In this document: positions 1-64,000 of the stretch, in pieces | Numbering within the stretch: position 1 is the stretch's first letter | How the letters are laid out: each line of letters starts with the position of its first letter | Source of the DNA: Ancylobacter oerskovii | Lineage (GTDB): Bacteria; Pseudomonadota; Alphaproteobacteria; Rhizobiales; Xanthobacteraceae | NCBI RefSeq assembly: GCF_018390555.1 | Contig: NZ_JAHBGB010000019.1 | Location: 124,001 to 188,000 of the forward strand | Direction of reading: 5' to 3' | Length of the DNA: 64,000 nt | The notes under the pieces: generated by a model | What the model was told of the DNA's origin: nothing | The model's database searches: none | Seen by the model: the letters and a program-made list of their open reading frames with translations, nothing else | Translations under genes and position numbers: made by a program

Positions 1-2
1 TG

Positions 3-617
3 CTGCCGCCGGCGGCACCGCCGCCGATCACCCGCATCCGCCTTGCCCGCGACGTGCTGGCGGAAATGGACCCGGAAATCGCGGGAGACATCACGGATGC
101 CGCCGCCCGGCTCGTTACCGATGGGCCGGTCGATCTCCTCGGCGGCCACCCGCTGGCGGCGTTCCGGCAGGCCTATGCCCTCGTTCAGGGGTACGAGATC
201 AAGCAGGCGCTCGGGGCGAGGCTGGCGAGCGTCTCGCCGCGTTTCGCGCCGCCGATCGCCGAGCGTTTCGCGGGCGCGCTCGCGATCGCCGAGGCCGACT
301 ACCAGTCCGCCTCGGCGGATCGACGGCGCCTTGCGCGGATCGTGGCCTCATGCTGTCCGCCCGATACCGCCATCGCCGTGCCGGTCGTCTCCCGCCGCCA
401 TGTGCGGCGCGACGCATCCGCTGCCGAGCGTGGCGCCTTCTATGCCGGCACGCTCGGCCTCACGGCCCTTGCCGGCCATGCCGGCATGCCGCAGGTTCAG
501 CTCGGCGCCACACGGGGAGAGGGGCTCGGGCTCGCCCTTCTCGGCAGCGCCGGCTGCGATCTGGCCCTCCTGGACCTGGCGCGACGCGTCGCGGAGACGG
601 ACACCGATATTCCATGA
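3..617 (+). CDS. Amidase-family protein, C-terminal part (5' end outside window)
   Basis: The frame is open to the left edge, so only about the last 204 residues are present. The tail pattern (GLTALAGHAGMPQVQLG, then GLGLALLGSAGCDLALLDLA) matches the C-terminal segment of amidase-signature enzymes, where a small-residue stretch, a proline-containing turn and a final 'G..GSD..LL' helix close the fold. The Ser-Ser-Lys catalytic core would lie upstream, so substrate and activity cannot be judged. The stop overlaps the next start (ATGA at 614-617), so the amidase and the TetR regulator are probably translationally coupled, and the regulator may control this amidase operon. Family assignment is fairly sure; substrate is unknown. 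Confidence 0.7.
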   Translation: MPPAAPPPITRIRLARDVLAEMDPEIAGDITDAAARLVTDGPVDLLGGHPLAAFRQAYALVQGYEIKQALGARLASVSPRFAPPIAERFAGALAIAEADYQSASADRRRLARIVASCCPPDTAIAVPVVSRRHVRRDASAAERGAFYAGTLGLTALAGHAGMPQVQLGATRGEGLGLALLGSAGCDLALLDLARRVAETDTDIP

Positions 618-1291
618 GCATGACCCCCGAAAAGCCGGTCGAAACCCCGGCCCGGATCCGTCGCACCCGCAATGCGGCCGACACCAAGGAGAAGCTGCTC
701 AAGGCCGCACGGATCGAATTTGCGCAGCACGGCTTCGCGGGCGCACGCACGGACCGGATCGTCCGAAGCGCGGAATCCAACCCGCGCATGATATCGCACT
801 ATTTCGGCGGCAAGGCCGGGCTGTATGTCGCCGTGCTGGAGGAGGCGCTGGGCGATCTGCGCCGGCAGGAACTGAAGATCGACCTCGAGGATCTCGGGCC
901 GCTGGACGGGCTCATCCAGCTCTTCGACTTCATGAACCGGCATTTCGAATCGAACACCTATCTCGTTCGCCTGCTCAGTGCCGAGAATGTGCAGAAGGCA
1001 CGCTACCTGAAGACTTCGAAGCGCGTGCAGCAGATGGCGTCGCCGGTGCTCTCGAATATCTCGACATTGATCGAGCGGGGCGAGGCGGATGGAACCTTGC
1101 GTAAAGGTCTGGATCCACTGGAAGTATATGTCATGATGGTGGCATTGAACCAGTTTCACCTTTCGAATGTTCATACGCTCTCGGTGATATTCGAGCGGGA
1201 TCTGGGCTCGCCCGCCTGGCGCGCCTCGCGCCATGTCGCCGCGCGCACGATGATGCGAGTCTATCTGGAGCGGGACCGGCGCGAGACTTGA
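614..1291 (+). CDS. TetR/AcrR-family transcriptional regulator
   Basis: 225 aa. After a short basic tail, residues about 20-65 form a TetR N-terminal helix-turn-helix: ADTKEKLLKAARIEFAQHGF, then a recognition region ending in the typical ISHYFGGKAGLYVAVLEE pattern. The rest is a helical ligand-binding/dimerisation domain with no family-specific signature that I recognise. The ATG start overlaps the amidase stop by four bases. The gene runs convergently toward the BdcA-like SDR, with 47 bp between them. E. coli bdcA has a neighbouring TetR gene (bdcR), but there the arrangement differs, so a regulatory link is only a suggestion. Ligand unknown. Confidence 0.88.
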   Translation: MSMTPEKPVETPARIRRTRNAADTKEKLLKAARIEFAQHGFAGARTDRIVRSAESNPRMISHYFGGKAGLYVAVLEEALGDLRRQELKIDLEDLGPLDGLIQLFDFMNRHFESNTYLVRLLSAENVQKARYLKTSKRVQQMASPVLSNISTLIERGEADGTLRKGLDPLEVYVMMVALNQFHLSNVHTLSVIFERDLGSPAWRASRHVAARTMMRVYLERDRRET

Positions 1292-1338
1292 GGGATAGAC
1301 CGCTCTCGGCGCGAGGGGGGCGGCAGAGGCGAGCCCGA

Positions 1339-2049
1339 TCAGGCCGCGAAGCCGCCATCGATCGTGTGCATGGCGCCGGTGATCCCGCGGGCCTGCGGGC
1401 CGGCGAGATAGAGCGTCAGGCTCGCCACTTCGTCAGGCGTGCCGTAGCGTTTGATGGACATCGGCCCGAGCATGGAAGCCGCCCGAGGCCCCTCGGCCGG
1501 GTTCATGTCGGTGTCGGTCGGGCCGGGCTGCACCACGTTGACCGTGATGTTGCGCGGGCCCATGTCGCGCGACAAGCCGCGCGCCATGCCCTGCACCGCC
1601 GCCTTGGTCATCACATAGGCCGAGAGCCCGGTGAACGGCATATTGTCGGCGGTGTCGGATCCGATGACGATGATGCGTCCCCCATCGGGCATCAAGCGCG
1701 ACGCTTCGATACTGCCGAAATAGGCACCGCCAATGTTGACGTCGATCATCCGTTCGACGTCGTCGGCGGCGAGCGTCAGCGGATCGCCGAAGACCAGCAG
1801 ACCGGCATTATAGACGAATATGTCGATCGGCCCGGCATCGCGGATCGCCGCGATGAGTTCTTCGCGAGCGCCGGCATCCGCCCGCAGCGCCTGCGCGCCG
1901 GTTTCGGTGGCGAGCCGGGTGGCCGCATCCGCCGAGGCGGCATAGGTGAACACGACCGTTGCGCCGGCTGCCGAGAAGCGCCGCACGATCGCGGCGCCTA
2001 TGCCGCGGCTGCCGCCGACGACGAATACCTTGTGATCTGAAAATTCCAT
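1339..2049 (-). CDS. bdcA: SDR-family oxidoreductase, BdcA-like
   Basis: 236 aa, the usual length for a classical short-chain dehydrogenase. The N-terminal nucleotide motif is VVGGSRGIGAAIVRRF, the NAG motif is VYNAG, and the Tyr-x3-Lys pair lies in AYVMTKAA. Close resemblance to E. coli BdcA is visible in the segments GGSRGIGAAIVRRF, VNVVQPGPTDTDMNPA and GAMHTIDGGFAA. BdcA was described as binding cyclic-di-GMP and promoting biofilm dispersal; whether this protein is an active NAD(P)H reductase, a c-di-GMP-binding protein, or both cannot be told from sequence. The EthD-domain gene lies 83 bp upstream on the same strand, and the two may be co-transcribed. Confidence 0.8.
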   Translation of the reverse strand: MEFSDHKVFVVGGSRGIGAAIVRRFSAAGATVVFTYAASADAATRLATETGAQALRADAGAREELIAAIRDAGPIDIFVYNAGLLVFGDPLTLAADDVERMIDVNIGGAYFGSIEASRLMPDGGRIIVIGSDTADNMPFTGLSAYVMTKAAVQGMARGLSRDMGPRNITVNVVQPGPTDTDMNPAEGPRAASMLGPMSIKRYGTPDEVASLTLYLAGPQARGITGAMHTIDGGFAA

Positions 2050-2132
2050 CGTGCTCGACCTTCGAATGCGGAGGGAAGTGCGTCTGTCGATGATGGGCTG
2101 CCGCCTCCAATCCGGTGCGACAGCCGGCGCCG

Positions 2133-2441
2133 TCAGAGCGGGATGCCGATGCGGCGGGACACGGTGGCGTCCGTAAAACGGGGGACGTCCGCCATCACGG
2201 CCTCTGTCTCGGCGGATGCGAGCGCCGCGTGCAGCGCGGCCTCATCGCGAAACCGGTAGATCCCCACGGAGACATCCACGACATCGGCGTCGCGGGGAAA
2301 GAAGGCAGCGGCGCTTTCCAGTCCATGCCGCTGCCAGCACGCGAACGCCAATGGCAGGTGGACGTCGACATAATGGTCGCGATCGAAATAGGTGCCGCCG
2401 CTGCAGGTCACTATCATTATTGCATTTGCCATGAAGGACAT
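2133..2441 (-). CDS. EthD-domain protein
   Basis: About 102 aa from the chosen ATG (MSFMANAIMIV). The ferredoxin-like alpha/beta barrel family EthD is suggested by an N-terminal beta strand, the segment YFDRDHYVDVHLPLA (in EthD proteins a Tyr/His-rich stretch of this kind follows strand 1), the later SVGIYRFRDEAALHAAL segment, and the small size. EthD-like proteins are often small accessory proteins or dimeric enzymes of degradation pathways; no substrate can be named. The open frame continues upstream to a TTG at 2495, but that extension does not look like EthD and I see no good ribosome binding site for either start. Same strand as the downstream BdcA-like gene. Confidence 0.6.
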   Translation of the reverse strand: MSFMANAIMIVTCSGGTYFDRDHYVDVHLPLAFACWQRHGLESAAAFFPRDADVVDVSVGIYRFRDEAALHAALASAETEAVMADVPRFTDATVSRRIGIPL

Positions 2442-3003
2442 GTGGGCCGATTGAAATTGATCCTCAACTTCCAGAAATGAACATTCTCCGTTCAATTATG
2501 TGGGTAGAGGCGAGCGGCATGCCTTCGCTTGTCGAGGCGCGAGATCATCGCTGCCTCCCGGGGCATGATCCGCAAGAAGGCTATTGCTGATCTTCGCCCC
2601 TTGCTGGAGCGCGCGAATTCACGCCTCGTGGCCGCATGCGGCCGCGGCATGAGAGCGGAACAGGCCGCCATCGTTCGCGGCTTGTTGCCGTGGGTCTGCT
2701 CCTGGCGCATGGCAGAGCGGGGTCTTCACCCGGGGGCGATGGACCTCCTCTTGCGGCACGCGGATCGTATCGGCCTGCCTTTTGGCAAGCGTTCGACAAC
2801 TCGACCTGACGTACTCGCCACCCTGATGCGTCGTGGGGCTTTCGGACCGGATCGGCCAGAATGTGGGCCCTGCAGGCCATGGTTATGATGTGCGCGACAT
2901 CCGGCACCGTTCCCATCGTAGAGACCGGCCCGTTCGCGCGCGGCCGAACGTAGGGGAAGGGGCGCCAACGGTGGCTCAGGTCCAGCCAAGCGCCTGAAAA
3001 ATT
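2442..3003. other. Intergenic stretch next to tRNA-Arg, no recognisable gene
   Basis: About 560 bases without a gene I can support. Open frames exist on both strands (for example 2529-2888 on plus and 2581-3018 on minus). None has a recognisable domain, a good start context or protein-like composition, and they overlap each other. The right end abuts the 3' end of tRNA-Arg, a common integration position, so this may be decayed inserted DNA. I saw no inverted repeats of insertion-sequence type. Confidence 0.4.
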
Positions 3004-3080
3004 TGGCGCACCCGGCACGATTCGAACGTGCGACCTTTGCCTTCGGAGGGCAACGCTCTATCCAGCTGAGCTACGGGTGC
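3004..3080 (-). tRNA. tRNA-Arg (anticodon CCG)
   Basis: Reading the minus strand from 3080, the acceptor GCACCCG pairs with CGGGTGC near the 3' end, followed by discriminator G and an encoded CCA (3006-3004). The D arm contains TAGCTCAGCTGGATAGAGC. The anticodon stem TTGCC/GGCAA encloses the loop CTCCGAA, giving anticodon CCG, which reads CGG (Arg). The T arm contains GTTCGAATC. The fold is complete and canonical at 77 nt. Confidence 0.95.
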
Positions 3081-3227
3081 CAGCGGCGCGTTCGCGCCGG
3101 ACGCCGTCTTCTTAGTCGAAGGACCGCGCGCCGGCAACATGTGGTGTCGGCTCCTGCGCAGGAAATGCGGTCGATCCGCCCGGTGCCATATGGCAGCGGG
3201 CCGCGCGATGGTTATATAGCGCTCGCC

Positions 3228-4067
3228 ATGAACAGCGATGCGCCGACCACCCCCCGCAAGCCCTTCTTCTCCCCGGAGGAGATCGAGCGTTACGCCCGCC
3301 ACCTCGTGCTCGGGGAAATCGGCGGGCCGGGCCAGCAGAAGCTCAAGAAGGCCAGCATGCTGGTGGTGGGAGCCGGTGGGCTCGGCGCGCCGGCCCTGCT
3401 GTATCTCGCCGCCGCCGGGGTCGGCCGGCTGGTGGTGATCGACGACGATGTCGTCTCGCTTTCCAACCTGCAGCGGCAGGTCGTCCATACCACCGAAATG
3501 GTCGGCCGGCTGAAGACGGAGAGCGCCGAAGCCTTCGTCGCCGCGCTCAATCCGCATGTCGATTTCCAGGGCGTGGCCGGGCGGCTGAGCGCGGAGAACG
3601 CGCTCGATCTCGTCGGCACGGTCGACGTGGTCATCGACGGTTCGGACAATTTCTCCACCCGCTATCTGGTGTCGGATGCCTGCGCGCTGGCGCGGAAGCC
3701 GCTGGTCACCGCCGCCCTCGGGCGTTTCGATGCCACCGTCACCACCATCCGCGCCCATGAGAGCGGACCCGACGGTGCGCCCAATCCCACCTATCGCTGC
3801 CTGTTTCCCGAACCGCCGCCCGCCGGCCTGGTGCCGAGCTGCGCCGAAGCCGGCATTCTCGGCGCGGTGGCCGGCGTCGCCGGCACGCTGGTGGCGTTGG
3901 AGGCGATCCGCGTCGTGGTCGGCTTCGGCGAAGGCCTGGTGGGACGGCTGCTGATGATCGACACGCTGTCGATGCGCTTCGAGACGCTGAGCTATGGCTG
4001 GGATCCCGACAATCCGTTGACCGGCACCGCCCCGACCATCACCGACCTGTCGGGCCACCGGCGCTGA
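3228..4067 (+). CDS. moeB: MoeB/ThiF/HesA-type adenylyltransferase (E1-like)
   Basis: 279 aa, starting at the ATG of MNSDAPTTPRKPFFSP. The Rossmann nucleotide motif LVVGAGGLGAPALLYLAAAG, the LSNLQRQVVH segment and DGSDNFSTRYLVSDAC are hallmarks of the E1-like enzymes that adenylate the C-terminal glycine of a ubiquitin-like sulfur carrier (MoaD or ThiS), feeding molybdopterin or thiazole synthesis. The zinc-binding CxxC pairs of E. coli MoeB are not intact: the first is reduced to TYRC and the C-terminal pair is replaced by a YGWDPDNP segment. The conserved PSCAEAGILG cysteine remains. MoeB and ThiF cannot be separated here because no moa or thi genes adjoin. A long upstream extension of the frame runs through the tRNA and is not coding. 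Confidence 0.85.
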   Translation: MNSDAPTTPRKPFFSPEEIERYARHLVLGEIGGPGQQKLKKASMLVVGAGGLGAPALLYLAAAGVGRLVVIDDDVVSLSNLQRQVVHTTEMVGRLKTESAEAFVAALNPHVDFQGVAGRLSAENALDLVGTVDVVIDGSDNFSTRYLVSDACALARKPLVTAALGRFDATVTTIRAHESGPDGAPNPTYRCLFPEPPPAGLVPSCAEAGILGAVAGVAGTLVALEAIRVVVGFGEGLVGRLLMIDTLSMRFETLSYGWDPDNPLTGTAPTITDLSGHRR

Positions 4068-4083
4068 GGCGACGGCGCGCGCC

Positions 4084-5085
4084 TCACAGCATGGCGGGCA
4101 GCACGCGGTCCGGCGGGCGATGGCCGTCCATGAAGGCGCGGATGTTGACGATCACCTTCTCGCCGGTGTCGATGCGCGCTTCCACCGTCGCCGAGCCCAT
4201 ATGCGGCAGCAGCACCACCTTGCCCTGGCGCGCCAGCTTGAGCAGCTTGGGGCTGACCGCCGGTTCGCGCTCGAACACGTCGAGGCCGGCGCCGGCGAGC
4301 TCGCCGGTTTCGATCATGCGAATAAGCGCATGTTCGTCAATGACTTCGCCGCGGGCGGTGTTGACGATATAGGCGTCGCGCTTCACCAGCTTCAGCCGGC
4401 GGGCGGAGAGCAGGTGGAAGGTGGCCGGCGTGTGCGGACAGTTCACCGAGATGATGTCCATCCGCGCCAGCATCTGGTCGAGGCTGTCCCAATAGGTGGC
4501 CTCGAGCTCGTCCTCTATCTGGCCGGGCAGCGGGTGGCGGTTGTGATAGTGGATCTGCAGGCCGAAGGCCTTGGCCCGCCGCGCCACCGCCTGGCCGATG
4601 CGTCCCATGCCGATGATGCCGAGCCGCTTCCCCCAGATGCGGTGGCCGAGCATCCAAGTGGGCGACCAGCCGGGCCAGACGCCCTCGTCGCGGATGATCA
4701 GCGAGGCGCCCTCGGTAAGTCGCCGCGGCACCGCGAGAATCAGCGCCATAGTCATGTCGGCGGTGTCCTCGGTGAGGACGCCGGGGGTGTTGGTGATGGT
4801 GATGCCGCGCTCGGTGGCGGCGGTGACGTCGATGTGATCGACGCCGTTGCCGAAATTGGCGATCAGCTTGAGGTTGGGGCCTGCCGCCTCGATCACCCGG
4901 GCGTCGATGCGATCGGTGATGGCCGGCACCAGCACATCGGCGCTCGCCATCGCCTCGGCGAGCTGGGCCTGCGTCATCTGCACGTCCTCGACGTTCAGCC
5001 GGGCGTCGAACAGCTCGCGCATGCGGGTTTCGATCTTGTCGGGCAGCTTGCGGGTCACCACGACCAGCGGCTTCTTGCGGGCCAT
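4084..5085 (-). CDS. D-isomer 2-hydroxyacid dehydrogenase (D-glycerate dehydrogenase / hydroxypyruvate reductase type)
   Basis: 333 aa from ATG (MARKKPLVVVTRKLPD). It has an N-terminal substrate domain, then an NAD-binding motif GKRLGIIGMGRIGQAVARRA near residues 150-170. The three catalytic positions of the family are visible: Arg in NTARGEVIDE, Glu in LDVFEREP and His in LLPHMGSAT. These enzymes reduce hydroxypyruvate or glyoxylate with NAD(P)H. The WSPTWMLGHRIWGKRLG segment resembles alphaproteobacterial GyaR-type enzymes. The frame stays open about 110 codons upstream, but that part is low-complexity and overlaps the divergent SH3 gene, so the MARKK start is preferred. Divergent from the SH3-domain gene. 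Confidence 0.88.
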   Translation of the reverse strand: MARKKPLVVVTRKLPDKIETRMRELFDARLNVEDVQMTQAQLAEAMASADVLVPAITDRIDARVIEAAGPNLKLIANFGNGVDHIDVTAATERGITITNTPGVLTEDTADMTMALILAVPRRLTEGASLIIRDEGVWPGWSPTWMLGHRIWGKRLGIIGMGRIGQAVARRAKAFGLQIHYHNRHPLPGQIEDELEATYWDSLDQMLARMDIISVNCPHTPATFHLLSARRLKLVKRDAYIVNTARGEVIDEHALIRMIETGELAGAGLDVFEREPAVSPKLLKLARQGKVVLLPHMGSATVEARIDTGEKVIVNIRAFMDGHRPPDRVLPAML

Positions 5086-5274
5086 CTCAATCCCCGTCGC
5101 GAGCAAGGTCCCGTTAACGTCGAAGGCGGAAAATACGGACCGGCCGGGACGGAGCCTCATTAGCAGACGGGTCGGCGAAACACAAAAAGCACCCATTCGC
5201 GGTGCAGGCGTGCGCCCGCCGCCGGGAGTTACCTCCGGGCGGCCGTGACGTGCGATGAACAGGTGACAGGAACG

Positions 5275-5913
5275 ATGCGACTTTCCACGCTTCGAATCGG
5301 TGCGAGGCTTCGAGGCGGCAAGGAGCGCCGCGGGGGATGGCGGGGCGGCTTCGGGAAGCGGCCCCTGCTCTTCGCCCTGCTGGCGGCAGGCATGGTCCTG
5401 GCGGCGGAGCCGTTGATCCACAAGAGTTTTTCACCCGCGCAAGCGCAGTCCGCCGCGCCGGCCACCAAGGGGCCGGTCGGGCGCGAAAGCGGGCTGCCGG
5501 TGCCGCGCTTCGTCTCGATCAAGGCGGACAAGGTGAATGTTCGCTCGGGTCCGACGCGCGACCACAGCGTGGCCTGGGTCTTCACCCGCGCCGGGCTGCC
5601 GGTGGAGATCACCGCCGAGTTCGAGACCTGGCGGCGCATCCGCGATTCGGACGGGGCCGAGGGCTGGGTGTACCACTCGATGCTGTCGAGCCGGCGCACC
5701 GCGCTGGTGGGGCCGTGGCTGAAGGACGGGGCGACCTCGCTCTATGCCAGCCGCGACGCGCAGTCCCGCGTCGCCGCGCAGGTGGAGCCGGGGGTGCTGG
5801 GCCAGGTCAATGATTGCGACGGCAGCTGGTGCCGCTTCTATGGCGACGGCTTCGAAGGCTTCATCCAGCAGGAGAAGCTGTGGGGCGTCTATCCCGGCGA
5901 GAAGATCGACTGA
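5275..5913 (+). CDS. Exported bacterial SH3-domain protein
   Basis: 212 aa from the ATG of MRLSTLRIG, which follows CAGGAACG. A basic N-terminus is followed by a hydrophobic segment (LLFALLAAGMVLAA, about residues 31-45), so the protein is exported or membrane-anchored. Two SH3-like repeats follow: the first has KADKVNVRSGPTRDHSVAWVF with GWVYHSMLSSRR, the second has SLYASRDAQSRVAAQVEPG with WCRFYGDGFEGFIQQEKLWG. This is the SH3_4 (formerly DUF1058) layout, thought to bind cell wall or protein ligands in the periplasm. Starts about 190 bp from the divergent 2-hydroxyacid dehydrogenase. No catalytic domain seen. Confidence 0.85.
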   Translation: MRLSTLRIGARLRGGKERRGGWRGGFGKRPLLFALLAAGMVLAAEPLIHKSFSPAQAQSAAPATKGPVGRESGLPVPRFVSIKADKVNVRSGPTRDHSVAWVFTRAGLPVEITAEFETWRRIRDSDGAEGWVYHSMLSSRRTALVGPWLKDGATSLYASRDAQSRVAAQVEPGVLGQVNDCDGSWCRFYGDGFEGFIQQEKLWGVYPGEKID

Positions 5914-6140
5914 TCCGGTGTGCAGTGGGGCCAGATCCGGGCGCCGGCTCCCGGTTCGGTGAGGTGTACGATCGGGCCAGCCTGTCCGGTGAGGCCGATT
6001 TCCGCCCGGGACCGGCCTGCCGCGATGGCGCCGCGCTCCCATAGGGGGGCGTCATGGCCGGGGGAGGCCGCGTGCGCCCGTCGCCATGTCGCGGCGATCC
6101 GAGGTGCCCGGCCCGGAGCCGGGTGCGGGCCGGGCAAGCA

Positions 6141-6168
6141 AAAAGGCCGGTCGCGGGACCGGCCTTTT
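6141..6168. terminator. Bidirectional intrinsic terminator between the SH3 gene and irr
   Basis: A 12-bp perfect stem (AAAAGGCCGGTC / GACCGGCCTTTT) with a 4-nt loop. Because the stem begins with A and ends with T runs, it can act for both converging transcripts: the SH3 gene (ends 5913) and irr (ends 6232). The remaining 230 bp on its left holds no gene that I can support. Confidence 0.85.
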
Positions 6169-6231
6169 CATATTTCAGGGAATCTGACGAGCGGGCCGCA
6201 CCGCTCCGGGACCGTCTCGGCCCCGGCGCTC

Positions 6232-6762
6232 TCAGCCCCGGCGCTTGGGGCGCAGGCGGACCACCACGTCGACGCGGGCGATCTCGTAGCCTTCCGGCGG
6301 CTCGGGAACCCGCTCCACCTCGACCGCCGCGCTGGGGATGTCGAGGAGGTGGTTCTCGCCTTCCATGAAGAAATGGTGGTGGTCGGACGGGTTGGTGTCG
6401 AAATAGGTCTTCGACCCGTCAATGGCGAGCTCGCGGAGCAGCCCGACCTCGGTGAACTGGTGCAGCGTGTTGTACACGGTGGCCAGCGACACCGGGAAGC
6501 GCGCCTTGATCGCCTCCTCGTGCAGGATTTCCGCCGAGACGTGGCGGTCGCCCTTGGCGAAGAGCAGCCAGCCGAGCGCCAGGCGCTGGCGGGTGGGGCG
6601 GAGCCCGACATCGCGCAGCATGTGGCGGACGTCATGGAACGGGCAGCCGGTGCGGCTCGCGCCAGCGCTGTCGCGCAGTCGGGCCACCGGAAGCACCGGC
6701 TCGTCGTCCTCCATCACCATACGCGACACGGCAACAGGGGCAGGGCGAAAAGTCTCGTTCAT
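6232..6762 (-). CDS. irr: Iron response regulator Irr (Fur family, heme-regulated)
   Basis: 176 aa. The Fur-type winged helix contains VGLRPTRQRLALGWLLF and VSLATVYNTLHQFTEVGLL. Two features mark Irr rather than Fur: the heme regulatory motif GCPFHD (Cys40-Pro41) just before the DNA-binding domain, and the histidine cluster DHHHFF (His128-130), the second heme site in Bradyrhizobium-type Irr. Known Irr proteins accumulate under iron limitation, repress heme and iron-storage genes, activate uptake genes, and are degraded on heme binding. The MNETFRP start is chosen because the frame upstream is unlike Irr. fabA lies divergently 352 bp away. Confidence 0.95.
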   Translation of the reverse strand: MNETFRPAPVAVSRMVMEDDEPVLPVARLRDSAGASRTGCPFHDVRHMLRDVGLRPTRQRLALGWLLFAKGDRHVSAEILHEEAIKARFPVSLATVYNTLHQFTEVGLLRELAIDGSKTYFDTNPSDHHHFFMEGENHLLDIPSAAVEVERVPEPPEGYEIARVDVVVRLRPKRRG

Positions 6763-6920
6763 CTCACGTTCCGAGCAGACAATCCAAGACGGCAGCCAGC
6801 CTTTCGACCGGCGCCGCGAGCAGTTGCAAGGCGATGCCACCGGACATAGATGGCCGCAGGCAACGGGTTTTTCAAAGCCAGTATATTCGCAGGCACGGTC
6901 TGCGGGCAACAATCCGTCGC

Positions 6921-6947
6921 ATTATAGTAATCATTCCAAACTGTAAG
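6921..6947 (-). promoter_or_regulatory. Candidate irr promoter
   Basis: On the minus strand a perfect TATAAT (6926-6921) follows CTTACA (6947-6942) with a short 15-nt spacer, about 160 bp upstream of the irr start. The surrounding 45 bp are markedly AT-rich for this genome. No convincing palindromic Irr box was found, so autoregulation is not shown. The rest of the 6763-7114 gap shows no gene and presumably carries the fabA promoter too. Confidence 0.4.
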
Positions 6948-7114
6948 ACCGGCGGCGCCGGCGCGGCGGGCCGTCATGCTACCGACACAGTGAGCGGTAC
7001 CGCCGCATGGAGGATGGCTTTGAGCCGGCAGGGCGCTGTGATAGGAAGCGCCAGAAACCGGGCGGCAGCCTTTCCGCCCGCGGTCGAAACGACAAGCGTG
7101 GTGATACGGCGGCA

Positions 7115-7621
7115 ATGGTCGAACGGCAGAACAGCTTCTCCTACGATGAACTGCTCGCATGCGGGCGCGGCGAGCTTTTCGGACCCGGCAACGCCCAGCT
7201 GCCGCTGCCCCCGATGCTGATGTTCGACCGCATCACCTCCATTTCCGAAGAGGGCGGCGCCAACGGCAAGGGCCATGTGCGCGCCGAGCTCGACGTGAAC
7301 CCGGACCTGTGGTTCTTCGCCTGCCACTTCAAGGGCGACCCGGTGATGCCGGGCTGCCTCGGCCTCGACGCCATGTGGCAGCTGGTCGGCTTCTATCTCG
7401 GCTGGCTCGGCTCCCCCGGGCGCGGGCGGGCGCTCGGCCTCGGCGAGCTGAAATTCTCCAACCAGGTGCTGCCGACCACCAGGAAGGTGGTGTACGGCAT
7501 CGACTTCAAGCGCGTCATGCGCTCCAAGCTGGTGCTCGGCATCGCCGATGGCTGGCTGGAGGCGGATGGCGAGGTGATCTACCGCGCCAGCGACCTGAAG
7601 GTCGGCCTGTTCCAGGCCTGA
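7115..7621 (+). CDS. fabA: 3-hydroxydecanoyl-ACP dehydratase/isomerase FabA
   Basis: 168 aa from ATG ([20 protein letters not shown]), the standard FabA length and N-terminus. The hot-dog fold active site is [20 protein letters not shown], with the catalytic His in CHFKGDP and the Asp in GLDAMWQ. FabA dehydrates 3-hydroxyacyl-ACP and isomerises trans-2- to cis-3-decenoyl-ACP, the branch point to unsaturated fatty acids in type II synthesis in the cytoplasm. It is followed by fabB and fabI in the order seen in alphaproteobacteria. Confidence 0.97.
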
Positions 7622-7668
7622 CGCACGCCGCGGGAGCGCGGCCCGGCCGCACGGCCTTGTCGACAACG

Positions 7669-7693
7669 GCCCCCGGCGCCATCTGCCGGGGGC
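7669..7693 (+). other. Stem-loop between fabA and fabB
   Basis: A perfect 9-bp stem GCCCCCGGC / GCCGGGGGC with a 7-nt loop, 48 bases after the fabA stop and about 70 bases before fabB. There is no T run, so it is not a standard intrinsic terminator. It could stabilise or partially attenuate the fabA-fabB transcript. Confidence 0.6.
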
Positions 7694-7764
7694 TCACTCA
7701 TGAAGAGGGGTGCCGCGCGGCGCCGGACCGAACGCCGCCGCCGCCCGCCAGGGAAGGAAAGCCT

Positions 7765-8988
7765 ATGCGCCGCGTCGTCGTCACCGGGATGGGTATCGTC
7801 TCGTCGATCGGCAACTCCACCCAGGAGGTGCTCGCCTCGCTGCGCGAGGGCAAGAGCGGCATCACCCGCTCCGAGAGCTATGCCGAACTGGGCTTCCGCT
7901 CGCAGGTGCACGGCGCGCCGCTTCTCGACGCCAGCGAGATCGTCGACCGCCGTGCCATGCGCTTCCACGGCGGCGGCACCGCCTGGAACCATGTGGCCAT
8001 GGAGCAGGCGATCCGCGATTCCGGGCTGGAGCCGCATGAGGTCTCCAACGAGCGCACCGGCCTCGTCATGGGCTCGGGCGGCTCTTCCACCCGCACCATC
8101 GTCGAAGCCGCCGACATCACCCGCAAGAATGCCAGCCCCAAGCGCGTCGGCCCCTTCGCGGTGCCGAAGGCGATGGGCTCCACCGCCTCGGCGACGCTGT
8201 CGACCTGGTTCAAGATCAAGGGATCGAGCTATTCGATCTCGGCGGCCTGCGCGACCACCAATATCTGCATCGGCAACGCCGCCGAGCTGATCCAGTTCGG
8301 CAAGCAGGACATCGTGTTCGCCGGCGGCTGCGAGGACCTCGACTGGACGCTGTCCTGCCTGTTCGACGCCATGGGCGCCATGTCCTCCGACTATAACGAC
8401 CGCCCGGCGGTGGCCTCGCGCCCCTATGACAAGAACCGCGACGGCTTCGTGATCTCCGGCGGCGCCGGCGTGCTGGTGCTGGAGGAGCTGGAGCACGCCA
8501 AGGCGCGCGGCGCCCGCATCTATGCCGAGGTCATCGGCTACGGCACCTCCTCGGACGGCGCCGACATGGTGGCTCCCTCCGGCGAGGGCGCGGCGCGGGC
8601 GATGAAGCTGGCGCTGGCCGGCGTGAAGGGCGGCATCGACTACATCAACCCGCACGCCACCTCGACGCCGATCGGCGATCTCAAGGAGATCGAGGCGATC
8701 CGCGAGGTGTTCGGCGCCCATTGCCCGCCGATCTCCGCCACCAAGTCGCTGACCGGCCACTCGCAGGGCGCCACCGGCGTGCACGAGGCGATCTACTCGA
8801 TCCTGATGATGCAGAACGGCTTCATCGCCGCCAGCGCGCATATCGACGAGATCGACCCGGCCTTCGCCGACATGCCGATCGCCCGCGAGCGCATCGACAA
8901 TGCCAAGCTCGGCCGGGTGCTGTCCAACGGCTTCGGCTTCGGCGGCGCCAATGCCGTGCTGGTGCTGCAGCATCCCGACGCCGCCTGA
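7765..8988 (+). CDS. fabB: 3-oxoacyl-ACP synthase I FabB
   Basis: 407 aa from [16 protein letters not shown], preceded by GGGAAGGAAAGCCT. The Cys-His-His triad of KAS I/II is clear: Cys162 in [14 protein letters not shown], His297 in [13 protein letters not shown] and His332 in [15 protein letters not shown]. Together with FabA it marks the FabA/FabB route; FabB elongates cis-3-decenoyl-ACP. The C-terminus ([15 protein letters not shown]) is the typical thiolase-fold end. Confidence 0.97.
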
Positions 8989-9084
8989 ATTTTTTGACGT
9001 GAGCGTGCTTTCCCGTCGCCCGGACGTCATCGTCCGGTCGGAAAGAGCGCCAGCCGGCGTCGCGCCGGCCGCGAGGAGAAGACG

Positions 9085-9942
9085 ATGAGCCTGACGCAGG
9101 GCAATCCGGTGCACGGCAATCTGATGGAAGGCAAGCGCGGCCTGATCATGGGCGTCGCCAATGATCATTCCATCGCCTGGGGCATCGCCCGGGCGCTGGC
9201 GGCGCAGGGGGCGGAGCTGGCCTTCACCTATCAGGGCGAGGCGCTGGGCCGCCGGGTGAAGCCGCTTGCCGAGCAACTGGGCAGCGACACCGTGCTCGCC
9301 TGCGACGTCGAGGACATCGCCTCGGTGGACGCGCTGTTCGAGCAGCTGAAGGCGAAGTGGGGGACCATCGACTTCCTCGTCCACGCCATCGGCTTCTCCG
9401 ACAAGAACGAGCTGAAGGGTCGCTATGCCGACACCACGCGGGAGAACTTCTCGCGCACCATGGTGATCTCCTGCTTCTCGTTCACCGAGCTCGCCAAAAG
9501 GGCGGCGGCGCTGATGCCCGATGGCGGCTCGCTGGTGACGCTGACCTATGGCGGCTCCACGCGGGTGATGCCCAACTACAACGTGATGGGCGTCGCCAAG
9601 GCGGCGCTGGAGGCGAGCATGCGCTACCTCGCCGCCGATTACGGGCCGCAGGGCGTGCGGGTGAACGCCATCTCCGCCGGGCCGATCCGCACCCTCGCCG
9701 GGGCCGGCATCGCCGATGCGCGGCTGATGTTCAACTACCAGAAGCGCCATGCGCCGCTGCGCCGGACCGTGACCATCGACGAGGTGGGCGGAGCGGCGCT
9801 GTACCTGCTCTCCGACCTGTCGAGCGGCGTCACCGGCGAGGTGCACTTCGTCGATTCCGGCTACAACATCATCTCCATGCCGCATCCCGAGGCGCTGAAG
9901 ACCATCGAGGACGCGGTGGAGGCCGGCGAGGCGGCGCAGTAG
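9085..9942 (+). CDS. fabI: Enoyl-ACP reductase FabI (copy 1)
   Basis: 285 aa, start supported by GAGGAGAAGACG before the ATG. SDR-type reductase with the divergent FabI cofactor motif GVANDHSIAWGIA and the Tyr-x6-Lys catalytic motif (Tyr165...Lys172 in YNVMGVAK). It catalyses the last reduction of each elongation round with NADH. Lies 96 bp after fabB in the same direction, so fabA-fabB-fabI can be one transcription unit. A second FabI is at 30341-31171; this one is the copy linked to the unsaturated fatty acid genes. Confidence 0.96.
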   Translation: MSLTQGNPVHGNLMEGKRGLIMGVANDHSIAWGIARALAAQGAELAFTYQGEALGRRVKPLAEQLGSDTVLACDVEDIASVDALFEQLKAKWGTIDFLVHAIGFSDKNELKGRYADTTRENFSRTMVISCFSFTELAKRAAALMPDGGSLVTLTYGGSTRVMPNYNVMGVAKAALEASMRYLAADYGPQGVRVNAISAGPIRTLAGAGIADARLMFNYQKRHAPLRRTVTIDEVGGAALYLLSDLSSGVTGEVHFVDSGYNIISMPHPEALKTIEDAVEAGEAAQ

Positions 9943-9996
9943 GCCTCCCCGGCCGGCGCCGGGGCGGTGCCGGCCATGGCCGGAAGGATCCGGCCG

Positions 9997-11481
9997 TCAG
10001 TGGCCGAGCGTGTCCTTGTGGATGCGGCCATCCTTCATGATGATGCGGAAATTCGTCCCGGCATCGGCGATCAGCGAGAGATTCTCCAGCGGGTTGCCCT
10101 CGACCAGCAGCATGTCGGCATAGGCGCCTTCCTCCAGCACGCCGAGCTTGCCGGGATAGGGATTGCGCGGTCCGGACAGCGCCAGCAATTCGGCATTGGT
10201 GGCGGTGGCCATCCTCAGCGCCTCCGCGGCCGAATACCAGCGGGCGAGATGGGTGAGCATCACCCCCTGCCGCCGCGCCAATTCCGGCGAGAACAGCATG
10301 TCCGAGCCGAAGGCGGTCTTGATGCCGTGCTTCTTCGCCAGCGCGTAGACATTGTCGGTGGCGGCGAAGATCGCCAGCGCCCGGTCGCGGCTGGGGCCGG
10401 TCAGCGGCCCGGTATCCTCGAGGCTGAGGAAGGGCTGGGTGCTGAGCCAGATGCCCTTCTCCGCCATCCGCGCGGCGATCTCCTCATCCATCAGATGGCC
10501 GTGCTCGATGCAGGTGACGCCGGCGTCGAGAGAGCGCCGGATGGTGTGCGAGGCATAGGCGTGGCTGGCGACATAGGTGTTCCAGTCGCTCGCCACCTGT
10601 ACCGCCGCGCGCATCTCGCCTTCGGTGAAGGTGGAGGCGTCGAGCGGGCTGCGCGGCGAGGACACGCCGCCGCCGCCCACCATCTTCAGCTGTGAGGCGC
10701 CCTGCATCAGCTGCTCGCGCGCCCGCAGCATCACCTCCGCCTCGCCATCGGCGATGGCGACGCCGCCGGTGCGCTCGGTGCGGTCCGGCGTGCCGGCGGC
10801 GCGCGGCAGTTCGGCGAGCGGGCGCAGGTCGCCATGGCCGGCGCTGGCGGTGATCATGGCGCCGCAGGGATAGATGCGCGGGCCGGCGGTCAGCCCCTCG
10901 TCGATCGCCTGCTTCAGCGGGAAGGACGGGCCGCCGAGATCGCGGATGGTGGTGAAGCCGCGCATCAGCGTGCGCTCGGCCTCGGCGGCGGCGGCAAGGA
11001 AGATGTAGCCGGGCTCGGCCGACAGCATCACCGGGATCGGCAGCGCGGCGAAGATGGCGTGCCAGTGCATGTCGATGAGGCCGGGCATCAGCACCCGGCC
11101 GCCGCCGTCGATCACCCGCGCGCCTTCCGGCGCCGCCGGGGTGCCGGCCGCGATGGATTTCACGCGGCTGTCCTCGACCAGCAGCGACACGCCCTCGCGC
11201 AGCGCGCTGGCCCGGCCGTCGAACAGGCGGATATTGGTGAAGAGGATCCGCTGCGGTCCGGCGGGCTGCTGCGCCCGCGCCGGCCGCGCGAGGCCGAGCG
11301 CGGCGAGCGAGGCCGCCATGCCGGCGACGAAGCCGCGCCGCGACATGCCGGCCTGGAGCCGGGCCGTCAGCGCGGCGAGTTCCGGCCGGTGGCAGAGGCA
11401 GCCCGTGTGGCCTTCGGGGGCGACCGCCGTCTCATCCGTGCAGGCGAAGGCGGGGGGAGGGGGCGAGGGGCGGAACGACAT
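9997..11481 (-). CDS. Tat-exported metal-dependent amidohydrolase
   Basis: 494 aa. The start is fixed by a near-perfect Shine-Dalgarno, GGAGGTGCCTC, directly before the ATG. Residues 1-45 are an unusual extension with three cysteines (ACTDE and GCLCHRPEL). A twin-arginine signal SRRGFVAGMAASLAALGLA ending near AARPARAQ follows. The mature part is an amidohydrolase: VLMPGLIDMHWHAIF carries the first metal-binding His-x-His, then ASHAYASHTIRRSL, GVTCIEHGHLMD and the Asp in TAFGSDMLFSPE. Relatives include Xaa-Pro dipeptidase-like and imidazolonepropionase-like hydrolases; the substrate is unknown. Convergent with fabI1 (54 bp apart). Confidence 0.85.
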   Translation of the reverse strand: MSFRPSPPPPAFACTDETAVAPEGHTGCLCHRPELAALTARLQAGMSRRGFVAGMAASLAALGLARPARAQQPAGPQRILFTNIRLFDGRASALREGVSLLVEDSRVKSIAAGTPAAPEGARVIDGGGRVLMPGLIDMHWHAIFAALPIPVMLSAEPGYIFLAAAAEAERTLMRGFTTIRDLGGPSFPLKQAIDEGLTAGPRIYPCGAMITASAGHGDLRPLAELPRAAGTPDRTERTGGVAIADGEAEVMLRAREQLMQGASQLKMVGGGGVSSPRSPLDASTFTEGEMRAAVQVASDWNTYVASHAYASHTIRRSLDAGVTCIEHGHLMDEEIAARMAEKGIWLSTQPFLSLEDTGPLTGPSRDRALAIFAATDNVYALAKKHGIKTAFGSDMLFSPELARRQGVMLTHLARWYSAAEALRMATATNAELLALSGPRNPYPGKLGVLEEGAYADMLLVEGNPLENLSLIADAGTNFRIIMKDGRIHKDTLGH

Positions 11482-11640
11482 GAGGCACCTCCGGGTCGCT
11501 TCGTGGACGGTTCGGCCCGCCCCGTTCGCGACCCGCGCACCCTACGCGGATACGCTGCCGGCGCAACCCGCGCCGCCTTCGCGGGACGCCGCCGCCCACG
11601 AGGAGGCGCTCCCCGCGAGGGGCGCCTCGCGCGAAGGAGG

Positions 11641-11701
11641 CTTCACGCGAGGGAGGCTTCACGCGAGGGAGGCTTCACGCGAGGGAGGCTTCACGCGAGG
11701 A
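11641..11701. repeat. 16-bp tandem repeat array
   Basis: Three perfect copies of CTTCACGCGAGGGAGG (11641-11688) plus a partial fourth, with a degenerate copy on the left (11629-11640). The array lies between the pheA stop and the amidohydrolase start, both on the minus strand. Arrays of this kind vary in copy number by slippage. Confidence 0.9.
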
Positions 11702-11758
11702 TTCTTGCGCGCCGCGATCCCGCAAGCGCTTTGCCCGCGCCGGCGACGGCCGGCCCGG

Positions 11759-12616
11759 CTACTCGCCGGCGCTGAGCGCGATGCGGTAGGCATCGGCGGG
11801 GTAGACGCCGAGGATCCGCAGCTCCTTGGAGAAGAAGGCGAGCTCCTCCAGCGCGTGCTTCAGCCCGACATCGTCGGGATGGCCGATGACGTCGGCATAG
11901 AACTGGGTGGCGAAGAACTCGCCGTCGAGCTGGTAGGATTCCAGCTTGGTCATGTTGACGCTGTTGGTGGCGAAGCCGCCCAGCGCCTTGTAGAGCGCCG
12001 CCGGCACGTTGCGCACCCGGAACACGAAGGTGGTGACGGTGGGGCCGTTATTGGCCGGCGCCCAGTGGGCGTCGCGCGAGAGGATGATGAAGCGCGTGGT
12101 GTTGTGCGCCTCGTCCTCGATGTTCTCGGCGATGATGTCGAGGCCGTAGATCTCGGCGGCGAGGCGCGGGGCGATGGCGGCCACCGTCGGGTCGCCGGCC
12201 TCGGCGACCAGGCGCGCGGCGCCCGCCGTGTCCGAGCCGACCACCGCCTTAAGCCCCAGCTTGCGGATGATGTTGCGGCACTGGCCGAGCGCCATGACAT
12301 GGCTGGTGACGGTCTTCACCGTGGCGAGCGTCGCGCCCTTCACCGCCATCAGCTGGTGCGAGAGCGGCAGGAAATGCTCGCCGATGATGTTGAGGCCCGA
12401 GGTCGGCATCAGATGATGGATGTCGGCGACGCGGCCGGCGACCGAGTTCTCGATCGGGATCATGCCGAGATCGGCCTCGCCGGACTGGATGGCGGCGAAG
12501 GCGTCCTCGAAGGTGGGGCAGGGCAGCACCACGGCGTCGGGAAACCGCTCGCGGCAGGCATTGTGGGAATTGGCGCCCGGCTCGCCCTGAAAGGCCACGG
12601 TGCGGGGGGTATTCAT
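11759..12616 (-). CDS. pheA: Prephenate dehydratase
   Basis: 285 aa, monofunctional (no chorismate mutase domain). The catalytic domain shows VAFQGEPGANSHNACRE, then GMIPIENSVAGRVADIHHLM, and the Thr-Arg-Phe motif in AHNTTRFIILSRD, which is needed for conversion of prephenate to phenylpyruvate. The C-terminal ACT domain (about residues 195-275) holds NVPAALYKALGGFATNSVNM and KLESY (the ESRP-like position), so feedback regulation by phenylalanine is expected. Start at MNTPRTVAF; the frame upstream is not conserved-looking. In many rhizobia kdsB adjoins pheA; here it does not. Divergent from cycM. Confidence 0.96.
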   Translation of the reverse strand: MNTPRTVAFQGEPGANSHNACRERFPDAVVLPCPTFEDAFAAIQSGEADLGMIPIENSVAGRVADIHHLMPTSGLNIIGEHFLPLSHQLMAVKGATLATVKTVTSHVMALGQCRNIIRKLGLKAVVGSDTAGAARLVAEAGDPTVAAIAPRLAAEIYGLDIIAENIEDEAHNTTRFIILSRDAHWAPANNGPTVTTFVFRVRNVPAALYKALGGFATNSVNMTKLESYQLDGEFFATQFYADVIGHPDDVGLKHALEELAFFSKELRILGVYPADAYRIALSAGE

Positions 12617-12805
12617 GGTCCTCGATTCCTTCACCTGCGCGCCCGGCGATCCGAGGCGTCTCGACACGGCACCGCCGCCGGCTCGCGCACCGCAAAAAGC
12701 GCGACGGAACGCCGCGCCAGCCGCCGCTCCCTGCCGCCCGCGCACCGGGCGCGGCGGCCGGACAGGCGCCGCATCCGCCTGCCGCTTCGGCAGGCTGCGC
12801 GAGAA

Positions 12806-12821
12806 ATGACAGAAGTGTCAT
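12806..12821. promoter_or_regulatory. Perfect inverted repeat ATGACA-N4-TGTCAT in the pheA/cycM divergent region
   Basis: ATGACAGAAGTGTCAT is a perfect 6+4+6 dyad, 190 bp from the pheA start and 213 bp from the cycM start, in a 417-bp region that otherwise holds no gene. Short half-site spacing like this fits a dimeric regulator. Which regulator is unknown. Confidence 0.4.
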
Positions 12822-13033
12822 AGACTTGCGCAAGAACAGCGCCGGCCCGCATGCGGGCGGACGGTGGCGAAACGTAGCACCGACGGCGCGCTTATACGGG
12901 TTGCACGCCTAGGGTCAAAATGATTAGTTCCGCCCGCCGTTGGCGGCCGTGCGACGCGGCTGTTACATTACGTGCGGGCATCGGCGGTCCAGCCGGATGG
13001 ATCGCGGTGCCGGTCGAGGGAGCGGAACTCAAG

Positions 13034-13576
13034 ATGGACAGCTTCGAGCTGAACAAGATCGCCGGCGCCGTGCTCGGCGTGCTGACCTTCACGCTGGGCC
13101 TGAACGTGTTTTCGGGCATCCTGTTCACCTCGCACGCGCCGGAAAAGCCGGGCTTCGAGATCGCGGTCCCCGAGGGCGGCGGCGGTGCCGCCGTGGCCGC
13201 CGCGGCGCCCGACGTGCCGATCGCCGAGCTGCTGCCCAAGGCCAGCATCGAGAAGGGCGCCGCCGTCGCCAAGAAATGCGCCGCCTGCCACAACTTTGTC
13301 GAAGGCGCGGGTGCCAAGGTCGGGCCGGACCTCTATGCCGTCGTCGGCCGGCCGGTGGCGAGCGCCGAGGGCTTCGCCTATTCCGCCGCGCTCAAGGCAC
13401 ATGGCGGCAACTGGACCTTCGAAGAGCTCAACGCCTTCCTGAAGAACCCCAAGGCCGACATTCCCGGTACCGCCATGGGCTTCGCGGGCCTCGCCAAGGA
13501 AACCGAGCGCGCCGACCTGCTGGTCTATCTCAACTCGCTGTCGCACAGCCCGCAGCCGATCCCGGCGGCGCCCTGA
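13034..13576 (+). CDS. cycM: Membrane-anchored class I cytochrome c, CycM-like
   Basis: 180 aa from MDSFELNKIAGAV. An N-terminal uncleaved anchor (AGAVLGVLTFTLGLNVFSGILF, about residues 9-30) is followed by a Gly/Ala-rich linker. The heme domain has CAACH (axial His) near residue 80, a GPDLY segment, and an IPGTAMGFAGL segment supplying the Met ligand. The architecture and the start MDSFELNKI and EKPGFEI resemble CycM of Bradyrhizobium, which passes electrons to an aa3 oxidase. Upstream in-frame codons are not part of the family. No oxidase genes adjoin. Confidence 0.85.
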   Translation: MDSFELNKIAGAVLGVLTFTLGLNVFSGILFTSHAPEKPGFEIAVPEGGGGAAVAAAAPDVPIAELLPKASIEKGAAVAKKCAACHNFVEGAGAKVGPDLYAVVGRPVASAEGFAYSAALKAHGGNWTFEELNAFLKNPKADIPGTAMGFAGLAKETERADLLVYLNSLSHSPQPIPAAP

Positions 13577-13601
13577 ACCGGCGATTTTAGCCGGCGACCG
13601 G

Positions 13602-13637
13602 CCGGCATTGCCGAAGCGAATGCTTCGGAATTGCCGG
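13602..13637. other. Long stem-loop after cycM
   Basis: A 16-bp stem with two mismatches, inner part CCGAAGC-GAAT-GCTTCGG and outer part CCGGCA/TTGCCGG-like arms. No T run on either strand. It sits 26 bases after the cycM stop and just before a true terminator, and may protect the 3' end of the mRNA. Confidence 0.6.
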
Positions 13638-13660
13638 TGAATTTCTTCACGATCACGTCA

Positions 13661-13697
13661 GGCCGGAGGCGCGGCGCGCTTCCGGCCTTATTGTTTT
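13661..13697 (+). terminator. Intrinsic terminator of cycM
   Basis: An 11-bp stem GGCCGGAGGCG / CGCTTCCGGCC (one G-T pair), a 5-nt loop, then TTATTGTTTT. It separates cycM from the yej operon. Confidence 0.85.
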
Positions 13698-13800
13698 CCG
13701 AACGTCACCGTTCACATTGGTGACGCGGGAGGTAGGCTGTGCCGGAATGGCCGGTGCGCCCGGCCCGACATGCCGAGATTCGAACAAGGAAGTGCGTCGC

Positions 13801-15696
13801 ATGGCCGATCGCCGATCTCTCCCGGTCTCCACCGCCTTTGCCCGTCCCACCCGCCGGCTGGCGCTGGCGCTGATGGGAGGCGTGCTCGCCCTCGGCACGA
13901 TCGGCCTGCCCGATCTCGCCCGCGCCGAGCCGCAATGGCGCCACGGCCTCTCTCTGCTCGGCGAGCCGAAATACCCGGCGGACTTCAAGCGCTTCGACTA
14001 TGTGAACCCCGACGCGCCCAAGGGCGGGCTGCTGCGGCTCTCCGCCAGCGGCACCTTCGATTCGCTCAACGACATCATCCCGCGCGGCAATCCCGCCGCC
14101 GGGCTGTCGCTGATCTACGACACGCTGATGAGCCCCGCCGCCGACGAGGTGGCCACCGAATACGGGCTGATCGCACAATCGGTGCGCTATCCCGACGACT
14201 TCTCCTCGGTCACCTACAAGCTGCGCCCGGAAGCCAAATGGCATGACGGGCAGAAGATAACCCCCGACGACGTGGTGTGGTCCTTCGAGCAGACCATCAG
14301 GAACAACCCGCGCCAGGCCTTCTATTACAGCCACGTCAAATCGGCGGCGAAGACCGGCGACGACGAGGTGACCTTCACCTTCGACCAGGCGGGCAACCGC
14401 GAACTGCCGCAGATCGTCGGCCAGCTGCGGGTGATGCCGAAACACTGGTGGACGGCGAACGGCCCGGACGGCAAGCCGCGCGACATCGCCCAGGGCACGC
14501 TGGAGGTGCCGCTCGGTTCCGGCCCCTACAAGGTGAAGCAGGTGGTGCCCGGCCGCTCGATCTCCTTCGAGCGGGTGAAGGATTATTGGGGCCGCGATCT
14601 GCCGGTGAATGTCGGCACCAATAATTTCGACGAGCAGCGCTTCGAATATTTCCGCGACGACACGGTGGAGCTGGAGGCCTTCAAGGGCGACCAGTATGAT
14701 TTCCGCGTCGAGAGCTCGGCCAAGGACTGGGCCACCGCCTATGACTTCCCGGCGGTGAAGCAGGGCAAGGTGATCCTCGAGGAATTCGCCAACCGCGCCT
14801 CCGGCCAGATGCAGGCCTTCATCCCCAATCTGCGGCGGGCGAAGTTCCAGGACCAGCGGGTGCGCCGGGCGCTCAACTACGCGCTCGACTTCGAGGGCAT
14901 GAACCGCACGCTGTTCTTCGGCCAGTACAAGCGGACCGCCAGCTATTTCCAGAACACCGAGCTCGCCTCCTCCGGCCTGCCCGAGGGCCGCGAGCTGGAG
15001 ATCCTGCAGGGCGTGAAGGACAAGATCCCGGCCAGCGTGTTCACCACGCCCTACCAGAACCCGCCGCAGGGCGGGGAAGAGGAGCGCCGCAGCAACCTGC
15101 GCGAGGCGGCGCGGCTCTTGAAGGAGGCCGGCTGGACGGTGAAGGACCGCAAGCTGGTGAACGCCAGGGGCGAGCCCTTCACCATCGAGATCCTGATCGC
15201 CAATCCCGCCTTCGAGCGCGTCGCGCTGTTCTACAAGCCGGCGCTGGAGCGGCTCGGCATCACCGTGAACGTGCGGCAGGTGGACACCTCGCAATATATC
15301 AACCGGCTGCGCGCCCGCGACTTCGACATGATCCTCACCGGCTGGGGGCAATCGCTGTCGCCGGGCAACGAGCAGCGCGACTTCTGGGGCTCGGCGGCGG
15401 CCGACCGGGAAGGCTCGGCCAATTATGCCGGCATCAAGGATCCCGGCATCGACGCGCTGATCGAGACGGTGATCTATGCCAGGGACCGCGGCGACCTCGT
15501 CGCCGCCACCCACGCGCTCGACCGGGTGCTGCTGGCCTATGATTTCGTGATCCCGACCTGGAACTACCCGAACTACCGCACCGCGCGGTGGAACCGCTTC
15601 GCGCATCCCGAAAAGCTGCCGGAATATTCCTTCGCCTTCCCCGACATCTGGTGGTGGGACGCGCAGAAGGCGGCGCAGACGGGAGGGGCGCCGTGA
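13801..15696 (+). CDS. yejA: Peptide ABC transporter substrate-binding protein, YejA-like (first copy)
   Basis: 631 aa. An N-terminal export signal (RRLALALMGGVLALGTIG, cut near DLARAEP) is followed by an SBP_bac_5 (DppA/OppA class) protein. Typical segments are HGLSLLGEPKYPADFKRFDY, the RPEAKWHDGQKITPDDVVWS block and LGSGPYKVKQV. YejA-type proteins deliver oligopeptides, including peptide-nucleotide antibiotics such as microcin C, to YejBEF. It is the first gene of the operon, after the cycM terminator. Its stop overlaps the GTG of a second YejA-like gene. Confidence 0.9.
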   Translation: MADRRSLPVSTAFARPTRRLALALMGGVLALGTIGLPDLARAEPQWRHGLSLLGEPKYPADFKRFDYVNPDAPKGGLLRLSASGTFDSLNDIIPRGNPAAGLSLIYDTLMSPAADEVATEYGLIAQSVRYPDDFSSVTYKLRPEAKWHDGQKITPDDVVWSFEQTIRNNPRQAFYYSHVKSAAKTGDDEVTFTFDQAGNRELPQIVGQLRVMPKHWWTANGPDGKPRDIAQGTLEVPLGSGPYKVKQVVPGRSISFERVKDYWGRDLPVNVGTNNFDEQRFEYFRDDTVELEAFKGDQYDFRVESSAKDWATAYDFPAVKQGKVILEEFANRASGQMQAFIPNLRRAKFQDQRVRRALNYALDFEGMNRTLFFGQYKRTASYFQNTELASSGLPEGRELEILQGVKDKIPASVFTTPYQNPPQGGEEERRSNLREAARLLKEAGWTVKDRKLVNARGEPFTIEILIANPAFERVALFYKPALERLGITVNVRQVDTSQYINRLRARDFDMILTGWGQSLSPGNEQRDFWGSAAADREGSANYAGIKDPGIDALIETVIYARDRGDLVAATHALDRVLLAYDFVIPTWNYPNYRTARWNRFAHPEKLPEYSFAFPDIWWWDAQKAAQTGGAP

Positions 15697-17687
15697 GCGG
15701 GGGGAGACGACCGGGTGCGTCTCCTCCCCCCTCTCCCCGCGGGGGAGAGGGGGGAGGAGAGGGGGGGCAACATGGTTTGAGCCTGTCGCGGCGGGCCTTG
15801 CTGGCGCTCGGCGCCGGGGCGGGGGCGGCGCTCGCCTTGCCGCGCACCGGCCGGGCGCAGGGGGCAGGGACGGCGGCGGCTCCCGGCGCGGTGCCTGCCG
15901 CCGCGTCGACCTTGCCCGCCGGCGAGCTGCATGGGCTCTCGGCTTTCGGCGACCTGAAATATCCCGCCGATTTCGCGCATTTCGCCTATGTCGATCCCGC
16001 CGCGCCGCGCGGCGGCGGCTTCTCGCAGATCGGGCCGGTGGCCTTCTACAATCAGGCGCTGCAGACCTTCAATTCCTTCAACGGCTACATCCTGCGCGGC
16101 GACGCGGCGCAGGGCGTCGAGCTGACCTTCGACACGCTGATGGCGCGGGCGCTGGACGAGCCGGACGCCGTCTACGGCCTGCTCGCCCGCTCGGTGGCGG
16201 TGAGCGAGGACGGCACGGTCTACCGCTTCCGGCTGCGGCCGCAGGCGCGCTTCCATGACGGCTCGACGCTCGATGCCGAGGACGTCGCCTTCTCGCTGAA
16301 CCTTTTGAAGGCCAAGGGGCACCCGGTGATCCAGCAGGGCCTCGCCGACATGGAGGGGGCGGAGGCCGAGGGCGCCGACATCGCGGTGGTGCGCTTCGCC
16401 AAGGGGCGCGCGCGCGACGTGCCGCTGCTGGCGGCGCAGCTGCCGGTGTTCTCGCGGGCCTATTACGGGGCGAAGAATTTCGAGGAATCGACGCTGGAGC
16501 CGCCGCTCGGCTCCGGCCCCTACAAGGTGGGGCGGTTCGAATCCGGGCGCTATGTCGAATATGGCCGGGTCGAGGACTATTGGGGCGCCGGCCTGCCGGT
16601 GAATGTCGGCGTGAACAATTTCGACACGGTGCGCTTCGAGTATTTCCGCGACCGCGAGGTGGGCTTCGAGGCGTTCAAGGCCGGCACCTACCGCTTCCGC
16701 GAGGAGTTCACCGCCCGCAGCTGGGCCACCGGCTACGACTTCCCTGCCCTCCGGGACGGCCGGGTGAAGCGCGAGGAACTGCCCGACGACACGCCCGGCG
16801 GCGCGCAGGGCTGGTTCCTCAACCTGCGGCGGCCGCAATTCGCCGACCCGAAGCTGCGCGAGGCGCTCTCCTATGCCTTCGACTTCGAGTGGACCAACAA
16901 GAACCTGATGTTCGGCATCTACAAGCGCACGCTGTCCTTCTTCGAGAACTCGCCGCTGAAGGCGCAGGGCCCGGCGGGAGAGGCGGAGACGGCGCTGATC
17001 GACAGGCTGGCCGACATCCTGCCGGCGGAGCAGATCGCGGCACTGAAGGGCGAGCCGTGGTCGCCGCCGCTCTCGGACGGCTCCGGGCAGGACCGGGCGC
17101 TGCTGCGCAAGGCGCAGGAGCTGCTGCGCGCCGGCGGCTTCACCGTGAAGGACGGCAGGCTCACCGACACGGCCGGGCGGGCCATCACCATCGAGTTCCT
17201 CGACGACGAGGGCTCGCTGGAGCGCCACACCGCGCCCTTCATCAAGAACCTCAAGCTGATCGGCATCGAATCGACCTTCCGCCTCGTCGACCCGGCGCAA
17301 TATCAGCGCCGGCTCAACGATTTCGACTTCGACGCCACGGTGCGGCGCTATTCGCTGACCTCGGTGCCGGGGGAATCGTTGCGCAGCTTCTTCGGCTCCA
17401 AGGCGGCGGCGACGCCGGGCTCGCCCAACCTCGCCGGGCTCGCCGACCCGGCGATCGACCGGCTGATCGAGATGGTCATCGCCGCGCAGACGCGCGAGGC
17501 GCTCACCACCGCCTGCCGGGTGCTCGACCGCCGGCTGCGCTGGAACCGCTTCTGGGTGCCGCAATGGTATTCCGGGGTCCATCGCATCGCCTATTGGGAC
17601 GAGTTCGCCTGGCCCTCGGTGCCGCGCCCGACCTATGCCCGCGCCATTCCCGGCATCTGGTCGGCGAAGCTGCGCAAGGCGGGGTGA
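15693..17687 (+). CDS. Peptide ABC transporter substrate-binding protein, YejA-like (second copy)
   Basis: 664 aa from GTG (15693), overlapping the preceding stop. The N-terminus is odd: about 28 Gly/Pro/Ser-rich residues precede the signal LSRRALLALGAGAGAALALP, which carries two arginines and may be Tat- or Sec-type. That stretch is encoded by a 39-bp palindrome, so it is probably inserted sequence. The mature part parallels the first copy block by block (ALSAFGDLKYPADFAHFAY-like start, RLRPQARFHDGSTLDAEDV, LGSGPYKVGRF, VNNFDTVRFEYFRD). Two different binding proteins feeding one YejBEF would widen peptide range. The last codons (SAKLRKAG, stop) recur twice downstream as duplicated DNA. Confidence 0.87.
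   Translation: MSGGRRPGASPPPSPRGGEGGGEGGQHGLSLSRRALLALGAGAGAALALPRTGRAQGAGTAAAPGAVPAAASTLPAGELHGLSAFGDLKYPADFAHFAYVDPAAPRGGGFSQIGPVAFYNQALQTFNSFNGYILRGDAAQGVELTFDTLMARALDEPDAVYGLLARSVAVSEDGTVYRFRLRPQARFHDGSTLDAEDVAFSLNLLKAKGHPVIQQGLADMEGAEAEGADIAVVRFAKGRARDVPLLAAQLPVFSRAYYGAKNFEESTLEPPLGSGPYKVGRFESGRYVEYGRVEDYWGAGLPVNVGVNNFDTVRFEYFRDREVGFEAFKAGTYRFREEFTARSWATGYDFPALRDGRVKREELPDDTPGGAQGWFLNLRRPQFADPKLREALSYAFDFEWTNKNLMFGIYKRTLSFFENSPLKAQGPAGEAETALIDRLADILPAEQIAALKGEPWSPPLSDGSGQDRALLRKAQELLRAGGFTVKDGRLTDTAGRAITIEFLDDEGSLERHTAPFIKNLKLIGIESTFRLVDPAQYQRRLNDFDFDATVRRYSLTSVPGESLRSFFGSKAAATPGSPNLAGLADPAIDRLIEMVIAAQTREALTTACRVLDRRLRWNRFWVPQWYSGVHRIAYWDEFAWPSVPRPTYARAIPGIWSAKLRKAG
15721..15759. repeat. 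39-bp palindrome inside the start of the second yejA
   Basis: Two perfect 18-bp arms (CTCCTCCCCCCTCTCCCC and its complement) around GCG. The core CCCTCTCCCC/GGGGAGAGGG is the same as the terminal hairpin of the composite repeats at 18391, 25361 and 56744. It begins 28 bases after the GTG start and keeps the frame, encoding Pro/Ser- then Gly-rich residues. Confidence 0.9.
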
Positions 17688-18330
17688 GGGAGGCGCCATG
17701 GGGCCGTGCGTTGCGCTGCCGTTCGCTGCCTCGCCGTCCGTTCCGTCGTCATGGCCGGGCTCGGTCCGGTCCTCGACGCCCTGGCGCCGTGGGCACCCGG
17801 CCGAAGGCGTGGATCCCCGGGACGAGCCCGGGGATGACGGGGCTTTATGGGGGATGGAGGGCTCTGTGGGGGATGGCGGGGCTTTATGGGAGACTTTACG
17901 GCGGAGAGGTTCGGCGAAGCTGCGCAAGGCGGGGTGAGGGGCTGCCATGGCGCCGTGCGTTGCGCTGCCGTTCGCTGCCTCGCCGTCCGTTCCGTCGTCA
18001 TGGCCGGGCCTGGTCCGGTCCTCGACGCCCTGGCTCCGTGGGCGCCCGGCCGAAGGCGTGGATCCCCGGGACGAGCCCGGGGATGACGGGGCTCTATGGG
18101 GGATGGAGGGGCTCTATCGGAGGCTCTACGGGGGAGTGGTTCGGCGAAGCTGCGCAAGGCGGGGTGAGGGGGCCGCCATGGGGCCGTGCGTTGCGCTGCC
18201 GTTCGCTGCCTCGCCGTCCGTTCCGTCGTCATGGCCGGGCTTGTCCCGGCCATCCACGTCTTCGGCCGCGCGCGGCGTTTGGAGGAAGTCGCGGCTCCCC
18301 CGGTCAAGCCCGGGGATGACGTCGCTTGAG
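17661..18330. repeat. Three tandem copies of a 230-250 bp unit: yejA2 tail plus intergenic DNA
   Basis: The motif TCGGCGAAGCTGCGCAAGGC with its following GGGGTGAGGG starts at 17661 (the true C-terminal codons and stop of yejA2), 17911 and 18141, giving periods of 250 and 230. Each unit continues with a near-identical block containing CGTTGCGCTGCCGTTCGCTG. Units 1 and 2 then share a dyad-rich stretch GGATCCCCGGGACGAGCCCG; unit 3 diverges after about 100 bases into a related repeat. The copies lie between yejA2 and yejB inside the operon, in a 961-bp stretch with no gene. Confidence 0.9.
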
Positions 18331-18390
18331 GCGAGACGTTCGGCAGAAGGAGCGCCAAGCACGTTGTGCCAGGGAATGAGCAATGCCTGT

Positions 18391-18523
18391 CTTCTTTCTT
18401 TCCCTCTCCTCGGTGGGTAGAGGTGGCCCGCGCAGAGCGGGCCGGTGAGTGGGCACGCGATCGGGACGCGTTGCTCACCCCTCACCCCACCCCTCTCCCC
18501 CACGGGGAGAGGGAGCAGGTTGC
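18391..18523. repeat. Modular palindromic repeat, copy A (short form)
   Basis: Starts CTTTCTTTCCCTCTCCTC, continues GAGAGG-like then GGTGGCCCGC and GAGCGGGCCGGTGAG, a spacer, and ends CCCTCACCCCACCCC plus the hairpin CTCTCCCCCACGGGGAGAG. Same order and orientation as the element at 25361 but lacking its two internal hairpins. Located just upstream of yejB; the remaining 125 bp to yejB presumably contain its leader. Confidence 0.8.
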
Positions 18524-18648
18524 TCTTTCTGAGGGAGAACCTATGAGGTCACCCTCACATCAACTCCCGCAACCTGACAAGACGTTAAGTTGACCGGCAG
18601 GCCGCGCGCCGCCAAGTTGAGCGCAATTCCCGGAGGTTTCTGCCCCGC

Positions 18649-19758
18649 ATGCTCGCCTATATCGTCCGCCGCATCGCGCTGATGGTGCCGACCCTGGTCG
18701 GCATCATGCTGATCTCCTTCGTGGTGGTGCAATTCGCGCCGGGCGGCCCGATCGAGCGGGTCATCGCCCAGTTGACCGGCGAGGGCTCCTCCGCCACCCA
18801 GCGCATTTCCGGCGGCGGCGGCGATTTCGGCGGCGGTGGCGGCAGCGGCGCGGGATCGAGCGACCCGATCTCCTCCAAATATCGCGGCGCGCAGGGGTTG
18901 GACCCCGCCTTCATCAAGCAGCTGGAAGTGCAGTTCGGCTTTGACAAGCCGGCCTATGAGCGTTTCGGCAAGATGCTGTGGGACTATGCCCGCTTCGATT
19001 TCGGCCGCAGCTACTTCCGCGACATCTCGGTGATCGACCTGATCAAGGAGAAGATGCCGGTCTCGATCTCGCTCGGCCTGTGGATGATGCTGATCACCTA
19101 CGCGATCTCGATCCCGCTCGGCATCGCGAAAGCCGTGCGCGACGGCTCGCGCTTCGACGTGTGGACCTCGGCGGTGATCATTATCGGCTACGCCATACCG
19201 AGCTTCCTGTTCGCCATCCTCTTGATCATCCTGTTCGCCGGCGGCTCGTTCTTCTCGATCTTCCCCTTGCGCGGCCTGACCTCCGACAATTGGGACCAGC
19301 TGTCGCTCGGCGCCAAGATCCTCGACTATTTCTGGCACCTCGTGCTGCCGATCACTTCCATGGTGCTCGGCGCCTTCGCCACCATGGCGCTGCTGACCAA
19401 GAACTCGTTCCTCGACGAGATCCGCAAGCAATATGTCGTCACGGCGCGGATGAAGGGCCTGTCGGAACGGGCGGTGCTGTACCGCCATGTGTTCCGCAAC
19501 GCCATGCTGATCATCATCGCCGGTTTTCCCGGCGCCTTCATCGGCGCGTTCTTCTCCGGCTCGCTGCTGATCGAGACCATCTTCTCGCTGGACGGGCTGG
19601 GGCTGCTCGGCTTCGAGAGCGTGCTCAACCGCGACTATCCCGTCGTGTTCGCCAATCTCTACATCTTCTCGCTGGTCGGACTGGTGGTGAACCTCGTCTC
19701 CGATCTCACCTATAGCTGGGTCGATCCGCGCATCGACTTCGAGAAGCGGGACGTGTGA
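18649..19758 (+). CDS. yejB: Peptide ABC transporter permease YejB
   Basis: 369 aa, [20 protein letters not shown] start as in DppB/YejB permeases. One N-terminal membrane segment, a Gly-rich periplasmic loop (about residues 50-75, longer than usual), then five membrane segments. The cytoplasmic EAA-type loop contains [20 protein letters not shown], the contact site for the ATPase. It ends [11 protein letters not shown], typical of YejB. Preceded by GGAGG 13 bases before the ATG; yejE starts 1 base after the stop. Confidence 0.95.
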
Positions 19759-19759
19759 G

Positions 19760-20947
19760 ATGGACGCTTCCGCTTCCCAGCCCGTGCGGCCGTCCACCCA
19801 ACCGTCCACCCCCACCGAGGCCGCGCCGCCGGCGACGCGCGAGCGCTCGCGCCTGTCGCCGATCAACCAGCGCCGGCTTGCCAATTTCCGCCGCAACCGG
19901 CGGGGATTCTGGAGCTTCTGGATCTTCGCGGTGCTGTTCGTGGCGAGCCTCGGGGCCGAGTTCATCGCCAACGACAAGCCGTTCCTGGTCGAATATGACG
20001 GTGGCACTTATTTCCCCGCCTTCAAGGCCTATCCCGAGACCGCCTTCGGCGGCGATTTCGAGACCGAGGCGGATTATCGCGACCCCTATCTGCAGAAGCT
20101 GATCGCCGAGAAGGGCGGCTGGATGGTGTGGCCGCCGATCCGCTACAGCTACGCGACGCATAATCTCGATCTGCCGACCCCGGCGCCCTCGCCGCCGACC
20201 TGGATGCTCACCGACGCGCAATGCGCGCCGGTGGTGGAAAAGCTCGGCCGCACCGGCGGCTGCGGCGCGCTGGAATGGAACTGGCTCGGCACCGACGACC
20301 AGGGGCGCGACGTGCTGGCCCGGCTGATCTACGGCTTCCGGCTCTCGGTGCTGTTCGGGCTGGTGCTGACCATCATCTCCTCGATCATCGGCGTGGCCGC
20401 CGGCGCGGTGCAGGGCTATTTCGGCGGCTGGACCGACCTTCTGTTCCAGCGCTTCATCGAGATCTGGACGGCGATCCCGGCCCTGTACCTGCTGCTCATC
20501 ATCTCCTCGATCCTGGCGCCGGGCTTCTGGATCCTGCTCGGCATCCTCTTGCTGTTCTCCTGGGTGGCGCTGGTGGGGCTGGTGCGCGCCGAGTTCCTGC
20601 GGGCGCGCAACTTCGAATATGTGCAGGCGGCGCGGGCGCTCGGCGTATCGAACGCCGTCATCATGTGGCGGCATCTGCTGCCCAACGCGATGGTGGCGAC
20701 GCTGACCATGATGCCGTTCATCGTCTCCTCCTCGGTGATGACGCTGACCGCACTCGACTTCCTCGGCTTCGGCCTGCCGCCCGGCTCGCCCTCGCTCGGC
20801 GAATTGCTGGCGCAGGGCAAATCCAACGTGCAGGCGCCCTGGCTGGGGCTCACCGGCTTCTTCACCGTCGCCTTCATGCTGAGCCTGCTGATCTTCATCG
20901 GCGAAGCGGTGCGCGACGCCTTCGACCCGCGGAAGACCTTCGCATGA
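19760..20947 (+). CDS. yejE: Peptide ABC transporter permease YejE
   Basis: 395 aa. The N-terminal cytoplasmic tail (about 55 residues, Pro/Thr-rich) is followed by SPINQRRLANFRRNRRGFWS, a typical YejE/DppC entry, and a large periplasmic loop. The permease core has NWLGTDDQGRDVLARLIYGF and the EAA loop ARNFEYVQAARALGVSNAVI. Forms the membrane channel with YejB. Its stop overlaps the yejF start (ATGA), indicating tight coupling. Confidence 0.95.
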   Translation: MDASASQPVRPSTQPSTPTEAAPPATRERSRLSPINQRRLANFRRNRRGFWSFWIFAVLFVASLGAEFIANDKPFLVEYDGGTYFPAFKAYPETAFGGDFETEADYRDPYLQKLIAEKGGWMVWPPIRYSYATHNLDLPTPAPSPPTWMLTDAQCAPVVEKLGRTGGCGALEWNWLGTDDQGRDVLARLIYGFRLSVLFGLVLTIISSIIGVAAGAVQGYFGGWTDLLFQRFIEIWTAIPALYLLLIISSILAPGFWILLGILLLFSWVALVGLVRAEFLRARNFEYVQAARALGVSNAVIMWRHLLPNAMVATLTMMPFIVSSSVMTLTALDFLGFGLPPGSPSLGELLAQGKSNVQAPWLGLTGFFTVAFMLSLLIFIGEAVRDAFDPRKTFA

Positions 20948-22641
20948 GTGAAGATTCGCGCATGAGTGACGATCCGCGCATGAACGCCGCCACCCCCGAC
21001 GCCCCCCTTCTCTCCGTCGAGGATCTCTCCGTTGCCTTCGCCCGCGAGGGCGGCGCCCCGGCGCTGGCGGTCGACCATGTGTCGTTCCAGCTGAAGCGCG
21101 GCGAGACGCTGGCGCTGGTCGGCGAGAGCGGTTCCGGCAAGTCGGTGACGGCGCTGTCCATCCTCAAGCTGCTGCAATATCCCGCCGCCTCGCATCCCTC
21201 GGGCAAGGTGATGTTCGAGGGGCGCGACCTGCTCGCCATGGAGGAAGGGCAGATCCGCCGGGTGCGCGGCAACGACATCACCATGGTGTTCCAGGAGCCG
21301 ATGACCTCGCTCAATCCGCTGCACACGGTGGAGCAGCAGATCGCCGAGATCCTGTCGCTGCACCGGGGCATTTCGGGCAGCGCGGCGCGGCGGCGGGTGA
21401 TCGAGCTCCTGACCGAGGTCGGCATTCCCGAGCCGGAGACGCGGCTCGGCTCCTATCCGCACCAGCTTTCCGGCGGCCAGCGCCAGCGGGTGATGATCGC
21501 CATGGCGCTCGCCAACGAGCCGAAGCTGCTGATCGCCGACGAGCCGACCACCGCGCTCGACGTCACCGTGCAGGCGCAGATCCTGGCGCTGCTCAAGCAG
21601 CTGCAGGCGCGGCTGGGCATGGCGCTGTTGTTCATCACCCACGATCTCGGCATCGTCCGGCGCATCGCCGACCGCATCTGCGTGATGAACAAGGGCCGGA
21701 TCGTCGAGGAGGGAACGGTGGGCGAGGTGTTCGACGCCCCCCAGCATCCCTATACGCGCCAGCTGATCGCCGCCCAGCCCTCGGGCGAGCCGGCGCCGGC
21801 GCGGCCGGATGCCGAGCTGATCATGCAGGCGACCGACCTCAAGGTGTGGTTCCCGATCAAGGCCGGGCTCATGCGCAAGACCGTCGGCCATGTGAAGGCG
21901 GTGGACGGCGTCTCCGTCGCCATCCGCAAGGGCGAGACGCTGGGCGTGGTGGGCGAATCGGGCTCGGGCAAGACCACGCTGGGGCTGGCTTTGCTGCGGC
22001 TGATCTCCTCCGACGGGCCGATCGTGTTCATGGGCCAGCCCGTCGACACGCTCGGCTTCAAGGCGATGCGGGCGCATCGCAGCGACATGCAGATCGTGTT
22101 CCAGGACCCGTTCGGCTCGCTCTCCCCGCGCATGTCGATCGCCGACATCATCGGCGAGGGATTGCGGGTGCACCGGCCGGAACTCTCCGCCGACCAGCGC
22201 GACGCGCGGGTGGTGGAGGCGCTGACCGATGTCGGGCTCGACCCGGCGAGCCGGCACCGCTACCCGCACGAATTCTCCGGCGGGCAGAGGCAGCGCGTCG
22301 CCATCGCCCGCGCCGTCGTGCTGGAGCCGAGCTTCGTGGTGCTGGACGAGCCGACCAGCGCGCTCGACATGATCGTGCAGGCGCAGATCGTCGACCTCCT
22401 GCGCGACCTGCAGAAGCGCCGCAGCCTCACCTACATGTTCATCAGCCACGACCTGAAGGTGGTGGCGGCGCTGGCGTCGAAGCTGATCGTGATGCGTCAT
22501 GGCGAGGTGGTGGAGCAGGGCGAGGCCTCGGCGATGTTCGCCGACCCGAAGACGCCCTATACGCGGGCGCTGTTCGCCGCCGCCTTCCATCTGGAGGAGG
22601 CGCCGGGGGCGAACGGTCCCGCCGCCGGAGCCCCGGCGTGA
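20944..22641 (+). CDS. yejF: Peptide ABC transporter ATP-binding protein YejF (two ATPase domains)
   Basis: 565 aa. Two complete ABC domains: the first with GESGSGKSV (Walker A), LSGGQRQRV (signature) and [12 protein letters not shown] (Walker B); the second with [18 protein letters not shown] and [11 protein letters not shown]. This double ATPase is characteristic of YejF, which powers YejBE. The first 12 codons are two copies of an 18-base unit ([12 protein letters not shown]) followed by a third ATG (MNAATP), so three possible starts exist; the first overlaps the yejE stop. The stop overlaps the next gene's GTG. Confidence 0.95.
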
Positions 22642-23324
22642 GCGGGGAGCCGCGTGCGGGCGCGCGGCAGGGGAACGCGCCATGCGAGGCGCTCGGCGAC
22701 CGGGCGGTGCCCGTGACGCTGGAGGGCCCTGCCGATATCGGCGGCGACGGCTTCCGGCCCTATCGTCGTTACACGGTGACGCTGCCGGGCGCCGGCGGCG
22801 CGCCGCTGACGCAGACACGCGACATATTGCGGGTCGGGCCGGTGGTGGCGGTGCTGGCCTGGGACCCGGCGGCGGGGGTGTTCGCGCTGATCCGCCAGTT
22901 CCGCCTCGCCGCGCATCTGGCGACCGGGCGCGGCGAACTCGTCGAGATCGCCGCCGGGCGGATCGAGGAGGGCGAGGCGGCGGAGACGGCGGCCCGCCGC
23001 GAATGCCGCGAGGAACTCGGCGTCGCGCCGCTGGCATTGCTGCCGATGCTGAGCTTCATGCCGACGCCCGGCGTTACCGACGAGCATGCCGAGCTGTTTC
23101 TCGCGCTGGTGGATGCCGCGCGGGTGCCGGAGGAGGCGGGGGAGCCGGGCGAGACGGAGCATACCCGCCCGTTCCTGCTGCCGGAAGCGGCGGCGCTGGC
23201 GGCGCTCGCCACGCCGGCGCCGGGCGTGATCGGCAACGTGTTCACGCTGGCGGCGCTGCAATGGTTCGCGCTCAACCGCGCGCGGGCAGAGGCGTTCGCC
23301 GCCGACCATGCGCCGGCGAAATAA
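22638..23324 (+). CDS. NUDIX hydrolase, ADP-ribose pyrophosphatase type
   Basis: 228 aa from GTG (22638), which overlaps the yejF stop. The Nudix box is complete: GRIEEGEAAETAARRECREE followed by LGV, matching Gx5Ex7REUxEExGU. The upstream segments TRDILRVGPVVAVLAWDP and ALIRQFRLAAHLATG and the placement of the box fit ADP-ribose/sugar-nucleotide pyrophosphatases of the NudF type. A chemical link to peptide import is not obvious, but known YejABEF cargo includes peptide-nucleotides, so a hydrolase coupled to the transporter is worth noting. Confidence 0.88.
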   Translation: MSGEPRAGARQGNAPCEALGDRAVPVTLEGPADIGGDGFRPYRRYTVTLPGAGGAPLTQTRDILRVGPVVAVLAWDPAAGVFALIRQFRLAAHLATGRGELVEIAAGRIEEGEAAETAARRECREELGVAPLALLPMLSFMPTPGVTDEHAELFLALVDAARVPEEAGEPGETEHTRPFLLPEAAALAALATPAPGVIGNVFTLAALQWFALNRARAEAFAADHAPAK

Positions 23325-23340
23325 AGGGCGCGCCGGCTAT

Positions 23341-23356
23341 TGTCACCGGCGTGACA
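23341..23356. promoter_or_regulatory. Inverted repeat TGTCAC-N4-GTGACA upstream of the phosphatase
   Basis: TGTCACCGGCGTGACA is a perfect dyad 64 bases before the alkaline phosphatase start. TGTCA half sites recall PhoB boxes, but PhoB boxes are direct repeats with 11-bp spacing, which is not what is seen. It may bind another dimeric regulator or be a diverged Pho site. Confidence 0.35.
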
Positions 23357-23420
23357 TCGAAGCTGCCTAGAGGGTTCTGCGATCCGCGGCCGCGCCGCCT
23401 GTCCGTAGCGGAGACGCTCC

Positions 23421-25196
23421 ATGCGCAAGACCCTGCTGGCTGCCGCCAGCCTCGCCCTTCTGTCCAGCACCGTGCTGTCCGGCGCGGCCTTCGCTGCTGA
23501 TACAATATATCCTATCGACCGCGCAACGATTTTGCAAGGCTCGCCTTTCGACTTCAAGGTGGAGTTCGACGGCGTGGTGAAGCCGGAAGAGGTGAAGATC
23601 ACCATCAACGGCGAGGACTACAAGCACGTGCTCGGCAAGGACGCGACCTTCGTGGAGAAGGAGCCGGGCGTCGAGGCCTCGGCGCTGGTCCTGCGCGGCG
23701 CTTCCATCGCCGCTCCCGGCAGCTACAAGGTCGAGGCCAGCGCGGCCGGCAAGACCAAGACGGTGACCTGGGACGTCTACGGCACCCCGGCGCTGCCCAA
23801 GGTGAAGAACGTCATCTTCTTCCTCGGCGACGGCATGTCGGTGGCGCACCGCACCGCGGCGCGCATCATGTCCAAGGGCAATACCGAGGGCAAGGCCAAC
23901 GGCAAGCTCAACATGGACACCCTGGACCACATGGCGTTCATCGGCACCTCGTCGACCGATTCGATCGCGGTGGACAGCGCCAACTCCATGTCGGCCTACA
24001 TGACCGGCCACAAGAGCGCGATCAACGCCATCGGCGTCTATGCCGACCGCACCAAGGACAGTTTCGACGACCCGAAGGTCGAGACACTGGGCGAGGCGGT
24101 GCGCCGCACCGGCAACAAGGCGCTCGGCATCGTCTCCACCGCCGAGCTGCAGGACGCCACCCCGGCGGCGGTGGTCGCGCATACCCGCAAGCGCGCCGAC
24201 AAGGCCGAGATCGCCCAGATGCTGTACGATGTCCGCCCGGACGTGGTGCTCGGCGGCGGCGGCGCCTATTTCATCCCGCAGTCGACCCCCGGCTCCAAGC
24301 GCAAGGACGACAAGAACTTCGTCGAGCTGTTCAAGGCCGACGGCTACCAGATCGCCACCACCAAGGCGGAGCTGGCGCAGGCCTCGAAGTCGAACTCCGG
24401 CAAGATCTTCGGCGTGTTCCACCCCGGCAACATGGACACCTGGCTGGACCGCAACCAGCTGAAGAAGGGCACGGTCGGCAAGTTCCCCGACCAGCCGGGC
24501 CTGGTCGACATGACCCGGACCGCACTCGACGCGCTGTCGAAGAATCCCGAAGGCTTCGTGCTGATGGTCGAGGGCGCCTCGATCGACAAGATGTCCCACC
24601 CGCTGGACTGGGACCGCGCCATCGTCGAGACCATCGAGTTCGACCAGGCCGTCGGCCTCGCCCGCGAATTCGCCAAGAACAACCCAGACACGCTGATCGT
24701 CGTCACCGGCGACCATGCCCATGGTGTGTCGCTGATCGGCACCATCGACGACAACAAGCCGGGCACCGAGATGCGCGAGAAGGTCGGCGTCTACGCCGAG
24801 GCCGGCTTCCCCAACTATGAGGACAAGGACGGCGACGGCTTCCCGGACCGCATCGACGTTTCCAAGCGCCTCGCCATCTTCGCCAACAACTTCCCGGACT
24901 ATTACGAGACCTTCCGCCCGAAGCTCGACGGCCCCTTCGTGCCGGCGGTGCAGAACGCCGAGAAGAAGTACGTCGCCAACGAGCAGTACAAGGACGTGCC
25001 CGGCGCGGTGCTGCGCACCGGCAACCTGCCGCGCGACAACGACACCGGCGTGCATGCGGTGGATGACATCGTGCTGCAGGCGACCGGCCCGGGCGCCGAC
25101 GGCTTCAAGGGCTACATGGAAGAGAGCGACGTCTATCGCGTGATCGCCGAGGCGCTGGCCTTCGGCGCCCCGACCAAGCGCGCCTCCGCGCAGTGA
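23421..25196 (+). CDS. Periplasmic alkaline phosphatase (PhoA superfamily)
   Basis: 591 aa. Sec signal MRKTLLAAASLALLSSTVLS, probably cut after GAAFA. A beta-rich N-terminal domain of about 110 residues precedes the catalytic domain. That domain shows NVIFFLGDGMSVAHRTAARI (metal-binding Asp), the nucleophile Ser in AVDSANSMSAYMTGHKS, LMVEGASIDKMSHPLD, VVTGDHAHG and the C-terminal His in TGVHAVDDIVL. The start has GGAG nine bases upstream. It would release inorganic phosphate from organic esters outside the cytoplasm. The extra N-terminal domain is not present in E. coli PhoA. Followed by a strong terminator. Confidence 0.9.
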   Translation: MRKTLLAAASLALLSSTVLSGAAFAADTIYPIDRATILQGSPFDFKVEFDGVVKPEEVKITINGEDYKHVLGKDATFVEKEPGVEASALVLRGASIAAPGSYKVEASAAGKTKTVTWDVYGTPALPKVKNVIFFLGDGMSVAHRTAARIMSKGNTEGKANGKLNMDTLDHMAFIGTSSTDSIAVDSANSMSAYMTGHKSAINAIGVYADRTKDSFDDPKVETLGEAVRRTGNKALGIVSTAELQDATPAAVVAHTRKRADKAEIAQMLYDVRPDVVLGGGGAYFIPQSTPGSKRKDDKNFVELFKADGYQIATTKAELAQASKSNSGKIFGVFHPGNMDTWLDRNQLKKGTVGKFPDQPGLVDMTRTALDALSKNPEGFVLMVEGASIDKMSHPLDWDRAIVETIEFDQAVGLAREFAKNNPDTLIVVTGDHAHGVSLIGTIDDNKPGTEMREKVGVYAEAGFPNYEDKDGDGFPDRIDVSKRLAIFANNFPDYYETFRPKLDGPFVPAVQNAEKKYVANEQYKDVPGAVLRTGNLPRDNDTGVHAVDDIVLQATGPGADGFKGYMEESDVYRVIAEALAFGAPTKRASAQ

Positions 25197-25238
25197 GGCC
25201 GCGCGGGGCCCGACCCCGCGGCTGACGGACGTGACGAT

Positions 25239-25271
25239 GCCCGGCCCGCCTCGTGCGGGCCGGGCGTTTTT
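25239..25271 (+). terminator. Intrinsic terminator of the alkaline phosphatase gene
   Basis: An 11-bp GC stem GCCCGGCCCGC / GCGGGCCGGGC, a 5-nt loop, then GTTTTTG. Confidence 0.92.
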
Positions 25272-25360
25272 GTCTGGAGGCGGTGCGGATGGCGGACCGG
25301 TGTCGTTCGGGCGCCGGCAGGCTGGGTCGCCGGAGGCTCGTTTCGGAAGATGGTGGGGGC

Positions 25361-25543
25361 CTTTTCTCTCCCTCTCCCCGCCCGAACTCGGCTGTTGCCG
25401 AGTTCGGTTCCGGCAAGGTCGAAACCGGAAATAGCCGGTTTCGACGGAGAGGTGGCCCGCGTAGCGGGTCGGTGAGGGGGGACGACATGGGGAGGCCAAG
25501 AAGGCCCCTCACCCCACCCCTCTCCCCGACGGGGAGAGGGGGC
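25361..25543. repeat. Modular palindromic repeat, copy B (full form)
   Basis: Order of modules: TCTCTCCCTCTCCCCGCCC; hairpin GAACTCGG-CTGTTG-CCGAGTTC; hairpin GTCGAAACCGG-N6-CCGGTTTCGAC; GGAGAGGTG; hairpin GCCCGC-GTA-GCGGGT; GGTGAGGGG; spacer of about 30; CCCCTCACCCCACCCC; terminal hairpin CTCTCCCC-GAC-GGGGAGAG. The same modules occur, inverted, at 56744-56935. Non-coding. Confidence 0.92.
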
Positions 25544-25595
25544 CTGTCGCTGGGCGGGGGGAGCGCCTTTCTGGCTTAATGGACCGGGCCGCCTC

Positions 25596-25655
25596 TCAGA
25601 GCTGCTTCACCGTGCGCACCGGCGTGCCGGCCGCCGCGATGCAGACCGGTGCGGC
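25596..25655 (-). pseudogene. Truncated copy of the 3' end of the NlpC/P60 gene
   Basis: The stretch from CTCTCAGAGCTGCTTCACCG onward repeats, with few changes, the 3' end of the NlpC/P60 gene about 260 bp to the right (CTCTCAGAGCCGCTTCACCG). On the minus strand it still encodes IAAAGTPVRTVKQL and a stop, against IAAGGTPVRSVKRL in the intact gene. Only about 55-60 bases are recognisable, so it is a remnant, not a gene. Confidence 0.8.
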
Positions 25656-25688
25656 GCTGAGGGGCTTGTCGGGCATCGGCCGTATGCG

Positions 25689-25820
25689 TCCTTCGAGGCC
25701 CGAGCTGCGCCCGGGCACCTCAGGATGAGGTCGGTCGTTCGGTTGCAGGTCTTTTGCAAACGGTCCTGCAACGCCCCTCATGCCGAGGTGCCGGCCGCGG
25801 GCCGGCCTCGAAGCACGCAG
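25689..25820. repeat. Two inverted copies of a short dyad repeat (CCTTCGAGG...CACCTC type)
   Basis: Copy one (25689-25730) reads CCTTCGAGGCCCGAGCTGCG then GGGCACCTCAGGATGAGG. Copy two (25777-25820), opposite in direction, reads CCTCATGCCGAGGTGCCGGC then GGCCTCGAAGCACG. Further relatives are at 26910-27013. They lie between the NlpC/P60 gene and its truncated tail copy. No gene in the 25197-25854 interval other than the remnant. Confidence 0.75.
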
Positions 25821-25854
25821 GCGGCCATCCCGAGCGGCAGCTGCCGCACGTCTC

Positions 25855-26706
25855 TCAGAGCCGCTTCACCGAGCGCACCGGCGTGCCGCCCGCCGCGATG
25901 CGGGCCAGCGCCGGGCCGAGCGGCTCGCGCACCACCGACATGTAGTGCGCGGTGGCGTGCAGCAGCGTCCCGGCATCCTCGACGAGGCCGACATGGCCGG
26001 GCCAGAAGACGAGATCGCCGCGGCGCAGGCTCGAGAGGTCGCCGGCAAAGCCGATGTCGTGACCGAGCGCGGCCTCCTGCATGTCGCTGTCGCGCGGGCA
26101 GGCGATGCCGCAGGCGGTGAGCGCCGCCTGCACCAGCCCCGAGCAATCGAGGCCGAGGCTGGAGCGCCCGCCCCACAGATAGGCGGCGCCGAGGAAGCGG
26201 GCGGCTACCGCGACCGGATCCGCCTCGACGCGATCGAGCGGGACGAGATGCTCGGCGAAGACGAAGCCGCCATCGGCGGTCATCAGGAAACGGTCGCGCA
26301 GGCCGGTGACGGCGAGGCGGGCGCCGAAGGAGAGCAGGGCGGTCGGCGGCAGCTTGATGCTGGGGCCGGGAAAGACCGGGGTGCGCAGCGCCGCCACCTT
26401 GTGGGTGGCCGGCGCGCCGGGCGGCGCCAGCGCCTCCAGCGCCATCCAGCCGACATAACCATCGGCATCGAGCTGCACCCAGCCCCAGCCTTCCTCGGTC
26501 GCCTCATAGAGGGTGACGGCCTCGCCGAACAGCGCCTCGGTGGTGAGCGGCGCGGTGGAATCCGGGGTGCGGGTGACGCCGGCGCGCTCGCGGACGACGC
26601 GCCAGGGCGTGCCCTCGACATAGCGGGCGGCCTCCACCACCCCGCGCAGATGCGCGGCGGCGAGATCGGGGCGGGCGGGGGTGAGGCGGGGGTCGAGAAG
26701 GGTCAT
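25855..26706 (-). CDS. NlpC/P60-family cell-wall hydrolase with SH3 domains
   Basis: 283 aa from ATG (MTLLDPRLTPARPDLAAAHL); an upstream TTG extension lacks family features. Two SH3-like segments (about residues 35-85 and 90-155; EEGWGWVQLDADGYVGWM in the first) precede a C40 peptidase domain. Its catalytic Cys is in LGLDCSGLVQAAL, the first His in PGHVGLVED and the second His-containing segment is HATAHYMSVV. Such enzymes cut gamma-D-Glu-diamino acid bonds in peptidoglycan peptides. No signal peptide is visible, so it may act on recycled peptides in the cytoplasm. The neighbouring M17 peptidase supports peptide recycling. Confidence 0.88.
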   Translation of the reverse strand: MTLLDPRLTPARPDLAAAHLRGVVEAARYVEGTPWRVVRERAGVTRTPDSTAPLTTEALFGEAVTLYEATEEGWGWVQLDADGYVGWMALEALAPPGAPATHKVAALRTPVFPGPSIKLPPTALLSFGARLAVTGLRDRFLMTADGGFVFAEHLVPLDRVEADPVAVAARFLGAAYLWGGRSSLGLDCSGLVQAALTACGIACPRDSDMQEAALGHDIGFAGDLSSLRRGDLVFWPGHVGLVEDAGTLLHATAHYMSVVREPLGPALARIAAGGTPVRSVKRL

Positions 26707-26909
26707 GCGCGACACGATCCGTTGCAGCCTGTCGGCTATGAGTTCGATCAAGAGGCATGCGCCAGCCGGGCGCGACAGGCAAGGGCGGCGTCACTCGATG
26801 AAGGCACAGGCTTCCCGCTTCGGCCGTTTTGGCGTGCGGCGGTGCCGCGTCGTCCATCCGGCCGGCACCGGGCCGGCGGCCTGCGCGCGGCAACCCGGGA
26901 CGACCGCAG

Positions 26910-27013
26910 CCTGAGGTGCGCGCGTCAGCGAGCTTCGAGCGGTGCTCGTTGAAGCGCACCCGGACGAGCCTGCTTCGAGACCCGGCCTTCGGCGGGACAC
27001 CTCGGGATGAGGG
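26910..27013. repeat. Dyad repeat copies between the NlpC/P60 and MarR genes
   Basis: CCTGAGGTGCGCGCGTCAGC and GCTTCGAG on the left, then GCTTCGAGACCCGGCCTTCG and ACACCTCGGGATGAGGG on the right, are related to the repeats at 25689-25820 in opposite orientations. The 26707-27068 interval otherwise shows no gene. Confidence 0.65.
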
Positions 27014-27068
27014 CGATCGGGAGGGCGGGAGCAGGGCGCCATGGCAGGCGGCCGGGTGCATAAGGCCC

Positions 27069-27431
27069 TCAGCGCGGCAGGCTGCGGGCGGTGGCGACCA
27101 CGAGGTCGCCGAGCTTTTCCAGATAGAGCGCGCCTTCCACGGTGCGCTGGACGATGACGTTGCGCCGGTCCGCCTCGTCGCGCCGGCGCGAGACCAGCTT
27201 CTGCGCGCCCATGGTGTCCAGCGCGCGGGTGATCACCGGCTTGGAGACGCCGAGCCGGGCGGCGAGGCCGCGCACCGTGTGCGGCGGGCTCTCCAGATAG
27301 ACGCTGAGCAGGATGGCGAGCTGGCGCTGCGACAGGTCGGGCGCCGCCTCGCGCACCTGGTCGCGCACCTGCGCCAGCGCCAGCTCGTGCAGCAGGCGCA
27401 GCGCCTGCGACGCGCGCATCTCGACCGCCAT
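27069..27431 (-). CDS. MarR-family transcriptional regulator
   Basis: 120 aa from MAVEMRASQALRLLH, chosen because GGAGG sits at a good distance before this ATG; an upstream in-frame ATG at 27482 would add 17 residues with a poor site. The winged helix shows LSQRQLAILLSVYLESPPHT, then VRGLAARLGVSKPVITRALD as the recognition helix and VSRRRDEADRRNVIV as the wing. Ligand and targets unknown; the flanking NlpC/P60 and M17 peptidase genes on the same strand are candidates. Confidence 0.87.
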   Translation of the reverse strand: MAVEMRASQALRLLHELALAQVRDQVREAAPDLSQRQLAILLSVYLESPPHTVRGLAARLGVSKPVITRALDTMGAQKLVSRRRDEADRRNVIVQRTVEGALYLEKLGDLVVATARSLPR

Positions 27432-27601
27432 TCCACCGCCTCCGCCGTGCGCAATCGTTACGGCTACGGATTGTTCTCGCATTCTCGCGAGGGAACGGCA
27501 AGGACGGCTTTCGGAAAAGGCTTAACGGGCAATCACTTCCGCGTTTGCGGCCAGCGGCGCGCCACCCTGCGGGGCGCTCCGCCCGTCGCGCCGGCCCGGC
27601 G

Positions 27602-29002
27602 CTAGCCGTAGCGCTCGGCCAGCAGCGCGTCGAGGGCGCGGATCGCCTGCGCCTCGCCGCCTTCCGGCCGGGCGGGGCGGGTCGAGGGGTTCCAGGCGTA
27701 GATGTCGAGATGCAGCCAGGCGCCGGCCCGCTCCACGAAGCGCTGCAGGAACAGCGCGGCGGTGATGGAGCCGGCGAAGCCGCTGCCGGGCGCGTTGTTC
27801 ATGTCGGCGACCGGGCTGTCGAGCATGCCGGCATAGGGCTTCCACAGCGGCAGGCGCCAGAGCGGATCGGCCTCGGCGGCGGCGTGGCGGGCGAGATCGG
27901 CGGCCAGCGCCTCGTCGTCGGTATAGGCGGGGGGAAGCTGCGGGCCGAGCGCGACGCGGGCGGCGCCGGTGAGGGTGGCGAAATCGACCACCAGTTCCGG
28001 GGCTTCCTCGTCGGCGAGGGTCAGTGCGTCGGCGAGCACGAGGCGGCCTTCGGCGTCGGTGTTACCGATCTCCACCGACAGTCCCTTGCGCGAGCGCAGG
28101 ATGTCGCCGGGGCGGAAGGCCGAGCCGTCTATGGCGTTCTCCACCGCCGGGATCAGCACCCGCAGGCGCACCGGCAGGTTGCGGGCCATGATCATGTGCG
28201 CGAGGCCCAGCGCGCTCGCCGCGCCGCCCATGTCCTTCTTCATCAGGAGCATGCCGGAGGACGGCTTGATGTCGAGGCCGCCGGTGTCGAAGCACACGCC
28301 CTTGCCGACCAGCGTCACCTTCGGCGCGTCGGGGGCGCCCCAGCTCAGGTCGATGAGGCGCGGCGCGCGCGGGCTGGCGCGGCCGACGGCATGGATCATC
28401 GGCAGGTTGGCGGCGAGCAGGGCGTCGCCGGCGGTGACCTCGATGGCGGCGCCGTGGCGGGCGGCCAGCGCCCGGGCGGCCGCCTCGAGCTCGGCCGGGC
28501 CCATGTCGTTGGCCGGGGTGTTGACGAGATCGCGGGCGAGCGTCACCGCCTCGACCGTGCGGATGAGCGCCGCCGCGTCGACACCGTCGGGAACGACCAG
28601 GCGCGGGCGCGGCGTGTTGCGCACGCGGTAGCGCTCGAAACGATAGGCGCCGAGGGCGAAGGCGAGCGCGGCGAGGCGCGGATCCGGCGCGCCGCCGGCG
28701 AGGCGGTAGTCGCCGGCCGGCAGCGCGGTGGCGAGCTTGCCGAAGGCGAGCGGATCGCGCGGGGTGGCCTCGACGCCGAACAGCACGCCGGCAATGGCGC
28801 CGGCGGCGTCCGGCACCACGAGGAGCTTGCCCGGCTCGGCGCGGAAGCCCGACGCCTCGGCGAAGGCGACGGCGACGGACGGCAGCTCGCCGGCCACCTG
28901 CCGCCAGTCCTGCGCGGTGACGCACCAGATCGGACGCGGCTGGTCGGCGGCCTCGGCGCGGATCAGCACAAGGGCGGCATGCTGGGGGGCATCCTGCGGC
29001 AT
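27602..29002 (-). CDS. M17 leucyl aminopeptidase family protein
   Basis: 466 aa, start preceded by GAGGAAGAG. The C-terminal M17 catalytic domain has VTLVGKGVCFDTGGLDIKPS (metal ligands and Lys), MKKDMGGAA and the signature NTDAEGRLVLADAL. The N-terminal domain is poorly conserved, as usual. Lacks a signal peptide: a cytoplasmic di-zinc exopeptidase removing N-terminal residues from peptides. With the NlpC/P60 gene it may process wall peptides. Confidence 0.92.
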   Translation of the reverse strand: MPQDAPQHAALVLIRAEAADQPRPIWCVTAQDWRQVAGELPSVAVAFAEASGFRAEPGKLLVVPDAAGAIAGVLFGVEATPRDPLAFGKLATALPAGDYRLAGGAPDPRLAALAFALGAYRFERYRVRNTPRPRLVVPDGVDAAALIRTVEAVTLARDLVNTPANDMGPAELEAAARALAARHGAAIEVTAGDALLAANLPMIHAVGRASPRAPRLIDLSWGAPDAPKVTLVGKGVCFDTGGLDIKPSSGMLLMKKDMGGAASALGLAHMIMARNLPVRLRVLIPAVENAIDGSAFRPGDILRSRKGLSVEIGNTDAEGRLVLADALTLADEEAPELVVDFATLTGAARVALGPQLPPAYTDDEALAADLARHAAAEADPLWRLPLWKPYAGMLDSPVADMNNAPGSGFAGSITAALFLQRFVERAGAWLHLDIYAWNPSTRPARPEGGEAQAIRALDALLAERYG

Positions 29003-29074
29003 CTCTTCCTCAATCTCCGGCTTCGGCCTCGCGGCCCGACGTGAAGGCCCCGCCTGTCGGGTGCGGGATGGTCG

Positions 29075-29665
29075 TCAGGCCAGCGCCATCTCGAAGGCGC
29101 CGTCCTCGATCAGATAGACCGCGCCCTGGCGCACCGGCAGGAACGCCGCTTCCTGCGCCGGCATGCCGGTGAGGGCGTGCAGGATCGCCCGCACCACGCC
29201 ACCATGGGTGACGACCACGGCGTCGCGGGCGATCTCGCCCATCGCCGCCATCACCCGCACCGAGAGGTCGGAATAGCTCTCGCCGCCGGGCGGACGGTAG
29301 TGCCAGGGATTGGCGCGGTGGTCGGCGACCGAGGCCGGGTCGCGGCGCTTCAGCTCGGTCCAGGTGTTGCCTTCCCAGCGACCGAAGGAGATTTCCTTCA
29401 GTCGCGGCTCGCGGCGGAACAGGTCCGGCGGCAGGCCGAGCTCGGCGCGTAGGATCGCCATGGTCTGGGCCGCACGCGACAGCGGGCTCGCGACATAGTC
29501 GAGCGGCCCCACGTCGCCCGCCAGCCGCTCGATGACGCGGGCGAGGCCGGCGGCCTGCTCGCAGCCGAGATCGTTGAGCGGAATGTCGTGGCTGCCCTGC
29601 AGGCGGCCGGCGAGGTTCCAGTCGGTCTCGCCGTGCCGCACGAGGAAGATCCGGCGTTTGCTCAT
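29075..29665 (-). CDS. Histidine phosphatase family protein (phosphoglycerate mutase-like)
   Basis: 196 aa. The phosphohistidine motif IFLVRHGETDWNLAGRLQGS lies near the N-terminus and the second catalytic His is in VVVTHGGVVRAILHAL; EISFGRWEGNTW is the usual third block. Could be a cofactor-dependent mutase-like phosphatase; the substrate is not predictable. Start MSKRR overlaps the stop of the upstream secreted protein (ATGA), so the pair is coupled. Confidence 0.88.
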   Translation of the reverse strand: MSKRRIFLVRHGETDWNLAGRLQGSHDIPLNDLGCEQAAGLARVIERLAGDVGPLDYVASPLSRAAQTMAILRAELGLPPDLFRREPRLKEISFGRWEGNTWTELKRRDPASVADHRANPWHYRPPGGESYSDLSVRVMAAMGEIARDAVVVTHGGVVRAILHALTGMPAQEAAFLPVRQGAVYLIEDGAFEMALA

Positions 29666-30303
29666 CGCGACGGCAGGGACACGGTGTGCGTGTAGCTGGT
29701 GCCGCCATTGCGGCCGACGCGCGGCCAGGCGACGCGGACCGTCACGCTGCCGCCGCCGCGCGGCGGCCGGCCGGCCAGCACGAGGCGGCTGCCGCGGATG
29801 TTGCGGCCCACGCAATAGGTCGAGCCCGCATCGTTGCCGGTCGCGGTGAAGGCGCCGTAATCGGTGGTGAGGTTCACGCCGCGCGGGGCGCTGAGGACGG
29901 TGAGGGTCGGCGCGTCGGCGGGCTGGCAGGAGGTGTCGGCCATGCCGGCGGCGAAGACCACGCGGCCGGCGCCGCCGCCGGTGAGCAGCGCCAGGCGCTG
30001 GTAGCTGCTGTCATTGGCGGCGGGCGAGGCGTAGCCGGGGAAAATGGCGCCGCCGCCGCCGAAAATGCGGTCCCAGAACGGGTATTGCTGGAAGCTGGGC
30101 GGGGTGCCGCTGTCCTGGTTCGGGGAGCCCGGGGTCGCCCAGTCCGGCGGCAGGCCGGAGCCCGGCGGCGGGTAGACGGTGATGGCGGTCTCGGCGGCGG
30201 CCGGCAGCGCCGCCGGGACGACGCTCCCCGCCAGCAGCATGGCCATCGCCGCCATGCGGACGGCGCCGCGCATCCTGCCTTGTGTGCCGGGAGCCTTGAT
30301 CAT
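29662..30303 (-). CDS. Secreted protein of unknown function
   Basis: 213 aa, strong AGGAG six bases before the ATG. N-terminal signal (AVRMAAMAMLLAGSVVPAAL, cut near AAAETA). The mature part is Gly/Pro/Ser-rich (YPPPGSGLPPDW, IFGGGGAIFPGY) and has three cysteines. No domain recognised. Overlaps the start of the histidine phosphatase gene and follows fabI2 by about 40 bp, so the three probably share a transcript. Confidence 0.7.
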   Translation of the reverse strand: MIKAPGTQGRMRGAVRMAAMAMLLAGSVVPAALPAAAETAITVYPPPGSGLPPDWATPGSPNQDSGTPPSFQQYPFWDRIFGGGGAIFPGYASPAANDSSYQRLALLTGGGAGRVVFAAGMADTSCQPADAPTLTVLSAPRGVNLTTDYGAFTATGNDAGSTYCVGRNIRGSRLVLAGRPPRGGGSVTVRVAWPRVGRNGGTSYTHTVSLPSR

Positions 30304-30340
30304 CGCCGTCTCCTGTCTGGTCCTGGAAGCCGTCCCGGCG

Positions 30341-31171
30341 TCAATCCCGCTCGAGGGTGAGGTCGGGAGCCTCGGGATTCTTCATGCCCACCACATGGTA
30401 GCCGGCATCGACGTGATGGATCTCGCCGGTAACGGCGCGGCCGAGATCGGAGAGCAGGTACATGCCGGTATCGCCGACCTCGTCGATGGTGACGGTGCGG
30501 CGCAGCGGCGCGTTCAGCTCGTTCCACTTCAGGATGTAGCGGAAATCACCGATGCCGGAGGCGGCCAGGGTCTTGATCGGCCCGGCGGAAATGGCGTTGA
30601 CCCGGATGTTCTTCGGGCCGAGGTCGGCGGCGAGGTAGCGCACGCTCGCCTCCAGCGCCGCCTTGGCGACGCCCATCACGTTGTAATGCGGCATCCACTT
30701 CTCGGCGCCGTAATAGGTGAGCGTCAGCATCGAGCCGCCGTCCTTCATCAGCTTCTCGGCGCGCTGGGCGACGGCGGTGAAGCTGTAGCAGGAGATCAGC
30801 ATGGTCTTGCTGAAATTCTCCGCCGAGGTGTCGACATAGCGGCCGTCGAGCTCGTTCTTGTCGGAGAAGGCGATGGCGTGGACGAGGAAGTCGAGCCCGC
30901 CGAGCTGGCGCTCGGTCTCGGCGAACACCGCGTCGATGGTCGCGGGATCGGTGACGTCGCAATGCCCCACCAGGGCGGCGTCGAGCTCGGCGGCCAGCGG
31001 CTCGACGCGCTTCTTCAGCGGCTCGCCCTGATAGGTGAAGGCGAGCTTCGCCCCCTGCATATGGGCGGCCTTGGCGATGCCCCAGGCGATGGAGCGGTTA
31101 TTGGCCACTCCCATCACCAGGCCGCGCTTGCCGTTCATCAAACCGGCCGAAACCGTGCCCTGCTCCGTCAC
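30341..31171 (-). CDS. fabI: Enoyl-ACP reductase FabI (copy 2)
   Basis: 276 aa from GTG 31171, which has GGAG seven bases upstream; a TTG at 31186 (in a 15-base tandem duplication, MTEQG then VTEQG) and an ATG at 31138 are alternatives. Cofactor motif GVANNRSIAWGIAK, Tyr163...Lys170 (YNVMGVAK) and HAIAFSDKNELDGRY identify FabI. It is closer to the housekeeping FabI1 of rhizobia than the fabB-linked copy is. Same function as copy 1; two copies may differ in chain-length or inhibitor response. Upstream on the same strand are the DnaJ-like and lipoprotein genes. Confidence 0.94.
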   Translation of the reverse strand: MTEQGTVSAGLMNGKRGLVMGVANNRSIAWGIAKAAHMQGAKLAFTYQGEPLKKRVEPLAAELDAALVGHCDVTDPATIDAVFAETERQLGGLDFLVHAIAFSDKNELDGRYVDTSAENFSKTMLISCYSFTAVAQRAEKLMKDGGSMLTLTYYGAEKWMPHYNVMGVAKAALEASVRYLAADLGPKNIRVNAISAGPIKTLAASGIGDFRYILKWNELNAPLRRTVTIDEVGDTGMYLLSDLGRAVTGEIHHVDAGYHVVGMKNPEAPDLTLERD

Positions 31172-31346
31172 GCCCTGCTCCGTCAACCCAATTCAACGCC
31201 GTGCGGCGAGAGGTTCCTATCGCACAGCGGCGGGGAGCGCTCAAGCGAGCCGGAAGGAGGGGTGGACCCGGCGGGCACTCCCGCCGCGACACGCCCGGCG
31301 GTTCCGGCGGCGTCGCCGGGCGGAATCTTCCTCCCGGCCCTCGCCG

Positions 31347-32327
31347 TCAGTCTTCCTGGCCGGAGCCTTCCCGGCCGGCCCATCGCCGCATCAGCGCCTC
31401 GAGTTCCGGGTCCGGCTTCTCCGGCAGCATGATGCGCAGGGTGGCGAGGATGTCGCCGTCGCCGGTCTCGCCGGCCGGCAGCCCCTTGCCGCGCAGGCGG
31501 AAGGTGCGCCCCGAGCTGGTCCAGGCCGGCACGCTCAGCTCCACCGAGCCGGTGAGGGTGGCGACGCGGACCTTGCCGCCGAGCACCGCATCGGCCAGCG
31601 GCACCGGCACGTCGATGCGCAGGTCGTGCCCGTCGACGCGGAACTGGCGGTTGGGGGCATAGGCGACCACCACATAGGCATCGCCCGGCGTGCCGCCGAA
31701 GGCGCTGGCCTCGCCCTGGCCCTTGAGGCGCATGCGGAAGCCCTCGACGGTGCGCGGCGGGATCTTGACCTCCACCGAGCGCCCGTCGGGCAGCGTCACC
31801 TTCACCGGCCCGCCGACGACCGCCGTCTCCAGCGGCACCGGCACGCGGATGTCGATGTCGCTGCCGCGCGGAGGCTCGAAGCCGGAGGACGAGCCGCGCC
31901 GGCCGGCGCGACCGCGGCCCATGCCGCCGAGAATGTCGGAGATGACGTCGTCGAAGCCGCCGGCATCGTGCCGGCCGGCACGGCCGCCGCCGGCGCCCTG
32001 GCCGAAGGAGAAGCTCTCGAAGATGCTGTCGTCGTCGCCGGCCTGGCGGAAGCCGCCGCGCCGGAAGCCCCCGGCGCCGGCGCCGAAGCCCTCGAAGCCG
32101 CGCGGCTTGCCTTCGGCGTCGATCTCGCCGCGGTCGAACTGGCCGCGCTTTTCGGTATCGGAAAGGATCTCGTAGGCGCCGTTGAGTTCGGCGAACTTCT
32201 CCTGCGCCTTCGGGTCGGAGGCGTTGGCGTCGGGGTGCAGCTTCTTGGCAAGGCGCCGGAAGGCGCGCTTGATCTCGGTCTGGTCGGCGCTGCGGGCGAC
32301 GCCAAGAATGTCGTAGGGATCGCGCAT
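31347..32327 (-). CDS. DnaJ-class co-chaperone, CbpA-like (no zinc finger)
   Basis: 326 aa from [19 protein letters not shown]. The J domain has His-Pro-Asp at residues 31-33 ([12 protein letters not shown]), the site that stimulates DnaK ATPase. A Gly/Phe-rich linker (about residues 75-150, [17 protein letters not shown]) leads directly into the two beta-barrel substrate-binding domains ([19 protein letters not shown]). The CxxCxGxG repeats of DnaJ are absent, so it is a type II Hsp40. Upstream codons of the open frame are not conserved-looking. Confidence 0.92.
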
Positions 32328-32491
32328 GGACAGGTCTTCTCGGCCGGCGGTTCCGGGCTCAGCTCCCCATATGGAGGCAGTGTTGCGCCGATGCAACGGT
32401 CAGTCGCGCGATTGATGCGGATATAACGCGACGTCCAGATAATTCGTGCCGCCGCGCCGGCGCCGGGAGGCCCGGCCGGCGCGGCCTGGCG

Positions 32492-32998
32492 TCAGCTGCG
32501 CTCCAGCATCCGCGCCTGGCCGATGCGCCAGCCGCGCGCGGCGGTGCGGCAGGCCTCGCCCTGCAGCCAGTCCTCGTTTTCCGCCCGCACGAAGCTCACG
32601 AGGAAGGCGCGGCACTTGCCGTCGTCCTTGCTGGCCAGCGGGGTGACGGTGCCGCGCGTGGCGGTGGCGGTGTTTTCCCACGGCACGCTCGGCGCGGCAT
32701 CGCGGGCGGCGAGCGCCTCGGCCAGCGCCTGGCGGGCGGCGATCCAGTCGTCCGGCGTCACGCCGCTCGGCACGGGTTCGCCGGCGGAGGTGGCGACCGG
32801 GGCCGGGGCGGGCGCGATCGACCCGGTGACGGTGCCGTCGAGCCCCGGCGCCAGCACGCCGCAGCCAGCCAGCGCCGCGGCCGGCAGAAGCGCCAGAAGA
32901 CGGAAAAGCACTGGGCGCGCTGCCCGCTGCCCCCTATATGGGAGGCGGCGGCCGCCTTTGCGCTTCGCCGCCCCTGCCCGCCCGATCGCTGTCAACAT
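32492..32998 (-). CDS. RT0821/Lpp0805-type surface lipoprotein
   Basis: 168 aa. Hydrophobic signal [16 protein letters not shown] with a lipobox (LAGC), so Cys is likely lipidated. The C-terminal half ([36 protein letters not shown]) fits the small surface-antigen family found next to pdxH in many rhizobia. Divergent from pdxH, 27 bp apart. Function unknown; envelope role inferred. Confidence 0.8.
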
Positions 32999-33025
32999 GG
33001 GCCGCCCCCGGTCCCGACGCCACTG

Positions 33026-33664
33026 ATGAAGCCAATGGATACGCAAGAACCGTTAACAGCCGGTGATTTCACCGCGGCCGACGAGCCTTTCGCCCTGTTC
33101 GAGCAATGGTTCGCGGAGGCGCAGGCCAGCGAGCCGAACGATCCGCACGCCATGGCGCTCGCCACGGTCGACGATGACGGGCTGCCCGACGTGCGGATGG
33201 TGCTGCTCAATGCCCATGACAGCCGCGGCTTCGTGTTCTTCACCAATACCGGCAGCGCCAAGGGCCGCGAGCTCGCCGCCCATCCCAAGGCGGCGGCGGT
33301 GTTCCACTGGAAGTCGCTGCGCCGGCAGATCCGCGTGCGCGGCCCGGTGGAACAGGTGAGCGGGGAGGAGGCCGACGCCTATTTCGCCACCCGCCCGCGG
33401 CTGTCGCAGATCGGCGCCTGGGCCAGCCAGCAGTCGCGGCCGCTGGAGGGACGCTTCGCGCTGGAGACGGCGATCGCCAGGGTGACGGCGCAATACGCAC
33501 TCGGCAGCGTGCCGCGCCCGCCGCACTGGACCGGCTTCCGCATCAAGCCGGTGCAGATCGAGTTCTGGCACGACCGCCCGTTCCGCCTGCACGACCGCAT
33601 CGTGTTCCGCCGCGCGGCGGAGAGCGAGGGCCTGTCTTGGGTCAAGACACGGCTCTATCCTTGA
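33026..33664 (+). CDS. pdxH: Pyridoxine/pyridoxamine 5'-phosphate oxidase
   Basis: 212 aa. Split-barrel flavoprotein with [20 protein letters not shown] (FMN/substrate contact), [38 protein letters not shown] and the C-terminal LHDRIVFRR...TRLYP end that is diagnostic of PdxH. Oxidises pyridoxamine or pyridoxine phosphate to PLP with oxygen. The SDR gene follows 45 bp downstream. Confidence 0.96.
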
Positions 33665-33709
33665 GCTAGACCTGTCACCCAGCACGCGCTCCACCAGACA
33701 AGGTTCATC

Positions 33710-34456
33710 ATGTCGGGTACCAACCAGCCCCGCCGCACCCTCCTGCTGACCGGCGCCTCGCGCGGGATCGGCCATGCCACCGTGAAGCGGTTCTCGGCGG
33801 CCGGGTGGCGGGTCATCACCTGCTCGCGCCATGCCTTCCCGGAGAACTGCCCGTGGGAGATGGGGCCGGAGGACCATATCCAGGTCGATCTCGGCGACGA
33901 GGCGGATACGCGCCGCGCCGTCGAGGAGATCAAGAGCCGGCTGCCGGACGGGAAGCTGCACGCCCTAGTCAACAATGCCGGCATCTCGCCCAAGGGGCAG
34001 GGCGGCGCCCGGCTCGGCACCATCGACACGCCGGAGGAGACCTGGCGCAAGGTGTTCCAGGTGAACTTCTTCGCGCCGATCCTGCTGGCGCGCGGCCTCC
34101 TGGAGGAGTTGAAGCGCACGCAGGGCGCGGTGGTGAACGTCACCTCCATCGCCGGCATGCGGGTGCACCCCTTCGCCGGGGCGGCCTATGCCACCTCCAA
34201 GGCGGCGCTGGTCGGGCTGACGCGCGAGATGGCGGCGGATTTCGGCCGCGTCGGCGTGCGGGTCAACGCCATCGCGCCGGGCGAGATCGACACCTCCATC
34301 CTCTCGCCGGGCACCGAGAAGATCGTCGAGCAGATTCCGATGCAGCGGCTCGGCACCCCCGACGAGGTGGCGAAGATCATCTACGTGCTGTGCACCGACA
34401 CCTCGTCCTACCTGAACGGCGCCGAGATCCACATCAATGGCGGCCAGCACGTCTGA
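33710..34456 (+). CDS. SDR-family oxidoreductase
   Basis: 248 aa. Classical SDR with LLTGASRGIGHATVKRFSAA, NNAG (LVNNAGISPKG), Ser in VNVTSIAGM and Tyr-x3-Lys in AYATSKAALVGL. The C-terminus (GAEIHINGGQHV) is typical. A segment HAFPENCPWEMGPEDHIQVD replaces the usual acidic NAD-specificity region. Found after pdxH in many Hyphomicrobiales. Substrate unknown. Confidence 0.88.
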   Translation: MSGTNQPRRTLLLTGASRGIGHATVKRFSAAGWRVITCSRHAFPENCPWEMGPEDHIQVDLGDEADTRRAVEEIKSRLPDGKLHALVNNAGISPKGQGGARLGTIDTPEETWRKVFQVNFFAPILLARGLLEELKRTQGAVVNVTSIAGMRVHPFAGAAYATSKAALVGLTREMAADFGRVGVRVNAIAPGEIDTSILSPGTEKIVEQIPMQRLGTPDEVAKIIYVLCTDTSSYLNGAEIHINGGQHV

Positions 34457-34495
34457 GCGCGACGGGGCCGGCTCTGGCCCCGCGACCGCCGCGCG

Positions 34496-35467
34496 CTAGA
34501 GCCAGCGCTTCCACTTGAAGAACAGGTAGGGGACGATGGCGGCGGCGAGCATGGCGAGCAGGGCGATCGGATAGCCCCAGTGATCGGCGAGCTCCGGCAT
34601 GTACTGGAAGTTCATGCCGTAGATCGAGGCGATCAGCGTCGGCGGCATGAACACCACCGACAGCACCGCGAAGATCTTGATGATGTTGTTCTGCTCGATC
34701 GACACCATGCCGAGCGTGGCGTCGAGTAGGAAGGTGATCTTGTCGCTGAGATAGGAGACGTGGTTGGTCAGCGAGGAAATGTCGCGCTGCAGGCTCTTCA
34801 GCGTCGCGCGCTGTTCCTTGCCCGGCTTGCGCGTCTCGCTCTCGGCGACGAGGAAGGTGACGATGCGCGCCATGGAGACCAGGCTCTCGCGCGCCTTGGA
34901 GGCGAGGTCGCCCTTGCGGCCGATCTGCCGCAGGATCGCCCGGTAGCGCTGGCTGTCCCGGCCATTGTCGCGCTCGAAGATCCGGCGCGAGATCAGGTCG
35001 ATGTCCGACGCCACCCGCTCGACGGTGTCGGCGCTGCGGTCGACGATGGCGTCGAGCAGCGACATGAAGATCTGGTCGCCGCGCAGGCCGCCCGGGCAGC
35101 CGCGTTCCAGCTGGGCGACGACCAGGCTGAACGCCTTGAACTCGCCGTAGCGCACGGTCAGCAGCCGGCCGTTGAACAGGATGAAGGTGACCTCGGACAG
35201 GGAAGGCCGCTCGCCCTCGCTGCCCAGCACCAGCGAGCCGGTCATGTATTGCGCCTCGTTCTCCACCCGGAGACGGCTCGAGGGCTCGATTTCCGCCATC
35301 TCCTCATGGGTGGGGATGGGGATGCCGAGGATGCCCTCGACGAATCGGTCCTCCGCCGGCGCCGGATCGATGAGATCGATCCAGGTCGCATCGGCCGGCA
35401 TGTCGCCACCGACCGGCACCTCGACGCGCCGGAGCGCACCCTCGCGCAGGCAATAGGCATGAATCAT
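34496..35467 (-). CDS. corA: Magnesium transporter CorA-family protein
   Basis: 323 aa. A soluble N-terminal domain with long helices (about residues 130-255) is followed by two C-terminal membrane segments. The ion-selectivity motif Tyr-Gly-Met-Asn lies between them (IASIYGMNFQYMPEL), and the chain ends in a basic tail (FFKWKRWL). Forms homopentameric channels for Mg2+ (also Co2+ or Ni2+) in the inner membrane. Monocistronic by spacing. Confidence 0.94.
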   Translation of the reverse strand: MIHAYCLREGALRRVEVPVGGDMPADATWIDLIDPAPAEDRFVEGILGIPIPTHEEMAEIEPSSRLRVENEAQYMTGSLVLGSEGERPSLSEVTFILFNGRLLTVRYGEFKAFSLVVAQLERGCPGGLRGDQIFMSLLDAIVDRSADTVERVASDIDLISRRIFERDNGRDSQRYRAILRQIGRKGDLASKARESLVSMARIVTFLVAESETRKPGKEQRATLKSLQRDISSLTNHVSYLSDKITFLLDATLGMVSIEQNNIIKIFAVLSVVFMPPTLIASIYGMNFQYMPELADHWGYPIALLAMLAAAIVPYLFFKWKRWL

Positions 35468-35651
35468 GGCGTCTCCCGGCGCTCGGCCCTCATATCGCCC
35501 GCTGGTCGCAGACTAGCGCCCCCCGGCCGGCGGCGCCAACCGCCGGCACGACGAGGCGCCGCGTGACCCGGCGGGTCGCGTTCGGCATCGCTGCGAAGGG
35601 AAAGGGAGGGGCGGCGGGGTCCGGGCGTCCGCGGGCGGACGGGCGGAACGA

Positions 35652-35909
35652 TCAGGCCGCGAAGAACTCGATGTCCCGTAGGGTAACGATCTTCGGCGCC
35701 GGCGGCTCGCTCCGGGTCGTGTCGGCTCCGGCTGCCTGGTTTCCGGTCACGCCGGTCCCGGAGGCGGCGAGCGGGGGCAGGGGGGCGGACGCGTAGCGCG
35801 CCGCGGCGGCAACGGCAGAAATTCCGATTTCGCGCCAATGGGCGCTCTGCTGCGAGCGCTCCCAGCGCCCACGACCGGGTTCGACTTCCCGGTTGTCCTC
35901 GGCCGACAT
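35652..35909 (-). CDS. Small hypothetical protein (85 aa)
   Basis: Supported mainly by a perfect Shine-Dalgarno, AGGAGGATACC before the ATG. Hydrophilic N-terminus (MSAEDNREVEPGRGRW), an Ala-rich middle (ISAVAAAARYASAPL) and a C-terminal KIVTLRDIEFFAA. No known domain and no clear membrane segment. Lies between corA and the L,D-transpeptidase, transcribed away from the latter. Confidence 0.6.
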   Translation of the reverse strand: MSAEDNREVEPGRGRWERSQQSAHWREIGISAVAAAARYASAPLPPLAASGTGVTGNQAAGADTTRSEPPAPKIVTLRDIEFFAA

Positions 35910-36204
35910 GGTATCCTCCTATGCATCGCCCACGATGGGTTCGACTGCCAACGAATTAGGCGACGACTGCGACATAATTGAGCAGATTGCGGCATGGTGG
36001 TAGGGCTGCACGCAAATTGTCGCGGTTTTGGTTAACTATTTGAACCGTTGCAAGCTGGGTGATGCTTTTGCGCAACAGGGGCGCAGGACCGACATGCGGC
36101 AGCCGCATGGCCTCTTCAAGGCGAAGCCAAGTTCGGCTATCCCGAATACAGAACGCGGCGCGTAATGCGTGCCGCTGCGGCAAGTGATTCTGGAGAACTC
36201 GAAA

Positions 36205-36807
36205 ATGAAACTGCGGGGGATGGGCTTGGTGCTCATCGCGCTTAGCTTGGGTGCTTGCAGTAATTCTGTGAAGGCGCCGGCGCCGGAAGCTTCCCTGACG
36301 CCCCGCGACAAGCAATTGCTGGCGAAGGCGCCCTATCAGAAGGTGCTTCCGCCGGACATGTACCAGCGGCATATCGTCGACTATTCCGGCGGCCAGAAGC
36401 CCGGCACTGTCGTCGTCGATACCGACAAGAAATTTCTCTATCTGGTCGAGAATGACGGCAAGGCGATACGCTACGGCGTGACCGTCGGCGAAGAAGGCCT
36501 GGCCTTCAAGGGCGAGGCCAAGGTGGGTCGCAAGGCCGAATGGCCGACCTGGACGCCGACCGCCGAGATCAAGGAGCGAATCGCCGGCGTGCCGAACTTC
36601 GTCGGTCCCGGCCCGCACAACCCGATGGGTGCGCGCGCGCTCTATCTCTACCAGGGCAACAAGGACACGCTGTTCCGTATCCACGGCACCAACCAGCCGG
36701 AATATATCGGGCAGGCGATCTCCTCCGGCTGCATCCGCATGCTGAACGAGGACGTGATCGACCTCTATACCCGCGTTCCGCAGGGCGCCGACGTCGTCGT
36801 GCTCTGA
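36205..36807 (+). CDS. L,D-transpeptidase (YkuD) lipoprotein
   Basis: 200 aa from MKLRGMGLVLIALSLGACSN; the signal ends in a lipobox (LGAC), so it is probably membrane-anchored. The YkuD catalytic block is HGTNQPEYIGQAISSGCIRM with catalytic His and Cys. Upstream, KPGTVVVDTDKKFLYLVEND and GRKAEWPTWTPTAE are typical of the alphaproteobacterial group. It makes 3-3 crosslinks in peptidoglycan or ties proteins to it. A related paralogue is at 60773-61558. The 295 bp upstream are relatively AT-rich and presumably hold the promoter. Confidence 0.92.
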   Translation: MKLRGMGLVLIALSLGACSNSVKAPAPEASLTPRDKQLLAKAPYQKVLPPDMYQRHIVDYSGGQKPGTVVVDTDKKFLYLVENDGKAIRYGVTVGEEGLAFKGEAKVGRKAEWPTWTPTAEIKERIAGVPNFVGPGPHNPMGARALYLYQGNKDTLFRIHGTNQPEYIGQAISSGCIRMLNEDVIDLYTRVPQGADVVVL

Positions 36808-36834
36808 GGCGCGGCCGCCACGGCAGAATTGAAG

Positions 36835-36866
36835 AAGGGCGCGGCTTCGGCGGCGCCCTTTTTGTT
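36835..36866 (+). terminator. Intrinsic terminator of the L,D-transpeptidase gene
   Basis: Stem AAGGGCGC / GCGCCCTT around a 9-10 nt loop, followed by TTTTGTTTG. The next 170 bp contain degenerate copies of the dyad repeats (GGGCCCGGGGATGATG near 36985). Confidence 0.8.
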
Positions 36867-37035
36867 TGTCCGGCGCCGGGTGGGGTGCCGGGCTCGCGTC
36901 GCGCGCCTCAGGACGAGATCGTTCTGTTGGGCGCATGCAGAGCCGTGGCCCTGCGGCCCGGCCGGCGCAAATGGAAATCCCCGGGCGCGGGCCCGGGGAT
37001 GATGCCGTCTTCCCGAGGGGGACGAAGCCGCCGGC

Positions 37036-38418
37036 TCAGGCCGCCAGATGCCGCTCGCGCACCGCCCAGTCGAGCGTGCGGTCGAGGGCGCGGGTCAGGC
37101 GATCGAACAATTCGTCGATCTCCGCCGGCGAGATGACCAGCGGCGGGCAGATGGTCACCGCGTCGCCGAACACGCTGCGCACGATCAGCCCTTCCTCCTG
37201 CGCGAAGGCGACGCATTTCGCGGCCATGCCGAGCTTGGGGTCGAACTGCGCCTTGGTCTTCTTGTCGGCGACCAGCTCGATGCCGGCCACCAGCCCCTTG
37301 CCGCGGGCCTCGCCGACCAGCGGATGGTCCTCCAGCGCGGCGCGGCGGGCGTCGAATTGCGGGATCTTGGCCCGCACCCGCTCGAAGACGTTCTCGCGGT
37401 CGTAGATCTCCAGCGTCTTCAGCGCCACCGCGGCGGCGACCGGATGGCCGGAATAGGTGAAGCCGTGGCCGAAGGAGCCGAGCTTGCGGCTTTCCTCCAG
37501 CAGCGCCTGGTACATCGCCTCGGGAATCATCACCGCGCCGATCGGCTGGTAGGCCGAGGACAGCGCCTTGGCGACCGAGATCGAATCCGGCTTCATCTCC
37601 ATCGCTTCCGAGCCGAAGGCGGTGCCGAGCCGGCCGAAGCCGGTGATCACCTCGTCGGCGATGAAGAAGACGTCGTACTTCTCCAGCACCGCCTTGATCT
37701 TCGGGTAATAGGTCCGCGGCGGCACGATGACGCCGCCGGCGCCCATCACCGGCTCGGCGATGAAGGCGGCGACCGTGTCGGGCCCCTCGGCGAGAATCAG
37801 CGCCTCGAGATCGGCGGCGAGCCGGGTGGCGAAGGCCTCCTCGCTCTCGCCCGGCAAGGCGAGGCGGTAATGGTGCGGGCTGGTGGTGTGGCGCACACCG
37901 GCGATCGGCAGGTCGAAATCATTGTGGTTGCCGGCGAGGCCGGTGAGCGAGGCCGAGGCGATGGTGACGCCGTGATAGGCGCGCACCCGCGAGATGATCT
38001 TCTTCTTGTTCGGCCGGCCGAGCGCATTGTTCATGTACCAGACGAGCTTCATCTGGGTGTCGTTGGCTTCCGAGCCCGAGGAGGTGAAGAACACCTTGGA
38101 GATCGGCACCGGCGCCATCTCCTTCAGCTTCTCGGCGAGCTCGATGGCCGGGTCGTGGCTCTTGCCGCCGAAGATGTGGGTGAAGGGCAGCTTGCGCATC
38201 TGCGTCGCCGCCGCCTCGACCAGCTCCTCGTTGCCGTAGCCGAGCGCGGTGCACCACAGGCCGGCCATGCCTTCGAGATAGGGCTTGCCGTCGACGTCAT
38301 GCACCCACACTCCCTGGCCGCGTTCCAGGATCAGCGGGCCGGTGTCGCGCAGGGTGGCGAGATTGGTATAGGGGTGAACCAGCGTCTCGACGTCGCGAGC
38401 CTGAAGATTGGTCAGCAT
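37036..38418 (-). CDS. Class III aminotransferase (omega-amino acid/putrescine-pyruvate type)
   Basis: 460 aa. PLP-dependent fold type I: FFTSSGSEANDTQMKLVWYM (phosphate cup), FIAEPVMGAGGVIVPP, IADEVITGFGRLG (Asp) and SVAKALSSAYQPIGAVMI (Lys forming the Schiff base). The N-terminus MLTNLQARDVETLVHPYTNL is shared with SpuC/omega-amino acid-pyruvate aminotransferases that act on putrescine, beta-alanine or similar amines. Exact donor not predictable. Stands alone on the minus strand. Confidence 0.9.
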   Translation of the reverse strand: MLTNLQARDVETLVHPYTNLATLRDTGPLILERGQGVWVHDVDGKPYLEGMAGLWCTALGYGNEELVEAAATQMRKLPFTHIFGGKSHDPAIELAEKLKEMAPVPISKVFFTSSGSEANDTQMKLVWYMNNALGRPNKKKIISRVRAYHGVTIASASLTGLAGNHNDFDLPIAGVRHTTSPHHYRLALPGESEEAFATRLAADLEALILAEGPDTVAAFIAEPVMGAGGVIVPPRTYYPKIKAVLEKYDVFFIADEVITGFGRLGTAFGSEAMEMKPDSISVAKALSSAYQPIGAVMIPEAMYQALLEESRKLGSFGHGFTYSGHPVAAAVALKTLEIYDRENVFERVRAKIPQFDARRAALEDHPLVGEARGKGLVAGIELVADKKTKAQFDPKLGMAAKCVAFAQEEGLIVRSVFGDAVTICPPLVISPAEIDELFDRLTRALDRTLDWAVRERHLAA

Positions 38419-38516
38419 GGAAGCGCTCTCCCGGGGCGGAAAATCGGGGCCACCCTAATGCGGCCGGCCCCGGCCCGGAAGCGCGCCCTTGGTCGGAGCC
38501 CGGCGGTTCCCCAGGG

Positions 38517-40085
38517 TCATTTGCGCGAGCCCGGCGCGGACCGGCCCGCCGCTCCGGCCTCCGAGGCCTCCGGGGCCTCCGGGGCGGCGTCGGGGGCGTC
38601 GGCCTCCGGTTCTCCGGCGCCGTCCTTCGCCGGCTCGGCCGTTTGCGCGGGGGAGGGAGCGGCGGCGCCTTTCGCCCCGGCGGTGCCGGCTCCGCGCGCG
38701 GCGGGCGCCGGCGAGGGCGCCGCTGTTCCCGCCCTGGCGCCGGGCGGGCGGGTGCCGGTCGCCCAGCGGCACAGCACCATGTTGCTGCGCCGCACGGCGC
38801 GGTCCACATGCAGGTGCAGTTCGTGATAGCCGTCCGAGCCGGGGCCGAGGATGGTGGTGAAATCGGCGCAGGCGCTGGCCTTCAGCCGCTCCTGGAACGC
38901 CAGCGGCATCGCCTGCTCGCCGGTGCCGCCGACGAGGACGCTGCGCCCGTCCATCAGCGTGTAGCCGCGGGTGTCCATGGCGTTGCCCTGGCCGTGCTCG
39001 CTGATCTTCGCGCCCCTGACCCGGTTGCGCGGCCGGCAGGAATAGGAATCGGCGACCTGGATCGTCGCCAGCGGGCTGCCAAGCGTCTCGACGGCGGGGG
39101 CCACCCCCTCGCGCACCCAGCGCGCCACCGCCGCCGCCATGTCGCAGCGCAGGGTCGCGGCCGGCTCCAGCGGCACCAGGCGCCCGTCCTTCAGTTTGAC
39201 GCCGGTGAGGCTGACCGGGCGCTCGATGCGGCAGGCCGGCGACATCTTCACGGCGGCGGCGGTGAAGGTGCCGATCTCGCCGACGCTCAGTTCCGGGCAG
39301 CCGGCGAGAGGGCCGGGCGGCGGGGTCAGCGGGGCATCCACCGGCGCATCGCCGGGCGGAAGCATGGCGGTTTGCGTTGATGGCCGCGCCGGCGGCAGCG
39401 GCACGCCGGTGGCCTCGGCGGCGGGCTCGTCGGCGGCCTCATCGGCGGCAGCGGCGTTCGACGCCGTGGAGGGGGGCGGCGCGTCCTCGCCCGGAGCGGC
39501 GAGCGCCGCCAGCCGCGGCCTCGGCGGCGGCAACGGAACCGGGCCGGCGGCGGTTCGCGCCGTCGTCCCGAGGGCGACGGCCGCCGCGGTGGCGCGATCC
39601 GGGCGCAGGGGCGGCAGCGGGATGCCGGGCGCCTCGGCGAAGGCCGGCTCCTCCTCGACAGGCGCCACCGGGCCTGCCGGCTGGGCCGGGCGGGCCGTGA
39701 ACGGCGGCGGGGTCGAGGTCCGGGCCGCCGGCCGGGCGGCGGCGGCGGCGGCCATTTCCGGGGATGGCGTCGCCGGACCGGCGGCATCGAGATCCGCCGG
39801 GCGCGGGGGTGGAAGCGGCACCGACCGGGCGGGGGAGGGATCGGCCGCGCGGGCGCGGGCGCGGGCGGCGGCGGCTTTCGGCCGGGTCTTGCGCGCCGGA
39901 GCGGGCGCGCCGAGCCATTGCTCGATCTGCCGGCTGGCGGCGGTGCCGGCGCGGTCTATGTCCGATTTCAGCTGCTGGGCCCGGGCGGGCGGCGGATTCG
40001 CCATCAGCGCAAGCGCGAGGCCGATGATCATGCCCGACCGGGCAGCCCACCGGCGCCGGCCGGTTGGGAGGCGCCTCCAATTCAT
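38517..40085 (-). CDS. Extensin-like family protein with a long proline-rich region
   Basis: 522 aa. Signal/anchor (SGMIIGLALALMANPPPARAQ). Residues about 60-270 are low-complexity Ala/Pro with four spaced motifs: VPLPPPRPADL, IPLPPLRPD, VPLPPPRPRL and VPLPPARPS. The extensin-like C-terminal domain (PF06904 type) follows: CPELSVGEIGTF, ACRIERPVSL, AATLRCDMAAAVARWV, ISEHGQGNAMDTRGY and GYHELHLHVD, with several conserved cysteines. The end is again Ala/Pro/Glu-rich. Likely periplasmic or wall-associated; the SEHGxGNAxD and HLHxD histidines suggest a peptidase-like metal site. Function unproven. Confidence 0.85.
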   Translation of the reverse strand: MNWRRLPTGRRRWAARSGMIIGLALALMANPPPARAQQLKSDIDRAGTAASRQIEQWLGAPAPARKTRPKAAAARARARAADPSPARSVPLPPPRPADLDAAGPATPSPEMAAAAAARPAARTSTPPPFTARPAQPAGPVAPVEEEPAFAEAPGIPLPPLRPDRATAAAVALGTTARTAAGPVPLPPPRPRLAALAAPGEDAPPPSTASNAAAADEAADEPAAEATGVPLPPARPSTQTAMLPPGDAPVDAPLTPPPGPLAGCPELSVGEIGTFTAAAVKMSPACRIERPVSLTGVKLKDGRLVPLEPAATLRCDMAAAVARWVREGVAPAVETLGSPLATIQVADSYSCRPRNRVRGAKISEHGQGNAMDTRGYTLMDGRSVLVGGTGEQAMPLAFQERLKASACADFTTILGPGSDGYHELHLHVDRAVRRSNMVLCRWATGTRPPGARAGTAAPSPAPAARGAGTAGAKGAAAPSPAQTAEPAKDGAGEPEADAPDAAPEAPEASEAGAAGRSAPGSRK

Positions 40086-40133
40086 GCTATTCGGTGCTCC
40101 CTCGCCCCGCGACCTGCCGGAGGTCTACACCAA

Positions 40134-40841
40134 GTGAACGCCGTTCGCGCCATTCTGTTCGACAAGGACGGCACGCTGATCGATTTCGATCGCACCTGGG
40201 GACCGGCGGCCGGCGGGGTGATGGCCCGGCTCGCCGGCGGCGACGCGGCGGTGCTGTCGCGCCTGCACGAGGTGAGCCACTACCTCGCCGACCATGAGCG
40301 CTTCCTGCAGACCTCGCCGCTGATCGCCGGCTCCTCGCGCCAGTATGGGCCGCTCTGGGCGCAGGTGCTCGACCGTCCCGCCGACGAGGCGCTCTTCGTC
40401 GAGATCGACGAATTGTTCATCGAGGAAGGCCAGGCGCATCTGGCGCCGCTCGGCCACCCGCGCGAGGCGCTGGCCCGGCTCGCGCGGCTCGGCCTGCCGC
40501 TCGGCATCGCCACCAATGACAGCGAGCGCAATGCCCGCATCCAGGCGGACATTCTCGGCCTCACCGAGCTGCTGGCGGCGATCTACGGCCATGATTCCGG
40601 CTTCGGCTCCAAGCCGCTGCCGGGCATGGTGCGCGCTTTCGCCGAACGCGCCGGCGTGCCGGTCTCGGCGGTCGCGCTGGTGGGCGATACCCATCACGAC
40701 CTCCTGACCGCCAAGGCGGCGGGCGCGGTCTCGGTGCTGGTGCGCAGCGGCCCGGGGCCGATCGACGCCTTCGCCGGCGAGGCGGATCTCGTCGTCGACG
40801 ATGTCGAGGCGCTCGCCGAACTGTTCCTCGAGCCGGCGTGA
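40134..40841 (+). CDS. HAD-family hydrolase (phosphoglycolate phosphatase-like)
   Basis: 235 aa from GTG (VNAVRAILFDKDGTLIDFDR), with GGAGG 10 bases upstream. Motif I FDKDGTL (Asp10, Asp12), motif II in LGIATNDSERN, motif III Lys in FGSKPLPGMV and motif IV VGDTHHDLLTAKAAG. The alpha-helical cap lies between motifs I and II. Substrate not known. Divergent from the extensin-like gene; the DUF1499 gene starts 7 bases after the stop. Confidence 0.88.
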   Translation: MNAVRAILFDKDGTLIDFDRTWGPAAGGVMARLAGGDAAVLSRLHEVSHYLADHERFLQTSPLIAGSSRQYGPLWAQVLDRPADEALFVEIDELFIEEGQAHLAPLGHPREALARLARLGLPLGIATNDSERNARIQADILGLTELLAAIYGHDSGFGSKPLPGMVRAFAERAGVPVSAVALVGDTHHDLLTAKAAGAVSVLVRSGPGPIDAFAGEADLVVDDVEALAELFLEPA

Positions 40842-40848
40842 GGGCGCG

Positions 40849-41634
40849 ATGATCCGGCGGCGGCTCTATGTCGAGGAGCGCATGTCGCGGCTGGCGGTGT
40901 GGAGCCTGCGCCTCGCCGTCTTCGCCCTGCCGGTCACGCTCATCGGCATCGCCTGCTATGCCACCGAGGTCTTCGATCTGGAAAGCGCGCTCTACACCGT
41001 GCTCGCCGGCGTGGCGCTGGCGGGGCTGGCGCTGCTGGTGGCGCTCGCGGCCTTCGTGGTGATCTGGAACGAGGGGCTGCGCGGCCTCGGCCGGGTGATC
41101 GGCGCCGGGGCGCTGGCGCTGGCGCTGATCGCGCCCACGGCCGGCCTCGCCGCCTTCGGCGCCCGGCTGCCGGTGCTGCACGAGGTGAGCACCGACATGG
41201 AGGATCCGCCTGCCTTCGTGACGCTGGCCATGGCGCGCTCGCGCGCCGCCAACCCGCTCGACGGGCCGGACGAGGCGGCGGCGAGCGTGCAGGCCGACGC
41301 CTATCCGGCGATCCGGCCGATCGACTTCGAATCGACGCCGGACGACGTGTTCGGCGATCTCATGGCGCTGGTGGCGCGGCGCAAATGGACGGTGATCGAC
41401 GTAGTGCCGCCGCGCGGCGGCCAGCGCGACGGGCGCATCGAGGCGGTGACGCGCGGGCTGCCGCTGGGCCTGCGCGAGGACATCGTGATCCGGGTGCGGC
41501 GCACGGCGGAGGGCACCCGGGTCGACATGCGCTCGGTGACGCGCAACGCGGCGCGCGATTTCGGCTCCAATGCGCGGCGCGTCGACGATTTGTTCGCCGA
41601 ACTCGCCGAGCGGCAGGGCAAAAGGCGGCGCTGA
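40849..41634 (+). CDS. DUF1499 membrane protein
   Basis: 261 aa from MIRRRLYVEERMSRLA. Three hydrophobic segments (about residues 15-37, 45-70, 80-105) are followed by the DUF1499 domain (about 145-255: YPAIRPIDFESTPDDVFGDL, RTAEGTRVDMRSVTR, FGSNARRVDDLFAEL). The C-terminal domain is predicted outside the membrane core. Function unknown; co-directional with the HAD gene. Confidence 0.85.
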   Translation: MIRRRLYVEERMSRLAVWSLRLAVFALPVTLIGIACYATEVFDLESALYTVLAGVALAGLALLVALAAFVVIWNEGLRGLGRVIGAGALALALIAPTAGLAAFGARLPVLHEVSTDMEDPPAFVTLAMARSRAANPLDGPDEAAASVQADAYPAIRPIDFESTPDDVFGDLMALVARRKWTVIDVVPPRGGQRDGRIEAVTRGLPLGLREDIVIRVRRTAEGTRVDMRSVTRNAARDFGSNARRVDDLFAELAERQGKRRR

Positions 41635-41640
41635 GCGGCC

Positions 41641-42552
41641 TCAGGCGCGGCCGTAGCGCCCCTTGAGCGTCGGGGGACCGTCGGTCTCCACCTCGCCGCG
41701 GGCGACGAGGTCCTCCAGATGCGCCAGCGTCGACAGGCCGGCGGCGCCGGCGAGCCGCGGGTCGAGCCCGATATAGATCATCCGCACGATATCCGGGATG
41801 AGCGCCGGCCCGCGCGCCAGCGCCCGCAGGATCGCGGTCTCGCGGGCCTCGCGGTGGCGCAGATAGCGCGCGACGAAGGCGGGCCCCTGCCGCACCGGGC
41901 CGCCATGGCCGGGCAGATAGAGCGCCTCGGGACGTTCGCCGAGGCGGCGCAGCGAGGCCATGTAGTCGCCCATCGAGCCGTCCGGCGGCGCGACGATGGA
42001 GGTGGACCAGGCCATGACGTGATCGCCGACGAAGACGAGGCCGGCATCGTCCAGCACGAAGGCCATGTGGTTGGCGGTATGGCCGGGCGTGGCGAGCGCG
42101 GTGAGGGAGAAGCCGTCGCCGGCGAGACGCTCGCCGTCGGCCACGCGCAGATCGGGCACCGCCTCGCGGTCGCCGGCGGCGTCGAGGACGTTCTCCTCGC
42201 CTTCATGCAGCGGCCGGGCCGGGCGGTGCGGGCCTTCGGCGACGACCGGCGCGCCGGTGGCGGCCTTCAGCGCGGCGAGGGCGCCGGTATGGTCGCGATG
42301 GGTGTGGGTGAGCAGGATGTGGCTGACCCGCCGGCCGCCGACCGCCGCCAGCACCGCGGCGACATGGCGGGCGTCGTCGGGCCCCGGATCGAGGATCGCC
42401 ACCTCGCCGGTGCCGATCAGATAGGTGCAGGTACCGGTGAAGGTGAAGGGGCCGGGATTGGGAGCCAGCACCCGCACCACGCCGGGCGCCACCTCCTCCG
42501 CCACGCCGGGCACGGCGGCGAAGTCGCGATCGAAGGGAATGTCGTCGGCCAT
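41641..42552 (-). CDS. Metallo-beta-lactamase fold hydrolase (LACTB2-like)
   Basis: 303 aa from MADDIPFDRDFAAVPG. Metal-binding motif THTHRDH (His83, His85, Asp87, His88), further ligands in ATPGHTANHMAFV and VGDHVMAWS, and LPGHGGPVRQG. The C-terminal winged-helix part (IYIGLDPRLAGAAGLSTLAH) is typical of the LACTB2-like group. Could be a nuclease or thioesterase; no evidence for antibiotic hydrolysis. Converges on the DUF1499 gene with 6 bp between stops. Confidence 0.88.
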   Translation of the reverse strand: MADDIPFDRDFAAVPGVAEEVAPGVVRVLAPNPGPFTFTGTCTYLIGTGEVAILDPGPDDARHVAAVLAAVGGRRVSHILLTHTHRDHTGALAALKAATGAPVVAEGPHRPARPLHEGEENVLDAAGDREAVPDLRVADGERLAGDGFSLTALATPGHTANHMAFVLDDAGLVFVGDHVMAWSTSIVAPPDGSMGDYMASLRRLGERPEALYLPGHGGPVRQGPAFVARYLRHREARETAILRALARGPALIPDIVRMIYIGLDPRLAGAAGLSTLAHLEDLVARGEVETDGPPTLKGRYGRA

Positions 42553-42789
42553 GTCGGTCGGTTTCCGTGGTCGTGGCCCGCCCGCCATCCGGGGCCGGTA
42601 CCTCGCACCTAGCCCAGCCGGCGGCGGGCGTCGAGTGCGGTCATGTCTGCCGCGGGAACGGATATTGCCTTCCGTCAGGAGAGATCAGGCATTAGTCATT
42701 GCGCCGCCGCTTGTCAGGGATGGCCGGGTGACGGCATTTTCGCCGTGCGGCGGCCGGCCGGGTGGCGGGCCGCGAGGGAAGGACCTTTT

Positions 42790-43404
42790 ATGGACGATCT
42801 GCTGGAAGGCTATCGGCGCTTTCGCGTCACCTCGTGGCCGGAGCGCAAGGCGTTGTTCGAGAAGCTCGCCTCGCGCGGGCAGAGCCCGCAGACGCTGGTG
42901 ATCGCCTGTTCCGACAGCCGCGTCGACCCGACCATGATCTTCGACGTCGGCCCGGGCGAATTGTTCGTGGTGCGCAACGTCGCCAATCTGGTGCCGGCCT
43001 ATTCGACGCCCGACCACGCGCATCACGGCACCAGCGCCGCCATCGAGTTCGCGGTGAAGGTGCTGGAGGTGAAGCAGATCGTCGTGCTCGGCCATGCGCT
43101 GTGCGGCGGCGCGCGGGCGCTGCTCGACGGCGCCCCGGAAGCGGCGCAGGACTTCCTGCCCGACTGGATCCGCATCGCCGCCCCGGCGAGCGAGGTGGCG
43201 CGGCATCTGACGGACGACGAGGCCGAGCAGCGGCGGCTGGTCGAATATGGCTGCGTGCGGCTGTCGCTGAACAATCTCGAGAGCTTCCCGTGGATCCGGG
43301 AGCGCATCGACGACGGCCGGCTGTCGCTGCACGGCTTCTATTTCGCCGTCGCGACCGGGGTGCTGGAACGGCTGCGGCCGGACGGCACCTTTGGCCCGGC
43401 GTGA
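42790..43404 (+). CDS. Beta-class carbonic anhydrase
   Basis: 204 aa from MDDLLEGYRRFRVTSW, preceded by AAGGA. The zinc site is Cys40-x-Asp42-x-Arg (ACSDSRVDP), His102 and Cys105 (LGHALCGGARAL). VVRNVANLVPAY is a typical dimer-interface segment. Interconverts CO2 and bicarbonate in the cytoplasm. A methyltransferase gene follows 20 bp later and may be co-transcribed. Confidence 0.95.
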   Translation: MDDLLEGYRRFRVTSWPERKALFEKLASRGQSPQTLVIACSDSRVDPTMIFDVGPGELFVVRNVANLVPAYSTPDHAHHGTSAAIEFAVKVLEVKQIVVLGHALCGGARALLDGAPEAAQDFLPDWIRIAAPASEVARHLTDDEAEQRRLVEYGCVRLSLNNLESFPWIRERIDDGRLSLHGFYFAVATGVLERLRPDGTFGPA

Positions 43405-43423
43405 GGGGCCGGAGCGCGAGGGC

Positions 43424-44065
43424 ATGTTGGAAGAGCTCGATTTCGAAGAACTCGACGGCGTGAAGCTGATCGTCCGCGAGGACAACGTTCTCGCCGCGCA
43501 GAAGAAGCGGAGCAAGGGGTTCGAGCCGATCTCCCGGCGCCTGTGGGCCGAACTGGCCGGCAAGGGCGGCACGGTGGTCGATGCCGGCGCCTATTCCGGC
43601 TTCTACTCGATCCTGGCGGCGCGCTCGGGAGCCGACCGGGTGCACGCCTTCGAGGCCAGCCCGCTCATCGTTCCGCGCCTGCTCGCCAATCTCGCGCTCA
43701 ACGACATCGGCACGGTGCGGGTGCATCCCCATGCGCTCTCCCGCGTCTCCGGGCAGCGCATCGCCATTCGCGGCAAGGACGGGCTGAGCTCGGCGGGGAG
43801 CATCGTCGGCGACGGAGCGGTGATCGGCAGCGCCAGCACCCTGGCCCTGGACGATGTCGGGCTCGCCGAGCTGTCGGTGATCAAGATCGACGTCGAGCGG
43901 GCCGAATACGACCTGCTGCAGGGCGGCGCGGCGACGATCCGTCGCTTCCGGCCGCATATCCTCATCGAGCTGCTCGACGAGATCGACGCGGTGGACGGGC
44001 TGCTGCGCGGCTGGGGCTATACCGGCGAGAAGACCGACAGCAGCATGTACCACTACCACGTCTGA
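43424..44065 (+). CDS. FkbM-family methyltransferase
   Basis: 213 aa from MLEELDFEELDGV. SAM-binding Rossmann segments: VVDAGAYSGFYSILAARSGA (motif I), HAFEASPLIVPRLLAN and KIDVERAEYDLLQG, the last being the FkbM hallmark (Ile-Asp-Val-Glu-Gly/Arg-x-Glu). Acceptor unknown; members modify sugars, lipids or small molecules. Follows the carbonic anhydrase; overlap with it by the longer TTG start is not favoured. Confidence 0.83.
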   Translation: MLEELDFEELDGVKLIVREDNVLAAQKKRSKGFEPISRRLWAELAGKGGTVVDAGAYSGFYSILAARSGADRVHAFEASPLIVPRLLANLALNDIGTVRVHPHALSRVSGQRIAIRGKDGLSSAGSIVGDGAVIGSASTLALDDVGLAELSVIKIDVERAEYDLLQGGAATIRRFRPHILIELLDEIDAVDGLLRGWGYTGEKTDSSMYHYHV

Positions 44066-44147
44066 GCCGGGCCGGCGGGACGCCCGAAAAGGCACGGAGC
44101 GGCGGATGGCCGCCCTCTCCGGCGCCGCAAGCCGCGCGCCTGCGCGG

Positions 44148-44324
44148 TCAGTCCTTCCGAAGGTCTTCCATCATGGCCTCGATGGCCCCGATGGTGACTT
44201 CGATGTCGGCGATCTTGCGCAGCGCGTTGTCGGACGGGAGCGTCCCGGCCTCGGCGGCGGCCTTGATCAATTCGCGCTGGGCGGCGAGCAGCCGGGTGCG
44301 GAGGGCGGTGAGCTTTTCAATCAT
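44148..44324 (-). CDS. Small coiled-coil-like protein (58 aa)
   Basis: Encodes MIEKLTALRTRLLAAQRELI and on to IEAMMEDLRKD: an acidic/basic amphipathic helix pair with a short break (GTLPSD), and leucine/isoleucine at heptad-like spacing. Composition and codon use look protein-like, and no competing gene is present on either strand. Function unknown. Confidence 0.6.
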   Translation of the reverse strand: MIEKLTALRTRLLAAQRELIKAAAEAGTLPSDNALRKIADIEVTIGAIEAMMEDLRKD

Positions 44325-44614
44325 GCTGTCGGACTAGCGCAATGGCCGCCCGGGTTCAATCACCAACCTGCCGGGGCCGGCATCTTCCGTTGTCATGGGC
44401 GATCGCGCCGTCGATCCGGCATGGATACGCCGGAGATGCCGGGCCGGGCCGTATCGGGATCCGGCAACTTATTCGTGTATAGACTTTCGTTCCCGATGAT
44501 CTCGCGCCGCCCGGCGACGAAATGGCGCCGCCGATCTGGCAGGCGGGCTTCCCGATCTGCTAGAGTGACGCCATTCCCCTTCGTCATTTTCATGCAGCCG
44601 ATTGGAAGCACCCC

Positions 44615-45583
44615 ATGAAGCAGATCATTGGTCTTGGTGACAGTCATCTACAATATTTCAGCTTTGCCGCCACCAACGGACTGCTCTCGCCCTATCAGTT
44701 CCATGCCTGCCGGGTGCCCGGCGCCACCGCCGCCGGCCTCATGAACGAGAAGTCGGCGACGGATGCGCGCGGGTCTTTCCTCAATTTCCTCAAGGAATAC
44801 GACAAGACATCCCTCGTCCTGCTGCATCTCGGCGAGGTGGATTGCGGCATCCTGGTCTGGCTGCGGGCGCAGAAGAACGGAACCTCCCTCGAGCATGAGG
44901 TGTCGCGGTCGATCGAGAGCTACATGCGGTTCGTGGACGAACTGGTCGCCGGCGGCCGCAAGAACGTCGCCATCACCTCCGCGACCTTGCCGACGATCAA
45001 CGACCATGACCATAGTGGCGACATCATCTCCATCCGGCGGCAGGCGGTCTCGGCGACCCAGAAGCAGCGGACCGAGGTGACCCACCTGTTCAACGCGCAA
45101 CTTGCGCGCGAGGCGGCGGCGCGCGGCCTGACCTTCATCGATGCGCAGGCGGAGGTGGTCGACCGCGCGACCGGCATGGTGAGCACGCGCTTCCGCAATC
45201 GCAACGCCGCCGACCACCATATGGACAATGTCCAGGCGGGGGTGATGTGGGCGTCGCTGCTGAACAGGAAGCTGCGCTTTCCCCGCCAGGGCGCCGCTTC
45301 GCACTTCGTCGCCAAGGAGGACACGCTGCTGAAATCGCTGCCGCTGCGCTCCAGCAAGCTCACCGGCGACCATTACGTCCTGTGCAAGAAGGGCACGGCG
45401 ATCCGCGGCCGGCTGGTGGGATCGCTGAATGGCTGCGCCATCTTCCGCGAAGTGTCCTCGCCGGACGTCGCCGTCGCCGATCTGCACCGCGTGGCCTACC
45501 AGCCCCATTGGGAGCAGGTGACGGCGGCCGGGCGCAAAACGGCGCGGAAGCGTGCCGCCGACGTCGCGCAGGCGAGCGCCTGA
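44615..45583 (+). CDS. SGNH-hydrolase-like protein of unknown function
   Basis: 322 aa. Starts MKQIIGLGDSHLQYFSF: Gly8-Asp9-Ser10-His11 resembles block I of SGNH/GDSL esterases with His in place of Leu. LLHLGEVDCGIL gives a block III-like GExD, and RNAADHHMDN is a candidate for the Asp-x-x-His block. Related sugar- or capsule-associated SGNH proteins exist, but the substrate cannot be named. No signal peptide. The C-terminal 80 residues look like a separate basic domain. Codons are less GC-biased than neighbours, and the gene lies at the 3' side of tRNA-Pro, so acquisition is possible. Confidence 0.65.
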   Translation: MKQIIGLGDSHLQYFSFAATNGLLSPYQFHACRVPGATAAGLMNEKSATDARGSFLNFLKEYDKTSLVLLHLGEVDCGILVWLRAQKNGTSLEHEVSRSIESYMRFVDELVAGGRKNVAITSATLPTINDHDHSGDIISIRRQAVSATQKQRTEVTHLFNAQLAREAAARGLTFIDAQAEVVDRATGMVSTRFRNRNAADHHMDNVQAGVMWASLLNRKLRFPRQGAASHFVAKEDTLLKSLPLRSSKLTGDHYVLCKKGTAIRGRLVGSLNGCAIFREVSSPDVAVADLHRVAYQPHWEQVTAAGRKTARKRAADVAQASA

Positions 45584-45649
45584 CGGGGCGGAGCCCGCCG
45601 GGGCTTCTCCCGGCATGGCCGGCATCGAGCCGATCCTCCCCTGTCTGTA

Positions 45650-45686
45650 CCCGCTCGCTCTCTCTTTGGAGGGCGGACGGGTTTTT
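45650..45686 (+). terminator. Intrinsic terminator after the SGNH-like gene
   Basis: CCCGCTCGCTC pairs with GGGCGGACGGG (10 of 11, two G-U), 10-nt loop, then TTTTT. Confidence 0.7.
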
Positions 45687-45987
45687 GCGTTGGCACGGAC
45701 CGTGCCGACGTGCGTTTCGATGCCATGTGCATGCCCGTGGGGCCCGGGCGATGTCGAGGCTGCGGCGCGGCGGCCGCTGGAGCGCCGGTCCCGGCTATCA
45801 AGGCGCCGACCCCCACCGCGCGGCACGCCAGGCCGCTGGGGGCAGCCTCGTCTGCGGGTACCGGGAGCCAATCACGGTCGAGGTGCGGCATCATCCGGCT
45901 TCCCCGGATGAGGGGCGAAGCTCCGGGCTTCTGTCGGGATGATCGTCGGGGTCGTTCCTGTCGGGAACAGGAAATCAAGATGCCGCT
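45687..45987. other. Intergenic DNA between terminator and tRNA-Pro
   Basis: About 300 bases with no supported gene. It contains short dyads (GGAAGCCGGATG-like stretches, GTCGGGATGATCGTCGGG) resembling worn intergenic repeats. Confidence 0.4.
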
Positions 45988-46064
45988 TGGTCGGAGTGGC
46001 AGGATTTGAACCTGCGACCCCCTCGTCCCGAACGAGGTGCGCTACCAGGCTGCGCTACACTCCG
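45988..46064 (-). tRNA. tRNA-Pro (anticodon CGG)
   Basis: On the minus strand, acceptor CGGAGTG pairs with CACTCCG, followed by discriminator A and encoded CCA. Anticodon stem CCTCG/CGAGG with loop TTCGGGA gives CGG, reading CCG (Pro). The D arm contains AGCGCAGCCTGGTAGCGC and the T arm contains GTTCAAATC. 77 nt, all arms intact. Confidence 0.95.
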
Positions 46065-46252
46065 ACGCGGCGGGCGAGCCTCTAGCATGGGGATGCGCCG
46101 GCCTGCAAGGGCAGCGTCGCACTTCTTCACACAGCCTGTTGATGACGCCGGGACGTCCGGTCGCCAATCTCGCGCATGACGGTTGAAAGCGACGCGCTCC
46201 TGTGGCTATGTCCGCGCCCGCATGATCCGCGTCGCCGGAAGATGCGGAGCGT

Positions 46253-46327
46253 TGGGGCGTCGCCAAGCGGTAAGGCAGGGGATTTTGATTCCCCCATGCG
46301 GAGGTTCGAATCCTCCCGCCCCAGCCA
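46253..46327 (+). tRNA. tRNA-Gln (anticodon TTG)
   Basis: Acceptor TGGGGCG pairs with CGCCCCA, discriminator G, encoded CCA. The anticodon stem GGGGA/TCCCC encloses loop TTTTGAT, giving anticodon TTG (CAA, Gln). The D arm contains TCGCCAAGCGGTAAGGC and the T arm GGTTCGAATCC. 75 nt. The 3' end faces the accessory genes to the right. Confidence 0.95.
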
Positions 46328-46441
46328 ACCTTCTTATCTCTCTGATTCCCACGAGATAATTCGGAATTTCACTCGCCGGACACCCCCCGCGGATACGCCC
46401 GTATCGGGCGTTCGATGCGCCTTGCGGGGGAAGGCCGGGCG

Positions 46442-46696
46442 TCAGTTGCCCTGCTCGGCGGCCTTCCTGGCGAACAGGAAGCCTCCCAAGCCGCCCATGA
46501 GGCCGCCATTCACGTAGATGACGAGGAGCGGCGCGAAATCTTCGAAATAGCCGAACCGAACGGCGGCAGCAGAGGCGAGGACCGTCAATGCACCGATAAG
46601 CAGCGCCGCAGGCACCAGCCTTCTGATCGTGAAGGCTATCAGCCCGGAAGCGCAGAGTATGAGGAAGCCAGAGATCAACGCGAAGGGGTCTATCAT
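46442..46696 (-). CDS. Small membrane protein (84 aa)
   Basis: MIDPFALISGFLILCASGLI begins a protein with three predicted hydrophobic segments (about residues 5-24, 29-48, 56-76) and a short basic tail (ARKAAEQGN). No family recognised; a holin-like role is possible from size and context but unproven. The ATG directly follows the stop of the broken frame upstream (TGAATG), as in tightly packed phage-type operons. AAGGGA lies about 8 bases upstream. Confidence 0.65.
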   Translation of the reverse strand: MIDPFALISGFLILCASGLIAFTIRRLVPAALLIGALTVLASAAAVRFGYFEDFAPLLVIYVNGGLMGGLGGFLFARKAAEQGN

Positions 46697-46945
46697 TCAA
46701 TGTCCCTTGGGGAAGGTGCCGGCGGCATAGGTCGTTCGCAGCGGATCGGGGATGTTCAGCCCGGCAATATCTACGAGGGGACTGTTGTTCGGCGAGTGGA
46801 CCATTCAGCGCAGGGGCGATGCGGAGTGCCTGTATCACGCCGGCAGGGATTTCGGAGCGAGAGCGAGGGTGTAGGGCACGTCGCCGTCGAACAAGCGCGT
46901 GTCCTCGAAAGAGATGGTGTCAAAAACACCACATATTCGAAGCAA
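46697..46945 (-). pseudogene. Broken coding remnant upstream of the small membrane gene
   Basis: Protein-like stretches appear in alternating frames: RICGVFDTISFEDTRLFDGD with VPYTLALAPKSLPA then stop; VIQALRIAPALNGPLAEQ one frame over; and PLVDIAGLNIPDPLRTTYAA ending FPKGH, stop, immediately before the membrane gene. Taken together they look like the C-terminal end of one protein disrupted by two small indels. Alternatively the last piece (46697-46804) is a 35-residue gene. No family recognised. Confidence 0.4.
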
Positions 46946-47063
46946 ACTGTTGGCACTTCCTTCTGGTTGGTTGCCTCTAGGGCACGCCGATGAATGATGC
47001 GTCCCGCGCCAAATCGGGGTGGGACAAGGTGTCTTCCCGTTCCGTCGCGTGGGAGGCACAAGA

Positions 47064-48293
47064 ATGGCTACAATTAACGTCGATCTCAGCGAGTCGGATC
47101 AAACCGTAAGCTCGGGTTCGGTGGAGTATGATCCCAATTCCGCAACAACGATCCACATCATAGACATCGGTGGCGACCATACGCTGGTCGTCGATGGTAT
47201 TGATGCGAACGTTATATTCACGCGCCTTGGTATAAGCGTTCTGGCGCATTCCACCTTTGAGGCGATCAACGGCGCCAACGTCTACATCTCGCAGAATGGA
47301 TTGAGCCTGGCCGTCGGCAGCAGCCTGCGTTACGAAGTTGGCGATGCTTCCAGCATTTCCGTTCATCCCGGTGATTTCAATTACGAAATCCTGAGCGGCC
47401 ATTATGTGGACTTCGTGGGCGAGCAGCCCGGAAGCTTCACCTATGATTTCACGTCATCGAGCGCCGAAACGCCCAGCTTCACGGTAACGGGATTCGGCTA
47501 TGGCGACTCGCTCAACGTTGCGGGACTGAGCTTCGAGAGCTTCACCTATGATGCCGCGACGGGCGATGCGACCCTGATATATGACAATGACGAGATCGGC
47601 GGGAGCGTCACCTTCAACATCAAGGACATGGACCCGGCCCTTGCCGAACTGATCGCGGCAGATCCCAGCGCCTATGTCGACCAGTCCAGCGGCGCCTTCG
47701 TCGCTCCCCTGTGCTTCCTCGCCGGCACCCATATAGCGACGCCCCAAGGCGAGCGGCTCGTGGAGGACTTCAGGATAGGCGACCTGGTGCTCACCGCCTC
47801 CGGCGAGGCCCGGCCCGTTCGCTGGATCGGCCGCCAGGCCGTGATCCGGGTCTTCGCCGACCCGCTGCGTGCCTACCCTGTTCGTATCGCCGCCGGTGCA
47901 TTGGAGGAGGGCGGGCCGTCTCGCGACCTTTTCCTGTCCCCGGATCATGCGCTGCTGATCGATGGGGTGCTGGTGCAGGCGAGTGCGCTGGTGAACGGCG
48001 TGAGCGTCACCCGCGTCGAACGGCCCGAGGAACGCTTCACCTACTACCATCTCGAACTTGAGGACCACGCGCTGGTGCTCGCCGAGGGCGTGCCTGCCGA
48101 GACCTTCGTGGACAATGCAACGCGCCGCCGCTTCGACAATTACGCCGAGTTCGAGGGCCTGTACGGGGTCCCCGTCCAGGCCATCGCGGAAATGGACAAG
48201 CCGCGCGTGAAGTCGGCGCGGCAGCTTCCTGCGACGATCCGCAGGCGGCTCGAGATGCGGGCGCGTGAGCTCGCAATGGTGGCGGCCGCCTAG
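47064..48293 (+). CDS. Hint-domain surface/secreted protein
   Basis: 409 aa; GGGAGG seven bases before the ATG fixes the start. Residues 1-210 are Ser/Asp/Thr/Gly-rich, acidic and beta-rich with no signal peptide, like repeats-free ends of secreted adhesins. From about residue 215 a Hint module begins: CFLAGTHIATPQGERLVEDF, RPVRWIGRQ, LFLSPDHALLIDGVLVQA and HLELEDHALVLAEGVPAETF (Hint_2 type). The C-terminal His-Asn-Cys needed for intein splicing is absent, so it may only self-cleave or may be inactive. The N-terminal part is notably less GC-rich than the rest of the window, suggesting transfer. Confidence 0.85.
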   Translation: MATINVDLSESDQTVSSGSVEYDPNSATTIHIIDIGGDHTLVVDGIDANVIFTRLGISVLAHSTFEAINGANVYISQNGLSLAVGSSLRYEVGDASSISVHPGDFNYEILSGHYVDFVGEQPGSFTYDFTSSSAETPSFTVTGFGYGDSLNVAGLSFESFTYDAATGDATLIYDNDEIGGSVTFNIKDMDPALAELIAADPSAYVDQSSGAFVAPLCFLAGTHIATPQGERLVEDFRIGDLVLTASGEARPVRWIGRQAVIRVFADPLRAYPVRIAAGALEEGGPSRDLFLSPDHALLIDGVLVQASALVNGVSVTRVERPEERFTYYHLELEDHALVLAEGVPAETFVDNATRRRFDNYAEFEGLYGVPVQAIAEMDKPRVKSARQLPATIRRRLEMRARELAMVAAA

Positions 48294-48659
48294 AGCCCTC
48301 CGGTGAACTCCGGTTCACCGGAAAGGGTCCAGGTTCCTGTTCGGACGCGTTTTCTTCACGTGACCCGGATCCCGCTTTGCTCGAAGACGCTCTAGCTTCC
48401 GCCGAGGCACTCCCTGCCGGTCTTGAAGGCCGAGGAGTGCCCTTCTCGCGGCGGGGAACGGGCCGCTCGATCAAGGAGACGTGGAGACCTCCGGCAGGTC
48501 GCGGGAAGGACGAGACCAGAGGCGGTGCCTTGATACGGCCCCGGGATTTCCTCGCGCCTGTCATGTCGCAAGATGAACAAAACGACCTTGGGTGTTACGG
48601 TTCGCCTGCAGGGCGGGAGGTAGAGCGGAATACCTCAGGAACGCTCGAGGGAGTGGACA
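48294..48659. other. Intergenic region with a perfect stem-loop (48299-48322)
   Basis: The stem TCCGGTGAAC / GTTCACCGGA is perfect over 10 bp with a 4-nt loop, 6 bases after the Hint gene stop, without a T run. The other 340 bases hold no gene I can support; GGGAG at 48649-48653 is the ribosome binding site for the MFS gene. Confidence 0.6.
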
Positions 48660-49895
48660 TTGTACGCACAGGTCGGCGCGCTCATCTTCGCCACCAGCCT
48701 TGTTCAGCTGGCGAACGGCTTCTTTACGACCCTCGTCTCGCTTCGCCTGGGCGTGGAGGATTTCAATCCCGCCCTCGAAGGCGTCGTCATGAGCGCCTAT
48801 TTCGTCGGCTTCACCCTCGGCTCCGTCACCTGCGGCGGCATCATCCAGCGGATCGGCCATATTCGCGGCTACGCGGCCTTCGGCGGCATCGTCATCGGCG
48901 CCACGGTGGGCATGAGCCTCATGGTGGATGCGCTCGCTTGGGGGCTGTTGCGCGCGGCCATCGGGTTCGGTTGCGTCGGCCTGTTCGTCGCGACGGAGAG
49001 CTGGCTGAATTCCAAGGCCACCCCGGCTTTGCGCGGCAAGGTCTTCTCCACCTACATGGTGGGGACCTTCCTCGCCCTCGCGCTGGGCCAGCTGCTCGTC
49101 GGCCGGTTGCCGCTCGAGGGTGCCACGGCTTTCGACATCATCGTGGCGCTGTTCGCGGTGGCGCTCGTCATCGTCAGCATGACGCGGGCCGAGCAGCCCA
49201 TCGTCACGAAAGAGGTCACGCTGCCTTACGGCGAATTGCTGCGGGCGGCTCCCGTCGCCATTCTCGGGGCGGCGATCGCCGGCATGATCAGCGCCACGTT
49301 CTACGCGGTCGTGCCGAGCTGGATGCTGGCAAACAACATCCCGCAGGAGACGATAGGGCTGGTCATGCTGAGCGCGGTGCTGGGCGGGCTCGCCTTTCAG
49401 ATCCCCGTCGGCTGGCTGTCCGACCGCATGGACCGGCGCATGCTCCTCGGCGGGCTGGCGTTCGGCTTCGCCCTGGCGGCCGTGGTGCTTATTTTCCTGC
49501 CGCGCCAGCTGAGCTTCGTCCTGCCGGTCGCGGCGCTTCTGGGCGGCTTCATGTCCACGCTCTATCCCGTCTGCGTTTCGCACGCCATGGACAACATGGC
49601 GCAGGAGGGGGCGGTGTCGATCAGCGGGCGGCTCATCCTCATGAGCGGCATCGGGTCCACCGTCGGGCCGCTTACCGGCGCGTGGATCATGGGCGCCCTC
49701 AACCTGCGCGGCGTGTTCTATTTCATGGCGGCGGCGGCCACGCTGCTGGGCGTGGTTGCCGTGATGCGGGCGCTGGCGCGGGCCCCGGCACCGAGCGTGG
49801 AGGCGCCTTTCACCGTCGTGGCGCCGCAAGCGCTGCATGTCGTGCCGGAGGAGCCCGTCGCCACCGGCGCGCCATCGGATGCGCCCGCCCGCTAG
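48660..49895 (+). CDS. MFS transporter (YcaD/UMF-like)
   Basis: 411 aa from TTG: an in-frame stop at 48621 and the absence of other start codons leave TTG 48660, which has GGGAG at good distance. Twelve hydrophobic segments. Loop motifs GGIIQRIGHIRGYAAFGG (loop 2-3) and VGWLSDRMDRRMLLGG (loop 8-9) are typical of the major facilitator superfamily, with ATESWLNSKATPALRGKVFS as in the YcaD-like subgroup. Substrate unknown. The C-terminal 40 residues form a soluble Pro/Ala tail. Confidence 0.88.
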   Translation: MYAQVGALIFATSLVQLANGFFTTLVSLRLGVEDFNPALEGVVMSAYFVGFTLGSVTCGGIIQRIGHIRGYAAFGGIVIGATVGMSLMVDALAWGLLRAAIGFGCVGLFVATESWLNSKATPALRGKVFSTYMVGTFLALALGQLLVGRLPLEGATAFDIIVALFAVALVIVSMTRAEQPIVTKEVTLPYGELLRAAPVAILGAAIAGMISATFYAVVPSWMLANNIPQETIGLVMLSAVLGGLAFQIPVGWLSDRMDRRMLLGGLAFGFALAAVVLIFLPRQLSFVLPVAALLGGFMSTLYPVCVSHAMDNMAQEGAVSISGRLILMSGIGSTVGPLTGAWIMGALNLRGVFYFMAAAATLLGVVAVMRALARAPAPSVEAPFTVVAPQALHVVPEEPVATGAPSDAPAR

Positions 49896-50045
49896 GGTGA
49901 CGTTCGAGGTGTTCTCGGTGGTGCCTCGATCCGGAGCCCGGGGGCGCGCTTGCCTGAGCGCGGGCCGTTATCCCGCCGTCACGGCGCCTAGCGGCGGGGC
50001 GCGAGCGCCAGACTGTGGATCGCTCGGCGTCCGCTGGCGGCGGGG

Positions 50046-50195
50046 TCAGCCGATCTGTTCGATGACGATGGCGCGGATTTGTTCGCGGGTCAGTCCGCAG
50101 GGCTCCGGCTTCCAGTCAGGGCTGGAGCGCCGCGCGTCGGGCGCGGGAGCGGGCGGGGAGACGGGAAGGGGTCGGCGGGTAATCTGAATCTGCAT
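50046..50195 (-). CDS. Small protein (49 aa)
   Basis: ATG preceded by GAGGATAT. Sequence: MQIQITRRPLPVSPPAPAPD, then DWKPEPCGLTREQIRAIVIEQIG. The Pro-rich first half and the C-terminal LTREQIRAIV helix look like a short conserved rhizobial protein, but I cannot name a family. Confidence 0.55.
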   Translation of the reverse strand: MQIQITRRPLPVSPPAPAPDARRSSPDWKPEPCGLTREQIRAIVIEQIG

Positions 50196-50420
50196 ATATC
50201 CTCTGTGCCTCCGGCAAATAGCCGGCGGCTGACGCTCGTGCGTCGATTTGAGTGAGGCCCGATGCCTGAGGCAGGGCGTAGCCGCGTGTGCGACGATGAT
50301 GACCTACCGGGACAATGCGTCCCCAGTATGACACTCCGACATCGCCACATCGGGATACCGAAGGTCCTTCCGCCGCCCGCCCAACCCACCGGGTTCGCCG
50401 GGTGGCTGGCGAGAGCGGGT

Positions 50421-50447
50421 TTGAGCGGCCGGGGCCGGCGGGATAAT
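50421..50447 (+). promoter_or_regulatory. Candidate promoter of the YeaO-like gene
   Basis: TTGAGC, 15-nt spacer, GATAAT, about 30 bases before the ATG at 50478. The spacer is short and GC-rich, so this is tentative. Confidence 0.3.
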
Positions 50448-50477
50448 CTGGCGGCTCTCGCTTGCGGTGCCCCCGTC

Positions 50478-50843
50478 ATGACCAAGGCTGCCCCCGATCT
50501 CAGGCTGAAAAGAGCGTACGACCCTATCGGGAGCGACGACGGGGCCCGCATTCTCGTCGACAGATTGTGGCCGCGCGGCATCCGCAAGGAGGCCCTGGCG
50601 CTGACCCTCTGGCTGAAGGAGATCGCCCCCACGGCGGCCTTGCGGAGCTGGTTCGGGCACGATCCCGGCCGCTTCGAGGAGTTTTCGCGCCGCTACCGTG
50701 CGGAACTGGACGCCAATGCCGCCGCGGTCGCGCGTCTCGAGGCGTTCCTGGAGCAGGGGCGCGTCACATTGCTCTATTCGGCGCGTGACGTCGTGCACAA
50801 CGACGCGGTGGTGCTGGCGGACTATCTTCGCACGCGCGGCTGA
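50478..50843 (+). CDS. DUF488-family protein, YeaO-like
   Basis: 121 aa. RAYDPIGSDDGARILVDRLW, PRGIRKEALALTLWLKEIAP, and TLLYSARDVVHNDAVVLADY match the E. coli YeaO pattern very closely (YeaO: RVYDP, RILVDRLWPRGI, LLYSA, LVLADWL). Biochemical role unknown. Upstream in-frame codons to 50262 are not conserved-looking; no clear ribosome site, possibly a leaderless or short-leader mRNA. Confidence 0.88.
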   Translation: MTKAAPDLRLKRAYDPIGSDDGARILVDRLWPRGIRKEALALTLWLKEIAPTAALRSWFGHDPGRFEEFSRRYRAELDANAAAVARLEAFLEQGRVTLLYSARDVVHNDAVVLADYLRTRG

Positions 50844-50906
50844 CAGCCGCGGCGGTGAATCGGGATGATCCCCGCGATGGCCCGGCCACCGCGGGCGAGC
50901 GCGGAA

Positions 50907-52259
50907 TCAGCCCGCCGGCGGCTCGGGAGCCGTCGCCGGCAGCGGGGCGGCCGCGGACCGGCCCGGGCGCAGCCGCTGCAGGAACAGCTTGAAGCGGAAG
51001 CTCCAGTCCGTCTGCTGGGCCTCGGTCAGGCGGGCGAGGGTGCGGGCGTAGTCCAGCACCAGGCCAGGGGTCCAGGTCATGGACGAGGCGTGGCTGCGCA
51101 GCAGCGCGGCGGTCCACAGATCGGGATTGGCGAGCAGACGCAGCAGCCGCAACCAGGGATACTGGCTGGCGAGCGCCCCCTCCAGCGCGGCATCCAGCGC
51201 TTCGGCCACCACGACGGAGCAGTTGCGGTTGGTGAGGTTGTAGGTGTCGTCCTGCCGGTAGCCGGCCCAGAATGCCCGCAGCCGGCGCGGATCGAAATTG
51301 CGGAACGCCACATGCTGGTCCGCGGGGCACCATTCGCTGGTTTCGAAGGCGTAGGAAGGCTGGAAGCGGCCCTTGAGGTCGTTCTCCGCCGTGGCGCGCA
51401 GCGCGGCGATGAAATCGCCGCTCGACCGGTCGATCTCCTGCGCCGGGTAGTGGCTGATATAGAGGTCCGGCGGCAGTTCCAGCGCGGCATGGCCGGTGGA
51501 GATCACCCCGTGCCCGTCCACCGCGGCGATGTAGCGGTCGACCAGCAGCCGCCGTTCCGGCTGATAGGCCGAACCCACCGGCGTCCACACATGCACCGTC
51601 ATCGGGTGCTCGACGGTGGCGCGGCCGCCGCCGATCAGCACCGGCGCGTTCTGGTACCATCCGCGCCCGGCGAAGATCGGCAGGTTCATGGCCGAGGCTT
51701 CGTCCTCCAGCGTCCGCAGCATCAGCCCGAAACGCACCAGCAGCCACCCCCACAGCCCGAGCAGCAGGGCGATGCAGAACGGGATGTTCTTGTCGTGCGA
51801 CAGCGGCCATTCGGTGACGATCAGCATCGCCAGCAGGAGTTCGACGACACCGCAGGCGGCCAGCAGCCGCCAGCCGGGAAAGCGCACCACCACCGCCGTG
51901 GCGATGCGCCCCAGCCCGTCCACGGCGAAGGCGAGGCCGAACAGCCAGGCGATGGCGATCCGGGTGCTGATCGGGAAATCCAGGATCAGGCTGCCGAGCA
52001 GGATCAGCGCGGTGGCCTTGAGGAAGCCGAGATGCCGGGAGCCCTCCCGCGGCAGCGCCAGGAACACGTAGAGGGCGAGAAGGCCGTTGAGGACGAAGAC
52101 GGCGCCCATGGCTTCCTTCGTCACCAGGGTGACGCCGTCCGAGGCGTCGATGGCCAGCAGGCTGGCCAATGCCAGCAGCACCGCGCCGAACACCGGCAAG
52201 ACGTACCAGCGCGCACGGAAGGCATCGGCGCCGACGAGGAGGAAGGCGATCTTGAGCAC
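50907..52259 (-). CDS. HdeD-like membrane protein fused to a papain-like domain
   Basis: 450 aa from GTG. Residues about 17-180 contain six membrane segments with an HdeD/DUF308 look (GAVFVLNGLLALYVFLALP, ILLGSLILDFPISTRIAIAW, FAVDGLGRIATAVV). Residues about 210-410 are soluble: TVHVWTPVGSAY, GHAALELPPDLYISHYP and YNLTNRNCSVVVAEALDAAL. A His (257) in a beta-rich segment followed about 90 residues later by Asn-Cys (346-347) at a helix start recalls circularly permuted papain-fold enzymes (LRAT/NlpC-P60 type). The ordering is my inference. Likely a membrane-tethered hydrolase or acyltransferase. Confidence 0.6.
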   Translation of the reverse strand: MLKIAFLLVGADAFRARWYVLPVFGAVLLALASLLAIDASDGVTLVTKEAMGAVFVLNGLLALYVFLALPREGSRHLGFLKATALILLGSLILDFPISTRIAIAWLFGLAFAVDGLGRIATAVVVRFPGWRLLAACGVVELLLAMLIVTEWPLSHDKNIPFCIALLLGLWGWLLVRFGLMLRTLEDEASAMNLPIFAGRGWYQNAPVLIGGGRATVEHPMTVHVWTPVGSAYQPERRLLVDRYIAAVDGHGVISTGHAALELPPDLYISHYPAQEIDRSSGDFIAALRATAENDLKGRFQPSYAFETSEWCPADQHVAFRNFDPRRLRAFWAGYRQDDTYNLTNRNCSVVVAEALDAALEGALASQYPWLRLLRLLANPDLWTAALLRSHASSMTWTPGLVLDYARTLARLTEAQQTDWSFRFKLFLQRLRPGRSAAAPLPATAPEPPAG

Positions 52260-52470
52260 GCGCCGGACCTGACAATGAATTCAAGCAATTCTTTCGCCGG
52301 AAACTACCGTACCGCCCCGGTGATGAAAAGCGGCTGCGCGTCGGGCCGGCCATCCGTCGCCGGGGCGGCCGATGGGCGGGAAACCGGCGGGCAAGGCCTC
52401 CTTGCGTGCTGGCGGAGGCCCCGCCGGCATGAGATGGTCGGCGGCCCATTCCTCACGCTGCGGTCCCGAC

Positions 52471-53208
52471 GTGCGCCTCCATCTCGTCAATCCGAACACC
52501 ACCCAATCGATGACCGACAAGATCGCCGCCGCCGCCCGGCTGGTTGCGGCGGACGCGACGACCATCCTCGCGGCGACCTCGCGGATGGGGCCGGCCTCCA
52601 TCGAGGGCTATTACGACGACGCGCTCGCCCTGCCCGGGCTGGTCGATGCGGTGGCGCGGGCCGAGGACGAGGCGGTGGACGGTCATATCGTCGCCTGCTT
52701 CGACGACACCGGCGTCGATGCGGCGCGTGCGCTCGCCCGGGCGCCGGTGATCGGCATCGGCGAGGCGGGCTTCCACATGGCGAGCCTGATCGCCCATCGC
52801 TTCAGCGTGGTGACGACGCTGTCGCGCTCGGTGCCGGTGATCGAGGCCAATCTCGACCGCTACGGGCTGGCGCGGCGCTGCGCGCGGGTGCGCGCCTCCG
52901 ACGTCGCGGTGCTGGAGCTGGAGGATCCCGCTTCCGATGCCCGCGCCCGCATCTCGGCGGAGATCGGCCGGGCCGTGCGCGAGGACCATGCGGAGGCGGT
53001 GGTGCTGGGCTGCGCCGGCATGGCCGATCTCGCCCGCGCGCTCGGGCAGGAGCACGGCGTGCCGGTGATCGACGGCGTCGCCTGCGCGGTGGCGCTGATG
53101 GAAGGGCTGGTCCGCGTCGGGCTCGCCACCTCCAAGGCCGGCGCCTATGCGCCGCCACGGGCCAAGCCTTATGCCGGCCTGCTTGCCGGCTTCGCGCCGC
53201 AGGGTTGA
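52471..53208 (+). CDS. Asp/Glu/hydantoin racemase family protein
   Basis: 245 aa from GTG (VRLHLVNPNTTQSMTDKI), the usual start of HyuE/allantoin racemase proteins; an ATG 14 codons upstream is possible. The two catalytic cysteines are Cys76 (VACFDDTGVDAA) and Cys181 (VLGCAGMADLA). These cofactor-independent enzymes racemise hydantoins or allantoin. Ends 13 bp from the stop of livF on the opposite strand; the liv-type transporter could import the substrate, but co-regulation is not shown. Confidence 0.88.
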   Translation: MRLHLVNPNTTQSMTDKIAAAARLVAADATTILAATSRMGPASIEGYYDDALALPGLVDAVARAEDEAVDGHIVACFDDTGVDAARALARAPVIGIGEAGFHMASLIAHRFSVVTTLSRSVPVIEANLDRYGLARRCARVRASDVAVLELEDPASDARARISAEIGRAVREDHAEAVVLGCAGMADLARALGQEHGVPVIDGVACAVALMEGLVRVGLATSKAGAYAPPRAKPYAGLLAGFAPQG

Positions 53209-53221
53209 AGGCGGCCTTCCC

Positions 53222-53923
53222 TCACTCCGCGGTTCCGTCCTCGATGCCTCGGGCGTCCGCCATCGGCCCGCTCCAGCGCAGGGCGCCCTGGTCGATGTGA
53301 TAGGCGCGGTCGCAGAGTTCCTCACACAGCGCGGCGTTCTGCTCCGACAGCAGCAGCGAGAGGCCGTCCGCCTTCAATTGCCGCAAGGCGGCGCCCATCT
53401 CCTCGACGATGATCGGCGCCACGCCCTCGGAGGGTTCGTCGAGCAGCAGCAGATCGGGATTGCCGACCAGGGCGCGGGCCACGGCGAGCATCTGCTGCTC
53501 GCCGCCGGACATGGCGTCGCCGCGTCGTCCGCGCAGCTCGGCGAGATTGGGGAACAACGCGAAGAGCCGCTCCGGCGGCCAGCGGTCGATGCCGTCGCGG
53601 CCGGGGCGGCGGGCGAGGGCGAGGTTCTCCTCGGCGGTCAGATCGATGAAGATGCGGCGGTCCTCGGGGACATAGCCGACGCCGCGCCGGGCGACGCGGT
53701 GGGGCGGCAGGCCGGAAATATCCGCGCCGCCGAGGGAGAGGCGGCGGGCGCGATGGCGCACCAGTCCCATCACCGCCTTCAGCGTGGTGCTCTTGCCGGC
53801 GCCGTTGCGGCCGATCAGCGCCACCGCTTCGCCGCGCCCCACGGTGAGCGACAGGCCGAACAGCGCCTGGGCCGGGCCGTACCAGGCCTCCAGTCCGTCG
53901 ATTTCCAGCAGCGGCGCCGTCAC
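53222..53923 (-). CDS. livF: Branched-chain amino acid-type ABC transporter ATPase LivF
   Basis: 233 aa from GTG, overlapping the livG stop. Walker A GRNGAGKSTTLKAVMGL, signature MSGGEQQMLAVARALVG, Walker B LLLLDEPSEGVAP, and the VGYVPEDRRIFIDLTAEENL block typical of LivF. Couples ATP hydrolysis to the permease for branched-chain amino acids, amides or urea-type substrates. Confidence 0.93.
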   Translation of the reverse strand: MTAPLLEIDGLEAWYGPAQALFGLSLTVGRGEAVALIGRNGAGKSTTLKAVMGLVRHRARRLSLGGADISGLPPHRVARRGVGYVPEDRRIFIDLTAEENLALARRPGRDGIDRWPPERLFALFPNLAELRGRRGDAMSGGEQQMLAVARALVGNPDLLLLDEPSEGVAPIIVEEMGAALRQLKADGLSLLLSEQNAALCEELCDRAYHIDQGALRWSGPMADARGIEDGTAE

Positions 53924-54690
53924 GTCCGTCCCTCCGTCCCGCTACGGCCGAGATAGACCGCGCGCACCTGCGGGTCGGCGCGCACCGCCTCGGCGCTGCC
54001 ATCGGCGATCACCCGCCCGCGGGCGAGCACGAGGACGCGGTCGGCATGGCCGAACACCACGTCCATGGAATGCTCGGTGAACAGCACCGCGAGGCCGCGC
54101 GCGGCGGCCAGGCGCTGCACCAGGCCGATCAGGGCGAGGCGCTCATGGGCGCCCATGCCGGCGGTCGGCTCGTCCATCAGCAGCAGGCGCGGCGAGCCGG
54201 CCAGCGCGATGGCGAGCTCCAGCCGCTTGACGTCGCCATAGGCAAGGCCGGCGGCGGCATGTTCCGCCCGCGCGGCGAGCCCGGTCTGTTCGAGAAGCGC
54301 CAGCGCCTCGTCCCGCGCCTGCCCGTCCTGCGGGCGCCACAGGCCGAAGCTGCGGCCGCGCGATGCGAGGATCGCCGTCTCGACATTGGCCAGCACGGTG
54401 AGCGAGACGAAGACGGCGGCGATCTGGAAGGTGCGGCCGACGCCGAGCCGGGCGATGGCGCGTGGCGCGCGGCCGGTGATGTCGCGCCCGGCGAGGCGTA
54501 CCGTGCCGGCATCGGGGCGGATCTGGCCGTTCACCACGTTGAAGCAGGTCGACTTGCCGGCGCCGTTGGGGCCGATCAGCGCCAGCAATTCGCCCGCCTG
54601 CACCTCGAAGCTCACCCCGTCGAGGGCACGCACGCCGCCATAGGACTTGGCGAGGCCCTCGACGCGCAGCACCGGCGCGGCGGCGGTCAT
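53920..54690 (-). CDS. livG: Branched-chain amino acid-type ABC transporter ATPase LivG
   Basis: 256 aa from MTAAAPVLRVEGLAKSYGGV; the ATG overlaps the permease stop. Walker A GPNGAGKSTCFNVVNGQ, LivG-type signature LAYGDVKRLELAIALAGSP, Walker B LLLMDEPTAGMGAHE. Second ATPase of the Liv system. Confidence 0.93.
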   Translation of the reverse strand: MTAAAPVLRVEGLAKSYGGVRALDGVSFEVQAGELLALIGPNGAGKSTCFNVVNGQIRPDAGTVRLAGRDITGRAPRAIARLGVGRTFQIAAVFVSLTVLANVETAILASRGRSFGLWRPQDGQARDEALALLEQTGLAARAEHAAAGLAYGDVKRLELAIALAGSPRLLLMDEPTAGMGAHERLALIGLVQRLAAARGLAVLFTEHSMDVVFGHADRVLVLARGRVIADGSAEAVRADPQVRAVYLGRSGTEGRT

Positions 54691-56573
54691 CGGGCCGGGC
54701 TCCATCGGGCGGCGAGGCGCGACAGGCCGCCGGCGATGCCGCCGGGAAACAGCAGGACGAGGGCGAGGATCAGCGCGCCGAGCAAAGCGCGCCAATAGGC
54801 GGTCTCGCGCATCACCATGTCCTGCAGCAGGGTGAAGGCGCCGGCGCCGAGCACCGGCCCGGCCGGGCTGGAGAGGCCGCCGAGCAGCACCATCACCAAT
54901 GCGTCGATGGAGCGCCCGACCGCCAGCGTCTCCGGCGAGATCGAGCCCTTGGCAAAGGCGTAGAGCCCGCCCGCCGCGCCGGCGAGCAGGCCGGAGGCGA
55001 GGAAGGCGAGCCAGCGTATGCCAGCGACGTCGATGCCGGAGGCCTCCGCCCGCCGGCGCGCGTCGCGCCCGGCCCGCAGCGCGTGGCCGAAGGGGGCGTG
55101 GATCAGCCGGCGAATCATCAGGAGGCCCGCGACGGTGACGGCGAGGGCGGCGAGATAGAGCCCGGCGCGGCTGTCGAACGGCCAGTCCGGCCAGATGCCG
55201 ATCAGCCCGTTGGAGCCGCCGGTGACCTCTTCCCACTGGAAGATGACCGACCAGACGATCTGCGCGAAGGCGAGGGTGAGCATGGCGAGATAGACGCCTT
55301 CCAGCCGCACGCAGAACCAGCCGAAGACCAGCGCTCCCGCTCCGGCGGCGAGGATGCCGACGCCGAAGGCCGGCACCGTGGGCAGGCCGAGCCCGGTCGC
55401 CGCCAGCGCCGTGCCGTAGGCGCCGAGGCCGAAATAGGCGGCGTGGCCGAAGGAGGCCATCCCGCCCGGCCCCATGACGAGATGCAGGGAGGCGGCGAAC
55501 AGCACCGCGACGAGCATGTCGAGCGCCAGCACCGGCGCATAGGCCCAGGCCGAGGCGAGCAGCGGCACGGCGAGTGCGGCCGCCAGCGCGAGGCCGGCGA
55601 GGGTGCGGCCGCTGGCGCCCAGCGGCCGCAGGGGAGCTTCGTCGGCCTGTCCCCGCGCGGGGGCGCCGTGCGGGCGGCCGAACAGGCCCTGCGGGCGCAG
55701 CACCAGCACCAGCGCCATCACCAGGAATTCGGCCACCAGCGTCAGCTTGCTCATGTTGAACGCCCAGCCGGTGATGTCGACGGTGCCCAGCGCGATGCAC
55801 AGGGCCTTGGTCAGCGCCACCAGCACCGCGGCGACATAGGCGCCGGGGATCGAGCCCATGCCGCCGATCACCACCACCACGAAGGCGTCGCCAAGCACGG
55901 CAAGGTCGAGCGACAGGTTGGCCGGCTCGCGGGCGGTCTGCAGCGCCCCGCCGAGGCCGGCGAGACAGGCACCGAGGGCGAAGACGGCGGTGAACAACAG
56001 CGCGGGGTTGATGCCGAGCGCCGCCACCATCTCGCGGTCCTGGGTCGCCGCGCGCACCGTGCGGCCGAAGCGGGTGCGCTTCATCAAGAGGTGCAGCCCC
56101 AGCAGCACCGCGGGGCCGGCGATGGCCAGGAAGACGTCATATTCCGGCAGGCGGCGGCCGATGAGCTCGATCGAGCCCTTCAGCCCCGGTGCCCGCGGGC
56201 CGAGCAGGTCCTCCGGCCCCCAGAGCCACAGGGCGGCGTCGTTGAGGATGAGGGCGAGCGCGAAGGTGGCGACCAGCTGGTAGAGCTCCGGCACGTGGTA
56301 GATGCGCCGCAGCAGCAGGATCTCCACCGCCGCGCCGAGCAGGCCGATGGCGAGCGCAGCGAGGAGCAGCCCGCCCCAATAGCCGAGTGGGCCAGGCAGG
56401 CGGTCGGCCAGCGTCACCGCGAGATAGAGCCCCAGCATGTAGAAGGCGCCATGCGCCATGTTCACGATGCGGGTGACGCCGAAGATGATCGACAGGCCGG
56501 CGGCGACGAAGAACAGGCCGGAAGCCGAGGCCAGCCCGTTGATCATCTGGAACGCCAGGGAATCGAGCGTCAC
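54687..56573 (-). CDS. Fused LivH-LivM permease
   Basis: 628 aa from GTG with GGAGG upstream. The first half (1-295) is LivH-like: FQMINGLASASGLFFVAAGL, GVTRIVNMAHGAFYMLG, ATQDREMVAALGIN and VIGGMGSIPGAYVAAVLV. A charged linker (RPHGAPARGQADEAPLRPLG) joins it to a LivM-like half: HLVMGPGGMASFGHAAYFGL, EGVYLAMLTLAFAQIVWSVI, ALRAGRDARRRAEASGIDV and VLLGGLSSPAGPVLGAG. The usual two permeases are therefore one polypeptide. About 16 membrane segments. Confidence 0.92.
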   Translation of the reverse strand: MTLDSLAFQMINGLASASGLFFVAAGLSIIFGVTRIVNMAHGAFYMLGLYLAVTLADRLPGPLGYWGGLLLAALAIGLLGAAVEILLLRRIYHVPELYQLVATFALALILNDAALWLWGPEDLLGPRAPGLKGSIELIGRRLPEYDVFLAIAGPAVLLGLHLLMKRTRFGRTVRAATQDREMVAALGINPALLFTAVFALGACLAGLGGALQTAREPANLSLDLAVLGDAFVVVVIGGMGSIPGAYVAAVLVALTKALCIALGTVDITGWAFNMSKLTLVAEFLVMALVLVLRPQGLFGRPHGAPARGQADEAPLRPLGASGRTLAGLALAAALAVPLLASAWAYAPVLALDMLVAVLFAASLHLVMGPGGMASFGHAAYFGLGAYGTALAATGLGLPTVPAFGVGILAAGAGALVFGWFCVRLEGVYLAMLTLAFAQIVWSVIFQWEEVTGGSNGLIGIWPDWPFDSRAGLYLAALAVTVAGLLMIRRLIHAPFGHALRAGRDARRRAEASGIDVAGIRWLAFLASGLLAGAAGGLYAFAKGSISPETLAVGRSIDALVMVLLGGLSSPAGPVLGAGAFTLLQDMVMRETAYWRALLGALILALVLLFPGGIAGGLSRLAARWSPAR

Positions 56574-56743
56574 GCGGGCCTCCTTGCCGGTTCAGGTCTT
56601 GATGGTTGCCCGGCGTGCGCGGAGCCGGCATCGGGTGGATCGCCGCGATCCGGCGGGGTTGAACGGCGTTCCTTGCGGACCGGTCGGAATGGGGCCGAGA
56701 TGTGCTCGCGGCCACCAAGAGGCGGGGCATGCGAGGACCGGGC

Positions 56744-56935
56744 TCTTCTCCCTCTCCCCGTCGGGGAGAGGGGTAGGGTGAGGGTGTGGACGCTCCAAGG
56801 CTCCGCAGCCGCGTTCCCCCTCACCGCCCCGCTTCGCGGGCCACCTCTCCGTCGAAACCGGATACATCCGGTTTCGGCCTCGCCAGAACCGAACTCGGCA
56901 ACAGCCGAGTTCGGCGGGGAGAGAGAAAGAAAGGT
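56744..56935. repeat. Modular palindromic repeat, copy C (full form, inverted)
   Basis: Read on the minus strand it has the same module order as the copy at 25361: CTTTCTCTCTCCCCGCC, hairpin GAACTCGG...CCGAGTTC, hairpin CGAAACCGG...CCGGTTTCG, GGAGAGGTGGCCCGC, a variable spacer, then CCCTCACCC and the terminal hairpin CTCTCCCC-GAC-GGGGAGAG. It sits between livHM and the binding-protein gene in a 490-bp stretch without genes. Confidence 0.92.
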
Positions 56936-57002
56936 CGGCTTGCGAGAATTGGCGGATGGCCTGCCTGCCGGCCCACGATTGAAGTGCCTGTACCGTGCAG
57001 CG

Positions 57003-57049
57003 CCGACCCACACCTCGCCGACCCACACCTCGCCGACCCACGCGTCGCC
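57003..57049. repeat. 15-bp tandem repeat
   Basis: Three copies of GCCGACCCACACCTC (the third with ACGCGTC), immediately after the stop side of the binding-protein gene (minus strand, ends 57066). Confidence 0.85.
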
Positions 57050-57065
57050 GTTCCGCGCGGCGCCC

Positions 57066-58292
57066 TCAGTCGCGCCTCGGCCGCAGCTTCCCCACCTCGG
57101 CGTCGGAGGGCAGCACGCTCGCGCCGTCGACATAGACGGGATCGAGCATCACGCCCTTGCCGTCCTTCTGGCCGAGCGTGCCGACGAAGGCGCCCATGGT
57201 GGCCTGGTGGTCGCTGGCGCGGTAGGTGAACGGGCCGAACGGGCCGGTGACGGCCAGTCCCTTAAAGGCCTCCACCAGCTTCTCGGTGTCCGGCCCGCCG
57301 GCCTTCTTCAGCCCCTCGGCGAGGGAAATGATGGCGGTGTAGCCGACGATCGAGCCGAGCCGCGGCGGCTCGCCATATTTCGCCTGATAGGCGTCGAGGA
57401 AGGCTTTGTGCTCGGGCGTGGCGATGGCGTACCAGGGATAGCCGGTGGCGACCCATCCCTGCGGCGCCTCGTCCTTCATCGGGTCGAGATATTCCGGCTC
57501 GCCGGACAGGAGGCTGACGACGAAGGTGCCGTCCAGCGTGCCGCGGCTATTGGCCTCGCGCACGAATTTGGCGAGGTCGGCGGCGAACAGCACGTTGAAC
57601 ACCGCATCGGGCTTGGCGTCCGCCAGCGCCTGCGCCACCGCGCCGGCATCGAGCTTGCCGAGCGGGGTGGCCTGCTCGGCGACGAACTCCACGTCCGGCT
57701 GCGCGGCCTTCAGCAGCGTCTTGAAGGTGGCGGCGGCCGACTGGCCGTATTCGTAATTGGGATAGACCAGCGCCCAGCGCTTCCTGTTGGCCTTCACCGC
57801 ATAGGGCATCAGCATCGCCACCTGCATGTAGGTGGAGGCGCGCAGGCGGAAGGTGTAGCGGTTGCCGTCCGCCCAGGTGATCTTGTCGGTCAGCGGCTCG
57901 GAGGCGAGGAAGAACACCTTGCGCTTGTCGGCGAAGCCGGCCACCGCGAGGCCGACATTGGACAGGAAGGTGCCGGTGAGCACGTCGGCCTTCTCGCGGG
58001 TGACGAGGTCCTCGGCGACCCGCACCGCGTCGCCGGGATTGCCGCCATCGTCGCGGATGATCAGCTCGAGCGGGCGCCCGTTGATGCCGCCGGCGGCGTT
58101 GACCTGCTCGACGGCGAGCTCCATCGCCCGGCGATAGGGCTCGAGGAAGGCCGGCTGTGCCTTGTAGCTGTTGAGTTCGCCGATGCGGATCGGCTCGGCG
58201 GCGCGCGCCGCCATCGGCCCGGCGATCCCCGCGACGAGGAGCGCAGCGGCGGTCAGGCGCGACAGGAGCGACGAGCGCGGGGCGGCGGGCAT
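57066..58292 (-). CDS. Branched-chain amino acid-type ABC transporter substrate-binding protein
   Basis: 408 aa. Signal LSRLTAAALLVAGIAGPMAARA, then IRIGELNSYKAQPAFLEPYR and VNAAGGINGRPLELIIRDDG as in LivJ/LivK (Peripla_BP_6). Also VYPNYEYGQSAAATFKTLL and GWVATGYPWYAIATPEHKAF. In this subgroup substrates range from branched-chain amino acids to amides and aromatic compounds. First gene of the liv-type operon, 490 bp upstream of the fused permease, with repeats between them. Confidence 0.92.
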   Translation of the reverse strand: MPAAPRSSLLSRLTAAALLVAGIAGPMAARAAEPIRIGELNSYKAQPAFLEPYRRAMELAVEQVNAAGGINGRPLELIIRDDGGNPGDAVRVAEDLVTREKADVLTGTFLSNVGLAVAGFADKRKVFFLASEPLTDKITWADGNRYTFRLRASTYMQVAMLMPYAVKANRKRWALVYPNYEYGQSAAATFKTLLKAAQPDVEFVAEQATPLGKLDAGAVAQALADAKPDAVFNVLFAADLAKFVREANSRGTLDGTFVVSLLSGEPEYLDPMKDEAPQGWVATGYPWYAIATPEHKAFLDAYQAKYGEPPRLGSIVGYTAIISLAEGLKKAGGPDTEKLVEAFKGLAVTGPFGPFTYRASDHQATMGAFVGTLGQKDGKGVMLDPVYVDGASVLPSDAEVGKLRPRRD

Positions 58293-58418
58293 GCGGATCT
58301 CCGGGCAGGATGGGCGTCGGTCGCCAACTTAGCCGCTGCGCCTGCCGCGTCCAGAGCATCGGGCGGCGGCGGCCGATTTTGGAGCGTTTCTCGGCAGCGC
58401 CGTCCGTCCATCTCCCTG

Positions 58419-59327
58419 CTACGGGCCGACATCGACCTCCGGCTCGTTGACGCGGGCGCGCCGCGAGGCGATGAGCGCGCCGCCAATGATCAGGCCGGCG
58501 CCGAGGAGGGTGGCGGCGCCGGGAATCTCGCCGAAAGCGAAGAAGCCGATCAGGATCGCCCAGATGAAGGCGGTGTATTCGAACACGCCGAGCCGGCTGG
58601 CATCGGCGCGCTGATAGGCGGCGGCGAGGCACAGATGGCCGGCGGTGCCGAGCGCGCCGATCAGCAGCATCAGCGCGAGTTCGCCCGCATCCGGCGCCGT
58701 CCAGAACATCACCCCGAGCGGGGCGATGAGCAGCGCCGGGAACAGGTTCTGCAACAGCACGATGGTCGAGAGCGGGTCGCGCGCCGCCCGGCTCTTCAGC
58801 ACCACCATGGACAGCGCATAGGTGACGGCGGAGACCAGGGCGGCGGCGATGCCGAGCAGGTTGGCCTCCTCGGCCGCGCCGGGCGCGATCTGGCTGAACA
58901 GCACGACCAGCACGCCGAGAAAGCCGATGCCGATGGCGATCACCACCGAGCCGGTGGGGCGCTCGCCGAGAATCATCGCGGCGAACAGCGCGATGAAGAT
59001 CGGCGAGGTGAAGGACAGCGCCAGCACCACGGCGAGCGGAAGCACCGAGAGGGCGTAGAAGAAGGACAGCGCCGTCGCCGTCACCACCAGGGAGCGCCAG
59101 GCATGCGGGCGCAGCGTCTCGCGGCTGGGCAGCCGGGTGCGCATGGCGGCGAACACCAGGAAGGCCATGCTGCCGCCGGCGAGATAGCGCATGAAGGCCA
59201 CTTGCGGCGTCGAATGGGTCTCGCCGACGAACTTGATCATCCCGTCCATGATCGACAGGAGGAAGATGCCGGCGACCGCCAGCAAAGCGGGGCCGAGCGC
59301 GGGACGGAGCATGAGGCGGGTGATCAT
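58419..59327 (-). CDS. DMT-superfamily EamA transporter
   Basis: 302 aa from MITRLMLRPALGPALL. Ten hydrophobic segments in two EamA repeats: SIMDGMIKFVGETHSTPQVA with FMRYLAGG in the first, and YALSMVVLKSRAARDPLS followed by FLFG-like ILIGFFAFGEIPGAATLLG in the second. Probably exports metabolites or amino acids. Upstream in-frame codons to 59540 lack membrane character and are excluded. Confidence 0.87.
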   Translation of the reverse strand: MITRLMLRPALGPALLAVAGIFLLSIMDGMIKFVGETHSTPQVAFMRYLAGGSMAFLVFAAMRTRLPSRETLRPHAWRSLVVTATALSFFYALSVLPLAVVLALSFTSPIFIALFAAMILGERPTGSVVIAIGIGFLGVLVVLFSQIAPGAAEEANLLGIAAALVSAVTYALSMVVLKSRAARDPLSTIVLLQNLFPALLIAPLGVMFWTAPDAGELALMLLIGALGTAGHLCLAAAYQRADASRLGVFEYTAFIWAILIGFFAFGEIPGAATLLGAGLIIGGALIASRRARVNEPEVDVGP

Positions 59328-59555
59328 GGCACGCGGAATGGCGGACGCCCCGCCGAGGCGCGCCGGCCGGCGCGCGTTCCGGTCCGGCGAGGCTACGCTC
59401 GCTTCGCCGGCGAATCGGTCGCCGGCTGCGGGGCCGCGCGTGCCTCGCGGCCGGAGGTGTAGAGGATGTCGGCGCCGAGGGAAACGGCTTTTGCGCCGTG
59501 GCGTGCCGCCGGAGACGGATCGCCGGAGACGCATCGCCACGGGCGCGCGGGCCGC

Positions 59556-60059
59556 TCACCCCCCGGCGAGGGACAGGCGATAGGGATATTCCGAGGTGTC
59601 GGACATGTCGCCGAACGTCCGCGTGCCCGGCAGGCGCTCGAAGCCGAGGCTCTCATAGAAGCGATGGGCGTCGAGGAAGCGGGTGTCGGTCCACAGCCGC
59701 ATCTCCGGCGCGCCATGGGCGCGGGCGAAGGCGAGCGCCTCGCCCATCAGCGCACGGGCGACGCCGCGGCGGCGGGCGGCACGCGCGACATAGACCTTGG
59801 TGATCTCCACGGCGCCGGCGGGGGCGTCGCGGCCGCGCATCGGGGCGGCCGCGAGCGAGCCGATGACCGTCCCGGCATCGGCCGCCACCCAGATGGCGCC
59901 GGACCGGACGGCGAAGTGGCTGGCGATGGCATCGAGCTCGGGGAATTCGGCGGCGCGATCGAAGATGCAGCCGGGATATTCGGCGAAAGCGCCGGCGATA
60001 AGGGCGGCGATCGCGTCGCCATCGGCGTCGCCGGCGAGGCGAATCAGGGGCAGGCTCAA
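59556..60059 (-). CDS. GNAT-family N-acetyltransferase
   Basis: 167 aa from TTG 60059 (LSLPLIRLAGDADGDAIAAL), which gives a typical GNAT start; GTG at 60113 or 60170 would add 18-37 residues. Acetyl-CoA-binding motif A: KVYVARAARRRGVARALMGE; motif B: ARAHGAPEMRLWTDTRFLDA with HRFYESLGFERL. Substrate unknown. Divergent from the lipoprotein gene. Confidence 0.82.
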   Translation of the reverse strand: MSLPLIRLAGDADGDAIAALIAGAFAEYPGCIFDRAAEFPELDAIASHFAVRSGAIWVAADAGTVIGSLAAAPMRGRDAPAGAVEITKVYVARAARRRGVARALMGEALAFARAHGAPEMRLWTDTRFLDAHRFYESLGFERLPGTRTFGDMSDTSEYPYRLSLAGG

Positions 60060-60237
60060 CGAATTCTCTCGTAGTGTGGCTCGGTTAACGTCGACGAGTC
60101 GGCGAGGGCGCACTATTGTGTCCTTCCGTTTCCCGCGTAAAGCCCGTATGCGGGAAGGTATCCCATTCACTTGTGCGGCCGGGGTTTGCCTGGTCGCTGG
60201 TCTTTACGACCGGCATCTACCCGTCCCGGAGTGCTCG

Positions 60238-60720
60238 ATGAAGCTGTCTAGTCGTTTCGTGCGTCTGTCCCTCGTCGCCGCGGTGGCCGCGCTCGCGGCC
60301 GCCTGCGCCAGCACGCCCCAGGCGCCGACGTCGGTCGAGCCGGCCATGCCGCGCTACACCTCGCCGATCACCGCCCAGCAGCTGGTGGGCAAATGGGGCC
60401 TGGCCGCCTATCACCGGCCGGACGACGCCAGCCGGACCGAGGCGCAGGCCCGGCAGGGCTGCCGGCAGCCCTACGTGATCAGCGCCGGCCCGAATGGCGG
60501 CTTCATGATGTATCTCGCCGACCAGTCGACGCCGTCCGAGCTGGTGTCGAAGCAGGTGGCGCCGGGGCCGACCTTCATCGGCCTGCCGGACGAGCCGCCG
60601 GGCGCGCAGTCCGACCGCGAGGTGCTGCGCTTCGACGGCCAGATCCTGGTGATGAAGTGGGTCGACCAGGAGGTTCAGGGCCGCTACGGCACCATGGTCT
60701 ATGTCCGCTGCCCGGCCTGA
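60238..60720 (+). CDS. Small outer-membrane-type lipoprotein (AprI/Inh-like)
   Basis: 160 aa with GGAG nine bases before the ATG. Signal MKLSSRFVRLSLVAAVAALA ending in lipobox AAAC. The mature part starts with a Pro-rich spacer (TPQAPTSVEPAMPRY), then ITAQQLVGKWGLAAYHRPDD and a beta-rich body (ILVMKWVDQEVQGRYGTMVY) resembling Omp10/Inh-family lipoproteins of rhizobia and brucellae. Function unknown. Confidence 0.72.
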   Translation: MKLSSRFVRLSLVAAVAALAAACASTPQAPTSVEPAMPRYTSPITAQQLVGKWGLAAYHRPDDASRTEAQARQGCRQPYVISAGPNGGFMMYLADQSTPSELVSKQVAPGPTFIGLPDEPPGAQSDREVLRFDGQILVMKWVDQEVQGRYGTMVYVRCPA

Positions 60721-60772
60721 CCGGTCGCACGGCTAACCGCGCATTAACCATGCACGGTGAAAGCTGGGGGGC

Positions 60773-61558
60773 ATGGAGCGCGAGCGCCGGAGCCCTGGCA
60801 TGCATGGTCGGCGGAGAACGGGATGGCGCGGCGGCGTGCACCGCAGCCGGCGTGGCATCGGCCTGCGGGCGGCGCTCGCCGTCGCCTCGGGTATCGTGCT
60901 GGCGGCGGTGATCGCCGCGCTCGCCGGCACGCTGGTGGCGACGCCGGCGGCGGCACAGGCCCGCAGCTGGTCGGGCGGCGGCTTCTACGGCATCGACGAC
61001 AGCAATTACGCTGTGTTCTCCGCGCAGCCTCGCGAGGGCGGCGGTGCGGCCGGCGGGTATTTCGACGCCAATGCGCCGGCGCCGGTGTATCCGGGCGGCG
61101 GCGGGCGGGGCGTCAACACGGAATATAACCGCCAGATCGTGCCCTATGTCTCGGCCGATCCCCCCGGCACCGTCATCGTCGATACCGGGGCGCGCTTCCT
61201 CTATCTGCTGCAGGGCGGCGGCCGGGCGTTGCGCTACGGCATCGGCGTCGGCCGCGAGGGCTTCGCCTGGAGCGGCGCCGAGCGCATCAGCCGCAAGGCC
61301 GAATGGCCGAGCTGGACGCCGCCGGCGGAGATGCATGCCCGCCGTCCCGGCCTGCCGGAGCGCATGGAAGGCGGGCCGGACAACCCGCTCGGCGCCCGCG
61401 CGCTCTATCTCGGCAACACGCTCTACCGCATCCACGGCACCAACGAGGCCGACAGCATCGGCCGGGCGGTGTCGTCCGGCTGCATCCGCATGCGCAACGA
61501 CGATGTGATCGACCTCTATGGCCGGGTACGGATCGGCACGCTGGTGCGGGTCATCTGA
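60773..61558 (+). CDS. L,D-transpeptidase (YkuD), second paralogue
   Basis: 261 aa; an ATG at 60800 is an alternative start. A basic N-terminus and a long hydrophobic segment (LRAALAVASGIVLAAVIAAL, ending VATPAAAQA) give a signal or anchor. Then a Gly-rich spacer (EGGGAAGGYFDANAP). The YkuD core has PPGTVIVDTGARFLYLLQGG, SRKAEWPSWTPPAEM, and the catalytic HGTNEADSIGRAVSSGCIRM with His and Cys. Not lipidated, unlike the paralogue at 36205. Same crosslinking chemistry expected. Confidence 0.92.
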   Translation: MERERRSPGMHGRRRTGWRGGVHRSRRGIGLRAALAVASGIVLAAVIAALAGTLVATPAAAQARSWSGGGFYGIDDSNYAVFSAQPREGGGAAGGYFDANAPAPVYPGGGGRGVNTEYNRQIVPYVSADPPGTVIVDTGARFLYLLQGGGRALRYGIGVGREGFAWSGAERISRKAEWPSWTPPAEMHARRPGLPERMEGGPDNPLGARALYLGNTLYRIHGTNEADSIGRAVSSGCIRMRNDDVIDLYGRVRIGTLVRVI

Positions 61559-61708
61559 GCCCTTGCAAGGCCGGCGTCGCGCTCCATCTGCCACCTCATG
61601 CGGGCCTTGCATGGCTCGCCGTCTGGTCGGGCGGGAGCGGCTCGGCTATGGTCCGGCCGCGCTTCGGTCGGCGCAGGGGTCGGACCGGGCGGGGATCGCG
61701 AGGACAGG

Positions 61709-62539
61709 ATGACGGCAGGCAGCAGCGCGCAGGACGGGATTCCGCAGGATGCCGCCGAGCCGGTGTCGGCCCCGCATTCGCCCGATGCCGGCGCCGACAC
61801 CCATTTCGGCTATCGCACCGTGCCGCTGGGCGACAAGCAGCGCATGGTGGACGAGGTGTTCCACTCGGTCGCCCGCCGCTACGACGTGATGAACGACTTC
61901 ATGTCGCTCGGCCTGCACCGGGTGTGGAAGGACCTGCTCGTCTCGCGCATCCGTCCGCCGAAGAACGACCGGCCGTTCCGCCTGCTCGACGTCGCCGGCG
62001 GCACCGGCGACGTGTCGTTCCGCACCGTGGAGGCCGGCGGCGCCGGCACGCGCGCGGTGGTGGCCGACATCAATGGCGGCATGCTCGGGGTGGGGCGCGA
62101 GCGCGCCGCCAGCCTCGGCCATGCGGACAAGGTGGAGTTCGTCGAGGCCAATGCCGAGGAACTGCCCTTCCCGGACAAGTCCTTCGACGCCACCTCCATC
62201 GCCTTCGGCATCCGCAACGTGCCGCGCATGGACAAGGCGCTTTCCGAGATGCGCCGGGTGCTGAAGCCGGGCGGGCACGCCTTCGTGCTGGAGTTCTCCC
62301 GCGTCGACGTGCCGGGGCTCGACGCGATCTACGACGCCTATTCCTTCAAGGCGATCCCGCCCATGGGGCGGCTGGTGACCGGCGATTCGGAATCCTACCG
62401 GTATCTCGTCGAATCGATCCGCCGCTTCCCGGCGCCGGAGCTGTTCGGCGAGATGATGCGCGAGGCCGGGCTGAAGCGCGTCGCCTGGACCCCGCTGACG
62501 GGCGGCATCGTCTGCCTGCACAGCGGCGCGCGGATCTGA
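61709..62539 (+). CDS. ubiE: Ubiquinone/menaquinone biosynthesis C-methyltransferase
   Basis: 276 aa from ATG with GAGGACAGG directly upstream. A variable N-terminal 35 residues precede [20 protein letters not shown] and the UbiE signatures [34 protein letters not shown] (SAM motif I) and [21 protein letters not shown]-methylates demethoxyquinol or demethylmenaquinol. ubiB follows 21 bp downstream. Confidence 0.96.
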
Positions 62540-62560
62540 GCGCGAGGATCTGGACGCATC

Positions 62561-64000
62561 GTGGCCACCTTCTTCGGAGACATGCTGCGGCTCGCCCGCG
62601 CCGGCTATGTGATGGCCCGCGAGGGCGTGCTCGCCCGCGTCGACCCCGACATATTGCCGCCCGGCACCGAGCCGCTGTTCCGTCTCGCCCGGCTGATCGA
62701 ACGCCGCGACGGCCGTTCCAGCGCCGCCGCGCTCGGCGCCGCGCTGTCCCGGCTCGGGCCGTCCTATGTGAAGCTCGGCCAGTTCCTGGCGACGCGCCCG
62801 GACGTGGTCGGCGTCGAGATGGCGCGCGACCTCGAAGTGCTGCAGGACCGCATGCCGGCCTTCCCGCAGGCGGTGGCGGAGGCAGCTGTCGCCCGTACGC
62901 TCGACCGGCCGGTGGCGGCGCTTTATGCCTCGCTGGGCCCGCCCATCGCCGCCGCCTCCATCGCGCAGGTGCACCGGGGCGAGACGCGGGAGGCCGAAGG
63001 CCCGGCGCGCCTCGTGGCGGTGAAGGTGCTGCGGCCGGACGTGCAGGCGCGCTTCCGGGCCGACCTCTCCTCCTTCTATCGGGCGGCCCGGCTCGGCGAG
63101 AGGGCCTCGCCGGAGGGGCAGCGGCTGCGGCTGGTCGCCATCGTCGACACGCTGGCGCGCTCGGTGGCGATGGAGATGGATTTGCGGCTCGAGGCGGCCG
63201 CGCTTTCCGAACTGGCGCAGAACACCGCCGCCGAGACCGATTTCCGCGTGCCGGCGGTGGACTGGGACCGCACCGGGCGGGAGGTGCTGACCACCGAGTG
63301 GATCGACGGCATCAAGCTGAACGACATGGAGGGGCTGCGGGCCGCTGGCCACGACCTGCCGGAGCTGGGCCGCATCCTCATGCAGTCCTTCCTGCGCCAC
63401 GCGCTGCGCGACGGCTTCTTCCACGCCGACATGCACCCCGGCAACCTGTTCATCGATGCCGAGGGCCGGCTGGTGGCGGTGGATTGCGGCATCATGGGCC
63501 GGCTGGGGGTGAAGGAGCGGCGCTTCCTCGCCGAGATCCTCTACGGCTTCATCACCCGCAACTGGATCCGTACCGCCGAGGTGCATTTCGAGGCCGGCTA
63601 CGTGCCGATGCACCATTCGGTGGAGGATTTCGCCCAGGCGATCCGCGCCATCGGCGAGCCGATCCATTCGCGCAGCGCCAGCGAGATCTCGATGGCGAAG
63701 CTGCTGACGCTGCTGTTCGAGGTCACCGCGCTGTTCGACATGAAGACGCGGCCAGAACTGCTGCTCTTGCAGAAGACCATGGTGGTGGTGGAAGGCGTCG
63801 CCCGCACCCTCGACCCGAACCTGAACATGTGGCGCACCGCCGAGCCGGTGGTGCGGACATGGATCGAGCGCAATCTCGGCCCGGCCGGCAAGCTGGAGGA
63901 GGCCACGCACGGGCTGCAGGCCGTGGGGCGCGGGCTTCAGGCGCTGCCGGACCTCGTCGCGCAGGGCCAGCGCATCGCCGCCCAGCTCGACCGCTCGACC
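62561..64000 (+). CDS. ubiB: Ubiquinone biosynthesis kinase-like protein UbiB (3' end outside window)
   Basis: 480 codons from GTG (VATFFGDMLRLARAGYVMAR) and still open at the window end; full-length proteins are about 510-540 aa. Atypical kinase features: KxGQ motif in GPSYVKLGQFLATRPD (Lys71-Gln74), Ala-rich loop AAASIAQVHRGE, VAVKVLRPDVQ (Lys), DGFFHADMHPGNLFID (catalytic loop) and AVDCGIMGRLG (DFG equivalent). Acts with UbiE in quinone synthesis at the membrane. The C-terminal hydrophobic segments are not yet reached. Confidence 0.94.
   Translation, partial: MATFFGDMLRLARAGYVMAREGVLARVDPDILPPGTEPLFRLARLIERRDGRSSAAALGAALSRLGPSYVKLGQFLATRPDVVGVEMARDLEVLQDRMPAFPQAVAEAAVARTLDRPVAALYASLGPPIAAASIAQVHRGETREAEGPARLVAVKVLRPDVQARFRADLSSFYRAARLGERASPEGQRLRLVAIVDTLARSVAMEMDLRLEAAALSELAQNTAAETDFRVPAVDWDRTGREVLTTEWIDGIKLNDMEGLRAAGHDLPELGRILMQSFLRHALRDGFFHADMHPGNLFIDAEGRLVAVDCGIMGRLGVKERRFLAEILYGFITRNWIRTAEVHFEAGYVPMHHSVEDFAQAIRAIGEPIHSRSASEISMAKLLTLLFEVTALFDMKTRPELLLLQKTMVVVEGVARTLDPNLNMWRTAEPVVRTWIERNLGPAGKLEEATHGLQAVGRGLQALPDLVAQGQRIAAQLDRST

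Follow-up and report, generated by a model that had tools for sequence, protein, structure and literature searches.

The best-known palindromic repeats lying in frame within protein-coding genes are those of Rickettsia and Wolbachia. The Rickettsia palindromic elements (RPE) and the Wolbachia WPE are described as occurring in frame within genes and also between genes, and as being tolerated in exposed or dispensable parts of proteins (PMC10969869; PMC2229807; PMC3767692). GTAG- and CGTC-tagged REPs are described as high-copy short stem-loops, mostly intergenic with some intragenic or N-terminal copies, and 'S. novella' is named among the REP-rich species; N-terminal REPs, by the same account, are often put down to misannotated starts (PMC3733652). 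An enterobacterial RU-2 repeat lies in the signal peptide of YPO1552, where the repeat is reported to help form the signal (PMC2759123).

Here we analyzed a palindrome at the start of yejA2 in Ancylobacter oerskovii, within a 64,000-nucleotide stretch of contig NZ_JAHBGB010000019.1 (hereafter the window). In Agrobacterium, YejBEF and an alternative binding protein, YepA, are reported to recycle muropeptides (PMC9790009). Like the RPE and WPE, the window palindrome is a short repeat in the open frame of a conserved gene; unlike the RPE, which are 100–150 bp long and found in AT-rich Rickettsiales (PMC3767692), it is 41 bp, GC-rich and carried by a free-living Ancylobacter. Its family shares high copy number and a short stem-loop with the GTAG and CGTC REPs, but is usually without either tag and occurs in a genome in which no Y1 transposase was found. 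In contrast to the RU-2 repeat of YPO1552, the Ancylobacter insert does no more than extend the n-region ahead of a twin-arginine signal that is itself intact; inserts of several repeat families are found at this one place in Ancylobacter yejA2. By analogy, the palindrome appears to be akin to the Rickettsia RPEs and the intragenic REPs in behavior.

Results

The window genome comprises 5.48 Mb in 46 contigs, with a gene order of two YejA-like genes followed by genes for a YejB-type permease and for a second permease, of microcin-C type; a third YejA-like gene lies elsewhere (G000:C43). The first gene, yejA1 (13801..15696, + strand; PF00496, 245 bits), has 7z8e as its best solved relative (E 1.2e-213). 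The second, yejA2 (15693..17687, + strand; PF00496, 201.7 bits, cut-off 32.4), has 5icq, MbnE, as its best solved relative (E 1.4e-117) and was assigned to the YejA-type SBP family 5 on its SBP_bac_5 domain, which scores above cut-off, and its adjoining yejB. Downstream, the ORF at 18649-19755 scores 527.9 bits against the YejB model, above its cut-off of 445. The yejA1 stop TGA (15694-15696, + strand) lies within a GTGA whose GTG (15693..15695, + strand) is in frame with yejA2 and is likely to be its start. A Shine-Dalgarno-like GGGAGGGG, read from the sequence, precedes it at 15681..15688 (+ strand), and sister junctions have a similar G/A-rich stretch ahead of the gene overlap. Further on is the SRR (15786..15794, + strand) of a twin-arginine-like signal peptide (LSRRALLALG), which aligns with an [STN]RR motif in orthologues and which we take to be a Tat motif.

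Between GTG 15693 and this motif lies a perfect palindrome of 41 bp (15720-15760, no strand assigned), whose fully (100%) complementary arms of 19 nt each (15720-15738 and 15742-15760) enclose a GCG loop. It starts 27 nt past the first base of GTG 15693, 24 nt past the codon. A preliminary description had placed a palindrome in these first yejA2 codons, as we confirmed, and had named the GCG loop correctly, but its 18-bp arms and 39-bp length fell short of the measured size. The core, CCTCTCCCC-N3-GGGGAGAGG at 15730-15750, recurs in the window repeats at 18492, 25519 and 56751, in agreement with the match to composite repeats noted earlier. No other perfect short-loop palindrome in the window is as long (runner-up arms 12 bp), and first-order Markov resampling (60 sequences) produced a longest arm of 17 once and of at most 13 in every other case. 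The predicted RNA fold of the junction was stronger than that of 200/200 dinucleotide shuffles (z -4.72). There is no T-run after the hairpin, and a terminator reading was set aside on that ground. Rfam gave only matches far under the families' gathering scores, a plasmid DNA search gave no match, and the papers listed in a literature search on the core letters were, by title, unrelated.

GTG 15693, the palindrome and the twin-arginine motif form a single open frame, with 31 codons from GTG to SRR. This supports the earlier estimate of about 28 residues added before the signal; if GTG 15693 is used, the palindrome-region residues ahead of SLSRR are predicted to be VSGGRRPGASPPPSPRGGEGGGEGGQHG. 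Since the palindrome is free of stops in all six frames, frame retention by the window copy alone is roughly a one-in-three event.

The core pattern (CCTCTCCCC-N1-5-GGGGAGAGG) was found at 171 places in the window genome, and a reversed control pattern at 0. It was present in 29 of 30 genomes of the genus, which also includes 'S. novella', at 0-171 places per genome. Fifty of the 171 places were listed, 45 being measured for arms, flanks and tags and 44 for coding frame. In the 44 measured copies other than the window copy the arms were 9-13 bp, against 19 bp in the window. A CTCACC-type flank lay within 45 nt in 39 of the 45, and was lacking from the window copy. Neither tag is typical of the family: GTAG occurred within 10 nt of the stem in 1/45 copies and CGTC at the stem end in 2/45. 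A search of the window genome (G000) for a Y1 (RAYT) transposase (PF01797) gave 0 matches, the same search being positive in 5/14 control genomes. With regard to coding, one of the 44 sampled copies had the same open frame on both sides, seven had the same frame with a stop, and 36 were otherwise placed.

That one copy (L240) lies in a gene for PTS enzyme I (PF05524, PF00391, PF02896), in frame and with the same core, in the linker ahead of the PEP-binding domain. The marker stretch from the mobile domain to the next domain measured 100 residues with the palindrome, compared with 66, 59 and 59 in the three other species of the window clade (L270-L272); another 14 orthologues gave 61-88 (22/30 genomes matched, four orthologues giving no row). 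The palindrome can evidently be hosted by flexible, dispensable segments of a protein. Both coding copies, in the window and at L240, are among the 6/45 without the usual flank.

To define the junction without a repeat, we compared orthologous loci. In all 30 genus genomes yejA2 follows yejA1; its frame is in register across the yejA1 stop in 26/30, and an overlapping GTG or ATG in the yejA2 frame is found in 25/30. In L002 the codon at the overlap reads GTA, and the gene must therefore start a few codons downstream. Genomes without a long insert (among them L005, reading VSVPFSRR; L006, L015, L018, L021, L022 and L027) have the twin arginines 5-18 codons on. A survey of the family matched 142 of 149 genomes, seven of them Ancylobacter, and 83 of the other 135 were taken; two of these junctions were incomplete, six had no recognized yejA1 end and 75 were parsed. 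Of these 75, from other genera of the family, 69 were in register and 61 had an in-frame ATG, GTG or TTG overlapping the stop. Because such compact, in-register junctions occur across genus and family, the ancestral junction was likely a short n-region after an overlapping start. The repeat-free orthologues thus display the empty state for which the preliminary description had proposed looking.

Inserts of 77-254 nt were found at the junction in 18 of the 30 genus genomes and comprise at least three repeat families, sorted by eye. Family P includes the window palindrome and its composites; family E, about 100 bp, reads SSRPEAKPESRDR...ARDPGSAVPAVRDD; and family H reads HPEEAA.GGRLEG (both readings by eye). 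The E and H inserts of relatives start, again by eye, with CGTCATCC. On a YejA2 tree the minimum numbers of gains or losses were 5 for E, 3 for P and 4 for H. Two families are layered in L007, L009 and L014, and in L003 a P composite is interrupted by another inverted repeat. Within the window clade P-type sequence lies near the same offset in L001, L003 and L004 and is absent from L002, so the P inserts of this clade could possibly descend from one older insertion. The core frame differs between L001 and L004, and both reach SRR in the same frame. The preliminary description had regarded the same palindrome at the same place in an orthologue as counting against an insertion, and this was found in part: a palindrome sharing the window core sits at almost the same position in the sister species L004 (G022), so that the insertion may be older than the window species.

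Fourteen of the 18 insert-bearing genus genomes are in frame and free of stops (13/16 after merging sisters of equal length; binomial p ~1e-4 against one third, p values here being indicative only since the genomes are related). The yejA2-yejB spacer, used as a control in the 28/30 genomes in which the yejB start was found, fell into the three frame classes as 7, 9 and 12, with no frame bias. The four out-of-frame junctions (L009, L010, L012, L026) all have a possible restart ATG in or after the repeat. Copies of the E element elsewhere kept net frame in 8/21 cases, these controls being the best-matching copies, not random ones, with L148 and L150 lacking a row long enough. A Fisher test on the nine junction E copies gave p 0.003, with seven of the nine taken from the E table (own queries) and L008 and L013 judged from junction sequences, the L013 copy being short. 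Cross-comparison of L155 with L011 showed a different inner frame, and L025 leaves and then regains the common frame within the element.

Among the 75 parsed junctions of other genera, 10 bear inserts (excluding L190, where the yejA1 end is doubtful). Four of the 10 are open and in frame (L202, L212, L213, L226), all from one genus (g10, the one that includes Rhodoplanes elegans); five are out of frame (L181, L184, L217, L222, L230) and one has a stop (L233). At these latter junctions the start has, on the evidence of their reading frames, apparently moved. In the named set, the junction of Alsobacter soli (L096) holds an inverted repeat that is in frame, with later GTG codons possible as starts, and the junctions L057 and L101 contain stops.

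Over the 10 codons that precede the twin arginines, 11 of the 18 insert-bearing genus genomes have no ATG, GTG or TTG, and the repeat DNA must therefore be translated in several relatives, barring an unusual start codon. L008, L011, L013, L017 and L023 have no candidate other than the overlapping start, and L202 and L226 of g10 none other than the overlapping GTG. For L014 the scan took an earlier TRR; by eye the nearest start lies still further from the true motif. The other seven of the 18 have a start candidate 1-5 codons ahead of the motif; for the window, which is one of them, it is TTG 15777..15779 (+ strand), three codons ahead of SRR, which would yield MSLSRRALL. Translation of the palindrome from GTG 15693 appears probable in the window genome, though it is not forced there. 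No proven downstream yejA2 start was found.

Discussion

We consider it quite probable that a REP-like palindrome has inserted in, and is translated as, a dispensable n-region of the YejA2 signal peptide. The earlier proposal of a repeat in a coding start gains support from the empty orthologues and from the forced translation of repeats in other species, and an insertion of this kind is likely. The frame bias and the second in-frame copy, in enzyme I, also favor it; pointing the other way are the out-of-frame or stop-bearing inserts in and beyond the genus and, for the window copy, the missing flank and the unusually long arms. A palindrome belonging to a high-copy REP-like family, or derived from one, would have landed between the overlapping yejA2 start and the twin-arginine motif; as the overlap leaves no noncoding spacer, the insert would become part of the n-region. 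The n-region of a signal peptide is weakly constrained and should be cleaved off with the signal peptide, so frame-keeping inserts would be tolerated. Frame-breaking inserts would persist where translation can begin instead at a start codon within or beyond the repeat. We infer that the extension is cleaved off YejA2 and that the insertion is near-neutral; the palindrome is probably a tolerated insertion and not a switch.

An alternative, which we regard as unlikely, is that the start has moved to TTG 15777, leaving the palindrome as an intercistronic hairpin, untranslated, within a spacer of 80 nt. The closeness of this TTG to SRR would fit such a move, as would the seven of 18 insert-bearing genus genomes with a start codon at most five codons from the twin arginines, the out-of-frame relatives that are obliged to use later starts, and the argument that many N-terminal REPs are extragenic (PMC3733652). 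However, in the predicted fold most of the SD-like stretch ahead of TTG 15777 is base-paired within the hairpin arm, and GTG 15693 retains both the ancestral register and the GGGAGGGG ahead of it. TTG, moreover, rarely serves as a start codon. That the unusually long perfect arms, outliers against the other 44 measured copies, arose through an error of sequencing or assembly in an otherwise ordinary copy of the repeat seems to us highly improbable, as the palindrome lies inside a contig of 364,706 bases and its core recurs at almost the same position in the sister species.

It is also very doubtful that the hairpin regulates the ratio of the binding proteins, whether through hindered coupling or through protection of the upstream mRNA. 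The junction hairpin is strong and an effect on mRNA has been proposed for intergenic REPs (PMC3733652), yet at the junction many congeners lack a palindrome or carry another element. The preliminary description had expected coupled translation from yejA1 to be hindered; predicted pairing of the Shine-Dalgarno-like stretch and GTG 15693 was the same with or without the palindrome in two of three fold lengths, and nearly so in the third, the first two bases of the GTG being paired in both cases. The start of the hairpin 24 nt past the codon points the same way. Within the limits of the thermodynamic model this removes the stated basis of the idea, and a regulatory role for the hairpin is unsupported.

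The reading that we favor, insertion into a translated n-region, belongs to a kind already known from the Rickettsia RPEs and the intragenic REPs; this case is new, and comparison with relatives resolves it unusually well. Searches on Ancylobacter palindromic repeats and on repeats in signal peptides or palindromes in coding sequence, which covered few subscription papers, gave no prior report of it among the papers listed. For several species, though not for the window, the comparison of 30 congeners answers the objection of a misannotated start. As a tentative proposal, which could hold but of which we are far from confident, the overlapping start and n-region may form a coding safe harbor in which unrelated REP-like families repeatedly rewrite the N-terminus of YejA2, in Ancylobacter and in the genus of Rhodoplanes elegans, with selection acting on frame only; the pattern may extend to exported proteins at gene overlaps in general. 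The junctions, from empty through one repeat and nested repeats to frame lost and start moved, make up a compact natural series, which is suited to testing the freedom of the n-region and how repeats turn into protein.

The palindrome core recurs in the genome of the window within the gene encoding PTS enzyme I (L240:1535-1555, the locus lying at G000:C11:295300-298400), where it is in frame in the interdomain linker, and it is the same core as that seen at the start of yejA2. The linker containing this core was longer than that of all orthologues measured (17/17). At the yejA2 start, the arms of the palindrome (15720-15760) were 19 bp, compared to 9-13 bp in 44 other measured copies. Across the 30 genomes of this one genus, copies of the core ranged from 0 to 171 per genome. 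A search of the window's own genome, limited to the Y1 transposase family, found no enzyme that would mobilise the core.

At the other end of yejA2, the final 28 nt, stop codon included, were found as exact copies at 17912 and 18142, in consecutive units of ~230-250 bp each (17662-18169). The spacer between yejA2 and yejB is 961 nt in the window, vs 74-294 nt in 27 other genomes of the genus.

In the yejA1-yejA2 junction of another congener (L014 of G023), coding for the twin-arginine start TLSRR.VL is present twice on the reverse strand of the locus, once on each side of an insert of the palindrome family and its composites (P-type). This doubled coding around the insert resembles a flanking duplication.
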